A stretch of DNA of 64,000 nt from Halorhabdus amylolytica (lineage in GTDB: Archaea; Halobacteriota; Halobacteria; Halobacteriales; Haloarculaceae): the NCBI RefSeq assembly GCF_004944975.1, contig NZ_SPQG01000003.1, positions 216,592-280,591 on the forward strand, in the 5' to 3' direction. Below, piece after piece: positions 1-64,000 of the stretch (position 1 is the first letter of the stretch; the number at the start of each line of letters is the position of its first letter). The translations under genes and the position numbers were made by a program. The notes beneath the pieces are model-generated. The model was given only the letters and a program-made list of their open reading frames with translations, did no database searches and was not told the origin of the DNA.

Positions 1-174
1 TTCGAGCAGATCCGTCTCGCTCTCGTCGGCGACGGGATCGGTGTCCGCCGCCGCGAAGTCGGCCTCGCTCGCCTCGCCCATCTTCACGTCGTCACGGCTG
101 ACAGTAACGTCCGGATGGTACCCCTCTGGGTCTGGGCTGCGTTCCGATATCGGGTCGTCGTCGCGCTCAGGCAT
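1..174 (-). CDS. Hypothetical acidic protein, N-terminal part (cut by window edge)
   Basis: This ATG-started frame is open from 174 to the window edge, giving at least 58 codons. It overlaps the stop of the preceding orf9 by 8 nt, the same spacing seen at several junctions of the nitrate reductase operon, so it is probably the next operon member. The visible part is hydrophilic and very rich in Asp, Glu, Pro and Ser, and begins MPERDDDPISERSPDPEG. It shows no signal peptide, membrane segment or motif. I do not recognise the family, and the C-terminal part lies outside the window. Confidence 0.6.
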   Translation of the reverse strand, partial: MPERDDDPISERSPDPEGYHPDVTVSRDDVKMGEASEADFAAADTDPVADESETDLLE

Positions 175-1048
175 CTATCACACCTCCGGGGAGTGCTCCG
201 ACCAGCAGAGCCAGAGCGAGCACAAGCGCGAGGGCACGGGGGACCGTCGCGGGGATCCCCGCGAACAGCAACAATCCCGTGCCGAGCGCGGCAGCGTGGT
301 GGCGCCTCCGCAGTGCGGCGCTCGCGGTCGTCGTCAGTCCGCCGACGGCAAGCGCCATAACGGGGACCGACGCGCCGACGATCGCGCCCGCGACCAGCCC
401 AGTCGCGCCGAGCAGGAACGGGGCGATCACACCAAGTGCGACCAGCAGACCGGCTCCCAGCGCACCGAACAGCCAATCCGCGCGACCGCGCGCGAGAAAC
501 ACCGGCGTCCCGGCGATCCCCAGCAACGTCAACTGCGAGCCGACCGAGCGGGTCGTGGCAGGCTCGATACCGAAGGTTCCGATCAGGGAGGCGGTCAGTC
601 CACAGACGAGGAGTGACGCGACCAACGTCGGGCCGAGCCGACGATCCCTGACCGCGAGGAGTCGATCTCCCGTCGCGAGGGCCGTGCCGGCGACGATCGC
701 CACGACGGCAGGGACGTATGCCGGTCGGGCGATCGTTCCGGCCATGCCGAAGACGCCGACGAAGGCCAGCCCGACCGTCTCGTGGCCTTCGCCATCCAGA
801 ACAGCGATCGCGAGTAGTGAACCTGCACAGACGAGCGCTGTTAGGGGAACGAGCCACTCCTGGAGCGCGACCAGATCGATCGGGATCGCCCCACGGGCGT
901 TGATAGCGATCCGGACGCCGAACAACGTCGCTGTCGCCAGGACGGCCGGTGTGGCGAGGACTTCCCGGTCCATTCCGTTGCTCTCCGTCTCGCGAAGGGT
1001 CGTCGGCACGCCGAGAGAGTCCAGGGCTGCGACTCGCCCGCTCATCAC
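167..1048 (-). CDS. Multi-pass membrane protein at the end of the nar operon (orf9)
   Basis: This 293-residue protein is almost entirely hydrophobic after residue 25, with roughly nine or ten predicted membrane segments rich in Ala, Leu, Val and Gly. I see no heme or metal ligand motif and no transporter signature. It overlaps narJ by 4 nt (ATGA) and occupies the position called ORF9 in the Haloferax mediterranei nar cluster. Its location suggests a role in assembly, membrane anchoring or nitrate/nitrite handling, but the sequence itself does not show a function. Confidence 0.8.
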   Translation of the reverse strand: MMSGRVAALDSLGVPTTLRETESNGMDREVLATPAVLATATLFGVRIAINARGAIPIDLVALQEWLVPLTALVCAGSLLAIAVLDGEGHETVGLAFVGVFGMAGTIARPAYVPAVVAIVAGTALATGDRLLAVRDRRLGPTLVASLLVCGLTASLIGTFGIEPATTRSVGSQLTLLGIAGTPVFLARGRADWLFGALGAGLLVALGVIAPFLLGATGLVAGAIVGASVPVMALAVGGLTTTASAALRRRHHAAALGTGLLLFAGIPATVPRALALVLALALLVGALPGGVIDA

Positions 1049-1782
1049 CAGGTCACCTCGCGTTCGTCAGTCGTCGACGCCGAATCGAGTCCGTCAGCCA
1101 GGTCCGCGTGATCCGCTGCGAGCACTCGATCGAGGAGGAGCGCCAGATCGGCGTAGACGCCAGCGGCATCCATCTCGGCGAGTTCCTCGCGCAACGACGC
1201 CGCGAAGACTGTCAAATGTCGATCCAGTAAATCCCGGCGTGCGGCCGCGGCGTCGTCCTCGCCGAGTGCTTCCCGGCGGGCGAGATAGCCTGCGAACTCG
1301 AGTTGCAGGCCGAGATTGTCGTGGTGGTCGCGCTCGTCTTCGTCGACCGAGAGGCCGTAGTACTCGTAGGCACGCGCCAGATCGACGTTGACCGTCTCCC
1401 AGGTCGCGTCGTCGCGATGGCCGGACTCGTACAGCGAGACGACCGGCCCCTCCGTCTCGACTGACCCGTCTGTTCGGTCGGTCACAGCCGCCATCCCGAG
1501 AGCGAACAGCCGGTTGTACCGGGCGCTGAGATTCTCGTAGTCTTCCCCCGGAGCGAGATCCGGTACGGAGACGTCGAGGGACGTCTTCGTGACGGTCTCG
1601 CGGAGTCCGTCCGCTATCTGGCCGTCGGCGAGACTGGTGTGGAGTTCCTCGGTTGGGTGCTCGAACGCCCGGGTGAGAGTCTGATAGAGGACGCCCCGTG
1701 CGGCCGGATCGGCCCGCACGTCGTGGGGATCGAGTCGATCGTCCCCGCGCGGGTCCACAGCGGTGTTCGTATCGCTCATCAC
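1045..1782 (-). CDS. narJ: NarJ-like TorD/DmsD-family assembly chaperone
   Basis: The 245-residue, acidic, all-helical-looking cytoplasmic protein sits downstream of narGH. NarJ/TorD-family chaperones bind the catalytic subunit before Tat export and help molybdenum-cofactor insertion. Features consistent with the family are the segment RGVLYQTLTRAFEHP near residue 30, the ENLSARYNRLFALG segment, and the later YEYYGLSVDEDERDHHDN stretch, which resembles the conserved Y-x-x-x-G...D-H loop of TorD proteins. It overlaps the preceding heme-subunit gene by 4 nt. Identification rests on position plus this fold signature. Confidence 0.85.
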   Translation of the reverse strand: MMSDTNTAVDPRGDDRLDPHDVRADPAARGVLYQTLTRAFEHPTEELHTSLADGQIADGLRETVTKTSLDVSVPDLAPGEDYENLSARYNRLFALGMAAVTDRTDGSVETEGPVVSLYESGHRDDATWETVNVDLARAYEYYGLSVDEDERDHHDNLGLQLEFAGYLARREALGEDDAAAARRDLLDRHLTVFAASLREELAEMDAAGVYADLALLLDRVLAADHADLADGLDSASTTDEREVTW

Positions 1783-2627
1783 GATTCACCCTCCTCTCGG
1801 GTCCGCCGGACGCTGATCGCAGTGACGGCGATCACCAGCGCGATCGCGACGCCGGCGACGGCCCAGAGAATCGTCTGGAAGGGCGCACCGCCGTCGTCGG
1901 GTCCGAACGGGAAGTAGTACCACTCGCTGACGGCCTTCTGGCCGGCACGCTCGCTGTTCTCGCCGTTCCAGATTCCGACGGCGACGCTTACGTCTGCGTC
2001 AGCGGCGAGTTGTGTCCGATTGTCGACCGAGGTGTCCAGATCCCGCGTGAAGACGACACTCCAGCCGTCCCCTTCGCCGACTGTACTCCGTGCGGCCTGC
2101 GTACTCACTTCTGGCTGCTGGAAGACAGTCGTCGTTCCGGGACCACCGGCGAGCAGTTCCTGGGTGTTGTTGGTCGCCGACCATTGCCAGACGTTCACGA
2201 GGTTGTTCGCGCTGCCCATCGCGATCGCCGGCTGGGTCGTCGCGTTGACCGGGAACTGCAGCGCCGCCATGTCGGCGAATGCACGCGGCGAACTCGCCGA
2301 GCGATCGTCACTCGGATCGGCCCAGCGCAGGCGGACGAACAGCCGTTGGTCGGTCTGTGCTGCCTCGACCTCTACCTCGCGGACGGTCGTGTCGTCGGCG
2401 TTCGGAACGCCGCTGGGCGCACTCGCCAGCGGCACGGTTGCCGCTGGGACGTCGCTCCAGCCCTCGGCACCTGGGTCAGCCAGCGACTCCTCGACGTCCT
2501 CAACGGGGATCTCCCTGGCCGGGCGGGCGTCGGCGATCAGCGGCGCGAGCGCGGCGCTTGCGACAAGCAGCCCCGCGAGCAAGCCGGCGACGAGTAGCGG
2601 TCGCCTCCCGCGAACGATTTCACTCAT
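1779..2627 (-). CDS. Ethylbenzene-dehydrogenase-type heme b subunit of the nitrate reductase (orf7)
   Basis: A 282-residue exported protein with an N-terminal hydrophobic signal/anchor (about residues 10-30) and a C-terminal membrane helix (about 248-270). The region between resembles the EB_dh heme-binding family (the gamma subunit of ethylbenzene and selenate dehydrogenases and related enzymes): an EEVEVEAAQTDQRLFVRLRW-like strand, repeated Trp-containing strands and a late WNGENSERAGQKAVSEWYYF segment. This would supply the heme b that the integral NarI subunit provides in bacteria, on the outer face of the membrane. It starts inside the stop of a 23-codon ORF and overlaps narJ by 4 nt. 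Confidence 0.8.
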   Translation of the reverse strand: MSEIVRGRRPLLVAGLLAGLLVASAALAPLIADARPAREIPVEDVEESLADPGAEGWSDVPAATVPLASAPSGVPNADDTTVREVEVEAAQTDQRLFVRLRWADPSDDRSASSPRAFADMAALQFPVNATTQPAIAMGSANNLVNVWQWSATNNTQELLAGGPGTTTVFQQPEVSTQAARSTVGEGDGWSVVFTRDLDTSVDNRTQLAADADVSVAVGIWNGENSERAGQKAVSEWYYFPFGPDDGGAPFQTILWAVAGVAIALVIAVTAISVRRTREEGES

Positions 2628-2695
2628 CGTTGAACACCCCCAGACTCGCTTCGCTCGTCTGGTGAGATTGCGGATAACTTCCTGTCGTCAGTCAT
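2624..2695 (-). CDS. 23-codon mini-ORF linking narH to the heme subunit
   Basis: An ATG at 2695 lies inside the end of narH (8-nt overlap ATGACTGA) and opens a 23-codon frame. Its TGA overlaps the ATG of the next gene by 4 nt (ATGA). Both overlaps match spacings used elsewhere in this operon. The predicted peptide starts MTDDRKLSAISPDERSESGG and is hydrophilic. It may only keep ribosomes moving between the two genes, or it may be a small conserved subunit. The alternative is a chance open frame in a 60-nt spacer. Confidence 0.45.
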   Translation of the reverse strand: MTDDRKLSAISPDERSESGGVQR

Positions 2696-3737
2696 CTGCA
2701 AACACCTCCAAACGGTACTGTTGTGCCGGATTCTTGTCCTGGAGAATCTCCATGAGTTCGCTGTGGCCGCCGCGTTCGACCTTGGCGCGCTCGCGCTCGA
2801 TGGTGTCCAGGGCATCGTTGACCTGCTCGCCGAACAGCTCTTCGAGGTACGACCGCGGGATACGCTCGACGTCGACCGTCTCGCCGTCCTCAGAGTGCTG
2901 TGGCGGGGCGACAGGCGGAATGTAGTAGACGTTCGGCGAGGTCTGATATTCGGGGTGCAACGGGAGTGCGACCTCGTATTGCTCGACGAGCTTGTAGATC
3001 GGCCCGTCCTGATCGTCGAGGTACCCGACCAACCGAAGTTGCGTCGTACACTGGTCCGCGCAGGCCGGCGGATGGACCTCGTCGTCGGGTCCCTCGCCTT
3101 CGATGCGCGGATAGCAGAAGACGCACTTCTCGGAGCGCTTCGTGACAGCGTTGTAGTAGACCTTCTTGTAGGGGCAGCCCTCGACGCAGTAGCGGTAGCC
3201 TCGACAGCGCTCCTGATCGACCAGAACGACGCCGTCCTCCTCACGCTTGTAGATGGCCTTCCGGGGGCACGCTTCCACGCAGGAGGGGTGCGTACAGTGG
3301 TTGCAGATCCGGGGGAAGTAAAAGTAGTAGTTGTTGGGATGCTCGCCGGCACCCTGGTCCTCGTCCCAGTTGGGACCCCATTCGGGATCCGTGTTCTCGG
3401 GTTCGAGGGCCTTGTCCTCGCCCTCCTTGAGGATGCCCTCGTGGTCGAACTCCCAGTTTTCGCCGTAATCCTGCTGGGACGGAATCTCGCCGACGGAGCG
3501 GTTGATGTGTTTCTCGGACTCCCAGCCGCCGCCTTTTTCTTCCCAGTCTCGCGGATACCCCTTCCCGGGGCGGGTCTCGACGTTGTTCCAGTACATGTAC
3601 TCGGTGCCCTCCCGCTCGGTCCAGAGCGTCTTGCAGGCGACCGTGCAGGTCTGACACCCGATGCATTTGTTGAGGTCCATCACCATCGCGACCTGGTGGT
3701 CGACCCCCTCTGCGATGTCGACATCGTCGTGGGCCAT
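2688..3737 (-). CDS. narH: Respiratory nitrate reductase beta subunit, iron-sulfur protein NarH
   Basis: The 349-residue electron-transfer subunit of the DMSO-reductase-type complex. Four cysteine groups are visible: C25-C28-C31-C35 in CIGCQTCTVACK, CNHCTHPSCVEACP near 140, CRGYRYCVEGCP near 180 and a CVFCYP...ACADQC group near 205-230. In the CRGYRYC group a Tyr occupies the place of the second Cys, as the Trp does in bacterial NarH, which is typical of a [3Fe-4S] centre. It has no signal peptide, so it is presumably co-exported with NarG by the Tat system. It shares one base with narG (TGATG). Confidence 0.96.
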   Translation of the reverse strand: MAHDDVDIAEGVDHQVAMVMDLNKCIGCQTCTVACKTLWTEREGTEYMYWNNVETRPGKGYPRDWEEKGGGWESEKHINRSVGEIPSQQDYGENWEFDHEGILKEGEDKALEPENTDPEWGPNWDEDQGAGEHPNNYYFYFPRICNHCTHPSCVEACPRKAIYKREEDGVVLVDQERCRGYRYCVEGCPYKKVYYNAVTKRSEKCVFCYPRIEGEGPDDEVHPPACADQCTTQLRLVGYLDDQDGPIYKLVEQYEVALPLHPEYQTSPNVYYIPPVAPPQHSEDGETVDVERIPRSYLEELFGEQVNDALDTIERERAKVERGGHSELMEILQDKNPAQQYRLEVFADD

Positions 3738-6592
3738 CAGTCGTCACCCCCCTCTTTGGGCCTGATGTCACAGCGAACGTCGTTGTTGACCCCAGTTGGG
3801 CCCCAGAAGTTGGGGAAGAAGTGGAGGTGTTCGCCCGAATCCTCGGGGTACTGGACGAGCTGGGTGGGTTTCATGTACATCGGGATCAGCGAGTTGAAGT
3901 TGTTCCGGCTCGGGTACTGGTAGCGCTCCCAGGCGAAGTAGTGCCGGACGGTCCCGGGTTCACTGGCCGGATAGATCTTGGCGTTGGCCTCGATCGTCGC
4001 CAGGTCGTTGTAGATCTCGACGGTGTCGCCGTCCTCGATCCCACGATGCTGGGCGTCTTCAGGGTGGATGAACACCACTGGCTCGCCCCGGTTCAACTGG
4101 AGCATCTTCTCGCTGTCGCGCCACGTCGAGTGGATCGACCACCGGCCGTGGGGCGTGTTGTACCGTAGCGGATACTCGCTCCGATCGTTTGTCTCGACCG
4201 GCCGTTTGTGGGTGGGCAACTGCTCGTCGACGTCGAGGAACCAGTCGTGGTCGATGTAGTATTGCTGGCGCCCCGTGAGGGTTGGCCAGGGTTCTTTGTC
4301 CTGAACGAAGTCCTTCCAGGGCGCGTAGGCCGTGCCGTCCTCGATGTCCGAGGTCCAGTGGTCGCCAGCGGCCTCGAAGCGCTGGGGTTGTTCGACGGTG
4401 TCGGCGAAGGTAATGTGGCCGCCATCCTCGGGGTTGGTCTCGGTAGAGTGTTCGAGGACCGCCTCGCAGGCTGCCCGGTCCTCCTCCAGAGCACCGTCCT
4501 CGCCGGTCACCCAGTCCCGGACGTAGTCGTCGTAGAGGGACTGAAGATCGATCTGGCGGTCGAATTTACGGTCGTCGATCGGGTCGATGTCACGCTGTCT
4601 GGCGATCTCCTGGATCTTCTGAGCGAGTGCCTTGAAGATCTGCCAGTCGGATTTGGCCTCGCCGAGGGGCTCGACGGCGGGTGTGAACGGATGCACGTAG
4701 GTGTGCATGTCCGTCATGTTGAGGTCGTGTTTCTCGTAGTGGCTGGCCGCCGGGAGGACGATGTCGGCGTACAGCGCCGTCGAGTCCAGCCGGAAGTTGA
4801 TGTCCACGACGAGGTCGAGCTTGTCCCAGAGGACCTCCTCGACGGCGACGTTGCCCTTCGCCTGGTTGAAGAAGTTGCCACGCCAGACGAACATCGTCGT
4901 CGGATCGGGCCGGGTGCCGTCCTCGCGTTCCTCGGGATAGACCGGCATCCAGCCTTTGTCGACGGCTTCCTCGATTTTCCGTCGGGTCTCAGCGTCAGTG
5001 TTATCCAGGATTCCGGCGTGGTAGTAGGTCCACAGCGTCGTCGGGACGCCTCGCACGCTTCCAGTCGGGAACGAGAGTGATTTCCAGCCCTTGAACGTCC
5101 AGATTTTCTCCTGACCGACGTAGTGATCGACGCCGGTGCCATTCCGGCCGATGTGGCCCGTCAGCGTGACGAGCAACTGGATCGCGCGGTTGCCGAGGTC
5201 GTTGTGATACCAGTCGTTGACGCCCTTGCCGTGGATGATCTTCCCGCGATCGACGTCGGCGAATTCCCGGGCGATCTTCTGGTGGGTTTCGGTGCCGACG
5301 CCGGTCTCTTCGGCGACGTACTCTGGCGTGTAGTTCGCCAGTTCCTCCCGGAGGTTGTTCCAGACCGAGGTGACTGAGACCTGCCCGTCGGTCGTCTGGA
5401 CGGTATCGTCGACGGCCAGTTGCGGATCGAAGTCGAGTTCGATCGACAGCGAGTCGTCGTACTTGGCTTCCCGTTCACCGAGCGATCCTGGCGCAGCACG
5501 GAGGTCCCCGTCCCTGTCCTGCATGACCATGACTTTCTCCGGCTCGTCGGCGTCGACGTCGAGGTCCGGCACTTCATCCGCTCGGAGGAACTTGCCCGTG
5601 TCATCCCGAACGAGCAGGGGCATGTCTGATTGCTCTTTCAAATGTTCTTCGTCGTAGAGTTCCTCTTCGACGATGGTACGGGCCATCCCCAGCGCCAGTG
5701 CGGTGTCTGTCCCAGGATCGGGGGCGATCCACTCGTCGGTGTGGATCGCCGTCTGGGAGTAATCGGAGAAGACCCCGACCCGCTTTGCGCCCTCGTAGCC
5801 GGCGTCGAGGAAGTACTTCGCGTCGGGGATGCGCGTGACGTTGATATTGGACCCCCAGGCGATGATGTACTCGGCGTTGTGCCAGTCGGCGCTCTCGGCG
5901 TTGTCGGTCTGGTGGCCCCACGTGATCGGTTGGCCCGGCGGGAGGTCCGAATACCAGTCGTAAAACGAGTGGGAGACGCCGCCGAGCAAGTTGACCAGCC
6001 GGGTCCCCGAGGCGAAGGAGACCGGACTCATCGCCGGGATCGGCGTGAATCCGGAGATGGCGTCGTAGCGCCCTTCCTGGACTTCTTCGATGACGTGTTC
6101 GGCGATTTCGGTCAGGGCCTCGTCCCAGGAGATGCGTTCCCACTCGCCGGCCCCGCGCTCGCCGGTCCGGCGCATCGGGTACTGGACACGCTGTTCGGCG
6201 TCGACGTAGTCGTTGTAACAGGCTCCCTTCTGGCACCCTCGCGGGTTCGGATCAGGCAAACTTTCGTCGAAGCGGGGGTAGTCGTTGGCCTGTTGCTCAC
6301 GCCAGACCTGGCCGTTCTTGACGTAGACGTCCCACGAACAGGAGCCGGTACAGTTGACCGAGTGGGTCGAGCGGGCGATCGAATCCCAGTCCCACTCCTC
6401 GCGGTAGAAGTCCTCCCAGTCGCGGTACGGGTAGTTCCCGATCGGGTCCTCGACGGTTTCGAGGCCGTCGAGCGCCTGGTCGGCGACGGTCAGGCCGGTC
6501 GCACCGACCACGCCCGCCGCGCCGGCACCCAGCAGGAAGTCGCGGCGAGAGAGGCCGTCTGTACTGTCGTTCGTGTGTTCGGAGTCGCTCAT
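3737..6592 (-). CDS. narG: Respiratory nitrate reductase alpha subunit NarG (Mo-bisMGD, Tat-exported)
   Basis: This 951-residue catalytic subunit reduces nitrate to nitrite. A twin-arginine signal (SRRDFLLGAG, residues 15-24) and a hydrophobic stretch mark Tat export, so the active site faces outside, as in other archaeal pNar enzymes. The FS0 cluster ligands are H77, C81, C85 and C120, the His-x3-Cys pattern of the NarG clade. The likely Mo ligand is D216 in YSDLPPG. It is shorter than bacterial NarG (about 1240 aa), as usual in haloarchaea. The gene overlaps orf4 by 4 nt and narH by 1 nt. Confidence 0.97.
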   Translation of the reverse strand: MSDSEHTNDSTDGLSRRDFLLGAGAAGVVGATGLTVADQALDGLETVEDPIGNYPYRDWEDFYREEWDWDSIARSTHSVNCTGSCSWDVYVKNGQVWREQQANDYPRFDESLPDPNPRGCQKGACYNDYVDAEQRVQYPMRRTGERGAGEWERISWDEALTEIAEHVIEEVQEGRYDAISGFTPIPAMSPVSFASGTRLVNLLGGVSHSFYDWYSDLPPGQPITWGHQTDNAESADWHNAEYIIAWGSNINVTRIPDAKYFLDAGYEGAKRVGVFSDYSQTAIHTDEWIAPDPGTDTALALGMARTIVEEELYDEEHLKEQSDMPLLVRDDTGKFLRADEVPDLDVDADEPEKVMVMQDRDGDLRAAPGSLGEREAKYDDSLSIELDFDPQLAVDDTVQTTDGQVSVTSVWNNLREELANYTPEYVAEETGVGTETHQKIAREFADVDRGKIIHGKGVNDWYHNDLGNRAIQLLVTLTGHIGRNGTGVDHYVGQEKIWTFKGWKSLSFPTGSVRGVPTTLWTYYHAGILDNTDAETRRKIEEAVDKGWMPVYPEEREDGTRPDPTTMFVWRGNFFNQAKGNVAVEEVLWDKLDLVVDINFRLDSTALYADIVLPAASHYEKHDLNMTDMHTYVHPFTPAVEPLGEAKSDWQIFKALAQKIQEIARQRDIDPIDDRKFDRQIDLQSLYDDYVRDWVTGEDGALEEDRAACEAVLEHSTETNPEDGGHITFADTVEQPQRFEAAGDHWTSDIEDGTAYAPWKDFVQDKEPWPTLTGRQQYYIDHDWFLDVDEQLPTHKRPVETNDRSEYPLRYNTPHGRWSIHSTWRDSEKMLQLNRGEPVVFIHPEDAQHRGIEDGDTVEIYNDLATIEANAKIYPASEPGTVRHYFAWERYQYPSRNNFNSLIPMYMKPTQLVQYPEDSGEHLHFFPNFWGPTGVNNDVRCDIRPKEGGDD

Positions 6593-6774
6593 TGGTTATC
6601 GATGAAGACGGTTGCGGTCGCGAGTGTTGCACCTATCACGACGAGCGTGACTCCGGCGGCGGTCGTCGGCCCCACTTCTAGGGCCGCGGTCACCAGTGCC
6701 ATGCCGCCGAGTTTACTCGCCGTATCCACGCGTCGATACGTCCGTCCGGACAGCGCGGGGAGATGCTCACTCAT
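6589..6774 (-). CDS. Small two-helix membrane protein of the nar operon (orf4)
   Basis: This 61-residue protein has two hydrophobic segments, about residues 22-40 and 42-58, separated by a short turn. It corresponds in position and size to ORF4 between narC and narG of the Haloferax nar cluster. The start overlaps the narC stop by 8 nt and the stop overlaps the narG start by 4 nt, which supports it being translated. A small subunit of the cytochrome b-Rieske module is plausible. No cofactor ligands are visible. Confidence 0.75.
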
Positions 6775-8245
6775 CCTCCGGCACCTCCACCGGATCTGTC
6801 ATGTTGTCAGATTCGGGTGGTGATTCCGCTGTGTCATCGTCCGGTTGTGAGGACGACGCCTGATCGGCCTCGTCGTCCGGTTGTTCCGGCGTGTCAGCAG
6901 CCGCCCGTTCACGAGTGATCGTCCAGTGGACGATCCCGAATGCGGCGATCGGTCCAAGTATCATCGCGAGCAGGAGCGGCAGATTGACGACGCCGGTCGA
7001 CGTGCCGATCGCTTCTGCGAGCAGGTTGTTCATGCCCGCAATCGAGGCGATCATGATAAAGACGACACCGGCGACGCCGACGCCAGTCTGGACCGGCCGC
7101 TCGAAGGGATCGGCCGTGAAGTGGACGCTCTCGCGCCGCCGGTCGATAAAGGGCCAGGCGAAGACGGCGAGAAACACCAGCGACGGCAGGGCGACGCCGC
7201 CGAGGAACTCCGCGCTGATCTCGATCGGCCCGAGGTGGAATCCCAGCGAGGAGGGGAGGACTTTCAGGAAGCCATAGAGCCACATGAAAAACCAGTCGGG
7301 CATGATCAGCGCGGGCGTGCCCGCCGGGTTGTTCGGCCCGTATTCAGCAATGTTGTGGACGGGCAGGAATCCCGCGAGCAGCGACAACGTCGCCAGCGTG
7401 AGGAAGAACACGACGGCACTGACCGCGGCCTGATTGGGGAACGCGGGCAACCCGACGACGACGCTGTCGTCCTCGGCATCGACCGTTTCACGGCCCTCAC
7501 TGACCTGTGTGGAAGAGCCTGTGACTGGCTCGACGCCGCTCTCGCGCTGGGACTCGGTGTGTTTCTGTCGGACGAGCAGGCCCATGTGGACCGCCAGCCC
7601 GACGGCGATCAGGACAGGAATGATGAAGACGTGCAGGAAGTACAGTCGCGGAATCGTCGCGCTGGAGGGGAAGTCCCCGCCGAAGACGATCGCAGCGATC
7701 GGGTCGCCCAGAATCGGGATCGAGCCCGCGATGTTGTACCCGATCCCGGTCGCCGTCGAAGCGAATTCGTCGAACGGCAGCGCGTAGCCAGTGTAGGCCG
7801 CCCCCATCGCCAGGATCGCCAGCGTGGTGCCGACGACCCAGTTGATCTCCCGTGGCTTGCGGTAGGCACCGTGGAAGAACACCCGCAGCATGTGCAGGCC
7901 GATCGAGGCGACAAAGAGGTGGGCCGCCCAGTGGTGGAATCGGCGGATGAACATGCCGAAAGGCACGTCGTAGGTCAACTGGAGGACGCTGCCAAAGGCC
8001 GCCGGCAGCGAGTCGCCCTGGAACTGTGCGACGCTGCCCTCGTAGGTCATCTCCGTCGTCGAGGGCTCGTAGAAGAACCCGAGGAAGATACCCGTCAGCA
8101 CGAGCATCCCGAAGGAGAAAAGCGCGACCTCCCCGAGCAGGAACGAGTCCTCGGCGGGGAAGGCCTTCCCGAGGAACGCCTCGGCCTCGTCGAGGTCAAG
8201 GCGGTCGTCGAACCAGTCGTAGACGCGCTGGCTCCGGGACATCAC
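6767..8245 (-). CDS. narC: Cytochrome b of the nar electron-transfer module
   Basis: A 492-residue cytochrome b/b6-type protein with about eight membrane helices. Heme ligands are visible as RFHHWAAHL and [11 protein letters not shown] (helix B region) and [19 protein letters not shown] (helix D region). [14 protein letters not shown] is the PEWY-equivalent quinol-oxidation loop. The last 60 residues are a long acidic cytoplasmic tail. With the Rieske protein encoded next to it, it should oxidise menaquinol and pass electrons towards NarGH, replacing NarI. It overlaps both neighbours (4 nt with narB, 8 nt with orf4). Confidence 0.93.
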
Positions 8246-8865
8246 TCACCCCCCGCGCCGACGGATCCCTCGAAGTCCCCCGTCGCGATCAGATGGCCCT
8301 CGCTGGCGAGCGTGATGGGGAGTTGCGGGAGTGGGCGAGGTGGCGGCCCGCCCGTGACTGTCGCGCCGTTCGTCGGGTCGAATTTCCCGTAGTGGCACGG
8401 ACAAACGAGCGTGTCGTCCTCCCGGTCGGAGACCGTACAGCCTGCGTGCGTACAGACCTTCGAATAGGCGGCGTAGCCCTCGACAGTGTAGGCGAGTTCG
8501 GTCGCATCCCCGTACTTGGTCTCGGGGAAGCGGACAAGCAACGTCGGCGCATCCCCGATGCCCGGTCGGGGCTCGGGGAAGACCGTCAGCTGTTCGCCCT
8601 CGGCGAGACGGTCGGGCGTAATTCGGTTGCCCTCGCCGTCCACGAGCGGGATCCCGTCGCCGTAGATCGGGCCGGTGTACGTGCGCTGGAAGACCTGCTG
8701 GAGGCCCGCAAGCGGCGCGGCGAGGCTAGCCAGGGCCGAGAGCCCGCCCACGGTCGCGAGTAGTTTGGCGATGTCGCGCCGTTCGACCTCGGCTCGGTCG
8801 TCGGTATAGATACTCGGCCGAGCGGGGCCGTCCGCCTCCCGTTCGCAGGGGCATTCATCACTCAC
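8242..8865 (-). CDS. narB: Rieske [2Fe-2S] protein of the nar module
   Basis: The 207-residue protein has a hydrophobic anchor near residues 33-55 and a C-terminal Rieske fold. Cluster ligands are C138 and H140 in CTHAGC and C155 and H158 in CPCHYG, with C143 and C157 forming the usual disulfide. It precedes cytochrome b with a 4-nt overlap, so the two form a bc1-like module inside the nitrate reductase operon. The N-terminus has an extra CPC motif (residues 5-7) that I cannot explain. Confidence 0.94.
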
Positions 8866-9433
8866 CGTGACCCCTCCGTTCGGCGACGGCGACGTGAGGC
8901 ATGAACCAGGCGTAGTACGCGACCGTGAGCAAGGCCAATGAGGTGAACAATCCGGTCGCGTACAGCCCGAAGTACTGGGTCCGGGCCAGCGTGAGATACT
9001 CGCCGGTGAACAGCGCGGCGAAGGCGATCGCGAGCACCGTTAGCCCGGCCATCGCGACCAGACCCTCGATCGAATCGGGGGCGTCTTCGTAGGCAACGAG
9101 CCAGCGATCCTCGGTCTCGAACCAGGGGAGTACCCCATCTGGGAGCGAGGGGGAATCACCCGGATTCGAGCGTCTCACCGCCCGGTTCATGAACTGATGA
9201 GCTCCGGCCAGAACGCCGACGAGGGCGAGCAGGACGACCCAGACAATCACCCCGACCTGGCTAGGTGATAGTTTGTTCGGCGTATCGATCAGCCCCTCCA
9301 GTGGCTGCATGTCGGAGACGCTGTGATCGATCGCGATCTCTTCGGCGGGTGGCTCGCCGTGCAACGCCACGAACCACATCGGCAGGAGAACGGCGAGTAC
9401 CACGACCGCGATGACGAGTGTGGACCGTTTCAT
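8858..9433 (-). CDS. narA: Membrane protein NarA, first gene of the nar operon
   Basis: A 191-residue protein with an N-terminal hydrophobic helix, an extracellular-looking acidic loop, and three further helices (about 60-80, 125-145 and 155-178). It matches the size and position of narA in Haloferax mediterranei. I chose the ATG at 9433, which begins MKRSTLVIAVVV; a GTG three codons earlier (9442) is also possible. It overlaps the Rieske gene by 8 nt. No heme-binding CxxCH motif is present. A role as a small subunit of the quinol-oxidising module is inferred. Confidence 0.8.
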   Translation of the reverse strand: MKRSTLVIAVVVLAVLLPMWFVALHGEPPAEEIAIDHSVSDMQPLEGLIDTPNKLSPSQVGVIVWVVLLALVGVLAGAHQFMNRAVRRSNPGDSPSLPDGVLPWFETEDRWLVAYEDAPDSIEGLVAMAGLTVLAIAFAALFTGEYLTLARTQYFGLYATGLFTSLALLTVAYYAWFMPHVAVAERRGHGE

Positions 9434-9539
9434 GATGATCACTGTGTGCTGAGGCGTCCCACCACCAGCGACTGAGGAAACTGGTAGGGTGGAGACGCCG
9501 GTCCTCTAGACGATGGTGGTTGTCCTCCATAGCGTGGGA

Positions 9540-9590
9540 CCCTCAACGCTGAGGGGTTTTATGTTGGATAATTGTGAAATATGTTCGGGG
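9540..9590 (-). promoter_or_regulatory. Probable promoter region of the nar operon
   Basis: Reading the minus strand there is a CCCGAAC half-site (9583-9589), then AATTAT (9568-9573), which could be the TATA box. The expected transcription start, about 27 nt downstream, falls near 9544, inside a perfect inverted repeat, CCCTCA-N4-TGAGGG (9540-9555). The half-site resembles one arm of the repeat near narO. This gives a leader of about 110 nt before narA. The box assignment is inference. Confidence 0.45.
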
Positions 9591-9619
9591 AGAGCTTTAT
9601 ATGTAGTCACAGGGGATAT

Positions 9620-9649
9620 CCCGAACCAGTTCGGGCCAAACGAAATATA
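9620..9649 (+). promoter_or_regulatory. Inverted repeat plus TATA box in front of the NarO-like gene
   Basis: CCCGAAC-CA-GTTCGGG (9620-9635) is an inverted repeat with 7-bp perfect arms and a 2-nt spacer. It is followed by AAATATA (9643-9649), centred about 27 nt before the ATG at 9674, which suggests a leaderless transcript. CGAAC...GTTCG repeats have been reported in promoters controlled by haloarchaeal NarO; as I recall the published spacer is longer (4 nt). The site lies in the only gap between narO and the nar operon. Confidence 0.55.
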
Positions 9650-9673
9650 GGCAGTCCGGTTGTATATGACATA

Positions 9674-10369
9674 ATGGAGGGGATTCGGGCGGAACTCGTC
9701 GTCGAGGACCCACACCGCTGTGACGTGGCCGCGGCCTCCCGCGACTGCGGGCCGGTCTCGTCGGTTTCCCGGAGTGTCGTCCCGGACGCTGAGGGGCGCG
9801 TCCACGACGAGTTCACGGTTCGGGAAGGCGATCGTCCGGCCACACTCGGCGATGCGACAGCGATCTTCCGGGACGACAGACGGACCATCTATCGACTCCC
9901 CCGACCGCAAGGAAAGGGTTGTGTCTGTGAGTGTATCGAACGCGAAGGCTGTACTGTTCGTGACGTACAGGTTGTGGACGGAACGCTGTTTGTGACTGTG
10001 CTCGCCCGTGATCTCGACGGGATCAGGGCGATCGTCTCGACGTTGCGGGAGGCCCAGGACGGGGTCAAAGTGGGGAAACTTCTCAGAGCGCCGCCGGAGG
10101 ACGACGAGGGGCGGCTGTGGGTCACCGATCCGGAAGATCTGACTACCCGCCAGCGCGAGGTGCTTGAGACCGCCTACGAGATGGGCTACTTTGAGTATCC
10201 ACGGAATGCAAGTGCTGAGGTGATCGCGGACGAACTCGGGGTCGCCACACCCACATTCACCGAGCACCTCGCGGCCGCCCAACGCAAACTCCTCGAAAGG
10301 CTACTGGAGAACTCGAACTGTCGATCGGACGCAACTTCGAGGCAGGGCTCCCCCAAAGAGCGGCAGTGA
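9674..10369 (+). CDS. narO: NarO-like anaerobic regulator with Cys motif and HTH_10 domain
   Basis: The 231-residue protein has a cysteine-rich sensor part and a C-terminal bacterio-opsin-activator type helix-turn-helix (HTH_10, about residues 165-220, LTTRQREVLETAYEMGYF). C83-x-C85-x7-C93 together with upstream C16 and C25 gives the CXnCXCX7C signature described for Haloferax NarO and DmsR, thought to hold a redox-sensitive iron-sulfur centre. It is divergent from the nar operon, which supports control of nitrate respiration. The ATG at 9674 is preferred because a TATA box sits 27 nt upstream. A start at 9581 would run through that promoter. DmsR is the main alternative name. Confidence 0.85.
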   Translation: MEGIRAELVVEDPHRCDVAAASRDCGPVSSVSRSVVPDAEGRVHDEFTVREGDRPATLGDATAIFRDDRRTIYRLPRPQGKGCVCECIEREGCTVRDVQVVDGTLFVTVLARDLDGIRAIVSTLREAQDGVKVGKLLRAPPEDDEGRLWVTDPEDLTTRQREVLETAYEMGYFEYPRNASAEVIADELGVATPTFTEHLAAAQRKLLERLLENSNCRSDATSRQGSPKERQ

Positions 10370-10413
10370 ACCGGCGCTGATCACTGCTCGGTCGGGACGG
10401 CCGGTTCTCGCGG

Positions 10414-10665
10414 TTATTTCTCCGCTGCGTCCGTGGAACATCCGTTGCCCTCGACGGCGAAAAGGGTCGACGCCGTGGGAGAGAGTGCCGAGTCGTCTCG
10501 CTCGGCACGCTCGCACAACCGGCGCGCGACTGCGTCCGGATCGACGTTCTCATCGCCGCTCGCTCGGGACGTGGTCGGAGTGACTAACTCTCCCACGAAA
10601 AGCCCTGTAGCGAACAGGTTGGCTCCGAGGGGGCCTCCGTCCGATAGTCGTGGCACTTTGGTCAA
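10414..10665 (-). CDS. Small protein of unknown function coupled to mobA
   Basis: An 83-codon frame whose ATG overlaps the mobA stop by 4 nt (ATGA), the usual sign of translational coupling here. The product is hydrophilic after a weakly hydrophobic start (residues 12-30) and has two Cys residues. Its middle, DPDAVARRLCERAERDDSA, could form a helix. I do not recognise a family. The convergent narO gene ends 44 nt away. Confidence 0.5.
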   Translation of the reverse strand: MTKVPRLSDGGPLGANLFATGLFVGELVTPTTSRASGDENVDPDAVARRLCERAERDDSALSPTASTLFAVEGNGCSTDAAEK

Positions 10666-11285
10666 TCCTCGAACAGCGTTCGCGCCGCTGCCAGGTCCGC
10701 TCGCGTGTTGACATTTTTCACCGAGCGCTCGAGATCGACGTCTTCCGGTGATCCCTCGGCCGATACGACCACGACGGAGAGTCGGTCGACCAGCGCGTGC
10801 AGGCTCCGTTCAGATCGGTCAGCTTCGAGCACGTTCGCGACTGCTTCCCGCTGATACCAGGCATGGAGTGGGTGGAGTCCGTCCGCAGTCCGCGGGACGA
10901 CCACGTCGGTTTCTCCGGTCCGCTTCTCGGCGAGCCACTCGATCGTCGCTTCGTCGACCAGGGGCATGTCACAGCCGAGGACGAGCGACCACCGGGCATC
11001 GGACGCCCCCACGGCGCTCGACAATCCGGCGAGCGGTCCCTCCCGTTCGGGAACGTCAATCACGAACCGGACCGGTGCGTCCAGTACGTCGGCGTAGGTC
11101 TCCCGTTGTTCGGTCGTCGCGACGGCAACGATCGGCGTCCTGTCGGTGACCGCTCCGGCGACGTCCACGACGCGCGCGAGGAGTGTCCGGTTCCCGACCG
11201 TCGCCAGCGCCTTCTCACTACCCTCGAACCGACGACTCCGGCCGCCGGCCAAGACGATCGCCCCCGCGTTCTCAATCGACGGCAT
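10662..11285 (-). CDS. mobA: Molybdenum cofactor guanylyltransferase MobA
   Basis: This 207-residue nucleotidyltransferase attaches GMP to molybdopterin, making the MGD form that NarG uses. The N-terminal LAGGRSRRF...EKAL motif (residues 12-27) is the GTP/pyrophosphate-binding signature, GCDMPLV near residue 103 carries the metal-binding Asp, and NVNTRADL near the C-terminus is the conserved end motif. The start overlaps the end of the MoeA-PBP gene by 14 nt. Confidence 0.92.
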   Translation of the reverse strand: MPSIENAGAIVLAGGRSRRFEGSEKALATVGNRTLLARVVDVAGAVTDRTPIVAVATTEQRETYADVLDAPVRFVIDVPEREGPLAGLSSAVGASDARWSLVLGCDMPLVDEATIEWLAEKRTGETDVVVPRTADGLHPLHAWYQREAVANVLEADRSERSLHALVDRLSVVVVSAEGSPEDVDLERSVKNVNTRADLAAARTLFED

Positions 11286-13131
11286 ACCCAGTCAGTCCCT
11301 CGAACAGCCTCTCATCGTCGAGACGTTCGGCGAGACGAGTCACGGTCGGTTTGTCGACTCGATCGGACGCGGCGACGATACTCACGGACTGAGCGCCGAG
11401 TCGCCGGAATCCGAGATCACGTCGGTCGGCGGTCGTCGCTAATCCGAGTCCTGCATCTGCGCTTGCCCGTTCGATCCGCCTGGCAGGACTCTCGATACCC
11501 TGGGTCTCGACGCCATAGCCGGTGATCCCGTCCCGAACCGCTGGGGGATCCTCACAACGGTCGATGGCGGCTTCGAACGCATCCCGCAAGCCCGAGTCGC
11601 GACTGCGATTGACGAACCGATAGTCCCCGTCTGCAAGGGCAACGACGCTCTCGACGTCGACCTCATCGGCGAGCAACAGTCCCCACTCTCGGGTCCAGCG
11701 GCCGAGCGTCTCGACGGCCGGCCCCGTGGGCGGGTCGCCGGTGAGGACGGCCACGTCGGCGATTCCGTCGGCTAGCCACCGATCCCCGCCCACCGATCCA
11801 GGGGTCCGATAGCGCGTCCGCTCGATCCCTTCGATAGCCGTCAGAAATCCGGGATCACGTTCGCCGACTGCGAGCAGTTCGGGCGGGCGATCGGCCGTCG
11901 AAAACAACTCGACGGTGACGGTCTCGCCGCCGTCGAGCCGTCGCGTGTCGGCGGCCATCTCGACGACGCCGTCGGCGTAGGCCAGGCTCGTCGTCGCACC
12001 GCTGCCCCGATCGACCGGGTAGATCAGCAGGTCACCCGCCCCATCCCGGACGAGGCCGACCGGTACGGCACGGTGGCGACCCTCGTCATAGCGTTCGGAA
12101 ACGGCCAAGCGGCCCGTCAGGGTCGTCGTCTCGCGTTCGGTCCCGGCCCACTCTCGGAGTGTCGGCGCGACGAACAGCCGGAAGATCGACAGCGCGGAGA
12201 CGGGATACCCGGGTAGTCCCACCAGCGCCGTCTCCTCGTAGCGGCCGACGATCGTCGGCTTTCCGGGTTTGATCGTCACGCCGTGGATGGGCAACTCGCC
12301 GTCGGCCTCGACGAGGCGGTAGAGCACGTCGCCCCTGCCCGCGCTGGTCGAGCCGGCAGTCAACAACAGATCACACTCCGCTGCCGCACGCGACAGGGTG
12401 TCCCGCATTTCACCTTCGTCGTCAGGCAGGATGCCGTACCGAACGGGATCGCCGCCGGCCTCTCGGACCGCGTTCGCGATTGTCGTCCCGTTCACGTCGT
12501 AGATCTCCCCTGCCTCGGGAGCGAGTTCGTCGCCGGGCGCGACGAGTTCGTCGCCGGTCGGCAGGACGCCGACGGTCGGCTCGGATCGGACGGAGACCGT
12601 CTCACGACCGATCGCCGCCAGTAGCCCGATGGTCCGTGGGGCGAGGTGCGTCCCGACGTCCAGCGCGCGATCGCCGGCAGCCACGTCACTGCCCGCGACC
12701 ATCACGTTCGTACCCGGGGCCAGTGCTCTCTCGACCGCGACGGTCTCCCCTCGTTGCTCACACCGTTCGACCATCACGACGGCGTCGGCGCCGTCGGGAA
12801 GCACCGCGCCGGTCGCGATCTCGATCGCCGTCCCCGGGTCGACGCGATCGTCCGGTTCCTCGCCAGCGTCGATCCGTCCGGCGATCCGTAGTTCGACTGG
12901 ATCGACCTCGCTCGCTGCGGTCGTATCGCTCGCCCGGACGGCATAACCGTCCTTGCTCGCCCGATCGAACCCCGGCACGTCGATGGCCGCATCGACTGAC
13001 TCAGCGAGTACGCGACCGTTCGCCCGATCGACCGGAATCGATTCCGTCCCGGCGGGCGACTCGAAGCCCGCGATCGCCTCACGTGCACGTTCCGGTGACG
13101 CCAGCTCACGCATCTCGCGTCGATCAGTCAT
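11272..13131 (-). CDS. MoeA fused to a periplasmic-binding-protein-like domain
   Basis: The ATG at 13131 gives 619 residues; an upstream in-frame start at 13266 would add 45 Arg-rich residues unlike the family. Residues 1 to about 400 are MoeA: DRASKDGYAVRASDT, a TGAVLPDGADAVVMVE loop and LPGYPVSAL. Residues from about 410 match the PBP_like C-terminal domain found on archaeal MoeA proteins, with FVNRSRDSGLR as its key motif. MoeA inserts molybdate into adenylylated molybdopterin. The added domain may bind an oxyanion or sense metal (inference). A second, single-domain moeA lies upstream. Confidence 0.9.
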   Translation of the reverse strand: MTDRREMRELASPERAREAIAGFESPAGTESIPVDRANGRVLAESVDAAIDVPGFDRASKDGYAVRASDTTAASEVDPVELRIAGRIDAGEEPDDRVDPGTAIEIATGAVLPDGADAVVMVERCEQRGETVAVERALAPGTNVMVAGSDVAAGDRALDVGTHLAPRTIGLLAAIGRETVSVRSEPTVGVLPTGDELVAPGDELAPEAGEIYDVNGTTIANAVREAGGDPVRYGILPDDEGEMRDTLSRAAAECDLLLTAGSTSAGRGDVLYRLVEADGELPIHGVTIKPGKPTIVGRYEETALVGLPGYPVSALSIFRLFVAPTLREWAGTERETTTLTGRLAVSERYDEGRHRAVPVGLVRDGAGDLLIYPVDRGSGATTSLAYADGVVEMAADTRRLDGGETVTVELFSTADRPPELLAVGERDPGFLTAIEGIERTRYRTPGSVGGDRWLADGIADVAVLTGDPPTGPAVETLGRWTREWGLLLADEVDVESVVALADGDYRFVNRSRDSGLRDAFEAAIDRCEDPPAVRDGITGYGVETQGIESPARRIERASADAGLGLATTADRRDLGFRRLGAQSVSIVAASDRVDKPTVTRLAERLDDERLFEGLTGYAVD

Positions 13132-13383
13132 TGGCTGGCATACGGTGGAGCCACGAAAAAGTCCCTCGACAGCCACGCCCTTCGACCGGACACTCCGAAC
13201 CCGGATAACGGTCCGCTCTCGTCTGGAACGTGGGCGAGTACTGTCGAGGCCCGCCTCCGGCCGCAAACGGCGAGATCGAAAACGTTCACCGACAGATTCG
13301 AACGGGACTGACCCTCATCGACAGTTCTGACAGGTCCTTCGATCTTCCGGGGACGAGCACTACAGAACCGATATCACGCGGTC

Positions 13384-13563
13384 GTGAAGACCCTCCTCTA
13401 TCGACTCGTGGTGATCCTGATCACGATCGGCGTGGCATTGGCCGTGACCGGGGAGGTCGATCAGGCATTGAGCATCGGTCTCGTGACAAATGTCGTCAAG
13501 ACCGGGACATCCTACGGCTACGAGCGCCGCTGGGATCGGATCGCCTGGGGAGTCGAGGAATAG
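13384..13563 (+). CDS. DUF2061 family small membrane protein
   Basis: A GTG-started 59-codon gene on the plus strand in the gap between the two minus-strand moeA genes. The protein has two hydrophobic segments and the family pattern: LLYRLVVILITIGVALAVTG, then the ALSIGLVTNVVKTG block, YGYERRWDRIAWG and a short acidic end. DUF2061 proteins are small two-helix membrane proteins of unknown role. No ATG or GTG lies upstream in frame over at least 60 nt, so GTG at 13384 is the likely start. A longer frame on the opposite strand here is a shadow. Confidence 0.8.
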   Translation: MKTLLYRLVVILITIGVALAVTGEVDQALSIGLVTNVVKTGTSYGYERRWDRIAWGVEE

Positions 13564-13592
13564 GCCACTCCCGACGTTCAGTTCGGGGAGGC

Positions 13593-14801
13593 TCAATCGG
13601 TCCAGCGCCACGCTTCGATGGTGACCGTCTCGCCCGCCGAGTATCCCTCGACGGATTCGGGAACGACGACCCAGCCGTCGGCGTCGGTGATGCTCGAGAG
13701 GACGCTGGCGCCCGCGACTCGGAGCGGCTCGACCCGTCCCTCCCCGGCGTCGACGACGCGCACGAACGTCCGGACGCCTGGCTCGCTGGCGATCTTCCCT
13801 GTGAGTTCCGCTTCCCGGGTGTGGATCGGCGCCGGCTCGAACTCACCGGCACGGGCGATCGCTGGACGGAGCAACTGCGTCGCGCCGACGATGCAGGAGA
13901 CGGGATAACCCGGTAACGCCAGGATCGGCGTTCCCCCGACCACGCCGAAGCCGAGAGGGTGGCCCGGTTTGATCGCCACTCCGTGGACGTACAACTCGCC
14001 GACCGACTCCAGCACATCGGGCAAGAGATCGCGATCACCCACAGATGAGCCGCCCGTCGTGACGACCAGGTCGTCAGTCTCGGCGGCCGTCCGGATCGCG
14101 TCGGCCAATCGATCGAAGTCGTCGGTGACGATCCCCCCCTTGCTCGCCTGGCCACCCCACTGTTCGAGCAGGCCCGCGACCATCGTCCCGTTGGTCTCGA
14201 CTATCTCGCCACGGTCCGGGTCGCCTTCGACGAGTTCCTCGCCGGTCGGGATCACGCCGACGGTCGGTGGGTCGCGAACCACGACGGAGCCGACACCCGT
14301 GGCCCGGAGGAGTGCGATGTCGGCCGGATCGAGTCGCCGACCCGGATCGAACAGTCTCCGCCCTTCCGGGACATCCTCGCCGACCGGCGAGACGTTCTCG
14401 CCCGGCGCGAGCGCGCTCGTGACGTCGATCACTCCGTCGCGCTCGGTGATATCCTCGATCATGACGACGGCGTCCGCACCTTCGGGCAGCGGTTGCCCCG
14501 TGTTGATCCGGACTGCCTCGCCACTCGCGATGTCGTCGGTCGTCGGATCGAGGCGTCGCGGGGAGCGCTCGGATGCGCCGTGGGTGTCCGCTGCCCGGAC
14601 GGCGTAGCCGTCCATCGCCGCCCGTTCGAAGTGCGGGACGGGTCGCTCGGCGTCGACTGTCCCGGAGAGTACACGACCGAGGGCGTCGGCGGCTTCGACT
14701 CGCCCGGTGGGTCCGTGTGGTTCGACGACCGATAGTAACTTTTCGCGTGCGTCCGCCAGGCGCGTCACCGATCCGAACCCCGTGGCGTGATCGTGGGTCA
14801 T
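13593..14801 (-). CDS. moeA: Molybdopterin molybdenumtransferase MoeA
   Basis: A 402-residue standalone MoeA. The N-terminal ERAAMDGYAVRAADT motif, NTGQPLPEGADAVVMIE, TGGSSVGDRD (the MoCF-binding loop, near residue 245) and LPGYPVSC are all present. It inserts molybdate into the dithiolene of molybdopterin. The ATG at 14801 is preferred over a GTG two codons upstream. It ends 29 nt from the convergent DUF2061 gene. Confidence 0.92.
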   Translation of the reverse strand: MTHDHATGFGSVTRLADAREKLLSVVEPHGPTGRVEAADALGRVLSGTVDAERPVPHFERAAMDGYAVRAADTHGASERSPRRLDPTTDDIASGEAVRINTGQPLPEGADAVVMIEDITERDGVIDVTSALAPGENVSPVGEDVPEGRRLFDPGRRLDPADIALLRATGVGSVVVRDPPTVGVIPTGEELVEGDPDRGEIVETNGTMVAGLLEQWGGQASKGGIVTDDFDRLADAIRTAAETDDLVVTTGGSSVGDRDLLPDVLESVGELYVHGVAIKPGHPLGFGVVGGTPILALPGYPVSCIVGATQLLRPAIARAGEFEPAPIHTREAELTGKIASEPGVRTFVRVVDAGEGRVEPLRVAGASVLSSITDADGWVVVPESVEGYSAGETVTIEAWRWTD

Positions 14802-14860
14802 ACCCACAGTGGGGCCCGACGGATCAAAAACCGGCCGGAACGACGACCGCCGTCGCAGGA

Positions 14861-15343
14861 TTACGATTCAGCAGTCGATTTGACAGTCTTCTCGACGACC
14901 CGGATGTCCCGGATCGTCGTCTCGGGGTACGAGCCGTCGTCGTCCTTCTCGCTAGCCTTGACCATGTCCCAGACGACGTTCAGACCAGTCGTCACACCCT
15001 CCAGTGCCTCCATCTCACAGCCTGTCTGTCCCGTCGTCTCGACCGCGACGCGAAAATGTACTACAGCGTCTTCGATTGTAAACGTCGTGTCGACGTTCGT
15101 GATCGGAATCTGATGACACAGCGGGATCGTCTCCCAGGTGTGCTTGACAGCCTGGATCGCGCCGACCCGGGCCGTCGCGAGAACGTTGCCCTTGCCGATC
15201 TCGTCTCCCCGGATTGCCGCGATCGTCGACGGCGTGAGGACGATCTCCCCCTCGGCGACTGCTCTGCGCTTCGATGCGGGTTTCTCACCGACATCGACCA
15301 TGTCGGCCGCACCGTCCTCGACGTGTGTGAACTCCTCGGTCAT
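14861..15343 (-). CDS. moaC: Cyclic pyranopterin monophosphate synthase MoaC
   Basis: The 160-residue protein converts the MoaA product into cPMP, an early step of molybdenum cofactor synthesis. Visible signatures are MVDVGEKPASKR at the start, KGNVLATARVGAIQAVKHTW, ETIPLCHQIPI (active-site Cys-His) and QTGCEMEALEGVT. The ATG at 15343 gives the usual family length; a TTG 14 codons upstream is unlikely. No moaA, moaD or moaE is visible in the window. Confidence 0.95.
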   Translation of the reverse strand: MTEEFTHVEDGAADMVDVGEKPASKRRAVAEGEIVLTPSTIAAIRGDEIGKGNVLATARVGAIQAVKHTWETIPLCHQIPITNVDTTFTIEDAVVHFRVAVETTGQTGCEMEALEGVTTGLNVVWDMVKASEKDDDGSYPETTIRDIRVVEKTVKSTAES

Positions 15344-15409
15344 GACTGGCTGGTCGGCCCTCGGGATGTTGTAAGTTCCGCCCAATGATCAGTAGAAAGC
15401 GCGCGGACG

Positions 15410-15907
15410 TTATCGCGTCGCCATCGCGACGAGGTGGGCGATCTCGGGGAGGATCAGCTCCTCGATACCCAGCCGGGCGGCGTTCTCGCTGCCGGGGAGA
15501 CAGAACACCGGGACGCCAGCCAGCACACCTGCAGTCGCTCGCGTCGCCATCGCCCGCGTGCCGACCTCCTCGAAGGAACGGCGTCGGAACTCCTCGCCGA
15601 AGCCCGGGAGATCGATTTCCAGAACACGGTTGGCAACGTCGATCGTCACGTCGTCGGGTGTGATTCCCGTCCCGCCGGTGGTCACGACGGCGTCGACTTC
15701 GGGCGCGTCGACCAGTCCCAACAGGGCGGCCTCGATCGCGTCGGCGTCGTCTTCGATCAGTCGACGCTCGACGACGGTGGCACCTGCGTCCTCGACTGCC
15801 GCGGCGATCGCGTCGCCGGCCGAATCGTTCTCGAGCGTACGGGACGTGGAGATCGTTATGAGTGCAATCCCGACCTCACTGATGTCGTGATCGTGATGGT
15901 GGCTCAT
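15410..15907 (-). CDS. moaB: MoaB/Mog-type molybdopterin adenylyltransferase
   Basis: A 165-residue MoCF-domain protein that adenylylates molybdopterin before MoeA acts. The VTTGGTGITPDDVT motif (near residue 76) and the FCLPGSENAARLG motif near the C-terminus mark the family. The N-terminus carries a His-rich stretch (SHHHDHD) that could bind metal. A TATA box 27 nt upstream suggests a leaderless transcript running into moaC and moeA. Confidence 0.93.
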   Translation of the reverse strand: MSHHHDHDISEVGIALITISTSRTLENDSAGDAIAAAVEDAGATVVERRLIEDDADAIEAALLGLVDAPEVDAVVTTGGTGITPDDVTIDVANRVLEIDLPGFGEEFRRRSFEEVGTRAMATRATAGVLAGVPVFCLPGSENAARLGIEELILPEIAHLVAMATR

Positions 15908-15930
15908 GCGAGCACGATCGGGTGCCTACG

Positions 15931-15936
15931 TTATAT
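15931..15936 (-). promoter_or_regulatory. TATA box of moaB
   Basis: The minus strand reads ACCATATAACG here. The TATATA-like core is centred about 27 nt before the moaB ATG at 15907, the standard haloarchaeal leaderless geometry. Confidence 0.6.
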
Positions 15937-15945
15937 GGTCGCCGC

Positions 15946-16926
15946 TCAGATCGGATCGAGAAGTATCTCTTCGCTCTCCCGATCCGGTCCCTCGTCCTCG
16001 CCGGTCCGACCGCTTTTGCGATGTTCCGTGACTGTCTTTGCGAGCGCCTTCTCGTGTGGCGTCGACTCCCACCCGAGCGCGTGAAGTTTTTCCGTCGATA
16101 ATAGGTGAGGACTGTCACGATACAGGGGGAACTCCTCGGGCGCGAGCATGGCCGTGGCGAGTTCGTTGGCGCTGGCGCCGACGGGGGTAACGGGGCGATC
16201 CATCGCGTCCGCGATCAGCTCGATCCACTGGCCGAGTGTCGGTACGTGGCGGTCGCCGACGTTGTAAGCCTCGCCGGCTTCGCCCCGCTCGGCGACGATC
16301 CGGAGGGCGCTCGCGACGTCCTCGACGTAGGCGAACTGCCAGAGACTGAGGCCGTCGCCCGGGACCACGACGCGGTCGTACTCCGCGACCCGATGCAACC
16401 AGTAGTCCAAGCGCTCGGTGTAGTCGTGGGGACCGTACACGACCGTCGGCCTGACGGCCATCGCGTTGACGCCGTTCCCGGCGGCCGAAAAGACCGCACG
16501 ATCGCCCGCTGCCTTCCTGTTGGGGTAGGTTCGCGGTGAGTCGTCGACTGCCTGCTCGTCGTCGCAGGGTTCCAGGGGCGTCTCGTCTTCGCGCTTGGGG
16601 ACGCGCTCGGCACCGTAGGACGCACCGCTGGAGACGTAAACGTAGGCCGAGACGTCGGCGAAGATGTCGGTCGCGACGCGGACGTCCCGCGGGTGATAGG
16701 CCACACAGTCGATCACGATGTCCGGGGCGACCGTCTCACGGGCCCGTTCGAGCGCCGCGTCGTCGGTCCGGTCGCCCCGGACGTGATCGACGCGGTCGTT
16801 TCCGGCGAAGGGATTGTCGTGGTTCCCGCGGTTGAACACCGTCACGTCGTAATCGTGATCGAGAAATTCCTCGACAGTGTGGCGACCGATGAACCGCGTG
16901 CCGCCGATGACGAGTGCGCTGTCCAT
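15946..16926 (-). CDS. NAD-dependent epimerase/dehydratase (extended SDR)
   Basis: The 326-residue protein begins with a Rossmann GGTRFIG motif (residues 8-14) and has YVSSGASYG and RPTVVYGPHDY, typical of extended SDR proteins that act on NDP-sugars. The catalytic YxxxK appears as YPNRKAAGD (near residue 170), so the Tyr-Lys pair seems present with an Asn-Arg spacer. The ATG at 16926 places the nucleotide motif at the correct distance; a longer upstream start is Arg-rich and unlikely. The substrate cannot be told from the sequence. Confidence 0.85.
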   Translation of the reverse strand: MDSALVIGGTRFIGRHTVEEFLDHDYDVTVFNRGNHDNPFAGNDRVDHVRGDRTDDAALERARETVAPDIVIDCVAYHPRDVRVATDIFADVSAYVYVSSGASYGAERVPKREDETPLEPCDDEQAVDDSPRTYPNRKAAGDRAVFSAAGNGVNAMAVRPTVVYGPHDYTERLDYWLHRVAEYDRVVVPGDGLSLWQFAYVEDVASALRIVAERGEAGEAYNVGDRHVPTLGQWIELIADAMDRPVTPVGASANELATAMLAPEEFPLYRDSPHLLSTEKLHALGWESTPHEKALAKTVTEHRKSGRTGEDEGPDRESEEILLDPI

Positions 16927-16993
16927 GGCAGAGAACAGGGGCGGACGAGACAAACCCATGTCGCTCCGACACCCGCTGGTCACTGCACCGCCG

Positions 16994-18474
16994 TCACATC
17001 GAGACGAGCGGCTCGTTCGGCGTCTCCAGGCTCGGCGGAAGGTCACTCTCTCCGGTGAGATACAGATCGACGTGCCGGGCGACGTCGCGGCCGCTGCCGA
17101 TCGCCCAGACGATCAGCGATGGCCCCATCTTCGCGTCGCCGGCCGCGAAGACGCCCTCGACGTTCGTCATCAGGTCCTCGTCGGTGGCGAGTGTGCCGTC
17201 GTCGTTGATGTCGACGCCCAGCGGCTCGAACGGACTGGACTCCGGGGCCTCGAACCCGATAGCCAGGATAACCAGGTCCGCGGGGATCTCCAGGTTCGAT
17301 TCGCTGACCTTCTTCTCGGGCGGCCCCTCACCGCCCTCCTCCCAGATGACGCGGTCCGCCTCCAGAGTGTCCACGCGGCCGTTGTCATCGGTATCGACGA
17401 AGGCGTTGGTATCGACGCAGTACTCCTCGATCGCACCCTCCTCCTGGGCGTAGGTCTTCTTGTATGTCTGTGGCTGGTCGGGCCACGGGTTGCCCGGCGG
17501 CCGCTCGACCGGCGGTTTCGGCAGCAGTTCGATCTGGACGACCTGCTCTGCGCCCTGTCGATGGGCCGTCGAGACACAGTCCGCACCGGTGTCTCCCCCG
17601 CCCAGCACGACGACGTTCTTGCCCTCGGCGTCGATGTCCGGGCCTGGAACGTCTTTGCCGGATTGGCGACGGTTCTCCTGGGTTAGATAATCCATCGCGA
17701 AATGGATTCCCTCAAGGTCGCGACCAGGCAGGTCGAGGTCGATCGGTTTCTGAGACCCGACTGCGATGATGGAGGCGTCGAAGTCCTCCTTTAAGCGTTC
17801 GACGGGGACGTTCCCGCCGACCTCGGCGTTGGTCTCGAAGGTGATGCCTTCCTCGCGCAACTGATCGACGCGGCGCTGTACGCGGTGTTTGGCGAACTTC
17901 GCGTCCGGGATGCCGTAGCGCATCAGCCCGCCGATTTCGTCGGCCCGCTCGAACACCGTCACGTGATGGCCTGCCCGGTTGAGTTGCTGGGCCGCGGCCA
18001 GACCGGACGGACCGCTTCCGACGATCGCGACCTCGTATTCGGTACGCATTTCGGGCGGTTCAGGCTCGATCCAGCCCTCCTCCCAGCCCTTGTCGGCGAT
18101 GGCGCGCTCGATGGACTTGATCGTCACCGGATCGTCGTTGTACGCTAACACACAGGAGTTCTCGCAAGGCGCCGGACAGTTGTAACCCGTGAACTCCGGG
18201 AAGTTGTTGGTCGCATGGAGACGTTCGAGTGCTTCCTTCCAGTCGTCGCGGTGGACGAGATCGTTCCAGTCGGGGATGATGTTCCCGATCGGACACCCGC
18301 CCATGCAGGTCGGCGTCCCGCAATCCATGCACCGTTCACCCTGCTCGGCCAGGTGTTCCTCGTTCCACTCGGGTTCCCACACTTCCTCGAAGTCCCCCTT
18401 TCGTTCTTCCGGGTCGCGCTTGCCGATCGACCGGCGACGGTGGCGGCGGTAGCCCCCAGGGTGGCGTTCGGCCA

Positions 18475-18475
<1 letters not shown>
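16994..18475 (-). CDS. gltD: Glutamate synthase small subunit GltD
   Basis: The 493-residue NADPH-dependent FAD/iron-sulfur subunit passes electrons to GltB to make glutamate from glutamine and 2-oxoglutarate. Near residue 49 the cysteine group CMDCGTPTCMGGCPIGN, followed by CPAPCENSC, binds the [4Fe-4S] clusters. VAIVGSGPSGLAAAQQL is the FAD site, GGGDTGADC the NADPH site and AIGFEAPES...GVFAAGDAKMG the C-terminal FAD motif. It shares one base with the gltB stop (TGATG). Confidence 0.95.
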
Positions 18476-23013
<4,538 letters not shown>

Positions 23014-23333
23014 GTGACTAGTTCGCACAGACAAGCATAAGGGGCGGGGTGCGTGCAGGAATTGCGCACCCCCCACTGTCTCTCGGACGACCGGCCGGTA
23101 TTTTGGCCACCCCTCGCGTGATCGTCCCGATTTCGCGTCCGATCCCGGACGTTCGGTCACTGTGTCGACGCACGACCGAAAACTATCATGATCGAGGTTG
23201 TACGACTGTCGACAGATGGTGTTTTGCCCTTTCGTAACTCTGCCGTCGGACGACATCACGACGTGCCTGTCGACTCGTCATCGACTGTTCGCGAACTCGA
23301 TCAGTTCGACATCCCCTCTGGTGGCCTGACTCG
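23014..23333 (+). other. Intergenic region upstream of gltB
   Basis: The part next to gltB holds a TATA-like CCTTATGC on the minus strand (about 23035-23042). The rest contains a short palindrome CTGTCGACAG (23206-23215) and no open frame I would support. The GNAT gene ends at 23334, so its terminator should also lie here, but I see no clear T-run on the minus strand. Confidence 0.5.
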
Positions 23334-23810
23334 TCAGTTCTCGGGCGACTGCTCGATGGATTTCACCAGCCTCCTGGCCGGTAAGCCGTGCCAGTCTGTC
23401 TCTCCCTCTTGTTCGAAGCCCTGTGTCTCGAAGAACCCGGCGGCGACAGTCGGTGCACTGACACACAGTTCTGTGAGTCCGATCTCACCTGCGCGCTCCT
23501 CGAGGCGGTCGACGAGCACACTCCCGAACCCTTCCCCCTGATAGTCAGTGTTCGTGGCGATCGATGGTACTTCCCCGGTGTCCTCGGCGAGAACGGCGTA
23601 GGCGACGGGCGTGATCTCGGTCTCGGCGACGAGGACGGTCGTCGGGTCGTCGTCGATCCAGGTTCCGAGGTCCCCTCTCGGATCGGCGACGAGGTCCGCG
23701 TACTGCTTGCGATCGTAGACGTCGCTACAGGCCGCCTCGATCGCCTGACCCCGGAGAATTCCCAGACTCGGAACGTCCGTGCTCGTGGCCGTTCGGATCG
23801 TGACCTTCAT
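23334..23810 (-). CDS. GNAT family N-acetyltransferase
   Basis: A 158-residue acetyltransferase. The acetyl-CoA binding motif appears as TNTDYQGEGFGSVLVDRLEERA (R/Q-x-x-G-x-G/A type, near residue 90), followed by LCVSAPTVAAGFFETQGFEQEG, the usual motif B ending in F-[YF]-x-x-x-G-F. The substrate is unknown. The ATG at 23810 is supported by a minus-strand CTATATG about 30 nt upstream (23837-23845). Confidence 0.8.
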   Translation of the reverse strand: MKVTIRTATSTDVPSLGILRGQAIEAACSDVYDRKQYADLVADPRGDLGTWIDDDPTTVLVAETEITPVAYAVLAEDTGEVPSIATNTDYQGEGFGSVLVDRLEERAGEIGLTELCVSAPTVAAGFFETQGFEQEGETDWHGLPARRLVKSIEQSPEN

Positions 23811-24173
23811 CGCTGGTCTGACCTTTCGGTTCCCGACATATAGCCCCTCGCCGATCCGTCGCATCGTCATTCGATCCCGTACGGTCGCCCCGTTCATGTT
23901 GACTGCTGGGAACGTCACCGGGCCGCAGTCTGCCGATCGTCCGACCCGAGTCTGACGGTGATTTATGTATCTCCCTGCGCCAGAATCGCCCGGGGGCACC
24001 AGGAACGTCACACGCTCCCCCCTTCCCTTCTGACGACGGAACGTCTTCGAGACGGCCGTCACTCGCACGTGTGCGGCATCTTTACGCGTCAGAACCCTTT
24101 TTTATTGCTGTCCCCGAAAGGACGATAGATACGAAGCCAGCACGTCGATGTATCGCCATCGACTCAGCCACCT
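23811..24173 (+). other. Intergenic region between the GNAT gene and the CHAT protease gene
   Basis: This divergent gap holds the GNAT promoter (minus-strand TATA near 23840) and the presumed CHAT promoter: TTTTTTATTG at about 24099-24108, which would start transcription near 24135 with a short leader before the ATG at 24174. I see no convincing gene between 23850 and 24090. Confidence 0.5.
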
Positions 24174-26297
24174 ATGACCGCTGTCCCGACGTCCGAGCCC
24201 CGGTTCGAGACCCTGCAGGCACCGCCCGGTGTACACCTCGTCGATCCGATCGATGGTGGCCAGTTCACGCTTCTGACGCCCGAGCCCGTCGAGTGCACAC
24301 CCTCCTCGACCGACGCGCTGCCAATCCCCGTCGACGGGGCCGTGAGCCTCGACACGGACATCGTTCGAACGCCGTATCTGGTCGGCGTCTGGATCAGGGA
24401 CGCGGCGTTCGACCTCGTTGCACAGTGTACGGGCGGCGACGAAGCGACGTTTGATCCGGACAGCTACGTCGTCGAGTTCTCCTCCGTTCAGCTCAAACTC
24501 TACCTGGGCATCGAGGGTTCCTTTTCGGTCGATGCGACGGGAGATTACGTCGAGTTATCGTTCCCCGAGGCGACCGAGGTGATCGTCGGCATCCGTTCGT
24601 ATCACGAACAGCCGGCCCGTACCATCACGACGACCGACGACATCGACGACGTGATGACCGCGCTCTCCCAGTTCAGAGCGGCGTTGAAAACGACTTCACC
24701 CGAGCGGTCGTTCCCGACGTTGCGCGGACATCCGCCCCTCCTGGAACGGGGCGATGAACTGTCGATCCCGGGCAGTCTCCTCGACCGGGAACCGTCCGTC
24801 TCGATCGAGGTACCAGCCCGGTGGAACCGCGTCCTTCCCGTCGCGCCGTTGGCGTACTATCTCGACGCGGACATCCGAGAAGGTACCCGACCGCGATTGG
24901 TCGCCGACGGTCGATCGATCCCGCTGGACGGACCGGACGGATTCGAGCGCCGCGTCGCGCGCATCCTGCGACACGTCTTCACGCTGGATTGTGTCACGCG
25001 GACGGAGGGGCTGTACAACGTCGATCTGCACGAACGGTCGGTGATCGAGGAGCGGACGACCCTGGACTTCGAGGCATTGTACGACCAGTCTCTCGGGGAG
25101 CGTACCGGCACATACCTCGACGTCCCTTTCGAGGTGGTCGAACCTGCCTCGCCAGAGTGGAAGTTGACCGCGGACGTCCAGCCCGAGGTGGAAAACGTCC
25201 CGGTTCTCCCGTTCCTCGCGGCCGATCTGGCGGAGATCCGCTGTCCACGCCACGGTGACATCACGCCGCGAGTCCTCGAAGACACGTCACCCGATGTTGA
25301 GTCGTTCTTCCGTGAGGAGCCGGTCCTCGTCAGAGGCCCGTCCAGTGCCGTTCGATCTGAAAGCGCCACGAGTCGACCGTCAGTCGAGGATCGCGTGTTC
25401 CGTCCCCAACCGACCGATAGTCTGATGCAGACGTTCGTCGGCGACGGGATCCCGATGGGCGCGACGAAGATGACGCTCGACGCCTTCGAGCGCCGTCTCG
25501 ACTACGAACCCACTGAGTCGGGGCGGATTCGCGTCGATGTCGTGAACAACGAGGAAGCGATGAGTGACGAGTCCGTCGTCTCGGACGTCTACGGCGCCCG
25601 GGAGTGGATCGACTTCGACGTCACGATCCACGACGAGTTGACGCAGAACGAACTCGCCGCCGTACTGCAGGAGGAAACAGACTTCTTCCACTACATCGGT
25701 CACGTTGAAGATGAAGGGTTCCGCTGTACTGACGGCCATCTCGACGCACGCTCGCTGTCCGATGTCGGCGTGGGGGCGTTTTTGCTCAACGCGTGCAACT
25801 CCTACGAACAGGGTCACACTCTGGTCGACGCCGGTGCGTTGGGCGGGATCGTCACGCTCGCCAATATACCCAATCCAACCGCGACAAGTATCGGAATGAC
25901 GTTAGTTCGGCTACTGAACATCGGATTTTCGCTCTCGACCGCACGAGCCTTGCTGGAGAAAGACGAGCAACTCGCAAGCCGATACATGGTCGTCGGCGAT
26001 GGACACGCGAACATCGTCGAGAGTCAACTGGGGTCGCCGGTCCATATGGAACTGCAATCCGTCGAGTCCGACGTGATAAAGCTATCAATCCAGGGGTACC
26101 CGATATCTGATATTCCGAACGGAAGTCTCCGCGATTGGCACTTCGAGCCGTTCGAAGAGAATTGTCTGATGACTGCGTGCCTCGAACGTATCGAGATGAC
26201 TAGCGAGGAGTTTGAGCGTCTCTGTGAGAACGGCGACTTTCCAGTACTATACGAGGAACAACTCGTCTGGAGCGAAGAAATTCTCTCCAGGCTTTAG
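24174..26297 (+). CDS. CHAT-domain (caspase-like) protease, halobacterial type
   Basis: A 707-residue protein whose C-terminal third matches the CHAT clan CD peptidase fold. The catalytic His is H510 in FHYIGHVEDEGF and the Cys is C541 in AFLLNACNSYEQGHTLVDAG, followed by a GGIVTLANIPNPTATSIG segment typical of the helix after the Cys. The N-terminal ~480 residues are beta-rich and acidic, with no TPR repeats, signal peptide or membrane helix, so they probably form a family-specific regulatory part. CHAT proteins act as proteases in gasdermin, TIR-like and CRISPR-linked (Craspase) immunity, but here the partner is unknown. It is convergent with a 46-aa membrane protein and precedes RecA-like and HalX genes. 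Confidence 0.8.
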   Translation: MTAVPTSEPRFETLQAPPGVHLVDPIDGGQFTLLTPEPVECTPSSTDALPIPVDGAVSLDTDIVRTPYLVGVWIRDAAFDLVAQCTGGDEATFDPDSYVVEFSSVQLKLYLGIEGSFSVDATGDYVELSFPEATEVIVGIRSYHEQPARTITTTDDIDDVMTALSQFRAALKTTSPERSFPTLRGHPPLLERGDELSIPGSLLDREPSVSIEVPARWNRVLPVAPLAYYLDADIREGTRPRLVADGRSIPLDGPDGFERRVARILRHVFTLDCVTRTEGLYNVDLHERSVIEERTTLDFEALYDQSLGERTGTYLDVPFEVVEPASPEWKLTADVQPEVENVPVLPFLAADLAEIRCPRHGDITPRVLEDTSPDVESFFREEPVLVRGPSSAVRSESATSRPSVEDRVFRPQPTDSLMQTFVGDGIPMGATKMTLDAFERRLDYEPTESGRIRVDVVNNEEAMSDESVVSDVYGAREWIDFDVTIHDELTQNELAAVLQEETDFFHYIGHVEDEGFRCTDGHLDARSLSDVGVGAFLLNACNSYEQGHTLVDAGALGGIVTLANIPNPTATSIGMTLVRLLNIGFSLSTARALLEKDEQLASRYMVVGDGHANIVESQLGSPVHMELQSVESDVIKLSIQGYPISDIPNGSLRDWHFEPFEENCLMTACLERIEMTSEEFERLCENGDFPVLYEEQLVWSEEILSRL

Positions 26298-26434
26298 GGG
26301 CCGGGATTACCGCTACTGATTGCCGCTGCCGTCCCTCCGAACTGCGTCAGCAACACGAGCAGCATGAACAGGACGCCCATCATTCGCGGGTGCTGTGCGA
26401 GGAAGTTTTCTCCCTCCGATTCTGATTGGCTCAT
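26294..26434 (-). CDS. 46-aa single-pass membrane protein (DUF7503-like)
   Basis: The peptide has an acidic start (SQSESEGENFLAQHPR), one hydrophobic helix (MMGVLFMLLVLLTQFG) and an Ala/Ser/Gly tail ending GNPGP. This pattern, acidic head, HPR, Leu-rich helix, AAA and a C-terminal GP, is that of a halobacterial small-protein family I recall as DUF7503. A Shine-Dalgarno-like GGAGGTG lies about 5 nt before the ATG. Its TAA and the TAG of the CHAT gene share 4 bp on opposite strands (TTAG at 26294-26297). It is too short to be called by many gene finders. Confidence 0.75.
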   Translation of the reverse strand: MSQSESEGENFLAQHPRMMGVLFMLLVLLTQFGGTAAAISSGNPGP

Positions 26435-26690
26435 AGCCACCTCCAAGTTTATTGCAGGTGTGAAAATAGATTTCTAAAGATATCTAACGATTATATATTT
26501 AATATAAAATTAAGTAATATCAAATATATGAATTCGAAATACGGCGTGGAAGCACGCGCTACGCTCTCATTCGCCGGGTCGCACGTATGGATGGCCTCTC
26601 CCGTAAGTTACTTAATTGTTAGTATTGTAATCGTTGGTAGGTAACACAGATGAGAGAAGTACTTGCGGTGCCCCCAGGGAGGGTCTGTCT
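26435..26690 (+). promoter_or_regulatory. AT-rich divergent promoter region of the CHAT cassette
   Basis: Positions about 26455-26550 are strikingly AT-rich for this genome, including TTATATATTTAATATAAAA (26491-26509), then return to normal composition. The region separates the minus-strand 46-aa gene from the plus-strand RecA-like gene and so must hold both promoters. On the plus side, TTACTTAATTG (about 26607-26617) could be the TATA box, and AGGGAGGG (26676-26683) is a ribosome binding site 7 nt before the GTG at 26691. Confidence 0.55.
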
Positions 26691-27287
26691 GTGAGCGACG
26701 AGCTCTCGCCGGGCGTCGACGCTACTGAAACGCCCTCGAACGTTCTCTGTGTCTGTCCGGCGATCGGTAACGCGAAGAACGAACACTGTCGTGATTTACT
26801 GACGCGCGAGGGGCCGCCAGGGACGGTCCTCGGCGTGACGGTCGCGTCCTCGCCAGGCGAACGCATGTCCGAGTGGAGCAATGTGATCGATCCCGTCAGA
26901 ACCACGCTTTCGTTCGTCGATGTCTCTCATGGCGGGCGCTCGGCCGCGATGTCAGCCGATGGGTTCGGCGGCCAGAACGGCGCGATCGTCAACGTCGTCG
27001 AGGTCGAGGACGTCGATCTCCAGCGTATCGGTGCCGAGCTCACCACACAGCTCGAGAACGCCGAAAAGGGTCCCGTCGTCGTCTGTCTCGATTCGTTGAC
27101 TGATCTTCTGCAGTTCGAAACCGAACGAACGCTCCATCGCTTCCTCAACGTGCTCACTGCACGCGTCGAGCAAGCCGATGCGATCGCACACTACCACATC
27201 GACGCTGACGGTCATCCTGACCGGACGTTCGACACGCTCACACCGCTGTTCGACGCGACGATCCGTCCCAACTGCCGTTCAGAGTGA
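26691..27287 (+). CDS. RecA/KaiC-like protein lacking a Walker A motif (DUF7504-like)
   Basis: The GTG at 26691, preceded by a good ribosome binding site, gives 198 residues. The order of elements follows RAD55/GvpD/KaiC ATPases: a first strand NVLCVCPA, a strand ending in the Walker B-like VVVCLDSLTDLLQF (near residue 125), and the helix RTLHRFLNVLTARV with AIAHYHIDADG. The P-loop GxxxxGK[ST] is missing; IGNAKNEHCRDLL stands in its place. It is therefore probably a non-hydrolysing sensor or scaffold. I recall this halobacterial family as DUF7504. Confidence 0.65.
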   Translation: MSDELSPGVDATETPSNVLCVCPAIGNAKNEHCRDLLTREGPPGTVLGVTVASSPGERMSEWSNVIDPVRTTLSFVDVSHGGRSAAMSADGFGGQNGAIVNVVEVEDVDLQRIGAELTTQLENAEKGPVVVCLDSLTDLLQFETERTLHRFLNVLTARVEQADAIAHYHIDADGHPDRTFDTLTPLFDATIRPNCRSE

Positions 27288-27374
27288 GGCGCCTCAACGG
27301 CATCCATTCGTGGGTTCGGTCTACCGACCGCACCCCGATCATTTTTGTCGTTGCCCGTGATACCTCTCTGCACG

Positions 27375-27926
27375 ATGGCCTCGACGCAGGACGCGGTGTT
27401 GGTCGCCTCCCCCGAGGAGGAACAACGGCTGTCTATCACGTCGGTTCTCAGAGACCACTGGCCTGTACGGATCGCGACGACGCTCGACGGCGCGCTGGAC
27501 AGTCTCGACGACTCGATCGCTGTTACCGTCATCGACGAATCTATCGAGGGGGCGCCGTCGGATCTCTTCGCGGCGCGTCTAGAAAACGAGCTTTCTTTTC
27601 AGATCCTGTGGCTCGGTGCGTCGGAGGGACCCTTCGCCGATCGTGCTGAGGCAGTCCTCGACCCCGCTCGCGTCGAGGACCAGTCTCTGACGATCGTCGA
27701 CCGCTTGCAACGGCGGGCACGATACGATCGACTGCTCACCCGGTTTTACGAACTCGCCCGTAGACGCGGACGTGACGACGAGGAATCGACGGCCGAAGGG
27801 AAACCAGCAGCCACCGACGCGGAACTCGACTCGCTGAAACGGGAACTCGACGAAATTGTGGCGGAACTCGACGACGAAGACGCCTTCGAGGTCGCACTCG
27901 GGGACCGACAAACTGTGGACCGATGA
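27375..27926 (+). CDS. HalX-domain protein with degenerate receiver
   Basis: A 183-residue protein. The N-terminal 110 residues have receiver-like alternation (AVLVASPEEEQRLSI..., VTVIDESIEG, FQILWLGAS) but the usual acidic pair after the first strand is replaced by ASP, so phosphorylation is doubtful. RRARYDRLLTRFYELARRRG (about 113-132) matches the start of a HalX helical domain, and the C-terminal ELDSLKRELDEIVAELDDED is a predicted coiled coil. The ATG at 27375 is preferred to one ten codons earlier. It follows the RecA-like gene after 87 nt and may be co-transcribed. Confidence 0.65.
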   Translation: MASTQDAVLVASPEEEQRLSITSVLRDHWPVRIATTLDGALDSLDDSIAVTVIDESIEGAPSDLFAARLENELSFQILWLGASEGPFADRAEAVLDPARVEDQSLTIVDRLQRRARYDRLLTRFYELARRRGRDDEESTAEGKPAATDAELDSLKRELDEIVAELDDEDAFEVALGDRQTVDR

Positions 27927-27942
27927 GCGGGATCGACGGCGT

Positions 27943-28563
27943 TCAGGCTTCTTCGACGTACGGAAGCAAACCCGCAGTCCGCTCTATCTCGCCGCTGTTG
28001 GCGCTCATCAGTGCTGTGGTGTCCCAGATGCCCTCGACCAGGGCCTGTCGCTGGGCGTCGTCGACGGTGACGTCGACTGTCTGATCGCCATAGGTGACGG
28101 TTTCGCCCTCGACGTCGATGTCGATCTCACCTTCCGGATTCGCTTCGATCCAGTCTTGCAGGTCGGCAATCGTCTCGTGATCGGCCGTTACCGTGGGCAT
28201 CCCCAACGCGAGGCAGTTGCCCGCGAAGATCTCGGCGAAGGACTCGCCGATGAACGCGTCGATCCCCCAGCGCATCAACGCCTGGGGAGCGTGCTCTCGA
28301 GAGGAGCCACAGCCGAAGTTGTCGTTGACCACCATCACGTTGGCATCGCGGAACCGCTCCTCGTTCATCGGGTGCTCTTTCTGGTTGTCCTCGTCGTCGA
28401 AGCGCTGATCGAAGAACGCGAACTGACCGAGGCCGTCGAAGGTGACGACCTTCATGAAGCGCGCGGGGATGATCTGGTCGGTGTCGATGTCGTTCCCGCG
28501 GATGGGCACGCCAGTACCCGTCACCTCGCGCACTTCGGGGATGTCGGCGTCGAAGTCGCTCAT
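27943..28563 (-). CDS. leuD: 3-isopropylmalate dehydratase small subunit LeuD
   Basis: The 206-residue swivel subunit of isopropylmalate isomerase in leucine synthesis. [16 protein letters not shown] near residue 23 and [15 protein letters not shown] near residue 83 are the substrate-recognition and active-site loops. It begins within the leuC stop (ATGA overlap). The convergent HalX gene ends 16 nt away. Confidence 0.94.
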
Positions 28564-29981
28564 GCGGGCGTCACCTCCGGCAGTTCGCGCACGTCAGTCA
28601 CTTCCCCGGTGATCGCCGCGGCGGCAACCATCTGGGGGTTCATCAGCACCGTCCGGCCGTCTTTCGAGCCCTGGCGGCCGACGAAGTTCCGGTTCGACGA
28701 CGACGCGGAGGCCTCATCACCCTCCAGTTGATCCTCGTTCATGCCCAGACACATCGAACAACCCGCGTTGCGCCACTCGAAGCCGGCCTCCCGGAAGACG
28801 TCCGCGAGTCCTTCCTCCTCGGCAGCTCTCTGGACGCGCTGACTCCCGGGGACGACCATCGCCCGGACGCTGTCGTCGACTTGCCGACCCTCGACGATCG
28901 ATGCCGCCCGTCGCAAGTCGGGCAGGCGGGCGTTCGTACACGAGCCCAGGAAGACGATGTCGATGTCGTAGCCCGCCATGGTTTCGCCGGGCTCGACGCG
29001 CATGTGTTCTTGAGCGCGTCGGGCGGTCTCCTGTTTGTCCTCGGGCAGGTCCTCGGGGGCGGGGATCGGCTCGCTGATGCCGATGCCCTGGCCCGGCGTC
29101 GTACCCCACGTGACGACCGGTTCCAGTTCGCTCGCGTCGATGTGGACCACGTCGTCGTACTCGGCGTCCGCGTCGCTCCGGATGGACTCCCAGTAGGGTT
29201 TCAGCTCGTCGAACTTCTCGGGGTTCTCCTGGAAGTAGTCCGTCTCCTTCATCCACTCGTAGGTGGTCTCGTCGGGGTTGACGTAGCCCGCGCGAGCGCC
29301 ACCCTCGATGGACATGTTACAGATCGACATTCGGCCTTCCATGTCGAGGTTCTCGATGGCCTCGCCGGCGTACTCATAGACGTATCCGACGCCGCCGTCG
29401 GTGCCCAGCCGGCGGATGATTTCCAAGATGATGTCCTTGGCCTCGACGCCCGGCCCCAGTTCGCCGTCAACCTGGATCTTCCGGACTTTCTGTTTCTCCA
29501 TGGCGATGCACTGGGTGGCAAGCACGTCCCGAATCTGGGAGGTGCCGATGCCGAAGGCCAGTGCGCCGAACGCGCCGTGCGTGGAAGTGTGGCTGTCGCC
29601 ACAGACGATCGTCTTGCCGGGCTGTGTGATGCCCTGCTCCGGGCCAATGACGTGGACGATGCCCTGATCGCCCGTCGTCGGGTCCGAGAACTCGATGCCC
29701 GCCTCCCGGACGTTCTCCTCCAGTTCGCTCATCATCTCCTCGGCCGCGTCGTCGCTGTAGGGCCGGGACTGATCGCTCGTCGGGACGATGTGATCGACGG
29801 TCGCGTGAGTGAGATCCGGACGGGCGACTTCGATATCGCGCTCCCGAAGCATGCCGAACGCCTGCGGGCTGGTGACCTCGTGGATGAGGTGCAGCCCGAC
29901 GAACAGCTGATCCTGCCCGTTGGGCAGCGTCGTTACCTTGTGGCGATCCCACACCTTGTCGTACAGCGTTCCTTGACTCAT
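28560..29981 (-). CDS. leuC: 3-isopropylmalate dehydratase large subunit LeuC
   Basis: The 473-residue aconitase-family subunit with a [4Fe-4S] cluster. The Cys ligands lie in [15 protein letters not shown] (near residue 350) and in [15 protein letters not shown] (near 410). [19 protein letters not shown] is the conserved active-site loop. The length and the EGEA-like ends match the bacterial LeuC class rather than the short archaeal homoaconitase type. It forms a pair with leuD. The ilvC stop lies 66 nt upstream, so it is probably read from the ilvB promoter. Confidence 0.94.
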
Positions 29982-30047
29982 ACTCGATCTACCGTTCCGT
30001 TCGTTACTGTGCCGCTCGTGTATCCTCGATACCGTGCTTTCATATAC

Positions 30048-31058
<1,011 letters not shown>

Positions 31059-31131
31059 GGTTTCGTCGTCTTGTGTCTGCATTGGACTGGTGTTCAATCT
31101 ATCGTGTCTGGGCGATCTCGCGTCCGACGAG

Positions 31132-31749
31132 TCACTCTTCGCTTGCGTATCCGTTCGCGTCCATCGTCTCCGCGCCGCGTTCGAGCGCCGCTGCGCCGGT
31201 GCGGACGACCTCTTCGACATCGAACTGTTCGAAGGCCTCGACCGCGGCGTCGATCTTCTGCTTGCTGCCCGTGATCTCGACGGTCACGGCGTTGGGCGAG
31301 GCGTCAACCGCCTGGCCGTTGTACATCTCCGCGACCGACTGGACGTCGTCGGGTTTCTCGGCTCGCACCTTCACCAGAGCGAGTTCCCGCCGCATCGCCT
31401 CGGGCTTTAACTCCTCGACAGCGATCGTCGGGATCAGTTTCCGGAGCTGCTTCTTGGCCTGTTCGACGCCGGGCTCGGGCTCTTCGATGACGATCGTCAT
31501 CCGGGCGACGTTCTTGTCGGTCGTCGGCCCGACAGTGAGACTCTCGATGTTGAACTGCCGGCGACTGAACAGGCCCGACACCTCGGCGAGGACGCCCGGC
31601 TCGTGTTTGACCAGCGCCGACAGCACCGCGTGACGGGGCTGGTGGGTCGCTTCCGCTTCTGGATCGATGCGAATACCTTGTGTGTTGCGCCGCCCCTCGG
31701 GTCGCATCCGCTCGTCGGGGGCCGGCCCAGGGAGTTCTCCACTGCTCAT
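31132..31749 (-). CDS. ilvN: Acetolactate synthase small (regulatory) subunit IlvN
   Basis: A 205-residue protein with an ACT domain (about residues 40-115: [31 protein letters not shown]) that senses valine and controls IlvB, followed by the C-terminal ALS_ss_C domain. A hydrophilic N-terminal extension of about 35 residues precedes the ACT domain. The start lies 2 nt after the ilvB stop. Confidence 0.93.
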
Positions 31750-31751
31750 TG

Positions 31752-33527
31752 TTAGAGGTTGTCCAGTTGTTCTTCGGAAAGTGCGAACAGTCCGTTGTCG
31801 CCGCCGCTCGGAACCATCGGGTAGACGTTCTCGCCGGGGTCGATGATCGCGTCGATGACCGCAGGCCCGTCGTACTCGCGGGCCTTCTTGATCACGTCGT
31901 CGACCTCGTCGTGCTCTTCGAGTCGGAAGCCACGTGCGCCGAAGGACTCTGCCAGCAGGTCGAACTCGGGGATCCACGGATACTCGCTTGCCATCCGGCG
32001 ACCCTCGTAGAACCCGTCCTGCCACTGGCGGACCATCCCGATCGCCTCGTTGTTGAGGATGACGTACGTGATGTCCAGATCTTCCCGGACCGCCACGGAC
32101 AACTCCTGCATCGTCATCAGGAACGAACCGTCGCCGTCGAACGTGACGACTTCGCGGTCTGGCGCACCCAGCTTCGCGCCGATGGCCGAGGGGACGCCGT
32201 ACCCCATCGTCCCCAGGCCGTTGGAGGAGACCCAGGTCCGGGGCTCGGTGTACGTCCAGAACTGGCAGGCCCACATCTGGTGTTGGCCGACACCCGTCGT
32301 AACGATCGCGTCGTCGTCAGCCAGTTCGGCGAAGCGCTCGACGACGTACTGCGGTTTGAGCGGTTCGTCCTCGGGGGTCTCGTAGTCCAGCGGGTATTCG
32401 TCTTTCCAGGTCTGGCATTGCTCGCGCCACGTCTCGGCGTCCGGGGCGTCCGTCAGTTCGTCATCCAGCTGTTCGAGGACGCGCTCGGCGTCGCCCAGCA
32501 GCGGGTAATCGGCGTAGATGTTCTTGTTGATCTCGGCGGGGTCGATCTCGATATGGATGACCTCGGCGTCCGGTGCGAAGCTGTCGACGCCGCCGGTCAG
32601 GCGGTCGTCGAAGCGCGTCCCGACGCCCAGCAACACGTCGCAGTTGGTGATCGCCAGGTTGGCCGCGCCCGTCCCGTGCATGCCGGCCATGCCCAGCGAG
32701 AGATCGTCGGTCTCGGGGAATGTCCCCAGGCCGGGCATCGTCGTGATGACCGGAATCTCGTACTTGCGGGCGAACGCGCGCAACTCGTCACTGGCCTCGC
32801 CCTTGACGACCCCGCCACCCGAGAGGATCGCCGGCTGATCGGCGTCCTGCAGGGCTTCGGCGGCAGCCTCGATGACTGCCTCGTCGGCTTTCTCTGGCGG
32901 ATGGTAGGTGTCCGGCGTTGCGGGGGAGATCGGTTGAACATCGGTCTCGGCCTTACTGGCGTCTTTCGGCAGGTCGACCAGGGTCGGCCCCTGTCGGCCG
33001 GCGTCAGCCAGCGCGAAGGCCTCACTCACGTCCGCGCCGAGTGTGTCCGGATCGCCGGCGAAGTAGTTCTGCTTGGTGATCGGCTGGGTGATCCCGACGG
33101 TGTCGACCTCCTGGAAGGCGTCGTTGCCGACGAAGTCCGTCGCGACCTGGCCGGTCAGGGCGATCATCGGATCCGAGTCCATCGAGGCGTCGGCGATACC
33201 GGTCACGAGGTTGGTCGCGCCCGGTCCGGAGGTAGCCATCGCGACGCCCGGATCGCCCGAGACGATCCCGTAGGCGTCGGCCGCGTGGGCCGCTCCTTGT
33301 TCGTGAGCCATCGTGATGTGCTCGATATCCGAGTCGTAGAGCGCATCGTAGACGGGCATGATCGCCCCGCCCTGAACGCCGAAAGCCATGTCGACGCCGG
33401 CCTCCTCCAAGGCGATGATCGCCGCCTCGGCGCCCGTCGTCACCTCTCTGGCGTCGTCGGTGGCTTCCTCGTCCTCTTCGGCCGGCGGTTCCGGCTCGGG
33501 ATCTTGATGGAACGCGCGTTCACTCAT
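31752..33527 (-). CDS. ilvB: Acetolactate synthase large subunit IlvB
   Basis: The 591-residue thiamine-diphosphate enzyme makes acetolactate or acetohydroxybutyrate. The catalytic Glu is in HEQGAAHAADAYG (near residue 75), FAD/central-domain motifs such as GVGTRFDDRLTGG follow, and GDGSFLMTMQELSVAVRE...ILNNEAIGM is the ThDP/Mg motif. A 27-residue acidic leader precedes the core. Its ATG overlaps the stop of a short upstream ORF by 4 nt. Confidence 0.95.
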   Translation of the reverse strand: MSERAFHQDPEPEPPAEEDEEATDDAREVTTGAEAAIIALEEAGVDMAFGVQGGAIMPVYDALYDSDIEHITMAHEQGAAHAADAYGIVSGDPGVAMATSGPGATNLVTGIADASMDSDPMIALTGQVATDFVGNDAFQEVDTVGITQPITKQNYFAGDPDTLGADVSEAFALADAGRQGPTLVDLPKDASKAETDVQPISPATPDTYHPPEKADEAVIEAAAEALQDADQPAILSGGGVVKGEASDELRAFARKYEIPVITTMPGLGTFPETDDLSLGMAGMHGTGAANLAITNCDVLLGVGTRFDDRLTGGVDSFAPDAEVIHIEIDPAEINKNIYADYPLLGDAERVLEQLDDELTDAPDAETWREQCQTWKDEYPLDYETPEDEPLKPQYVVERFAELADDDAIVTTGVGQHQMWACQFWTYTEPRTWVSSNGLGTMGYGVPSAIGAKLGAPDREVVTFDGDGSFLMTMQELSVAVREDLDITYVILNNEAIGMVRQWQDGFYEGRRMASEYPWIPEFDLLAESFGARGFRLEEHDEVDDVIKKAREYDGPAVIDAIIDPGENVYPMVPSGGDNGLFALSEEQLDNL

Positions 33528-33607
33528 GGTCGATACCTCCGTGCTGTGGGTGCCGGCCGCGAACGCTGTGTCTGCGAACGCGGCGTCGTCGAATCAGTGT
33601 GTGTCAT
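33524..33607 (-). CDS. 27-codon leader ORF overlapping the ilvB start
   Basis: An ATG at 33607 opens a 27-codon frame whose TGA overlaps the ilvB ATG (ATGA). The peptide starts MTHTDSTTPRSQTQRSR, contains six Thr and six Arg, and has no Leu, Ile or Val. It could couple ilvB translation to its own, or act in attenuation; threonine is the precursor of isoleucine, but that connection is speculation. It could equally be a chance frame. Confidence 0.4.
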   Translation of the reverse strand: MTHTDSTTPRSQTQRSRPAPTARRYRP

Positions 33608-33881
33608 GGCTGGAGTCTGCTCGCTGGTGGTCACAAAGTCGTACGATCGTCGTCGAGGGTGTGGTACTGTCGGGGCTATAGGGCCCCTACAATACCGACG
33701 AGAAGCAGGTCGGACGCGCCGCTGGTGCCGGATCGAGCCCCGGACGGAACCAGCGCGCGCATCGGTACCGGAACGTCGTCGTCGTTCATTATAAACGTTC
33801 CGTGAGATGGATCCACGAACGCCGGAGGGAGCGTGGTACAGCAATCGCTGACCGGTCGGCGCGAACGACGTGGACGACATG
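33528..33881 (-). promoter_or_regulatory. ilvB promoter and long leader region
   Basis: The minus strand has GTTTATAA at 33789-33796, a good TATA box that would start transcription near 33765 and give a leader of about 240 nt before ilvB. Inside it are a GC-rich hairpin-capable stretch GGGGC...GCCCC (33672-33687), containing a second TATAG core, and two copies of GCGTTCGC at about 33558-33583. A regulated leader RNA is plausible. leuA ends just upstream. Confidence 0.5.
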
Positions 33882-35087
33882 TCAGGCACTGACCTCCTCG
33901 CGTGCCCGCTCGACGCCCACGTCACGTGCGAACCGTTCGAGGACATCCATCGTGACACGGTTGTCCTCGGCCCCGAACTCCTTGACACGGCGCGTGACTT
34001 CCCGTACCTCCGTATCGGACGGCGCGAACCCGGCCTCGACCAACCGCTCCCGGACCGAGTGTTGACCGGTGTGCTTGCCGAGGACGAGTTCGCGTTCGGC
34101 ACCGACCATCTCGGGGGTCATCACGCCCGGTTCGAACGTGTCTGCGTTCTCGATGACGCCCGCGGCGTGGATGCCCGACTCGTGGGAGAAGGCGTTCTCG
34201 CCCACGACGGGCTTGTTGCCCGGCGTGTCGACGCCGCTCTTCTCCTCGATCAGCCGAGAGAGCTCTGTGATCCGGGTCGTATCGATACCCGTATCCACGT
34301 CGTAAAGGCTCTCTAAGGCCATGACGACCTCTTCGTAGGCAGCGTTACCGGCCCGCTCGCCGATCCCGTTGACGCTGACCTGGGACTGTGCGCCGCCGGC
34401 CTCGTAACCCGCCAGCGCATTGGCCGTCGCCAGCCCGAAGTCGTCGTGAGTGTGAACGTCGACGCGTGCGTCCGTGTGGGCGACGACGTTACCGACCATC
34501 TCCTGGAAGCGACCGGGCGTGGCGACGCCCGTCGTATCCGGGATGTTGATCCAGTCGGTGCCCGCCTCGGTGACGGCCTTGACGACCTCCAGCAGGAAGT
34601 CCTCGTCCGTGCGGGTCGCGTCCATCGGCGAGAACATGCACTCGACGCCCGCCTCCTTGACACGTTCGACGGACTCGACGGCCCGCCGTTTGGCGTCCTC
34701 GCGGGTCGCGTGCATCGAGTCCTCGAGCTGGACGTCGCTGGTCGAGACAAACACGTGAACCAGTTCGACGCCCGAGTCGATGGCCGCTTCGACATCTTCC
34801 TCGACGACGCGGGCGAGCCCGCAGGTAGTCGTCGTGGTACTTTCGGCGATGTCCCGAACCGCCTCGAACTCCGCGTCGGAGTTGACGGGGAACCCCGCCT
34901 CGATGACGTGAGTTCCCATCTCGTCGAGTAGCGCCGCTATCTCCCGTTTGTCTTCGTAAGAAAACGAGGTGCGCGGCGTCTGTTCCCCGTCGCGAAGCGT
35001 CGTATCGAAAATCCGTGCGTCCGTGATTTCGGACGTACTATCGAGTGTGCCCTGGAAGAACTCGATCCGCCGGGGATCCCGACGCAA
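33882..35087 (-). CDS. leuA: 2-isopropylmalate synthase (LeuA/citramalate synthase family)
   Basis: A 401-residue alpha-IPM synthase-like enzyme. RIFDTTLRDGEQTP (near residue 25) holds the metal-binding Asp, VHTHDDFGLATANALAG and VNGIGERAGNAAYEEV are the other HMGL-like signatures, and SGIHAAG completes the metal site. There is no full C-terminal allosteric domain, which resembles the short haloarchaeal and citramalate synthase forms, so CimA activity is an alternative. The only plausible in-frame start is a TTG at 35087, about 20 nt after the predicted transcription start. An ATG at 35106 is out of frame. Confidence 0.85.
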   Translation of the reverse strand: MRRDPRRIEFFQGTLDSTSEITDARIFDTTLRDGEQTPRTSFSYEDKREIAALLDEMGTHVIEAGFPVNSDAEFEAVRDIAESTTTTTCGLARVVEEDVEAAIDSGVELVHVFVSTSDVQLEDSMHATREDAKRRAVESVERVKEAGVECMFSPMDATRTDEDFLLEVVKAVTEAGTDWINIPDTTGVATPGRFQEMVGNVVAHTDARVDVHTHDDFGLATANALAGYEAGGAQSQVSVNGIGERAGNAAYEEVVMALESLYDVDTGIDTTRITELSRLIEEKSGVDTPGNKPVVGENAFSHESGIHAAGVIENADTFEPGVMTPEMVGAERELVLGKHTGQHSVRERLVEAGFAPSDTEVREVTRRVKEFGAEDNRVTMDVLERFARDVGVERAREEVSA

Positions 35088-35130
35088 CCTCGGATGTGTT
35101 GGACATTTGCGTTCGTCTGAATGGCGTCAT

Positions 35131-35176
35131 CGTATTTAAACCTTCTCGAACGCCACGTGTGTATCTGACACACGTG
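35131..35176 (-). promoter_or_regulatory. leuA promoter with inverted-repeat operator
   Basis: TTTAAATACG on the minus strand (35131-35140) is a TATA box placing transcription start near 35108. Directly upstream, CACGTGTG-N7-CACACGTG (35154-35176) is a perfect 8-bp inverted repeat. That is the position where haloarchaeal activators or repressors bind, so it is a good candidate operator for leucine control. Confidence 0.6.
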
Positions 35177-35215
35177 AAGTCGAGAGCCCACTTCCGGCCG
35201 GAAATCGAGCGACTG

Positions 35216-35231
35216 TTTAGCAATTGCTAAA
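35216..35231. promoter_or_regulatory. 16-bp perfect palindrome upstream of leuA
   Basis: TTTAGCAATTGCTAAA is a perfect 16-bp palindrome, AT-rich in a GC-rich neighbourhood, about 40 bp beyond the other leuA inverted repeat. It is a probable binding site for a dimeric regulator. Which gene it serves is not certain, but leuA is the only promoter nearby. Confidence 0.5.
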
Positions 35232-35645
35232 TCGTCGATGACGATCCAAAACTGCATTGGCAGTTCGTTCGAACGTGTTCGACGGTATCGGGGCCGGGAT
35301 TTCGGACACGTCTCGCCAGCCTCGCTATCAAGACCTCACTCCCGCTCTGGTGGCCGATCGAGAGGTGTATTCGGGGCCACCCCTGTGGAGAGGCTGACGC
35401 CGCCGATCGACGCAACGACGGCGCCGAACCCCCCACCGCCCTGTCGCACCCCACCCTCGCGATCAGGGTCGGTCCGGATCGCCCCGATGGCGACGGGAGT
35501 TTCCCCTGATCGCAATCCGGCTTGGAGATGTCCGGATGTGTATTGGTGGGCTAGATACGTAGACTGTCGGTCGGGCCAGGGGAAAACGCGTTGACGAACG
35601 ATCGGGCGATCTCTCGTGGGTCCCGAACGTACGTGTCGTGTTCGG
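35232..35645. other. Intergenic region between leuA and the membrane regulator gene
   Basis: No open frame here has a credible start and composition. A CGAAC-GT-GTTCG repeat occurs at 35270-35281, the same arms as the repeat before the NarO-like gene, but such pairs are common in this GC-rich DNA. The terminator of the minus-strand regulator gene must lie within it; I see no clear signal. Confidence 0.4.
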
Positions 35646-37859
35646 TTACGAGAGGCGCTCAGTGTCGCCAGACTCCTCTCGGGACTCGAACAGTCGGCCC
35701 AGGAGCGACTTTTCTGCCTTCCGAAGGTGTGAATGGAGCGTCGCCGACGATATGCCGAGGCTTTCGGCGACCTCCTCTGCGTTTGAGTCTCGCGGCCAGT
35801 TGAAATAGCCCGCCCGATAGGCCGCCTCCAGTACCTCGCGTTGTCGCTCGGTGAGGTCGTCGAGAGAGGTTTCCGGCAACGCGGTGACGGCCTCGAACGG
35901 CCCGCACCGTGGCCGTTTGCCGAGCACCTCTACGTCCTGGAACCTGTCCTGGAGGTGTTCGACTATCGTCCTGGCGTCCGCGTCGGACGTGACGGCGAGT
36001 TCGTACTTCGTCCGGCCGCCGTCCGCTGTGACACGATGGACGGTCGCTCCGTGGTCCTCGAGGGCACCCATCGGGGCCACACCGGTGATCTCCCACTCGA
36101 GGAGTCCCTCTTTGCCGTCGTCGGACGCACTGATCGTCCGGACGCCGCCGCTGGCCGCGGCCGCCAGCGCCTCTCTGACGCGTTCGACGTCCGTATCCTC
36201 GACCGTCAGGTACGCGAGCGGGCCGTTCTCTCCACCGGGGACGACCCCCTCCAGTTCGATCGTGCGGTCCGTCCCCCGTGTGACAGCGACGAGGGGGTCG
36301 GATCCGTCCTCGCAGGCGAGATCCAGTTCCACGACCGACTCCGCCGAGAGCATTCGTCGCGTCTCGACAGCGTTGATCGCATGGCCGATCGTCTCACCCA
36401 ACTCGCCGAGAATCTCGCGCTCGCGTTCCCCGACGACCTCGCGGTCGGTTCGGAACCCAATCGCCCCGTAAACTGTCCGCCCGTACACGATCGGAATGAC
36501 GGTCCAGTCGGTATCGTCGTCCGCCCGTGTGACTGTCGTGGCCGGACACCCGTTCTCGACAGCGTCACCCGGACCGGCGTCGTCGAACGTCGGCGGTGTC
36601 GCCCCGTCGTCTCCCGCGAGTGTCCAGCGGTCCGCATCGCCCGTCCACGTCGGAATGTCCGCGACACAGACCGTCCGGTACCGGTCGGCGTCGGCGAAAC
36701 GTTCGCAGACGGACTGTTCGATTGCCTCACGACTTCGCGCGGTGACCAGCGCCTGATTGACGCCCCGGATGACGGCGTTCAACTGATTCAACGTGGCAAG
36801 TTCGTCGCGCTGGCTCGCCAGTTCGCGTTCCCGTTCGGTACGCGCGGTCACGTCGTGAACGACCAGCGTGTGCCCGATGAGGCGCCCATGTCGGTCGGTA
36901 ATCGGTGACGTCCGGATCTCGTGGATGCGCCCGCCGGCTTTCAGTTCCGCGAGTGCATCATCAGTCTCGAAGTCGAGAGCGTCGGTCCCGACCATGGAAT
37001 CGACCGGCTTGCCCAGTGCCGCTGCCGGGTCACACCCGACTACGTTCGCGGCGGCGTCGTTACAGTAGACGATCCGTCGGTCGACATCGACGATGACGAT
37101 CCCGGTGTCAAGCTGTGCGATGGCGGCGTCCCGGCCGATCTTCCGCGTCGCCGGTACCAGGTCGAACAACTGCCGACGGAACAGCGCGTACCCGAACGTG
37201 ACCCCAGTGATGGTGAACGCCACAGGCGTGTAGTCGACCTTCGGGCCGCTCGCTCCGACGAACACGTCGACGATGTTGACGACGAACGGTGCGGCGATAC
37301 CGACAAGCACCAGCGCCGATTGTTCTGTGAAGAGATACTCCGAATGGTAGACGAGACGGATGATCAACGCCATCGAGACGGCGACGAGCGTGTAGCTGTA
37401 GATGGTGTACACCCAGAACAGCGAGCCGAACGTCGGGTCCATCAGTGCCATCCCGTCGACGACCAGAACGTCCTGGCGTATCCAGAAGATATGGTGCCAC
37501 GGGTTCGTCCAGACCGCGATCACCGTGAGCACCGGAATCGTCACGATCGCAGCTATCGTCCGCCGACTGAGAACCTCGTCAAGGCCCGTGTACGTTGCTG
37601 CGAACAGGAACAGCGTCACGGTGATGAACGGAATCGCGGTCCACTGGATCCGGAGCAGAACCGCTCGCAACCCGCTATCGCCCACGTGTAACCCGACGCT
37701 GTAGGTCAACGACCAGATCGAGAGACAAGCCATCAACGCGGCGAACCACGCCGCTCCCGGCGTCTCCCGCCGACGGTAGGTGACCGCAGCGAGGACTGCT
37801 GTCGTTCCGGCTGCGACGCTGAGAACGGCAGTGTGGAGTATCAGTGTGCTCAGTGCCAC
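35646..37859 (-). CDS. Membrane-anchored regulator: 7TM sensor, PAS, GAF and HTH_10
   Basis: The GTG at 37859 gives 737 residues. Residues 1-225 hold seven hydrophobic helices of the histidine-kinase N-terminal 7TM type (WTAIPFITVTLFLFAATYTG, WVYTIYSYTLVAVSMAL). A PAS domain follows (about 235-345; GIVIVDVDRRIVYCNDAAANVVG), then a GAF-like domain (about 375-520), a bacterio-opsin-activator GAF/HTH-associated region, and HTH_10 at the end (LDDLTERQREVLEAAYRAGYF, about 675-735). No kinase domain exists. It therefore seems to sense a signal in the membrane and bind DNA directly. The ligand and targets are unknown. Confidence 0.85.
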   Translation of the reverse strand: MALSTLILHTAVLSVAAGTTAVLAAVTYRRRETPGAAWFAALMACLSIWSLTYSVGLHVGDSGLRAVLLRIQWTAIPFITVTLFLFAATYTGLDEVLSRRTIAAIVTIPVLTVIAVWTNPWHHIFWIRQDVLVVDGMALMDPTFGSLFWVYTIYSYTLVAVSMALIIRLVYHSEYLFTEQSALVLVGIAAPFVVNIVDVFVGASGPKVDYTPVAFTITGVTFGYALFRRQLFDLVPATRKIGRDAAIAQLDTGIVIVDVDRRIVYCNDAAANVVGCDPAAALGKPVDSMVGTDALDFETDDALAELKAGGRIHEIRTSPITDRHGRLIGHTLVVHDVTARTERERELASQRDELATLNQLNAVIRGVNQALVTARSREAIEQSVCERFADADRYRTVCVADIPTWTGDADRWTLAGDDGATPPTFDDAGPGDAVENGCPATTVTRADDDTDWTVIPIVYGRTVYGAIGFRTDREVVGEREREILGELGETIGHAINAVETRRMLSAESVVELDLACEDGSDPLVAVTRGTDRTIELEGVVPGGENGPLAYLTVEDTDVERVREALAAAASGGVRTISASDDGKEGLLEWEITGVAPMGALEDHGATVHRVTADGGRTKYELAVTSDADARTIVEHLQDRFQDVEVLGKRPRCGPFEAVTALPETSLDDLTERQREVLEAAYRAGYFNWPRDSNAEEVAESLGISSATLHSHLRKAEKSLLGRLFESREESGDTERLS

Positions 37860-38387
37860 GGACGGAACCCTCCCGGTGTGAACGTCGTTCGAGCCGGCGT
37901 CACGCCCCCCGAAGCGAGAAGGCTGGCGACACTGGCAAAGCTGACACGCTGCAGCATCTGTTTCGAGGCCTATGCCAACAATTGCCACCCCTCGGTTTAC
38001 TTCTTTTCGTCGTGACAATACTGGTACCCGACTGGGTCCCGTCCCGACGGCCGAAGCTCCCGAGTGATTCTCCCACCTGAGCGACTGACACGGACAGCGT
38101 CGTATCACCCTTCTCGAGGTTCGAGTTCATCGAGTAGTGACATTCGTTCCGGAACGTCGCGAAGCGGATTTTGAGACCATTACACGTCAGTATACGTCGG
38201 AAGCTATGGACGTACTCTCGCCCTTATTTATCGAACTCCTGTCTCTCAATGTCTCAGCGAGCGAAGTGGAGCATGACTCGGATGAACACTTCCTTTCCGC
38301 CGAATTTGAACCGTACGCTACGTTCGTCCCGCTACGTTGTGCAGGCTGTGACTCTTCTGGGGAAAACTCCAGTACGATCTGTCCTTG
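37860..38387. other. Intergenic region upstream of the membrane regulator
   Basis: A 528-nt stretch without a gene I would support. A plus-strand GTG-started frame at 38137-38388 could encode 83 residues, but it runs into repeated DNA and has no recognisable features. Promoter elements of the regulator gene should lie near 37885; none is clear. Confidence 0.35.
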
Positions 38388-38686
38388 ACGTCCGTTCGTC
38401 GCAGGATGGGTTGGGGCGTCCTCGTGAGCGAAGCGAACGAGGGCTCGGGAGAGCGAAGCTCTTCCGGCGGATTTGAACCGCAGTCACTCTCGTTCGCTCG
38501 CTCCGCTCGCTCACCTCCCGTTCCCTGCTTCAAATCCGCCAAACGCTTCATATACACGGCGCTCGTAAGTGAGCGCCGCAAAAATCAGTGGGTTGGGGCG
38601 GATTTGAACCGCGAGGACTCGCTTCGCTCGTCCTCTGGGCTCAAACCGCCGAAACCATCCGCTCCTCACGTCCGTTCGTCGCAGGA
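38388..38686. repeat. Cluster of tRNA-Val 3'-end fragments (probable integration scars)
   Basis: A 31-bp sequence (38388-38418) is repeated exactly at 38668-38698, where it runs into the 3' end of tRNA-Val. Further pieces of the tRNA 3' end (T-arm and acceptor) occur at 38590-38612 (23 nt, same orientation) and 38467-38481 (15 nt), and an inverted piece of the T-arm lies near 38528-38539. Repeated tRNA 3' ends are what integrase-borne elements leave as attachment sites. No integrase remains in the window. Confidence 0.7.
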
Positions 38687-38761
38687 TGGGTTGGGGCGGA
38701 TTTGAACCGCCGACTTCCTCCGTGTGAAGGAGGTATCATAACCGGACTAGATCACCAACCC
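38687..38761 (-). tRNA. tRNA-Val (anticodon CAC)
   Basis: The reverse complement folds as a standard cloverleaf: acceptor GGGTTGG/CCAACCC, a D-arm region, anticodon stem CCTCC/GGAGG with loop TTCACAC (anticodon CAC, reads GUG), and T-arm GGCGG-TTCAAAT-CCGCC. The discriminator is A, as for valine. CCA is not encoded and no intron is present. Confidence 0.95.
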
Positions 38762-38898
38762 GGACATTCCAGCTTTATCCAGCACCCAACTTAACAGTTG
38801 TTTTCCGATCCCGAAGAGCCTCACAGTTTCGAAAGGCCAGCGATACGATGGCCCCAACCGGTACGAGGGGATACCCGGATACTCCCCACACCGAGTGC

Positions 38899-40350
38899 TC
38901 AGATCTGCTTTGGGAGTTCGACCGTGAACACACAACCTGTGGACTCCTCGGCCACAGTCGCGGCCAGCCCAGCAGGTCGGTCCGAAGCATTCTCGACGGT
39001 GACGGTCCCGCCAAAGCGGTCGACGATAGTGTGGACCAGGTAGAGACCGATCCCGGTTCCGGGGCTCTCGGGCCCCATCTCACCTTTGCCGAAGATTCCA
39101 TCGATGTTCGCGTCAGGAATACCGGGGCCGTTGTCGGCAACGTGAACCTGGACGTCCGTCTCACTCTCTTCGACGTGGATGTTCACCCGGGGTTCGCCCC
39201 CGGTGTTGTGACGGACGGCGTTGCTCAGGAGATTGCCGAATACCGACGACAGGAGTTCGTTACCCCTTACTGATACGCTCGGGATCTCCTCGTCGACCGA
39301 GACGACGAGATGCTCGTGTCGCCGTTCGGCTTTCTTGACTTCGGATTCCAGGATGGAGCGCAGATTTACGCTCGCGTACTCCAGATCCGTGTCACTGCCG
39401 ATCGACTCGACGAAGTCACGCGCGATCGTCGTCAACTCCGAGATGTGGTCGCAGGTGTCCTGAATGCGCTCCAGGTAGGCCTGTCCCTCGTCGTCGACGT
39501 GACCACTGACGCCATCGGCCCACCCGATGAGCAACTGGATATCGTTGTTGATGTCGTGGCGGACGAGACGATTGATGACTGCCAACTTCTCGGTTCGCTC
39601 TTCGAGTTGCTGCTCGCGCCGTTTCTGTTGGGTGATGTCTCGTGTGATCAACTGAAACGAGTCCGCTTCGCTGTCGACACTCACCGGCACGACGATGTTG
39701 TGGAAGTGCCGATATCCGACGCTGTCCTGGAACGTGACCGCCGAGTTGATCGTGAGAGCTTTCCGACCCTCTTCTAAGCGCCGGGCCGCCGTCTCTTTTG
39801 GTAGAATGTCCGAGAGATGTTGTCCGACCAGCGCCGATTGTGACGTGTCGAACGACCGTGCCATGGCCTCGTTGGTTGCCTTGATCGTCCCGTCGTTGCC
39901 GACCTGTGATATCTCGTCTGGTGTGTTGTTTACCAGCAGTTCGTACTTTTCGCGCGCCCGTCGCTGTGCGACGACGTTCTGGATCCGGTTGGCGAGAAGG
40001 TCCAGTTGTCCGCGCTCTGCGATCTCTTCTTTACGCAGGTAGTCGTCGACACCAGTACTGATCGCCCGACTGGCGGTTTCCTCGTCGCCCTGGCCGGTCA
40101 GTAATACGAAAGGCAAGCCGTACTCCGCTTCGACGCGTTCGTACAGTTCGAGGCCGGTCATCTCCGGCATTTCGAAGTCACTTACGACGCAGTCGATGGC
40201 CTCACGTTCGAGCACTTCAAGGGCCTCCGGCCCGGAACTCGCCTTTCGTACCGACAGTGCCCTCGAATCGGCGAGTTTATCCGAGACGACAGTCCGAAAG
40301 AATCCACTGTCGTCGACGAGTAACACGTCGATCGACGACGGCTCTATCAT
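38899..40350 (-). CDS. Hybrid histidine kinase: receiver, PAS, kinase
   Basis: The 483-residue cytoplasmic protein starts with a receiver domain (LLVDDSGFFR, phosphoacceptor Asp in CVVSDFEMPEMTG near residue 57), then a PAS domain (about 135-245), a phosphoacceptor helix with H in NRLVRHDINNDIQ (near residue 270) and a HATPase domain with N box FGNLLSNAVRHN, DNGPGIP and GTGIGLYLV. This REC-PAS-HK order is common in haloarchaea. The signal is unknown. A TATA box at about 40373-40380 and a palindrome lie directly before the start. Confidence 0.92.
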   Translation of the reverse strand: MIEPSSIDVLLVDDSGFFRTVVSDKLADSRALSVRKASSGPEALEVLEREAIDCVVSDFEMPEMTGLELYERVEAEYGLPFVLLTGQGDEETASRAISTGVDDYLRKEEIAERGQLDLLANRIQNVVAQRRAREKYELLVNNTPDEISQVGNDGTIKATNEAMARSFDTSQSALVGQHLSDILPKETAARRLEEGRKALTINSAVTFQDSVGYRHFHNIVVPVSVDSEADSFQLITRDITQQKRREQQLEERTEKLAVINRLVRHDINNDIQLLIGWADGVSGHVDDEGQAYLERIQDTCDHISELTTIARDFVESIGSDTDLEYASVNLRSILESEVKKAERRHEHLVVSVDEEIPSVSVRGNELLSSVFGNLLSNAVRHNTGGEPRVNIHVEESETDVQVHVADNGPGIPDANIDGIFGKGEMGPESPGTGIGLYLVHTIVDRFGGTVTVENASDRPAGLAATVAEESTGCVFTVELPKQI

Positions 40351-40355
40351 ATACG

Positions 40356-40370
40356 ATCTCAGCCTGAGAT
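40356..40370. promoter_or_regulatory. Palindrome between TATA box and start of the histidine kinase gene
   Basis: ATCTCAG-C-CTGAGAT is a perfect 7-bp inverted repeat. A minus-strand TATA box (GATATATC, 40374-40381) lies on one side and the ATG at 40350 on the other. Such a site would block transcription if bound, suggesting a repressor or autoregulation. Confidence 0.5.
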
Positions 40371-40548
40371 AGTGATATATCTACCTCCGAGGTTTTCGAA
40401 TCCGATAATCATCCTTTTACTCGGGAGACAGTATACGTCCCAGAGGCCGTTCGAAGTCCGGCTATCGCTTCCCCAAGAGGGGGCTCCAACCGATCACTAT
40501 CGATCGGTGGGATACTGAACTGTCACCTGGGTCCCGAGTTCGGAGCCT

Positions 40549-40806
40549 TCAGTTGTCCGATCGATAGTCCTCGATCTTCTCACGGGCGTCCGCGATGGCC
40601 TCTTTGGCCTCACCCTCGGCGTTGTTCTGTAGCTCGGTCAGGTCGGCTTTGATCGAATCTAGACGGCTCGGTTCGGGTTCGTCCTCGTTGCCGGTCACCT
40701 CGTCGAACCGCTCTTTGATCGGTTCGAGTTCCTCCTCGACACCCTTCTTGGCCGTCTCGCCCGCTCGCTTGAGGTAGTACCGTGCGTCTTCGAAGTGCTT
40801 GTTCAT
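40549..40806 (-). CDS. Small acidic helical protein (DUF7553-like)
   Basis: An 85-residue, highly charged protein (MNKHFEDARYYLKRAGETAK...) predicted to be almost entirely helical and to form a coiled coil. It is similar in composition to a halobacterial family I recall as DUF7553. It has no cofactor or membrane motif. The ATG at 40806 is preferred to one nine codons upstream. Function unknown. Confidence 0.7.
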   Translation of the reverse strand: MNKHFEDARYYLKRAGETAKKGVEEELEPIKERFDEVTGNEDEPEPSRLDSIKADLTELQNNAEGEAKEAIADAREKIEDYRSDN

Positions 40807-40892
40807 ACTATCTAATATGCCAACCAGGAACAAAACGGTTGTGGCGACCTGTTCGGTAGCGACCCGTCCATGAACGGCCTTGCTGTCAGCAC

Positions 40893-41426
40893 TCAGTACG
40901 TGGGAGACTCCTCGGGGACGCCCTCACGGTGGTTCCGAAGTCGTGCCAGCGCGAACAACAGATCCGACAGTCGGTTCAGATACGTCAGTGGTTGTTCCCG
41001 GATCGTTCCTGTCTCCTCGGCCAGCGCGACCGCACGTCGTTCGGCTCGCCGACAGACTGTTCGGGCGTGATGGAGTGCACTCCCCGTCTCAGACCCGCTC
41101 GGGAGGACGAACGACTCCAGCGGCGGGAGTTCCGCGTCGAACTCGTCGATCCAGGCTTCGAGTCCCTCGACGTGAGTGACTTCGATAGTCGGGTCGTCCC
41201 CGGGACTCGGGTTCGCGAACTCCGCCTGGAGGACGTGCAGGTGGTTCTGGACGCTCCCGAGGACGTCGTCCACGTCATTGTCTCCCGTGGGTCGGATCGT
41301 ACCAAGCAGGGCGTTGAGTTCGTCGACTGTGCCGTAGGCTTCGATGCGCGATCCCGCCTTCGATACCCGTGAGGCGTCTCGAAGATCGGTATTGCCGTCG
41401 TCACCGCGACCGGTATACAGTGACAT
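40893..41426 (-). CDS. Cob(I)alamin adenosyltransferase, PduO type
   Basis: The 177-residue protein adenosylates cobalt corrinoids with ATP. The N-terminal YTGRGDDGNTDL (residues 4-15) is the nucleotide-binding motif, AYGTVDELNALLG follows, and the trimer-interface helix RTVCRRAERRAVAL is present. The ATG at 41426 gives the family length. It is monocistronic here, with no other B12 genes near. Confidence 0.93.
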   Translation of the reverse strand: MSLYTGRGDDGNTDLRDASRVSKAGSRIEAYGTVDELNALLGTIRPTGDNDVDDVLGSVQNHLHVLQAEFANPSPGDDPTIEVTHVEGLEAWIDEFDAELPPLESFVLPSGSETGSALHHARTVCRRAERRAVALAEETGTIREQPLTYLNRLSDLLFALARLRNHREGVPEESPTY

Positions 41427-41514
41427 GGTCTCTCCAAGTGGCTCGAGACTCTTAATCCCGGACGAAAATGGCCGGCGCCCAAACGTTGAGGGTGATCGCC
41501 GACCGAGTACAGGT

Positions 41515-41685
41515 ATGGCCGAGACATCGAAACGACACTGCCCGCGGTGTGAGACGACCCGTGCGTTCGTCCGAACCGCTCGCACGACGATGGAACTCGG
41601 GACGAAAGTCAAGTGGCGCTGTCCAGAGTGTGGATTCAGCGTCGTCAACATCGAACCGGGTCACTCGATCGAAGCGCCGGCCTGA
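41515..41685 (+). CDS. Small zinc-ribbon protein (DUF7838-like)
   Basis: A 56-residue protein with two CxxC knuckles, CPRCETTRAF (residues 9-12) and CPECGFSV (36-39), which should bind one zinc. Haloarchaea have many such small ribbons with roles in transcription, translation or unknown processes. The ATG at 41515 starts right before the ribbon. It is divergent from the adenosyltransferase gene. Confidence 0.75.
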   Translation: MAETSKRHCPRCETTRAFVRTARTTMELGTKVKWRCPECGFSVVNIEPGHSIEAPA

Positions 41686-41776
41686 ACTCCGTTCGTTTCC
41701 CGACTCGAACTCACGGGGATCCGTCGGCTTTATCTCAAAATACAAGAAGCAGGGGGTCTTACGGTAAATAGTGTCA

Positions 41777-42166
41777 ATGCCCGAGTCGATCACCGTCCTG
41801 CTCGTCGACGAAGACCGGGACATTCTCGACATCACCGCCACCTTCCTGGAGCGTGAATCCGAGCGTCTCGATGTCGAGACGGTGACCCGGACGGCACAAG
41901 CACTGGACGTCCTCGAGACTGATCCGGATGCCGTCGACTGCGTGGTCAGTGACTATACGATGCCCGGGATGACTGGTGTGGAGTTCCTCGAGACCGTCCG
42001 CGACCATGATCCGGAACTCCCTTTCTTTTTCTTTACCGGTCGCGACCGGTCAGAGATCGAGGCACAGCTCGACGCGGACGCCATCGACGGCTATGTACAG
42101 AAAGGGACCGGCACTGAACGCTATGCAGAACTCGCTACCGACATCGTCGACACTGTCGACGACTGA
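41777..42166 (+). CDS. Single-domain response regulator receiver
   Basis: A 129-residue CheY-like protein without an output domain. The acidic pocket is in LLVDEDRDI, the phosphoacceptor Asp in CVVSDYTMPGMTG (near residue 57), Thr in FFFTGRDRS and Lys in GYVQKGTG. CAAAATACAA near 41736-41745 is a possible TATA box. It may take phosphate from hybrid kinases such as the one 1.4 kb upstream. A GTG two codons earlier is an alternative start. Confidence 0.88.
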   Translation: MPESITVLLVDEDRDILDITATFLERESERLDVETVTRTAQALDVLETDPDAVDCVVSDYTMPGMTGVEFLETVRDHDPELPFFFFTGRDRSEIEAQLDADAIDGYVQKGTGTERYAELATDIVDTVDD

Positions 42167-42229
42167 GCGACTGGAGACCGTCAACGCACGCTGACGCCGA
42201 CGACGGAACCCGTCGAACGTATCGAGCCG

Positions 42230-43021
42230 TCACTCGCCGGTGAACTCGGGATCGCGGTCCTCCTGGAATGCGTCGATCCCCTCGAGTAGGTCGTCGGTGT
42301 CCCGCAGGAGGCCGAACGCCCGCGCCTCGATTTCGAGTCCCGCCTCGACGTCGTCCTGACCCCTGTGCATCGCCCGCTTGGTCAGCTCCTGGGCGATCGG
42401 CGGGCCCGCCGCGAGTTTGGACGCGAGTTCGTCGACGCGTTCGTCGAAATCGCTCTCAGGAAGCACCTCGTTGAGGAACCCGTAGTCGGCCATCGTCCCG
42501 GCGTCGAAGTGATCAGCGGTGAAGACGATCTCCTTGGCGCGTCCTTCGCCGACGAGCCGCTGGAGGCGCTGGGTACCGCCCCAGCCGGGCATCAGTCCCA
42601 GATTGTGTTCTGTCTGGCCGAAGACGGCGTCTTCAGTCGCGATCCGCAGGTCGGCGTGGGTTGCCAGCTCCATCCCGCCACCGAGACAGAAGCCGTCGAT
42701 CGCGGCCACGACCGGCATCGAACACTCCTTGACGGCGCCGAAGGCCTCCTGACCCTTGCGGGAAAGGTCGGCCACGTCGACGGCACTCCCCTCCGTGATC
42801 GCCGAGAGATCTGCACCGGCGGAGAACGCCCGGTCACCCGATCCAGCGAGGACGACGGCCCGCACGTCGCCGTCCGTGTCGAGCGCCTCGATCACGTCGG
42901 TTAACTCCTCGAGCAGCGTCGGGCTGATGGCGTTCATCCGTTCGGAACGGTCGATCGTGATGCGTCCGATCCCGCCCTCGATGTCGACCAACAGCGTCTC
43001 GTAATCGGCGTCGACACTCAT
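42230..43021 (-). CDS. Enoyl-CoA hydratase/isomerase family protein
   Basis: The 263-residue crotonase-fold protein has the oxyanion-hole motifs DRAFSAGADLSAI (near residue 70) and CLGGGMELATHADLRIA, and an acidic catalytic position in the NLGLMPGWGGTQRLQR block. It probably hydrates enoyl-CoA in fatty-acid beta-oxidation. It overlaps the 3-hydroxyacyl-CoA dehydrogenase gene by 4 nt, so consecutive steps are encoded together. Confidence 0.88.
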   Translation of the reverse strand: MSVDADYETLLVDIEGGIGRITIDRSERMNAISPTLLEELTDVIEALDTDGDVRAVVLAGSGDRAFSAGADLSAITEGSAVDVADLSRKGQEAFGAVKECSMPVVAAIDGFCLGGGMELATHADLRIATEDAVFGQTEHNLGLMPGWGGTQRLQRLVGEGRAKEIVFTADHFDAGTMADYGFLNEVLPESDFDERVDELASKLAAGPPIAQELTKRAMHRGQDDVEAGLEIEARAFGLLRDTDDLLEGIDAFQEDRDPEFTGE

Positions 43022-44181
43022 GCGTCGAACCCCCCGCTGTCGGCTGCCGTCCGCAGGTACTCGGCGGCGACGTAGCGCTCGGCACCGGTCTCTTCGTGAG
43101 CGGCGTCGAGCGTCTCGACCAGGGCCTCCAGTCCGACGTCCTCGGAGAGCGCGACCGGGCCATCGGGGAAGCCCGCACCGAGTCCCATCGCCTGGTCGAT
43201 AGCGTCGGGCGTCGCCACGTCGTTGTCGAGCAGGGTGGCCGTCTCGTTGGCCATCACGGCCAACAGCCGGTGTTCGACCTCCGCGCGAGTGTCAGCGTCC
43301 TCGTAGTCGGCACCGCCGTCGTCGTAGTCGTAGAATCCCTCGTCGGTCTTGCGGCCGAGGCGCTCCTCGTTGACCGCCGCCTCCAGGAGCGGCGCAGGGT
43401 CGTAGGCGTCGCCCACGATAGATTGGAGATACTCGAGGATGTGTAGCGTGACGTCGTTGCCGATCTGATCGCTCAGTTCGAATGCACCCATCGGCAGCCC
43501 CAGGTTCTCGGTCGCGGTCGCGTCGACTTCCTCGATCGTCCCAACGTCGTTTTCGACCAGCCAGGCGGCCTCGTTAAGCATCGGGATGAGGATCCGGTTG
43601 ACGATGAACCCGGGGCTGTCCTTGCGGACGCGGACCGGTGTCTTCCCGAGGGCCTCGGCGAGCGCCTCGATGGTTTCGAGGGTCTCGTCGTCGGTGTGTG
43701 CCCCCCGGATGACTTCGACCAGATCCATCCTGACCGGTGGGTTGAAGAAGTGCATCCCACAGAATTGCCCCGGCCGCTCGGTCAGTTCCGAGAGGTCCGT
43801 GATCGAGAGGCTGGAGGTGTTGGTCGCATAAATCGCGTGTTCCGGTGCGTACTCGTCGACCTCTCGGTAGACGTCTTCCTTGATGTCGATGTCCTCGGGG
43901 ACAGCTTCGATCACGACGTCCGCACCGGTGACGGCGTCCTCGACCGGAACGACTGGCTCGATCCGGCCCCGGGCGGCATCGGCCTCCGCCTCGGTGATGT
44001 ACTCCCGGTCGGCCATCTTCTCTAAGCTCCAGTCGATCTGGTCGTATCCGTCCTGGACGAGTTCTTCGTTGATGTCCCGCAACCTGACGTCGTAGCCCGA
44101 GAGGGCGGCGACCTCCGCGATCCCGTGGCCCATGGTCCCCGCACCCAGCACCGCGAGCGTGTCGATGTCGTCTACAGTCAT
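43018..44181 (-). CDS. 3-hydroxyacyl-CoA dehydrogenase
   Basis: The ATG at 44181 gives 387 residues. VLGAGTMGHGIAEVAALSG (near residue 12) binds NAD, NTSSLSI and HFFNPPVRMDLVEVI carry the catalytic Ser and His, and there are two C-terminal 3HCDH domains (about 185-280 and 295-385), the second shorter. It oxidises 3-hydroxyacyl-CoA after the hydratase step. Confidence 0.92.
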   Translation of the reverse strand: MTVDDIDTLAVLGAGTMGHGIAEVAALSGYDVRLRDINEELVQDGYDQIDWSLEKMADREYITEAEADAARGRIEPVVPVEDAVTGADVVIEAVPEDIDIKEDVYREVDEYAPEHAIYATNTSSLSITDLSELTERPGQFCGMHFFNPPVRMDLVEVIRGAHTDDETLETIEALAEALGKTPVRVRKDSPGFIVNRILIPMLNEAAWLVENDVGTIEEVDATATENLGLPMGAFELSDQIGNDVTLHILEYLQSIVGDAYDPAPLLEAAVNEERLGRKTDEGFYDYDDGGADYEDADTRAEVEHRLLAVMANETATLLDNDVATPDAIDQAMGLGAGFPDGPVALSEDVGLEALVETLDAAHEETGAERYVAAEYLRTAADSGGFDA

Positions 44182-44389
44182 GCGTTCGTGAGAACAGTCG
44201 ACTGGCGAACAGTTGAAAGTTCCCCCAACATAATCGACCATGTAAATATGCCCGCGGGCACGCCGATCGTGTGATCCGGATCGGACGGGTTTAAGTGAGC
44301 GTCGCCGCTAGTCCGGACACCCATCCCCGGTCGGCCGGCTAACCCATCACCCGGAAGTGGCCGCTGACCGGGACGCGCTCTCGAAATAC

Positions 44390-44947
44390 ATGCTTCAGGA
44401 AATACGCGAGGACGTACGCACGGCGAAGGCAAAGGACCCTGCCGCCCAGGGAACCGCGGAGGTCATCCTCACCTATCCTGGCCTCCAGGCCGTCTGGATC
44501 TACCGGGTCGCCCACGCACTCTGGAACGGCGGATACAAGCTCACCGCCCGCTTGCTCGCTCATTTCGCCCGCCTGCTGACGGGTGTCGAGATCCACCCCG
44601 CCGCCGAAATCGGCGATCGACTGTTCATCGATCACGGCATGGGTGTCGTGATCGGCGAGACAGCCGAAATCGGCGATGACGTCCTCATGTATCACGGCGT
44701 CACTCTCGGTGGTAATTCGATGCGCCGCGAGAAGCGCCATCCGACGATCGAAGACGGTGCCACGCTCGGTGTCGGCGCCTCGTTGATCGGGAACATTACG
44801 GTCGGCGAGAACGCCACCGTCGGCGCCGGCGCGACGGTCATCGAGGACGTCCCCGCTGAAACGACCGTCGCCGGCGTTCCCGCGGAACCGATCGACGACG
44901 GCGCGGCGACAATCGAGGCGCCCGTCGCCGGCGAGGACGACGACTGA
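44390..44947 (+). CDS. cysE: Serine O-acetyltransferase CysE
   Basis: A 185-residue left-handed beta-helix acetyltransferase that activates serine for cysteine synthesis. EIHPAAEIGDRLFIDHGMGVVIGETAEIGDDV and YHGVTLGG are the hexapeptide repeats with the catalytic His, and the C-terminal GAGATVIEDVPAETTVAGVPA ends the family fold. The ATG at 44390 (MLQEIREDVRTAKAKDPAAQ) matches family starts; a GTG at 44357 would add 11 residues. A TTTAAG box lies near 44290. Confidence 0.92.
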   Translation: MLQEIREDVRTAKAKDPAAQGTAEVILTYPGLQAVWIYRVAHALWNGGYKLTARLLAHFARLLTGVEIHPAAEIGDRLFIDHGMGVVIGETAEIGDDVLMYHGVTLGGNSMRREKRHPTIEDGATLGVGASLIGNITVGENATVGAGATVIEDVPAETTVAGVPAEPIDDGAATIEAPVAGEDDD

Positions 44948-45007
44948 CCCCGGTCGAGAACGCAACCGATCGGAATCCGTTTTGCTGTCCCGTGCCAATT
45001 TTCTCGT

Positions 45008-45580
45008 GTGACTGACCCGTACGATCACCTCCGTGAGGATCAAGCTTTGGCTCCCCTCGTGGCCGACTACGGCGAGCTCGCTCTCGAACCAGCCGAAGAC
45101 CCCTTCGAGCGGCTAGTCGTTTCGATCGTCCGCCAACAGCTTTCGATGGCTTCGGCCGACGCCATCGAGGAGCGACTCTTCGAACAGTTCGACGTGACGC
45201 CGACGGCGTTACGCGACGTGCAGGTCGAGAAGTTCCGGGATGTTGGCCTCTCGAAACGAAAGGGACAGACGGTTCGCAACGTGGCTGTCGCGTTCGACGA
45301 ACACGGGTACGACCGGGAGTACTTCGCGGCATATTCAGACGATCAGGTACTCGACGAACTGACGGAAATCACCGGAATCGGTCCCTGGACAGGGAAGATG
45401 TTCTGCATGTTCGCACTGGGCCGCGAGGACGTCTTCCCGGTCGAAGATCTCGGGATCAGGAAGGGAATTCAGGAGATCGACGATGATGACCTCGATCGGG
45501 ACGCAATGATCGACCGGGCCGAACGCTGGCGGCCCTACCGGTCGATCGCGTCGCTATATCTCTGGCGTGCCCTAGACTGA
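45008..45580 (+). CDS. DNA-3-methyladenine glycosylase (AlkA/HhH-GPD)
   Basis: This 190-residue base-excision repair enzyme starts at a GTG. The helix-hairpin-helix LTEITGIGPWTGKMFCMFALG and the catalytic Asp in FPVEDLGIRKG (near residue 148) define the HhH-GPD superfamily. No iron-sulfur Cys motif follows, so it is of the AlkA rather than the Nth/MutY type. cysE ends 60 nt upstream. Confidence 0.88.
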   Translation: MTDPYDHLREDQALAPLVADYGELALEPAEDPFERLVVSIVRQQLSMASADAIEERLFEQFDVTPTALRDVQVEKFRDVGLSKRKGQTVRNVAVAFDEHGYDREYFAAYSDDQVLDELTEITGIGPWTGKMFCMFALGREDVFPVEDLGIRKGIQEIDDDDLDRDAMIDRAERWRPYRSIASLYLWRALD

Positions 45581-45599
45581 GGAGACGGGCAACAGCGGC

Positions 45600-46769
45600 C
45601 TACAGCGAACTCTTGATCTTCTCGAAAAAGCCCTGCTCGACCTCGATCTCTTCGCCGCTGGCCTCGGCGAACTGTTCGAGGGCATCGCGCTGCTCGTCGT
45701 TGAGCGATTCGGGCGTATAGACCTGCACAGTGACGTAGAGATCACCGTTGCCACGGCGACGCAGCCGTGGCATCCCCTTGCCCTGCAGGCGGAACGTCTC
45801 GCCACTCTGGGTTCCCGAAGGAACCTCCACCTCGACGGGACCCTCGAAGGTCGGCACCTCGATCGTGTCGCCGAAGGCGGCCTGCGGGAACGTGATCGGT
45901 GCGGTGTAGTGCAGATCGTCGCCGTCACGTTCGAATTCATCGTGATCGTCGATCTCGATCTCGATGAGCAGGTCACCGTTCGGGCCGCCGTTCTCACCCG
46001 GCGCGCCCTCCCGTTCCATTCGGAGGCTCTGCCCGCTCTCGATCCCGGCGGGAACCTCGACGGACAGCGTCGCCTCGGTGCGGACCTGTCCGTCACCCCG
46101 GCAGGTCGAACACGTGTCCTCATAGAGCGTCCCTTCACCCTCACAGCGCGAACAGGTCGTCGTTTGCTGGACGCGGCCCATCGGCGTTCGCTGGACGCGT
46201 GTCACCTGCCCACGGCCCCCACACTCCGGACAGGTCCGGCTGTCCGCTCCCGGCGGATGACCGCTGCCGCCACAGTCCGAGCAAGTCTCCGGCCGCGTCA
46301 CGCTGAACTGTTTCTCGATTCCTTCGTAGGCCTCCTCTAAGTCGATCGTCAACCTGGTCTTCAGATCCTGACCCTGCTGGGGCCGATCCCGTCGACGGCT
46401 CCCACCACCGCCGAAGAACTGGTCGAAGATATCGCCCATGTCGCCGAACGGACCACCACCGCCGAAGGGGTCGCCTCCGGCACGGCCGCCGGCACCGGCG
46501 CGTCCGGCGCCCCCGCTTCGGTCGTCGAACCCGCCGCGTTTTTCGGCTTGCTCGAAGCGCTCGTGACCCATGCGGTCGTAGGCCTGGCGCTTCTCCTCGT
46601 CGGTGAGGACCTCCTTTGCCTTCTTGACCTGCTTGAACTTCTCCTCTGCGTCGGGGTCGTCGCTGACGTCCGGGTGGTACTCGCGGGCCTTCTCGCGATA
46701 GGCCTCCTGGATCTCCTCTTCGCCTGCGTCCCGGGAGACACCCAGAACCTCGTAGAAGTCCTCGCTCAT
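45600..46769 (-). CDS. dnaJ: Chaperone DnaJ
   Basis: A 389-residue type I DnaJ. The J domain with HPD (in EYHPDVSDD, near residue 33) is followed by a Gly/Phe-rich linker (GGDPFGGGGPFGDMGD), four zinc-binding repeats (CSDCGGSG, CPECGGRG, CSRCEGEG, CSTCRGDG) and the substrate-binding C-terminal domains. It stimulates the DnaK ATPase. dnaK and grpE, often adjacent in haloarchaea, are not in the window. Confidence 0.96.
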   Translation of the reverse strand: MSEDFYEVLGVSRDAGEEEIQEAYREKAREYHPDVSDDPDAEEKFKQVKKAKEVLTDEEKRQAYDRMGHERFEQAEKRGGFDDRSGGAGRAGAGGRAGGDPFGGGGPFGDMGDIFDQFFGGGGSRRRDRPQQGQDLKTRLTIDLEEAYEGIEKQFSVTRPETCSDCGGSGHPPGADSRTCPECGGRGQVTRVQRTPMGRVQQTTTCSRCEGEGTLYEDTCSTCRGDGQVRTEATLSVEVPAGIESGQSLRMEREGAPGENGGPNGDLLIEIEIDDHDEFERDGDDLHYTAPITFPQAAFGDTIEVPTFEGPVEVEVPSGTQSGETFRLQGKGMPRLRRRGNGDLYVTVQVYTPESLNDEQRDALEQFAEASGEEIEVEQGFFEKIKSSL

Positions 46770-46909
46770 TCGTTATCGCGGGGTATGCGATTGAGACACT
46801 TCAAAAGCCCGGGTCACCGACGCCGGTCGCTGTCCCACCGCTGCGGGAACACCGAACGCGGACTGTCGTGGAACGATCTTTTATGTCGCACCGGATGCAA
46901 CGAGGGCGT

Positions 46910-47026
46910 ATGTTCGTCCCACTGGCGTCCGGCGTGGACGCGACGCTGATCAACGTGGCCGGCGGTATCGTCGGGGCTGGAAGCATCCTTCTCGCGTTGG
47001 CATGGTGGCGTCATCTCGTCCGGTGA
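46910..47026 (+). CDS. 38-aa single-pass membrane microprotein
   Basis: A 38-codon frame starts at 46910. ATCTTTTATG (46876-46885) is a TATA box at the exact distance for a leaderless transcript beginning at this ATG. The peptide is MFVPLASGVDATLINVAG plus a hydrophobic helix IVGAGSILLALAWW and a basic end RHLVR. I do not recognise the family. It lies between dnaJ and the CinA-like gene, both on the other strand. Confidence 0.55.
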   Translation: MFVPLASGVDATLINVAGGIVGAGSILLALAWWRHLVR

Positions 47027-47054
47027 CGGGCCTGCTCTACCGTCGACAGTCGAT

Positions 47055-47756
47055 TCAATCACCTGTCTCATCAGGTGATTCGACGCGCTCGCGGAGCCAT
47101 CCGGCTGCTGCGGATACTGTTCCGATATCGTTGCCCGATAATTTGAGTCGGACGTTTTCCCCCGGATAGCTACCGACCGTCACGTCGAAACGCTCGCCGA
47201 CCGCTTCGATCCGATCGAGCAGTGCGCTCTCGGGTTCGGCCGCGTAGACCGTCTCGACGTGGATCGACTCCCCCGAGAAGTCAGTCGCTACCTCCCCGAA
47301 CATCGCTTTCATCTCCTCGGGCACACCCGGCAGAACGTAGACGTTCGCGAGGACACAGCCGGGTGCGACGCCCTCTTGATTTGGAATCATCCGCGCGCCC
47401 CGCGGAATGTCCGCCGTCTCCTCGGTGAGGTCTTCCCGAGTGTAGCCGTGATGTGATTCGATCCATTCGAGGGCTGCCTGGTTCCGTTCGAGACTGACGT
47501 CGAAGGCCTCTGCGACAGCCCGCATCGTGACGTCGTCGTGGGTCGGACCGATCCCGCCGGTCGTGATGACAGCATCGTAGCGCTGCCGGTAGTCGTCGAC
47601 CACCTCGGCGATGTCCTCTATCCGGTCCGGGACGACCACGATCCGCTCGACGCGAACGCTTCGCTCGGCCAGTTGCTCAGCCAGCCAGGCCCCGTTGGTG
47701 TTGACTGTCTCCCCGGCCAGCAATTCGTCGCCGATCGTGACCAACCCGACGCGCAT
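47055..47756 (-). CDS. CinA-like molybdopterin-binding-fold protein
   Basis: The 233-residue protein is the MoCF-type N-terminal domain of CinA without the nicotinamide deamidase domain. GLVTIGDELLAGETVNTNG, VITTGGIGPTHDDVT (near residue 65), NQEGVAPGCVL and YVLPGVPEEMKAMF are the signatures. In CinA this domain is an ADP-ribose pyrophosphatase-like or competence-linked domain; a Moco role is possible but not implied by position. The ATG at 47756 is preferred. Confidence 0.85.
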   Translation of the reverse strand: MRVGLVTIGDELLAGETVNTNGAWLAEQLAERSVRVERIVVVPDRIEDIAEVVDDYRQRYDAVITTGGIGPTHDDVTMRAVAEAFDVSLERNQAALEWIESHHGYTREDLTEETADIPRGARMIPNQEGVAPGCVLANVYVLPGVPEEMKAMFGEVATDFSGESIHVETVYAAEPESALLDRIEAVGERFDVTVGSYPGENVRLKLSGNDIGTVSAAAGWLRERVESPDETGD

Positions 47757-47837
47757 GTCACGGCGTCGGGACCCGACAGACAAAGGGGTGACGCACGGTC
47801 GACGGCCAGGTCTGTGGGCGTCGCGGCGGCTTCCCGA

Positions 47838-48257
47838 TCAAATCGACGGCCGGGGCATCGACTCGATCTCCGCGATCTCACCGGTTTTCTGGACGCGATC
47901 GTACTGCCGACGCCAGGCATCCTTCGGGAAGAGGTCGTTCCGGTCGAACAGCGCTCGCGCGTCGTCGGTCAGCCTGTAGAACTTGTAGGGGAAGCCCCGT
48001 ACGCGATCGCCGGGTTCTACGACGAGTTCCTCGAGCACGCCGGCCTCCTGGAGAATCGAGAGGTGCCGACGGATAGCATCTACTCCCAGACTGGGGTTCA
48101 TGTACTCGAGTTCTGGGACGCTTGGCGCTCCCTTCGGGTGACCGACGACATCCGCGAGCAGGTTCGCCCGCGTCTCGTCGGTCGCCCGTTGGAGGGCTAC
48201 CCACGCATCGAATACCTCCCCGCTTCCATCCTCGTGCGTCCCCCCGTTCGATTCCAT
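47838..48257 (-). CDS. Winged-helix transcription regulator (ArsR-like)
   Basis: A 139-residue protein with a helix-turn-helix around residues 45-75 (PSLGVDAIRRHLSILQEAGVLEE) and a wing (KFYRLTDDARALFDRNDLF). The ATG at 48257 sits 27 nt from TTTTATTTTT (about 48279-48288), so the transcript is leaderless. No metal-binding Cys cluster is present. The target is unknown; the neighbouring CinA-like gene runs in the same direction. Confidence 0.75.
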   Translation of the reverse strand: MESNGGTHEDGSGEVFDAWVALQRATDETRANLLADVVGHPKGAPSVPELEYMNPSLGVDAIRRHLSILQEAGVLEELVVEPGDRVRGFPYKFYRLTDDARALFDRNDLFPKDAWRRQYDRVQKTGEIAEIESMPRPSI

Positions 48258-48341
48258 GTGGAACGACACGTGTTCCTCAAAAATAAAATCACAGTTAGAT
48301 AGATAGCCGGTGGTGTGCCCGGACGGGGAAACCACACCGTA

Positions 48342-49100
48342 TTAGCCCATCCCGGGCGGCGGTCCGCGATCGCGTGGATCGTCGTCTTCCTGATCGATGT
48401 CTAGCCCGAGTTCTTTCCGCCGCTCCTCGAGTTTCAAAATCTGCCGGCGATAGTACACGAGACCGACCGCGCCGACTGTCAGGACGATCCCGGCCAGGCC
48501 GCCGAACAGCCACACGTCACGGCCCCGGTAGAACGACACGAGGATCGAATCCCGATCGACTGACTCCCATCTGATCACGACACGATCCCCCACGGTCCGT
48601 GTCGTGTAGTCTCCGGGGACGGCACGCGAGACGAACGGGATAGCGATCTCCCGACCGGGTGGCAGGAGAACCTCGTGTGACCCGTCGACGACGACGGGCG
48701 TCCGGAAGTCCGGGCCGGATCGCTCGACGGCGAACGCCATCGTTCCGTTCCGGGCCGGCGGCTCGATGGTTATTTTCGATCGCCCGGCATCCACGTCGAA
48801 AGCCGAGTTGTTGACCACGGTCCCGTTCTCGTAGCGGAACTGCAGCGCCGAGATCGGCAACGCCTGGTTCGAGCCGAGCGCGTCTTCGAGGTAGAGCTCT
48901 ACCGACGTCCGGTTCTGCAGGTCGAGTACCGCGGTGTAGTTGTTTGTGTAAATGTGATAGGTTGCCGAGGCGTTGGCTTCCCAGTCGTAGGTCGCGTTCT
49001 CTTTCAAATCGGCGTCGCTGACTGGCGAGAGACAGCCAGCGATGGCGAGCAGTACGAGCAATCCGACCGCCGCGAGGGCGAGGCGCGTCCGTCCGGTCAT
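48342..49100 (-). CDS. Lipoprotein with C-terminal membrane anchor (DUF5803-like)
   Basis: A 252-residue exported protein. The signal peptide ends in a lipobox LLAIAGC (Cys 23), the ectodomain is beta-rich with several NxT/NxS glycosylation sequons, and one membrane helix (about 195-215) is followed by a charged cytoplasmic tail. It resembles haloarchaeal DUF5803. It overlaps the DUF2110 gene by 4 nt. Confidence 0.75.
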   Translation of the reverse strand: MTGRTRLALAAVGLLVLLAIAGCLSPVSDADLKENATYDWEANASATYHIYTNNYTAVLDLQNRTSVELYLEDALGSNQALPISALQFRYENGTVVNNSAFDVDAGRSKITIEPPARNGTMAFAVERSGPDFRTPVVVDGSHEVLLPPGREIAIPFVSRAVPGDYTTRTVGDRVVIRWESVDRDSILVSFYRGRDVWLFGGLAGIVLTVGAVGLVYYRRQILKLEERRKELGLDIDQEDDDPRDRGPPPGMG

Positions 49101-49786
49101 GGCACAACGGCGAGCAGTTCGGCGGGCAGGTACGAGCCGATACTTGCGAGCAGTCCCGGCGGATCCGTCCCTTCGGTGCAGACGATACTCTGTTCGAGCA
49201 GGCCGAGGCGTTCGACGGTGACGATGTCCTCGGCGTGTCCGGCCCGGTTGACCGTCGCCCGGACCTCCGCCCGGGTCGCGCTGTTGACGTTGACCCGGCC
49301 GTCCCCGCGCGTCCAGTCGAAGAGACGATCGCGCTGGTCGTCAGCCAGTCGTCCCGTCGCGGGCACGTCTCCGTCGGGACCCGATTCGTAAACGAACGTC
49401 AGGGGAACGTGCTGGACGAGGCCCAAGCGCGTCCGGATCTGTTCGGGCGAGCCTGCTCCGAGGCCGATCCCTTCAGTCGGGATCCGGATCGGTTCGCCCG
49501 CGTCGAGGACGAACCCCTCGTCGTCCCAGGACTCGAGGGTGCCGACGTATCGTTCGCCCGTCTCGAAGTGGGACGTGATCGTTCCCCAGTGCTCCGCCAG
49601 CAGGTTCCGGGCGACGGGGGCGTCCTCGCCCGAAAGCGTCACCGAGGGGAAGTCGTCCTCGCGGACGCCGACGTCGTACTCGACCGCGAGGTCCGCGAGG
49701 TCGTTGTCCAGTAGCGAGCGAAGCGAGTCCAGCGTCCGGTCGCGAGCGTCACCGCTGACGTAACACTTGGTAGCGAGGACGACCAT
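49097..49786 (-). CDS. DUF2110 family protein
   Basis: The 229-residue cytoplasmic protein begins MVVLATKCYVSGDARDRTLD and matches the archaeal DUF2110 family in length and in blocks such as VTLSGEDAPVARNLLAEHWG and IGLGAGSPEQIRTRLGLVQHVPL. It lies between the tfe gene (1-nt overlap) and the DUF5803-like gene (4-nt overlap), an arrangement I recall as conserved in archaea, suggesting a link to transcription or RNA. The function is not established. Confidence 0.8.
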   Translation of the reverse strand: MVVLATKCYVSGDARDRTLDSLRSLLDNDLADLAVEYDVGVREDDFPSVTLSGEDAPVARNLLAEHWGTITSHFETGERYVGTLESWDDEGFVLDAGEPIRIPTEGIGLGAGSPEQIRTRLGLVQHVPLTFVYESGPDGDVPATGRLADDQRDRLFDWTRGDGRVNVNSATRAEVRATVNRAGHAEDIVTVERLGLLEQSIVCTEGTDPPGLLASIGSYLPAELLAVVP

Positions 49787-50310
49787 CAGGCGTTGACGTC
49801 GATGTTGAGTTCGTCCGCAAGCGTATCGATGCGTTCGTCCATGGCATCGACTAACGCCGTGTTTTCCATCGATTCCAGGGCGGACCCACAGTCGGGACAC
49901 TCGAACCCGAAGTCCATCGCCTCCTCGAACTCGAATCGGATCCCACAGTTTTCACAGAGGTAGAACTGGTGGTCGAGTTCGTATTCCCGGCGCTCGACGA
50001 GTCCCTCGTGAAGGTCGTGCATCTCCGATTCGAGTTGTTCGGGGATGTTGTCGTACTCGAAGGTCCACAGATACGTCAACCATCCCGAGTCCTCGTCTCG
50101 GAGGCGACGGTAACTCGCCAGGTCGTTCTCGTAGAGGATGAACAGCGCCCGGCGGACGTCGTTCAACTCGAGACCGAGTTCCTCGGCGAGTTCCTCGTCG
50201 GTCACTTCTCCCTCGGGCGGCGCCGCGGCGACGGGCATGCCCTTCGGTCCCACCAACTCGTGGAGGTACTTCTGTATGACGGGATCTTCCAGGTATTCCT
50301 CAAAAGCCAT
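49786..50310 (-). CDS. tfe: Transcription initiation factor TFE alpha
   Basis: A 174-residue homologue of TFIIE-alpha. The N-terminal winged helix (about residues 35-80, DEELAEELGLELNDVRRALFILYENDLASY) helps open promoter DNA, and the C-terminal zinc ribbon is CENCGIRF...CPDCGSALE (near 122-146). The ATG at 50310 is 27 nt from TTTAAAC (50333-50341), giving a leaderless transcript that continues through DUF2110 and DUF5803. Confidence 0.94.
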   Translation of the reverse strand: MAFEEYLEDPVIQKYLHELVGPKGMPVAAAPPEGEVTDEELAEELGLELNDVRRALFILYENDLASYRRLRDEDSGWLTYLWTFEYDNIPEQLESEMHDLHEGLVERREYELDHQFYLCENCGIRFEFEEAMDFGFECPDCGSALESMENTALVDAMDERIDTLADELNIDVNA

Positions 50311-50365
50311 TAGGTGTTCATGAGTCCGTGAGTCGTTTAAATTCACCGAACCGACAGTGGCTGGC

Positions 50366-50917
50366 TTACCCTTCGGGGGCGTCCTCGGCGTCGACCACGC
50401 GCTTGCCGGTCTCCTTCGGGACGACCCGTTGATCGGCGTCCTCGAACTCCTGGTCGAGTTCGGCCCCATCGAAAAGTCGATCGAGGAAGACCGCGAGCGC
50501 GGCGATCTCGGAGTGGGGCTGGTTCGTCACGCCGACGTTGTAATCGGCGCGTTCGTATACCTCGAAGGGGACCTTCTCTGCGCCGACGACGATCAGCAGC
50601 GGCTCCTCGCGATGGGCCGCCCGGAGATCGTCCTCGACGTCCTGGATCGGTTCGCCGTACATCGTCAGGTGGACAATCTGACCGTCCCAGGAGCGAATCC
50701 GCCCCAGCGGTTGATCGGTCACTTCGACATCGAAGGGACCGCCAAAACGGTCGGTGATGTCCGCGATCGTCTCGCGGCGACCCTCGGCGACGTCTTCGAG
50801 AACGAGTCGATCGGCCCCCAGTGCCCGGGCTGTCAGTCCGACGTGGGTCGTCGTGCGCTCGTCACGGCCTGGACGGTGACCGAGTCTGAGGACGACGACC
50901 GGCGGATTCTCACGCAT
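50366..50917 (-). CDS. tRNA (cytidine-56-2'-O)-methyltransferase aTrm56
   Basis: The 183-residue SPOUT enzyme methylates C56 in the T-loop of archaeal tRNAs. VVVLRLGHRPGRDERTTTHV at the start, VHLTMYGEP (near residue 82), and the knot segment LLIVVGAEKVPFEVYERADYNVGVTNQPHSE are the family hallmarks. It follows the DsbA-like gene by 4 nt. Confidence 0.92.
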   Translation of the reverse strand: MRENPPVVVLRLGHRPGRDERTTTHVGLTARALGADRLVLEDVAEGRRETIADITDRFGGPFDVEVTDQPLGRIRSWDGQIVHLTMYGEPIQDVEDDLRAAHREEPLLIVVGAEKVPFEVYERADYNVGVTNQPHSEIAALAVFLDRLFDGAELDQEFEDADQRVVPKETGKRVVDAEDAPEG

Positions 50918-50921
50918 TGAT

Positions 50922-51611
50922 TCAGGCGTTCGCGAGGGCGTCGTCCAGTGTGCTTCTCACGGCCGACTCGTCGAGCGCGCTGACGATCTGCCCGTCGATG
51001 ATGAGCGTCGGCGTCGACGTGACGCCCGCCTGGGAGACCGCAGTCGCCGTTGCGCGCACCGCGTCGTCGTAGGTCCCGTCCTCGATAGCGGTCCGGACGG
51101 CCTCGATGTCGCTGACGCCGACGTCCTCGGCGAACCCGACGAGTCGGTCGGTCGTCGCCCACGTCTCGCTCGGATCGCCCTGGTTCGCCATCACGTGCTC
51201 GTGATACGCCCAGTAGTTGTCCGGATCGGTGTGCCAGACGGCCAGTCCGGCCTCCGCCGCACGCGGGGCGTCCTGTCCCATCCAGGGCCCCTGGTTCGTG
51301 TAGGCGAGCGCACGGTGCTGAATAGAGAGATCTCCAGGTTCGACGTACTCCCCGACGATCGTCCCCAGGAACCCCGAGGAAAAATCCGCACAATGAGGAC
51401 ACTTCCAGTTTGCGACGTACGTCGCTGTCACGGGCGCGTCCCCGTCGCCCATCGTCTCGTATTCGTATTCTCCCGGGTTTGCCGGGATCGGAGCACTCGC
51501 TACGGCGCCGTCTGGCGGATCTGCGCTCGTTTCCTCGTTGGCACCCAGACAGCCGGCGAGAAGTGCCGTGCCCGCGGCGAGCGCCCCACGACGCGTCATC
51601 TTTCGAGTCAT
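50922..51611 (-). CDS. DsbA-like thiol-disulfide lipoprotein
   Basis: A 229-residue exported thioredoxin-fold protein. It starts with RKMTRRGALAAGTALLAGC, where the MTRRG-type basic start and the AGC lipobox suggest export, possibly through Tat, and a lipid anchor. The redox centre is CPHC in NWKCPHCADF (near residue 70), and the cis-Pro loop is GVTSTPTLIIDG near residue 197. It may form or exchange disulfides in exported proteins. The start at 51611 is preferred. Confidence 0.88.
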   Translation of the reverse strand: MTRKMTRRGALAAGTALLAGCLGANEETSADPPDGAVASAPIPANPGEYEYETMGDGDAPVTATYVANWKCPHCADFSSGFLGTIVGEYVEPGDLSIQHRALAYTNQGPWMGQDAPRAAEAGLAVWHTDPDNYWAYHEHVMANQGDPSETWATTDRLVGFAEDVGVSDIEAVRTAIEDGTYDDAVRATATAVSQAGVTSTPTLIIDGQIVSALDESAVRSTLDDALANA

Positions 51612-51724
51612 TGACCAGCGATTGTAGCTTGCCCCTCTTATGTCGTTCGTCGTCGTCGGCAAGAGCACTCGTCACTCGATAGCGTCCCGGCAGTTCTATA
51701 CGCCCCACTCCGCTAGGCCAGACC

Positions 51725-52480
51725 GTGCAGATCGTCGGGTATCGGAGCGCCGTTGACGGACCGGCTGAACTGGTCTTCGCCGAGGACGGAAACGTTCGTC
51801 GGGAGCCACTAGATCCGGGAACGGACGTCGCCTATACCCTGGAGCAGCGTCACTGTGCCGGCACGATCACCGACGATCGTCACGTCGTCTGTGACCGCAA
51901 CGCTGCACCGTATTGTCCCCAGCACACGGACCGCTGGCCCTGTGCCCGCTGTCAGGGGGACTGTGATCTTCCCCTGGAGAGTTGCCGTGAGGAACACGCA
52001 ATCTATCTGGCCGCCTTCGCCCCCGCTCATTTCAAAGTCGGCGTCACCCGGTCGTGGCGACTGGAGACGCGCCTCCGCGAACAGGGTGCCGACCGGGCAG
52101 CCCACGTCCGGACGGTCGAGAACGGCCGGATCGCCCGTCAGATCGAGATGGACATCGCCGAATCAGTGGGAGACAGCGTCTGGGTCGACCACAAGCTGGC
52201 GGGGCTCCACCGCTCGGTCGACGACGCGGCCTGGGAACGCCTGCTCGCTGACTTCGACGTGCTCGATCGGTTCGATTTCGAGTACGGCCTGGAGCTGGTC
52301 GACCGACCAGTCGCCGAGACACTGTTGACAGGCACTATCCAGGGGACCAAAGGGCGAGTCCTCGTCCTTGAAGGAAACGGAACGGCGTATGGGGTCGACA
52401 TGCGGAACCTCGTCGGCCATGTGATTGCCGAGAGCGAGACGGACCGAGATCTCCAGACCAGTCTGGGATCGTTCAACTGA
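51725..52480 (+). CDS. DUF2797 family protein
   Basis: The 251-residue protein begins at a GTG. The N-terminal half has several Cys pairs (RHCAGTI, HVVCDRNAAPYC, CARCQGDCDLPLESC) that may hold zinc, and YLAAFAPAHFKVGVTRSWRLETRL is a GIY-YIG-like motif of the DUF2797 family. Its last codons are duplicated just after the stop. The function is unknown. Confidence 0.82.
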   Translation: MQIVGYRSAVDGPAELVFAEDGNVRREPLDPGTDVAYTLEQRHCAGTITDDRHVVCDRNAAPYCPQHTDRWPCARCQGDCDLPLESCREEHAIYLAAFAPAHFKVGVTRSWRLETRLREQGADRAAHVRTVENGRIARQIEMDIAESVGDSVWVDHKLAGLHRSVDDAAWERLLADFDVLDRFDFEYGLELVDRPVAETLLTGTIQGTKGRVLVLEGNGTAYGVDMRNLVGHVIAESETDRDLQTSLGSFN

Positions 52481-52498
52481 CGGGATCGTTCAACTGAC
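52465..52498 (+). repeat. 17-bp tandem duplication at the end of the DUF2797 gene
   Basis: The 17-bp unit GGGATCGTTCAACTGAC occurs at 52465-52481 and again at 52482-52498. The first copy contains the TGA stop of the gene. The second is a non-coding copy, so the duplication left the protein unchanged. Confidence 0.9.
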
Positions 52499-52584
52499 AG
52501 GATCGCTCGATCCAACGGAGAATTATTTCAAAATAGAACGTCCATATCAGAAAATACTTATCGCAAGCATGTGGGGCAGTAGGT

Positions 52585-53577
52585 ATGCGACGCGAGGTGT
52601 ATCTCGGCGTGGGGGTCGGAATCGCGTGTCTGCTCGCGGTACTCGCGCTACTGGTCGTTCCCGGAACGATCGCCAGCCAGGAGAGCGATGCGCCGGGCAG
52701 ACTCCACGTCGAGGAGGTAACCATCGCGCCCGGGGACGTCACGGGGAACGCGGCCACCCTGGAGTTCGGCGTCGCGATCAGACACCGCGGCGGTCCGTCC
52801 CGGAACGTCTCGCTCTCGATCAGGGCGATCGATAGCGAGTCCGGGCTCCTCGCCGCGGAGACGACGACCAGTCCCGGCCGGGTCACCGGCGACCGCGAAC
52901 ACTGGGTCAGAACGAACCTGACAGTCGAACGCGAAGGGGGCTACGACCTCGTCGCCATCCTCTACGAGGACGGTCGCCGGATCGACGCGGAACGCGGATC
53001 TGTCCAGGGCGTCGAGGGGCTCTCCCCGACTCCGATCACGTTCAAACGCTTCGAGACGGGGATTCCGACGATCGCTTACACGATCGAAGAGACGGACGCA
53101 GATCGAACCACGCTGTCGGTCCGCACCCATCTCTGGAACAGTGGTGTCGAGTCCGCCGAGGGCGCGACTCTCGAAGTAGTCGCCCGCCAGTCGGAGTCGA
53201 ACGTCGTCGCCGACCGGGCAAGCGTCGACATTGGGCGGATCGAATCCGGGCAGACAGTCACGCCGACGACGGAGTTAGCGGTCCCCAGTGGCTACGGGTA
53301 TCACCTCGATGCGGTCCTGAAACACGACGGAGTGATCGTGAGTTCGGCCTCGTCGATCGCGGATCTCGATCCGGACAGAGAAATCGAAGCGGACACGACT
53401 TTCGAGAGCGTCCCGTTCGAAGCCGCGGACTTCACGGAGGAATCGGACGTGAGCGGACCGGGTGAGGAGAGACGCACCACCGAGACGTCCGGTCCGGGGT
53501 TGGGGCCGCTGGCGGCGTTACTGGCGATCGCTTCGTTTGGGATCGTCCTGCGGATCCGCGGGGGCAGTCATGACTGA
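52585..53577 (+). CDS. Exported surface protein with signal peptide and C-terminal anchor
   Basis: A 330-residue protein with a signal peptide (residues 5-30), an all-beta ectodomain with NVS and NLT sequons, a Thr/Glu-rich stalk and a C-terminal GPGLGPLAALLAIASFGIVLRIR helix that resembles a PGF-CTERM sorting tail but with GPGLG in place of PGF. I recall similar haloarchaeal proteins as DUF7490, without certainty. AAAATACTTA near 52551 is the TATA box for a leaderless start. It overlaps the next gene by 8 nt. Confidence 0.7.
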   Translation: MRREVYLGVGVGIACLLAVLALLVVPGTIASQESDAPGRLHVEEVTIAPGDVTGNAATLEFGVAIRHRGGPSRNVSLSIRAIDSESGLLAAETTTSPGRVTGDREHWVRTNLTVEREGGYDLVAILYEDGRRIDAERGSVQGVEGLSPTPITFKRFETGIPTIAYTIEETDADRTTLSVRTHLWNSGVESAEGATLEVVARQSESNVVADRASVDIGRIESGQTVTPTTELAVPSGYGYHLDAVLKHDGVIVSSASSIADLDPDREIEADTTFESVPFEAADFTEESDVSGPGEERRTTETSGPGLGPLAALLAIASFGIVLRIRGGSHD

Positions 53578-53923
53578 GGAACCATCCACCGACGTAGACG
53601 AAGGCGGACAGACCGAGCCAGCAAAGGGCGACGAGTCACCGGAGAACTCGGGTACAGGATCAGCCGTCAGCCCGCGGGGGACAGAACCGGCGGTCAACCG
53701 ACGAAAGCGGATCGTCGGGTACGTCGAACTCGGTGCACTGGCGCTCCTTTCGTTGCTCGGTGCCGTCGCTGTTTTCGGGGCCTACACCGGTGGGCTTTCG
53801 GCCATCGATGTCTGGATCGCCGACGAATACCGGCCGATCTTCAGGACGGTATTCAATCTCGTCGTTCTCGGGCTGGTCGGCATCGGGCTGTCGGTACTGC
53901 TTCGGCGTCGCTTCGAGTACTGA
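53570..53923 (+). CDS. Small membrane protein, function unknown
   Basis: The ATG at 53570 is inside the stop of the surface protein gene (8-nt overlap). The 117-residue product has an acidic, disordered first 45 residues, then two hydrophobic helices (about 50-72 and 85-108) and a basic end. No motif is recognised. Coupled translation with the upstream gene suggests a joint role at the cell surface. Confidence 0.7.
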   Translation: MTEEPSTDVDEGGQTEPAKGDESPENSGTGSAVSPRGTEPAVNRRKRIVGYVELGALALLSLLGAVAVFGAYTGGLSAIDVWIADEYRPIFRTVFNLVVLGLVGIGLSVLLRRRFEY

Positions 53924-54048
53924 TCGCGTGAGGCCACGGTCCTTGACACATCGACTGTACGGCCAGGACTGTCGAGTCAGTTCCTCGTGCCATGCGCTAC
54001 TGTCGACGGACGGCAATCCTTTTCCGGGGGCATGCCGAATCCCGGTGT

Positions 54049-54453
54049 ATGACGGACGAAGAACCCAACGAGGCGAACGACGCCGAGGAAGCGGACGGAG
54101 ACGAAGAGAAGTCCTTCCGGGAGCGTGTCGAGGAGATCCGACAGGAGCGCGCCGAGGAGGGGGAGGACATGGACATGGAGGACCGCCGCGAGCGCATGGA
54201 GGAGGCCATGGGCGGGGGCGGTCCCGGTGGTCCCGGCATGGGCGGAGGGAACCCGTTCGCCCAGATGATGAGCGGCATGATGGGTGGCGGCCCGGGTGGA
54301 CCCGGCGGTCGAGGGCCGGGACAGATGGGACCGGACGAGGGCGAGAGCGACGGCGGCAACGAAGAGCTCACCCGTGAGATGCGGAAACTCCGGGACGAGG
54401 TCCACGACGTCCGCCGGGAACTCGAGCGGATTGCCGACGCACTCGAGGGATAG
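54049..54453 (+). CDS. Low-complexity acidic protein with coiled coil
   Basis: The 134-residue protein has an acidic charged N-terminal third (SFRERVEEIRQERAEEGEDM), a Gly/Met/Pro-rich middle with runs of Gly-Gly-Gly-Pro-Gly, and a C-terminal coiled coil (ELTREMRKLRDEVHDVRREL). No enzyme motif exists. ATG at 54049 is preferred. Function unknown. Confidence 0.65.
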   Translation: MTDEEPNEANDAEEADGDEEKSFRERVEEIRQERAEEGEDMDMEDRRERMEEAMGGGGPGGPGMGGGNPFAQMMSGMMGGGPGGPGGRGPGQMGPDEGESDGGNEELTREMRKLRDEVHDVRRELERIADALEG

Positions 54454-54508
54454 ACGGTTAAACGATCGAAACGACTTTCACGACGTCAGTTTTTTCCGGA
54501 GATAATCG

Positions 54509-55705
54509 ATGGCGTCCGATCCGTTCCGATCACGCTGGGCCTGGATTCTCGCCATCGTCGTCCTGTTGGTCGGCACTACTGCCACTGTCGGCGTATGGGA
54601 GGCCGTCGACGCACCGGGGACATCGCCGACTTTCGAAACAAATATTTCCGACGCGCAAGCCTCGCTGGGGGCGATGACTGGCGTCAGAGAGACGGTCATC
54701 GAACGCGACGACGAAACGATCACGACGATCGAACGGGTTTGGCGTCGCCCCGGGACCGGCCAATATCGGATCGAGGTCGTCGGCGGGACATCCACCGCAT
54801 CCGATCTGAAGGTCTCTGACGGGTGGACGCTATGGTTGTACGACGATGACGACGAACGCGCGGTCAGGATCGAACTAAACAACACTGTTCCGTCGGGGAG
54901 TCCTAATCGGATCGAACAGCTACTCGCGATCGTCAACCGCACCGACGCGGACGAGACGGCCCAGAGCAGCGATATCAGTCCGTTGCCTGTGGTTCCCACT
55001 GACGGTGAGCAGGCCGGCTCTGCAATGGGTGTCGCTGGATCGCTAACCGTGAGTTACGAGGGGACGGCGACCGTAGCCGATCGCTCGACATACGTGATCG
55101 AACTCCGGTCGAATGCGAACACCTCAGCGTTCGTCTCTGATTTCACCCAGACAGTCTGGCTCGATCAAGAGTGGTACGTGCCGCTCAAACGAGTCACTGA
55201 TTATCGTCGGAGCGACGAGAACGTCTCGATCACAGTCGGGTACGAGAACGTGACGTTCGATCCCGACCTCCCGGACGATCGGTTCCGGTTCGATCCACCA
55301 GCGAACGTGACCGTGGTGGACGCGGACCGACCACGACAGATGCATTTCGTCGACCGCGCCGGCTTGCGGGCGGCGAGTTCCTTCACGTTGCCAAAGCCGT
55401 CGTTACCCGACTCGTTCAGCCTCGTCGATGCGACCAGGACGGTCGGTCAACGCGTCCGGAGTATCGGCCTCCAGTACGCCAGCCCGACTGCGAGAGTGAC
55501 GATATCGAAGAGCAACCTGACGTGGTACGAGCCCGGAACCGAGGGCCAGTCAGTAACAGTCGGCAACCGGACGGCGACGCTCCGTAATCTGGGAACGGAA
55601 CTCCGGATCTCCTGGACGTGTGACGACGCCCGATACTCGGTCGCCGGGACGGGCGTTTCGGCCGAGGAATTGGTCACGGTCGCCCGGTCGGTCAGCTGTG
55701 AGTAA
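54509..55705 (+). CDS. Exported LolA-like protein
   Basis: A 398-residue protein with an N-terminal signal anchor (about residues 11-30), then a beta-rich ectodomain. The segments ISDAQASLGAMTGVRETVIE and VWRRPGTGQYRIEVV...WTLWLYDDDD resemble the start of the LolA/LppX lipid-carrier fold seen in haloarchaeal exported proteins. There are several NxT/NxS sites. A role in moving lipids or sensing the envelope is inferred from fold only. Confidence 0.65.
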   Translation: MASDPFRSRWAWILAIVVLLVGTTATVGVWEAVDAPGTSPTFETNISDAQASLGAMTGVRETVIERDDETITTIERVWRRPGTGQYRIEVVGGTSTASDLKVSDGWTLWLYDDDDERAVRIELNNTVPSGSPNRIEQLLAIVNRTDADETAQSSDISPLPVVPTDGEQAGSAMGVAGSLTVSYEGTATVADRSTYVIELRSNANTSAFVSDFTQTVWLDQEWYVPLKRVTDYRRSDENVSITVGYENVTFDPDLPDDRFRFDPPANVTVVDADRPRQMHFVDRAGLRAASSFTLPKPSLPDSFSLVDATRTVGQRVRSIGLQYASPTARVTISKSNLTWYEPGTEGQSVTVGNRTATLRNLGTELRISWTCDDARYSVAGTGVSAEELVTVARSVSCE

Positions 55706-55735
55706 CCGTCGGGTAGGGAGTGTCGTCGACCCGTG

Positions 55736-56086
55736 TCACTCCTCGTAGGCGAGGTTCATCAGCCACTGGGTGAACTGGTCGCTCCGGGGATCAACCTCCT
55801 CGTCGCCGACGAACGGCGAGAGCATGTCTCCGGCCATCAACAGCGAGAAGTCGAGATCCTTGGCCGTCGGTTTCAGATAGTACGTGTTGTGTCCATCGTA
55901 GACGGCCTCCTCCCGTTCGATCATCTCTTGGTCGGCCAGCGAGTCGACGATCCGGCTCCCCTTGCGGGAACTGACGTCCAACTCCTTCCAGAAGTCACTC
56001 TGGTGGATCCCGCCGGTCTCCCTGATGAGTTGTAGTCCCCGCCGTTCGTCCTCCGAGAGGTCCGTCTCGGGATCGGCGCTGCTCAT
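55736..56086 (-). CDS. Winged-helix regulator (MarR/IclR-like)
   Basis: A 116-residue protein with a helix-turn-helix around residues 17-65 (LQLIRETGGIHQSDFWKELDVSSRKGSRIVDSLADQEMIER). ATG at 56086 is 27 nt from GTTTAAG (56110-56117), so leaderless. The target is unknown; haloarchaea carry many such regulators with a C-terminal acidic tail. Confidence 0.75.
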   Translation of the reverse strand: MSSADPETDLSEDERRGLQLIRETGGIHQSDFWKELDVSSRKGSRIVDSLADQEMIEREEAVYDGHNTYYLKPTAKDLDFSLLMAGDMLSPFVGDEEVDPRSDQFTQWLMNLAYEE

Positions 56087-56111
56087 GTGCACTTGTGGGG
56101 CAGGTCGCCGC

Positions 56112-56852
56112 TTAAACCTGACCTTCGACGCGTTCGTATTCGGTCACGCAGGGTGGTCCGTCGGCGTACCAGTACTCACGTTCCTCGTCGCCAAGCGCCA
56201 GCAGCGACGAGGAACGTGTACCGAATCCATCCTCGTGCACGCAGACACCGTACTCGTGGTCGGCAATCGTCTCCGCTGCCCGGTCGAGCCACGCGTCGCC
56301 GGACTCGCCGGGTTCGGGCTGAAGTGCGGTCCGAAGTGCGTCGGCGTTCTCCGCCTGTTCGTGGCCCGCCTCGGCCCTGCGCTCGGGGATCCGATAGCGA
56401 CCGTCGGACCCGACGTTGACGACGACGTGGACGCCGGGCTCGAGCGTCCGTACCCGCAGCGAACCGTCCCACTCCAGATAGATCGCCGCGTTCTCGTCGG
56501 CGACGACGAGGTTGAACCCATCGTAGTCCGCCGCCTGGAGTTCCTGTTCGACCAGCCGCACCCCGTCTTCTGCCGTGACGGTGCCGAGAACGTCCCTGAC
56601 GAGTAGCCCGCGCGAGCGATCGCCAGAGGGCGAATCGTCGAGCCAGCGGTTGGTGATCGCGGCCAGGACTCCGTGCTCGTTGTAACCGATCCAGGTGCCA
56701 CCGGCCGATCCGTCCAGCGGAGCGAGGATCGCCGGCTCGGTGTCCCAGACGGTCGGCGGGTCAGACGGTCGGTCGATCGCCTCGTCGCGGTTGGCGGCCA
56801 CGGCAAGGGGGATCTCGCCGAAAACCTGCCAGGCAAAGACGAGTGTACACAC
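56112..56852 (-). CDS. NRDE-family (TANGO2-like) protein
   Basis: A 246-residue protein starting MCTL, whose Cys 2 is a potential N-terminal nucleophile after Met removal, and containing the family motif AANRDEAIDRPS (near residue 20). WIGYNEHGVLAAITNR and YGVCVHEDGFGTRSSSLLAL are further conserved blocks. Biochemical function is not settled; eukaryotic TANGO2 affects heme and membrane traffic. GTATTAAG near 56868 is the TATA box of a leaderless transcript. Confidence 0.85.
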   Translation of the reverse strand: MCTLVFAWQVFGEIPLAVAANRDEAIDRPSDPPTVWDTEPAILAPLDGSAGGTWIGYNEHGVLAAITNRWLDDSPSGDRSRGLLVRDVLGTVTAEDGVRLVEQELQAADYDGFNLVVADENAAIYLEWDGSLRVRTLEPGVHVVVNVGSDGRYRIPERRAEAGHEQAENADALRTALQPEPGESGDAWLDRAAETIADHEYGVCVHEDGFGTRSSSLLALGDEEREYWYADGPPCVTEYERVEGQV

Positions 56853-56970
56853 GGTTACAGATACGGGCTTAATACGGATTATTGTAGTGATGTATCGGTA
56901 TCCGTCGACCCCGGGGTTGGCGTCATCCGGAAAGAATCTACAATAATCCGTCTGAGTGGATTAACGGGAA

Positions 56971-57181
56971 TTAGGCACTAAGTCCCCTTCCTCAAGGAGT
57001 CGTTCGAGAGAGCAAAGCTCTCTCGTGATCACGAAAATCGGAGATTTTCGGACGACCTGTGGAGACTGCGCTCCCTACGGACACCAATTCGGTGTCTGCA
57101 AAGCGCGTCATCGAAACAGGAAGTCCCACCCTCAAGGAGCGAACCGCGTCAGCGGTGAGCGAGTAGGGTGGGGTAGTTCAC
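56971..57181 (+). mobile_element. Remnant of a TnpB (IS605/IS1341-type) element with its right end
   Basis: The segment encodes a TnpB C-terminus (57029-57166), then ends with TAGGGTGGGGTAGTTCAC (57164-57181), the type of right end I recall from haloarchaeal TnpB elements. Hairpins GAGAG-CAAAG-CTCTC (57007-57021) and CGAAAATC-GGA-GATTTTCG (57032-57050) and a second CCTCAAGGAG (56989-56998) lie 5'. TnpB genes overlap an omega-RNA made of their 3' end plus right end, so a guide-RNA scaffold may survive. Confidence 0.7.
57029..57166 (+). pseudogene. C-terminal fragment of a TnpB endonuclease gene
   Basis: An open frame after a TGA at 57026-57028 ends in TAG at 57164. The last 37 residues, with VETALPTDTNSVSAKRVIE and TGSPTLKERTASAVSE, match the C-terminus of halobacterial IS1341-type TnpB proteins. 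The RuvC catalytic part is absent, so no nuclease is made. Confidence 0.75.
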
Positions 57182-57205
57182 AGCCGGCGACAGTGGTCTT
57201 TGCGT

Positions 57206-58702
57206 TCAGCCGTGCCGGATCTGTTCGACGACCGCAGTCCGATCGATCGTCCCAGAGACGGTCCGTGGGATCGCGTCGGCGATGACGATCGACTTTGGCA
57301 CCTTGTAGGGAGCCAGTTCGTCGCGACAGGACTCCTCGATGTCACCGGGCGTCGGCGCGCCGTCCCCATCCGGGACGACCAGTGCGGTAACCCGTTCGCC
57401 CCACTCGTCGTCCGGGATGCCGACGACGGCCGCCTCCGCGACGTCGGGTCGGGATTCGATCGTCGCGGCGACTTCGTCGGGATCGACGTTCTCGCCGCCG
57501 GTGACGATGAGATCGTCCTGACGACCGACGACGTACAGTCGACCGTCCTCGTCGCGATAGCCCAGGTCGCCCGTGTGTAGCCCGTGTTCGTCGAAGACGG
57601 ATGCTGTCTCCTCGTCGTCGAGGTAGCCGGGCGTGACCGTCGGACCTTCGATGACTATCTCGCCTGTCTCGCCCGGGGCAACCGACTGGCCGTCGTCGAT
57701 GACGGCAACCTGTGTGAACATGAGTGGCTGGCCCACAGTGCCGGGATTGTCAAAGACCTGTGCCGGCGTTGCAGTGGCGACTTGCGAGGCCGTCTCGGTC
57801 ATGCCGTACGTGGGGTAGACCGGTACGCCCTCGCCGTGACAACGGTCGATGAGGTCTCGGGAGGCGGAGGCACCGCCCAGGAGGACAAACCGGAGTGATG
57901 CCGGAGGCTTCCAGCCCGATTCGAGCAGCCGCGAGAGCATCGTCGGGACGAAAGAGACACCCGTCACGTCGTAGTCGTCCATGACGGCGGCGCTCCTCTC
58001 GGCATCGAACTCGGACTGGAGGACCATCGCCGTCCCGTACAGCGCCGATCGGACGATCGGGGCGAACCCGCCCATGTGGGCCATCGGAATGGAAACGAAC
58101 CAGCGGTCCTCGCGGTCGACGCCGAGCCGGAACGCCGAGGCGATCGCGCTGGCAAAAAGGTTCGACAGCGTCAGTCGAACTCCCGCCGGCTCGCCGGTCG
58201 TCCCCGAGGTGAACATGACGACGTGGGTGTCCGAGGGATATCGCGCGCGCGGATCTGTCCCGTCACAGGTTCCCGGAACGGCGTCCACCCCGGGCACCGT
58301 CGACCCGTCGACCGAGAGGATTGCAGGTCCCTCGACGATCGGGACCGAGCCGGCGGTCTCGTCGGTACAGACGATCGCGTCCGGGTTCGCCTTCTCGATT
58401 AGTGTCTCCAGTTGTTCGGTCGGCTCCCGGACGTCAAGCGGGACGACGGCAGCACCGAGCCGCCAGGCAGCGTGTGTCGCCCGCACGAAGTCGATCCCCG
58501 TCCGCATCGCGATCCCAAGGCGGTCCGGCCGGCCGTCGTAGGCCTTCCGAAGACAGCCGGCCAGTCGATCGGCCTCGTCGAACAGTTCCTCGTATGTCCA
58601 GGTCGCTCCCGTCGCTGCCTCGATCACGGCCGTCCGATCGGGGGTCGCGCTCGCCCTGGCGGTCAACGGGTCGATCTGTGGCCAGGTATCGAGAGTACGC
58701 AT
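57206..58702 (-). CDS. menE: 2-succinylbenzoate-CoA ligase MenE
   Basis: A 498-residue adenylate-forming ligase of menaquinone synthesis. The AMP-binding motif MFTSGTTGEPAGV (near residue 175), TYGMTETASQVA (near 305), the TGDLGYRDEDGRLYVVGR hinge and the final Lys in SGTIDRTAVV-type end are present, although the usual terminal Lys of PRTxSGKI reads as Thr (RTVSGTIDR). The two other genes menC and menA lie directly upstream in the same direction. Confidence 0.88.
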   Translation of the reverse strand: MRTLDTWPQIDPLTARASATPDRTAVIEAATGATWTYEELFDEADRLAGCLRKAYDGRPDRLGIAMRTGIDFVRATHAAWRLGAAVVPLDVREPTEQLETLIEKANPDAIVCTDETAGSVPIVEGPAILSVDGSTVPGVDAVPGTCDGTDPRARYPSDTHVVMFTSGTTGEPAGVRLTLSNLFASAIASAFRLGVDREDRWFVSIPMAHMGGFAPIVRSALYGTAMVLQSEFDAERSAAVMDDYDVTGVSFVPTMLSRLLESGWKPPASLRFVLLGGASASRDLIDRCHGEGVPVYPTYGMTETASQVATATPAQVFDNPGTVGQPLMFTQVAVIDDGQSVAPGETGEIVIEGPTVTPGYLDDEETASVFDEHGLHTGDLGYRDEDGRLYVVGRQDDLIVTGGENVDPDEVAATIESRPDVAEAAVVGIPDDEWGERVTALVVPDGDGAPTPGDIEESCRDELAPYKVPKSIVIADAIPRTVSGTIDRTAVVEQIRHG

Positions 58703-58763
58703 TATCAGTGGATCCGTCCGGCCCACACTTGAGTGACTCCCCAATTCTCATCGCCCTGTAGGC

Positions 58764-59774
58764 CTACCGTATCCCGATGTCGACGCCGATCCCCGGCGCG
58801 TCCGGAAGGGACATGCGACCGTCTTTGACGGGGGCCGGATCGACGGCGAGGTCCGCCGCCAGACGATCAGCGGTTGCCAATCCACAGGCCCGCTCGATCC
58901 CGAGACTGGCCGCCAGGTGGAGCGCCGCCGTCCGGGCCACGGCGCCGTCGATCGTCGTCGTGACCACCGGGTCGACGCCCCGATCCCGTGCCCGGAGTGC
59001 GATCTCTCGTGCCCGATGGACGCCCCCGAGTGCCATGGGCTTCAAAACGAGTCCATCCGCCGCGTCAGTCTCCAGTATCGAATCCACCCCCCGCTCGGGA
59101 AGCGATTCGTCGAGCGCGATCCCGACGCCACGGTCACGTAGGGCAGCGTGACCCGTGAGATCGTCCGCGGCCAGAGGCTGTTCGACGTACGAAACCGACA
59201 GGTCCGTCAGTCCCTCGATCGCCCGCGTCGCCTCCGGACGCGACCAGGCCCCGTTGGCGTCGACGCGAAGATCGATGTCGCCAACTGCTTCGCGGACTGC
59301 CCGAACGCGTTCGAGGTCCGCTTCGACGGACCGAACCCCGACCTTGACTTTCACCGTCTCGAACCCGTCCTCGACAGCGTTCCGGGCCGCCTCAGCCGCC
59401 GCTTCTACCTCTGCATCGCCGATCGTCGCGTTGACCGGGACCGACGTTCGGTATCCCTCGGCGAGCCACTCCGCGAGCGGGACCGCACGTTCGCGGGCCG
59501 CCAGGTCGGCGTGGGCTAATTCCACAGCGTGAGCGGCGGCGGGCGTTTCCGTCGGATCTAGCTCCGCGCGATCACGATCACCGTTGGCTACCGCCCGGAG
59601 TGCCCGCTCACACTCCTCGAAGGACTCGGTCCAGCCAGCCAGCGGCGTGGCCTCACCGACGCCCCGCACCTCATCGTCCTGGAGTGTCACCAGAAACCCC
59701 TCACGGGAGCCGATATCGCCTGCAGCCGTCGCGAGTGGCTCTGAGAGCGACAGCGAGAAGGGCTCGACCTTCAT
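58764..59774 (-). CDS. menC: o-Succinylbenzoate synthase MenC (enolase superfamily)
   Basis: The 336-residue enzyme makes OSB from SHCHC. Catalytic Lys in VKVKVG (near residue 150), metal ligands in DANGAWSRPEA and EQPL, the DES motif and KPMALGGVH match the superfamily. The ATG at 59774 is chosen because a longer upstream frame is unlike the family. It shares one base with the menA stop. Confidence 0.88.
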   Translation of the reverse strand: MKVEPFSLSLSEPLATAAGDIGSREGFLVTLQDDEVRGVGEATPLAGWTESFEECERALRAVANGDRDRAELDPTETPAAAHAVELAHADLAARERAVPLAEWLAEGYRTSVPVNATIGDAEVEAAAEAARNAVEDGFETVKVKVGVRSVEADLERVRAVREAVGDIDLRVDANGAWSRPEATRAIEGLTDLSVSYVEQPLAADDLTGHAALRDRGVGIALDESLPERGVDSILETDAADGLVLKPMALGGVHRAREIALRARDRGVDPVVTTTIDGAVARTAALHLAASLGIERACGLATADRLAADLAVDPAPVKDGRMSLPDAPGIGVDIGIR

Positions 59775-60730
59775 CAGATCACCGTCGGGACGGAGAGGCC
59801 GACCGCAAACAGCAGGGCGTGGACAGCCATGAGTTTCCCCGTCCGTTCGAGCGCTGGATTCAACGCCTCGCCGCTCCGTTCGGTCGTGACCGTTCGCGTG
59901 ACCGAGATCGCCAGCGGCAGCGACAGAAGCGGCAGCAGGACGAACGGACTGAACGCCGCCAGGAGCCACAACGCGACGGGGACGACGTACGCCAGCGCGA
60001 CCAGCACGACGTATTCGACCCGACTCCACCGATATCCCAGAATGACTGCCAGCGTTCGCTTGCCTGCTTCCCGGTCGCTCTCGATGTCCCGGATGTTGTT
60101 GACTACGAGAATCGCCGTCGAGAGCCCTGCCGCGGCCAGGCTGGCCAGCACGGCGTCTGTCGGGACCGTGCCTGGCGGGATCCAGATGGGGAACAGCCCC
60201 ACGTCAAGCGTCGCGACGGCCTGGACGTAGTACGTCCCAGTCACCGCGATCATGCCGAAGTAGACAAACACGAACAGATCTCCCAGTCCGTAGTACCCGT
60301 ACGGGTAGGGTCCGCCGGTGTAGAGCAGTCCGGCGAGGATGCTCGATAGGCCGACCACGAGTATCGGCACACCTCCGACGGCAACAAGGTACAGACCTAC
60401 CACGAGCGCCAGTGTATAGGTCCCGACCATGGCGGCCTTGACCTGCTGGGGCGCGATCAATCCGCCGGCCGTGACGCGGGTGAACCCCTCGCGGTCGGGT
60501 TCGTCGGTCCCCTTCATCGCATCGAAGTAATCGTTGGCGAAATTCGTCGCGATCTGGATGAGGAGCGCGCCGATCAACGCAGCCGCTGCCGGAAGCAGTG
60601 TGAAGACGCCGTCGTGGACCGCCAGGCCGACGCCGACGATCACCGGCGCCGTTCCCGCCGGGAGCGTCTGTGGCCGCGCGGCCATCAGCCACGCCCTCGT
60701 CTTCGAGATGTCCGCCGCTGCCGTACTCAT
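59774..60730 (-). CDS. menA: 1,4-Dihydroxy-2-naphthoate polyprenyltransferase MenA
   Basis: The 318-residue UbiA-family enzyme has about nine membrane helices. NFANDYFDAMKGTDEPDR (near residue 65) and NNIRDIESDREAGKRT (near residue 210) are the two Asp-rich motifs that bind the prenyl diphosphate with Mg. It attaches the isoprenoid tail to DHNA, giving demethylmenaquinone, the precursor of the quinol the nar module would use. Confidence 0.94.
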   Translation of the reverse strand: MSTAAADISKTRAWLMAARPQTLPAGTAPVIVGVGLAVHDGVFTLLPAAAALIGALLIQIATNFANDYFDAMKGTDEPDREGFTRVTAGGLIAPQQVKAAMVGTYTLALVVGLYLVAVGGVPILVVGLSSILAGLLYTGGPYPYGYYGLGDLFVFVYFGMIAVTGTYYVQAVATLDVGLFPIWIPPGTVPTDAVLASLAAAGLSTAILVVNNIRDIESDREAGKRTLAVILGYRWSRVEYVVLVALAYVVPVALWLLAAFSPFVLLPLLSLPLAISVTRTVTTERSGEALNPALERTGKLMAVHALLFAVGLSVPTVI

Positions 60731-60778
60731 TGTCGTCGACTCGGGTCCGGATCGGCGTCAATGTTTGGAGTTACGCGA

Positions 60779-61525
60779 TCAGATGACCAACAGTAGGATC
60801 GCGAGCGAGAGGGTCCCACCACCGATCAGCACTCCGGCAAGAGAGGTCTTCGCCATCCGGACGAGCGTGTCGGTCGGCGAACGATCCGAAACGACGATCG
60901 GGTCGAGACCATCCTCGGCGACCCGCCCGACGGCGGTCACTCGATCGCTTTCGATCGCTCGTTGTTCGAGATAGCGGCGCCGACCGAGCGATAACGTCCG
61001 GGCGAGCCGACGGAACGGCTGGGGCGGGTCACGCCAGATCGTCCAGCCCGGCGCCCCGGATACCGATCGCTGGAAATCTGCGATGCGCTCGGGTGGCTCT
61101 TCGTCCGCTCCGACCGTCGCGACGACCTTCTTTTCGAGCGTGACGGTACGGACTGCTTCGACGACGGCGACCGTTCCGGTGGCAGTACGGAGCGTGAACG
61201 GGTGGGCTGCCGTTCGTTCGTGGATCGTCACGAACCAGGGGAGGAGGTAGGGGCTCAGCCGGCGTTCCTCGATACCGTACCGGAGGACCGCACAGTCGGT
61301 ACCCGAGAACGGTGTTGTGATCGGATCCTCGATGGACTCGATCGTCCCGGAGACCCGGACGAGCGTTCCCGAATCGAGGCTGTCGATCGAATCGACGTCT
61401 TGTGCACGGAGGACGGCCGTGGCTCGCCAGACGTATCTGACGGAGACCGTGAGGACCAGCAATCCAGCTACACCGAGTCCCAGGCCGAACAGTTGTATAC
61501 CGGAGAGTCCTAACAGGAGGGCCAT
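60779..61525 (-). CDS. Membrane protein with GIDE-like domain
   Basis: A 248-residue protein with an N-terminal membrane helix (about 10-30), a central domain with SGTLVRVSGTIESIEDPITTPFSGTDCAVLRYGIEERR resembling the GIDE domain of eukaryotic MULAN-type ubiquitin ligases, and a C-terminal helix. No RING is present. GAAATACTT (about 51 nt... 61551-61560) is the TATA box for a leaderless start. Function unknown. Confidence 0.7.
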   Translation of the reverse strand: MALLLGLSGIQLFGLGLGVAGLLVLTVSVRYVWRATAVLRAQDVDSIDSLDSGTLVRVSGTIESIEDPITTPFSGTDCAVLRYGIEERRLSPYLLPWFVTIHERTAAHPFTLRTATGTVAVVEAVRTVTLEKKVVATVGADEEPPERIADFQRSVSGAPGWTIWRDPPQPFRRLARTLSLGRRRYLEQRAIESDRVTAVGRVAEDGLDPIVVSDRSPTDTLVRMAKTSLAGVLIGGGTLSLAILLLVI

Positions 61526-61917
61526 GTACGACTGGTGCGTCCGGCCCGTTGAAGTATTTCACGTGAAATCTCCGAATAGTGGGCAGAATCGCTCGTCCCT
61601 GGGTTGGAGGCGGAAGGCCGGTCGGCAAAAGCAATCAAAAACACCAAGCCGCCGATGGTATAGCCGTTGAGAAAGTCCAACATCACGCTATCGATCATCG
61701 GTTGATCGGGCCCGTCAGGCCGGGAACTCGCTGCGATGGAGAGCGCCGTCAGAATGATACTGATAACGACGAGATTGATTCTGAGTATCCGCGAAGCCTT
61801 GTTATCGATATCGTTGAGGGTCTAGATCTGGTTGGCAATAGTCCGGTGTGCCTCTTCACGGGTGATTTGCAGGTCGTCGATATCGCCATCGTCGGATCCC
61901 GAACCCCCGCCACTCAT
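61510..61917 (-). pseudogene. Amber-interrupted two-helix membrane protein gene
   Basis: An ATG at 61917 starts MSGGGSGSDDGDIDDLQITR...RTIANQI and stops at a TAG (61822-61824) after 31 codons. The same frame then continues through TLNDIDNKASRILRINLV, a hydrophobic helix, and FLNGYTIGGLVFLIAFAD to 61510. A Gln codon one base away (CAG) would restore the family-like sequence NQIQTLNDIDNKA. After VFLIA the end looks unrelated, so it is also truncated. This is most simply a decayed gene. Confidence 0.65.
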
Positions 61918-61977
61918 ATTTCGATTGGTAATGATAGCAAAACATAACGATATAAGAATGCCGTTCCTCTGCCGATC

Positions 61978-62571
61978 TCACTCCCGCCGCCCACGCACGA
62001 CCGACTGAACGTGCTCGGGAAAGATTTCGTCGATCACACCGTCCCCATATTCATCCGCCAGCACAGACCTGAGTTCGTGCTCGTAGTCGCCTTTCGCCAG
62101 TTGCTCGCTCGGCTCCGTCTCGATCCGGAGCAACTCGTTAGCCAGATCGTCGATCGTCGCCCGGCCGTAGCCCGCGAGCGGCGCGATGTACTGGACGCCG
62201 TGGCGATCTTCGAGGCTCTGTGCGAACGACCGCGGCACCGTCGGCGCGCGGTCGTCTCGCCGGGTCCCGTCACTGACGGTGTCGAACCCAGCCCCGGCCG
62301 TGGCTTCGAGGGCGGACTCGTGGACTTGCTGTATCCCGTTGCGGGGATAGCCATCGTCGATCATCTGCTCGATCGCTTCCACGGCGATCGCGTGGTCGAG
62401 TTCGATCGTCTCGTGGGCCAAACCGAGCCCAGCAGCGGCTTTGCGGGCATTCTCGGCGGCGTCGGTCACGCCGAACGTGACCGTCACGAGTGTCACGTCG
62501 AAGAAGGGATCGGCGAGTAGCGCTGCGAGCGCGGAGTCTTTCCCCCCGCTGAAACACAACCCGAGACCCAT
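61978..62571 (-). CDS. PP-loop ATP-pyrophosphatase family protein
   Basis: A 197-residue protein with the N-terminal SGGKDSALAALL motif (residues 8-19) that binds ATP and releases pyrophosphate, as in diphthine-ammonia ligase and asparagine synthase-like enzymes. LAPLAGYGRATIDDLANELLRIETEPSEQ is the conserved C-terminal block. I recall a halobacterial relative, DUF7411, but Dph6-type activity is not shown. Its ATG follows the PDCD5 stop directly. Confidence 0.8.
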   Translation of the reverse strand: MGLGLCFSGGKDSALAALLADPFFDVTLVTVTFGVTDAAENARKAAAGLGLAHETIELDHAIAVEAIEQMIDDGYPRNGIQQVHESALEATAGAGFDTVSDGTRRDDRAPTVPRSFAQSLEDRHGVQYIAPLAGYGRATIDDLANELLRIETEPSEQLAKGDYEHELRSVLADEYGDGVIDEIFPEHVQSVVRGRRE

Positions 62572-62925
62572 TTACCGGCGCTTGATGTCGAAGCTCTTGG
62601 AGTCGGGGGTCAACTCGCGGAGGAGTTCGGCCATCTTCTCGTCGTCGATCTTGCCCTGGATGCGCCCGCTCTGGGCGATGGCGACGAGCTGACTCTCGAC
62701 CTGCTCGGCGACCTCGGGTTTGGACATCTTGAGGGTGTTCAGGCGCTTGCGGGCGTCGTCGGTCAAGTGCTTGCGCAGGACGGCCTTCTTTTGGGCCTCC
62801 GCACGTTGCTGTGCGGCTTCCCTGGCTTCCCCTTCGCCCTCTCCCTGTCCCGCCTGCTCGCGTAGCTGCTCCATGCGCTCCTCACGGAGCCGCTCCATTT
62901 CCTCGTCGGATGGTTCTCCACTCAT
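62572..62925 (-). CDS. PDCD5/TFAR19 family DNA-binding protein
   Basis: The 117-residue protein has a charged coiled N-terminus, then [44 protein letters not shown] and [14 protein letters not shown], the core three-helix bundle of archaeal/eukaryotic PDCD5. The family binds DNA. Genes for S19e and PDCD5 often lie together in archaea, as here. The ATG at 62925 is preferred. Confidence 0.93.
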
Positions 62926-63009
62926 GGTAGCCACTACTTGTCGGGTCCCGGGCAAAACGATTTCGCTACGGACTGTCGGGATCGCGGGTCGTGACAGGTG
63001 ACGTGAGTC

Positions 63010-63471
63010 TCAGGCGTAGCGTTCGAGTTCCGGATCGTCGAGGTCTTCTAAGACATCCGTCGCGATTTCGTCGAGGAGAGCCCGTCCGTCCGGGGTGATC
63101 CGTCGCCCCTCGCCCTCGGCCGTCTGGACGTACCCGACCGACTCCAACTGCTGGAGGGCGGTCCGGATAATGTTACGACTCCCGTCCGCCTGCTTCGGAG
63201 GACTGACCCGGTACCGGTTCGAGCCGTCTGTGGTGTCGCCGTAGGCCGTCGCGAGGCTACCGACGCCGATCGGCCCGTCGACGGCGACCTTTCGGAGGAG
63301 ACTCGCGGCCCGCGTCTCCCAGAAGTCCTCCTGTTCGGGTGCCAGTTCCTTCCCGACACCCGTCTTGGCGAAGGTGAGCCACTCGGGCGCTTCGATCGCG
63401 TCTTCGTCTGCGAGTTCGTCGGCCAGAGCGTCGACGAGATCCTCGGGCGGAACGTCGTAGAGTGTTGCCAT
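63010..63471 (-). CDS. rps19e: Ribosomal protein S19e
   Basis: A 153-residue small-subunit protein. VPPEDLVDALADELA, WETRAASLLRKVAVDGPIGV and NIIRTALQQLESVGYV... with RRITPDGRALLDEIA are the family blocks. It aids small-subunit maturation. The start at 63471 gives the family length. Confidence 0.95.
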   Translation of the reverse strand: MATLYDVPPEDLVDALADELADEDAIEAPEWLTFAKTGVGKELAPEQEDFWETRAASLLRKVAVDGPIGVGSLATAYGDTTDGSNRYRVSPPKQADGSRNIIRTALQQLESVGYVQTAEGEGRRITPDGRALLDEIATDVLEDLDDPELERYA

Positions 63472-63553
63472 TGACGGTTTCTTCCCCGCGGCGTCATTTA
63501 AGCGCATCGTCTTCCAGCAGTGTCGCCCACTCTGTGGCCGATCGCGTCACGGT

Positions 63554-64000
63554 TCACGGACGTTGTCTTCGTGCACCGAGCGTTGCGGCGACCGCCCCGC
63601 CGAGGACGATCGGCAACCAGTACGTTGCGACCCGGTAGATCACGATCGCCGCCCCGGCGACGGACGCGGCCACGCCCGTTGTCGAGACGAGCAAGGCGAT
63701 GAATGCCGTCTCGATCCCCCCGAGTCCACCCGGCAGCGGCGTGATTGCCGCGATACTCGCCACCGGAACCACGACGAGCGTGGCGACGAACGGAACCACG
63801 TATCCGATCGCAGCCAGCGAAAGCCAGAGTGCCATCGACAGGGATAGCCATCCCAGCGTCGAGTACAGTGACGCACGCAGGATCGTCCGTCGACTCGACG
63901 CGACGCGGTCGATCGAGCAGAAGAACCCTTCGATGCCTTCCTCGATGTCCTCTCGTGTCGGCGGGTCGAGACGAGGGAGTACGTCCCACAATCGCCGGAT
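63554..64000 (-). CDS. UPF0104/AglD-like integral membrane protein, C-terminal part
   Basis: The frame is open from the window edge to the stop at 63554, giving about 148 residues with several hydrophobic helices, including PLPGGLGGIETAFIALL, the conserved motif of the LPG_synthase_TM/UPF0104 family (bacterial MprF and archaeal AglD relatives). The start lies outside the window. A flippase or glycosyltransferase-linked role is typical of the family. Confidence 0.85.
   Translation of the reverse strand: MRRLWDVLPRLDPPTREDIEEGIEGFFCSIDRVASSRRTILRASLYSTLGWLSLSMALWLSLAAIGYVVPFVATLVVVPVASIAAITPLPGGLGGIETAFIALLVSTTGVAASVAGAAIVIYRVATYWLPIVLGGAVAATLGARRQRP

What the first reader, a model, noticed from the sequence alone, without database searches (positions are those of the whole stretch)
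24174..27926. Halobacterial cassette: CHAT protease, small membrane protein, P-loop-less RecA-like protein and HalX protein
Seen: a 707-aa protein with CHAT catalytic His 510 and Cys 541, a 46-aa single-helix protein, a RecA-like fold lacking Walker A, and a HalX protein whose receiver lacks the acidic pair. Known: CHAT proteases are executioners in several prokaryotic immune and cell-death systems and usually need a sensor and a target. Inference: the RecA-like and HalX proteins could sense, the CHAT protein cleave, and the tiny membrane protein be a target or pore/anchor. The cassette is compact and made almost wholly of families confined to Halobacteria, so it may be a new defence or stress-response system.
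Basis: partly seen in the sequence, partly recalled or inferred. Interest (0 to 1): 0.85.

Follow-up and report, generated by a model that had tools for sequence, protein, structure and literature searches.

The report
Archaeal caspase-like protease with peptide partner
Nearly all salt-loving archaea of one order carry a caspase-like (CHAT) protease gene, and one major branch of these genes is paired end-to-end with a dedicated tiny gene whose product almost always ends in glycine-proline, which looks like an undescribed protease-and-peptide unit and gives the unexplained caspase-like activity of these archaea a candidate gene.

Summary
The four genes are real, but their layout is not a simple cassette. 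The 46-aa gene (DUF7503) lies on the minus strand, tail-to-tail with the CHAT gene. The CHAT fold and the invariant His510/Cys541 are confirmed. DUF7504 has a KaiC/FlaH-like fold without a P-loop. The linkage is strong: in 76 genomes, 103 of 108 DUF7503 hits sit at the 3' end of a CHAT gene and 102 are convergent; the other 5 are one dispersed repeat in a single genome. DUF7504 adjoins 32 of 51 sampled CHAT loci. New points: DUF7503 looks like a Sec-type leader plus a variable 7-9-residue tail ending in Gly-Pro in 45/50. Some CHAT genes without DUF7503 have unrelated convergent genes that also end in Gly-Pro, one a 13-fold repeat of TADGNSGGISGP; in the DUF7503-type clade these share a dedicated promoter element. 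The CHAT family is near-core (268/293 genomes), keeps housekeeping neighbours and matches no defence or phage library, so defence is not supported. Best reading: a regulated protease with a dedicated Gly-Pro-tailed peptide client of unknown action. It is a candidate for the gene-less caspase-like activity of Haloferax (PMC3615174).

The parts
24174..26297 (+). CHAT-family (clan CD) cysteine protease, 707 aa; mostly beta-rich N-terminal part and C-terminal CHAT domain
25689..25691 (+). codon of invariant His506
   Evidence: 62/62 in alignment
25701..25703 (+). codon of catalytic His510
   Evidence: 62/62 in alignment
25794..25796 (+). codon of catalytic Cys541
   Evidence: 62/62 in alignment
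26294..26434 (-). DUF7503 small protein, 46 aa, convergent with the CHAT gene (stop codons overlap by 4 nt)
26324..26383 (-). hydrophobic segment of DUF7503 (residues 18-37), signal-peptide-like with small residues at positions -3 and -1
26297..26323 (-). 9-residue C-terminal tail AISSGNPGP ending in the conserved Gly-Pro
26468..26489 (-). conserved promoter element of the small gene (CGTTAGATATCTTTAGAAATCT), 33 nt before its ATG
26691..27287 (+). DUF7504, KaiC/FlaH/RecA-like fold without Walker A, 198 aa
27375..27926 (+). HalX-type protein with degenerate receiver domain, 183 aa

Best explanation
A regulated-proteolysis module of haloarchaea. A cytosolic CHAT cysteine protease is paired with one dedicated small client encoded tail-to-tail on the opposite strand. 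SHOWN: the near-obligate linkage of DUF7503 to CHAT, the convergent layout, the intact catalytic residues and fold, the recurrent Gly-Pro end in homologous and non-homologous partners, and the dedicated promoter element of the small gene in the DUF7503-type clade. INFERRED: the Gly-Pro tail is the part that the protease, or a receptor working with it, recognises. In the common form the client carries a Sec-type leader or anchor and a variable 7-9-residue tail; in rare forms it is a soluble peptide or a tandem repeat of the tail. INFERRED: the P-loop-less KaiC-like DUF7504, often in an operon with CHAT, and a receiver/HalX protein tune the protease. The client's fate (cleaved substrate, activating ligand or exported peptide) is not settled; my preferred order is substrate or ligand first.
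For: 57/57 and 46/51 DUF7503 hits lie at the 3' end of CHAT genes, 102 convergent, usually within 3-125 bp. CHAT genes without DUF7503 have convergent ORFs ending in GP: 17 of 121 short ORFs in that position (two are DUF7503 and one a longer ORF in a methanogen-side locus) against 1 of 346 in the other three positions. Only 0.5% of likely genes end in GP. Codons vary synonymously in KR[VI]S[TS]YxGP and in the 13 repeats of TADGNSGGISGP. In DUF7503 the GP is invariant among close relatives while residues 38-44 change fast (pN/pS 0.73, against 0.26 in the hydrophobic part). The promoter element is at a fixed distance (29-34 nt in nearly all) and also precedes the non-homologous partners of L055, L092 and L124. 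CHAT residues invariant; DUF7504 adjacent in 32/51. Precedent: Craspase binds its client through the C-terminal part of Csx30 without a fixed cleavage motif (PMC11106740).
Against: No direct evidence of binding or cleavage; no complex could be predicted here. The leader predicts that the tail of the common form ends outside the cell, away from a cytosolic protease. 5 of 50 DUF7503 tails lack GP, and several CHAT clades, including those outside the order, have no such partner.
Confidence: 0.45

Rival explanations
1. Peptide signalling. The small gene is a pheromone-like precursor: signal peptidase releases a peptide of about 9 residues ending in Gly-Pro, whose variable core gives strain or paralogue specificity, and the CHAT/DUF7504 pair is the responder or the maturation enzyme.
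For: Position 37 is Ala or Gly in 50/50 and position 35 is Ala, Val, Ser or Thr in 50/50, as the -3/-1 rule of signal peptidase I asks. Near-constant tail length, fast-changing core, invariant end. A multi-copy precursor form exists in L055. Orphan extra copies exist in one genome.
Against: The hydrophobic leader is more conserved than usual for a signal peptide. The KR..STYGGP and repeat forms have no leader. No receptor or importer was identified.
Confidence: 0.22
2. Executioner pair, the first reader's idea: on a stress or infection signal CHAT cleaves the small membrane protein, which then forms a pore, as with bacterial gasdermins.
For: CHAT fold and dyad; a single hydrophobic helix with an invariant Pro and a basic residue at its presumed cytosolic edge (HP[RK]).
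Against: Near-universal and vertically kept beside housekeeping genes, no defence or phage association. Some partners have no helix and the recurrent part is the tail end.
Confidence: 0.13
3. The small protein is an inhibitor of the protease, like securin on separase: the Gly-Pro end sits in the active site as a pseudo-substrate.
For: A proline next to the scissile position is a common way to block a protease (general knowledge). The separase-like fold, a dedicated partner per protease gene and a separate promoter fit an inhibitor.
Against: An exported tail could not reach the protease. 49 CHAT places of the first set have no DUF7503 and many of these show no obvious substitute, so the protease can be kept without it.
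Confidence: 0.12
4. The tail-to-tail layout itself is the function: overlapping 3' ends or read-through transcripts give antisense control, and the protein products need not interact.
For: Convergent in 102 of 103 linked cases, often with overlapping stops.
Against: Gaps of 100-285 bp occur. The GP end is selected at protein level (synonymous variation).
Confidence: 0.05

Closest known systems
Craspase (TPR-CHAT/Csx29 with Cas7-11 and client Csx30)
   Same: A CHAT protease with one dedicated client, recognised through the client's C-terminal part rather than a fixed cleavage motif (PMC11106740)
   Different: No TPR region, Cas7-11 or CRISPR genes; client of about 46 aa encoded convergently; part of the core genome
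SAVED-CHAT protease (PDB 8tl0)
   Same: Best fold match of the CHAT model
   Different: No SAVED domain or CRISPR linkage was found
CHAT or caspase-like proteases with bacterial gasdermins
   Same: A protease gene beside the gene of a membrane-associated partner (general knowledge)
   Different: Partner is a 46-aa single-helix protein with a Gly-Pro tail, not a gasdermin
Separase-securin and gingipain R (clan CD)
   Same: Structural neighbours of the protease domain
   Different: Different N-terminal architecture and no sequence match in the PDB
HetF of Anabaena (founding CHAT protein)
   Same: CHAT protein with a cell-division and developmental rather than defence role (PMC8406250)
   Different: HetF has transmembrane and TPR parts; no convergent small gene is described there
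Short-peptide pheromone genes of bacteria (Phr/PapR/SHP type; general knowledge)
   Same: Small gene beside its cognate cytosolic protein, leader plus short variable peptide
   Different: Cognate protein is a protease without TPR; opposite gene orientation; peptide not demonstrated

Membership tests
CHAT protease family (PF12770) | Conserved catalytic His and Cys | tested here: met
   His510 and Cys541 in 62/62
CHAT protease family (PF12770) | Pfam profile match | tested here: inconclusive
   No hit for this protein; 9 of 59 relatives hit, best 7.7e-5
CHAT protease family (PF12770) | Caspase/separase-type fold | tested here: met
   SAVED-CHAT, separase and gingipain R matches with probability 1.00
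CHAT protease family (PF12770) | Proteolytic activity | not testable with these tools
   -
Craspase / TPR-CHAT | TPR domain before CHAT | tested here: not met
   The model's N-terminal half is largely beta strands with mixed helices, not an all-helical repeat
Craspase / TPR-CHAT | Linked Cas7-11 and Csx30 | tested here: not met
   Neighbours are gltB, GNAT, DUF7503, DUF7504, HalX, leuD
Bacterial gasdermin systems | Gasdermin partner | tested here: not met
   Partner is 46 aa and matches only DUF7503 in Pfam
Known anti-phage defence systems (PADLOC) | Profile match of a component | tested here: not met
   No significant hit (ZorB E=0.08 on 31 residues is chance level)
DUF7503 (PF24335) | Profile above curated cut-off | tested here: met
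   63.1 vs 27 bits
DUF7504 (PF24336) | Profile above curated cut-off | tested here: met
   127.1 vs 27 bits
HalX (PF08663) | Profile above curated cut-off | tested here: not met
   15.4 vs 23.2 bits; relatives with intact receivers align
Peptide pheromone (RRNPP-like) systems | TPR receptor bound by an imported peptide | tested here: not met
   No TPR architecture in the CHAT model
Peptide pheromone (RRNPP-like) systems | Leader plus short processed peptide | tested here: inconclusive
   Sequence pattern fits; processing not shown

The most novel reading that the evidence does not exclude
Haloarchaea use a family of short Gly-Pro-ended peptides, made from leader-bearing or multi-copy precursors, as dedicated ligands of a CHAT protease: an archaeal peptide-signalling or self-recognition system with proteolytic output, kept in most members of the order.
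Probability: 0.22. Interest if true: 0.92.

Novelty: new variant of a known kind. Interest (0 to 1): 0.74.

Why it matters
CHAT proteases are known mainly as executioners of bacterial immunity. Here one is near-core in a whole archaeal order, mostly annotated as hypothetical protein, with a dedicated small partner that no paper in the searched library names. Haloferax volcanii has very high caspase-like activity, and its authors describe a lack of gene homologues in Archaea (PMC3615174). H. volcanii has a DUF7503 hit, a family otherwise found beside CHAT genes, so this protease is a testable candidate. The Gly-Pro tail rule gives an immediate handle for binding, cleavage and peptidomics experiments.

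Tried and rejected
The search for related loci with the CHAT protein found nothing in genome contigs, because its exact peptide patterns were too specific; the genome search did the work. A sequence profile of the CHAT family finds nothing in the PDB; only the fold search does. No match in phage records. Literature terms DUF7503, DUF7504 and CHAT with Haloferax or HalX give no paper. A Shine-Dalgarno site before the small gene was considered and rejected as general (5 of 50); the conserved element is a promoter. A large regulon for that element was rejected: 9 hits in 12 genomes, 6 of them at partner genes, against 11 for the reversed pattern. Chance or DNA-level origin of the GP end was rejected by synonymous codon variation and position controls. 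The idea that a stop codon had moved just before intact GP codons in the shortened tails was checked and not seen. A translational-arrest reading (the Gly-Pro end resembles known stalling motifs) was considered but not tested.

Full report
OBSERVATION. The window is a 64-kb piece of a haloarchaeal genome (G000, 3.46 Mb, 26 contigs). Corrected starts: DUF7504 begins at GTG 26691 and the HalX protein at ATG 27375, by comparison with relatives. The 46-aa gene is on the minus strand (26434 to 26294). It is convergent with the CHAT gene and shares 4 nt of stop codons with it, and it is divergent from the DUF7504-HalX pair.

THE PROTEASE. This sequence has no Pfam, NCBIfam or PADLOC hit. Nine of 59 family members hit Pfam CHAT. 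His506, His510 and Cys541 are invariant in 62 of 62. An AF2 model from 59 sequences has mean pLDDT 88.3. Foldseek gives SAVED-CHAT (1.1e-6), separase (2.5e-6) and gingipain R (1.7e-5), all with probability 1.00.

DISTRIBUTION. The protein is found in 268 of 293 genomes of the order and in 4 genomes of one other family of the phylum. It is single-copy in the home genome and reaches eight or more matches elsewhere. It is on some haloarchaeal megaplasmids (25 records, all typed non-mobilizable) and in no phage record. In the home genus it stays next to leuD and, in some members, gltB and the GNAT gene. This is a near-core gene with mostly vertical inheritance, not an island gene.

LINKAGE. In 46 genomes all 57 DUF7503 hits lie at the 3' end of a CHAT gene, 56 of them convergent, mostly within 3-125 bp. 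In 30 further genomes 46 of 51 do, all 46 convergent. The other five are near-identical copies of a dispersed 170-370 bp element in one genome. DUF7504 adjoins 32 of 51 CHAT loci, either downstream beyond DUF7503 (home family) or mostly directly upstream in the same direction as CHAT. DUF7504 is not dedicated to CHAT: 3 to 15 copies per genome. A small receiver/HalX protein adjoins 17 of the 51. The home-family ones have degenerate receivers and several of the others intact ones.

THE SMALL PARTNER. DUF7503 is coding (pooled pS 0.45 vs pN 0.19 in seven relatives). The alignment of 50 shows an invariant Pro16, [RK]17 (49/50), a conserved hydrophobic stretch, Ala/Val/Ser/Thr at position 35, Ala/Gly at 37, then a tail of 9 (35 cases), 8 (11) or 7 (4) residues ending in Gly-Pro in 45 of 50. 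Among seven close relatives pN/pS is 0.26 in the hydrophobic part and 0.73 in the tail core, and pN is 0 at Gly-Pro. The -3/-1 pattern fits signal peptidase I. A simple anchor remains possible.

NON-HOMOLOGOUS PARTNERS. CHAT genes without a DUF7503 hit often have another convergent small ORF ending in Gly-Pro. L055 encodes 13 tandem copies of TADGNSGGISGP. Six loci of one family encode unrelated proteins sharing only the end [KE]R[VI]S[TS]YxGP. L082, L103, L105, L106, L110 and L124 encode single-helix proteins, most with [HN]P[RK] before the helix, and these may be very distant DUF7503 relatives. L092 encodes a short protein ending in HTIGGP. Third codon positions vary while the residues stay. 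Controls: 17 of 121 short convergent 3' ORFs end in GP (two of them DUF7503 and one a longer ORF in a locus outside the order), against 1 of 346 in the other three positions, and 0.5% of likely genes. On the CHAT tree these types are clustered: KR..YGGP is one clade, and the L055, L092 and L124 types are isolated replacements inside the DUF7503 clade. Many clade-B and distant CHAT genes show no such partner.

PROMOTER. DUF7503 genes share the element TATnaGAaatnTTtAGAtAaaT (14.5 bits), whose end lies 29-34 nt before the ATG in 43 of 49. It also precedes the partners of L055, L092 and L124. CHAT, DUF7504 and HalX upstreams lack it. A 12-genome pattern search gives 9 hits, 6 at partner genes, against 11 for the reversed pattern, so there is no sign of a large regulon.

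DUF7504. The model (pLDDT 86.7) matches FlaH, KaiC and RecA-type domains with probability 1.00. The Walker A loop is not conserved. A sensing or scaffolding role is inferred.

MECHANISM. Shown: a protease and a dedicated small gene, kept together, with the end of the small protein as the recurrent feature. Inferred: the tail is recognised by the protease or by a receptor working with it. Craspase is a precedent for client recognition through the client's C-terminal part without a fixed motif (PMC11106740). Whether the client is substrate, ligand, inhibitor or exported peptide is open, and the predicted outside location of the common form's tail is the main difficulty for direct recognition by a cytosolic protease.

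CONTEXT. Haloferax volcanii has very high caspase-like activity, and its authors describe Archaea as lacking clear gene homologues and the activity as suggesting housekeeping roles (PMC3615174). Haloferax volcanii has a DUF7503 hit. Since DUF7503 is almost always beside CHAT, a CHAT gene there is expected, but it was not verified directly, and the protease's specificity is unknown.

Noticed in passing
L131-L135 (genome G180): A dispersed 170-370 bp element, 88-95% identical in five places, carries a DUF7503-like ORF ending in SLGP far from any CHAT gene: orphan, possibly mobile copies of the small gene.
   Followed up: partly
L055:10083-10649 -: Protein made of 13 tandem 12-residue units TADGNSGGISGP separated by Tyr/Phe/Ser, identical in sequence but varying synonymously, in the place of DUF7503.
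   Followed up: yes
L094, L096, L097, L098, L099, L102: Unrelated small ORFs convergent with a second CHAT type share only the C-terminal end [KE]R[VI]S[TS]YxGP.
   Followed up: yes
L082-L090: A second, deep CHAT clade commonly lies beside a glyA-like gene and a conserved protein of about 272 aa, mostly without a Gly-Pro partner.
   Followed up: partly
L120:4601-11540 -: Three CHAT paralogues in tandem in one genome (G087).
   Followed up: no
L111-L114: CHAT homologues in another family of the phylum lie next to a conserved protein of about 140 aa (IVEVGIGRHPEVA...), with no DUF7503-like partner seen.
   Followed up: partly
L058, L065, L068, L081: DUF7503 tails without Gly-Pro end in TID, TIS or TIG; most are shorter than the usual nine residues by the missing dipeptide.
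   Followed up: partly
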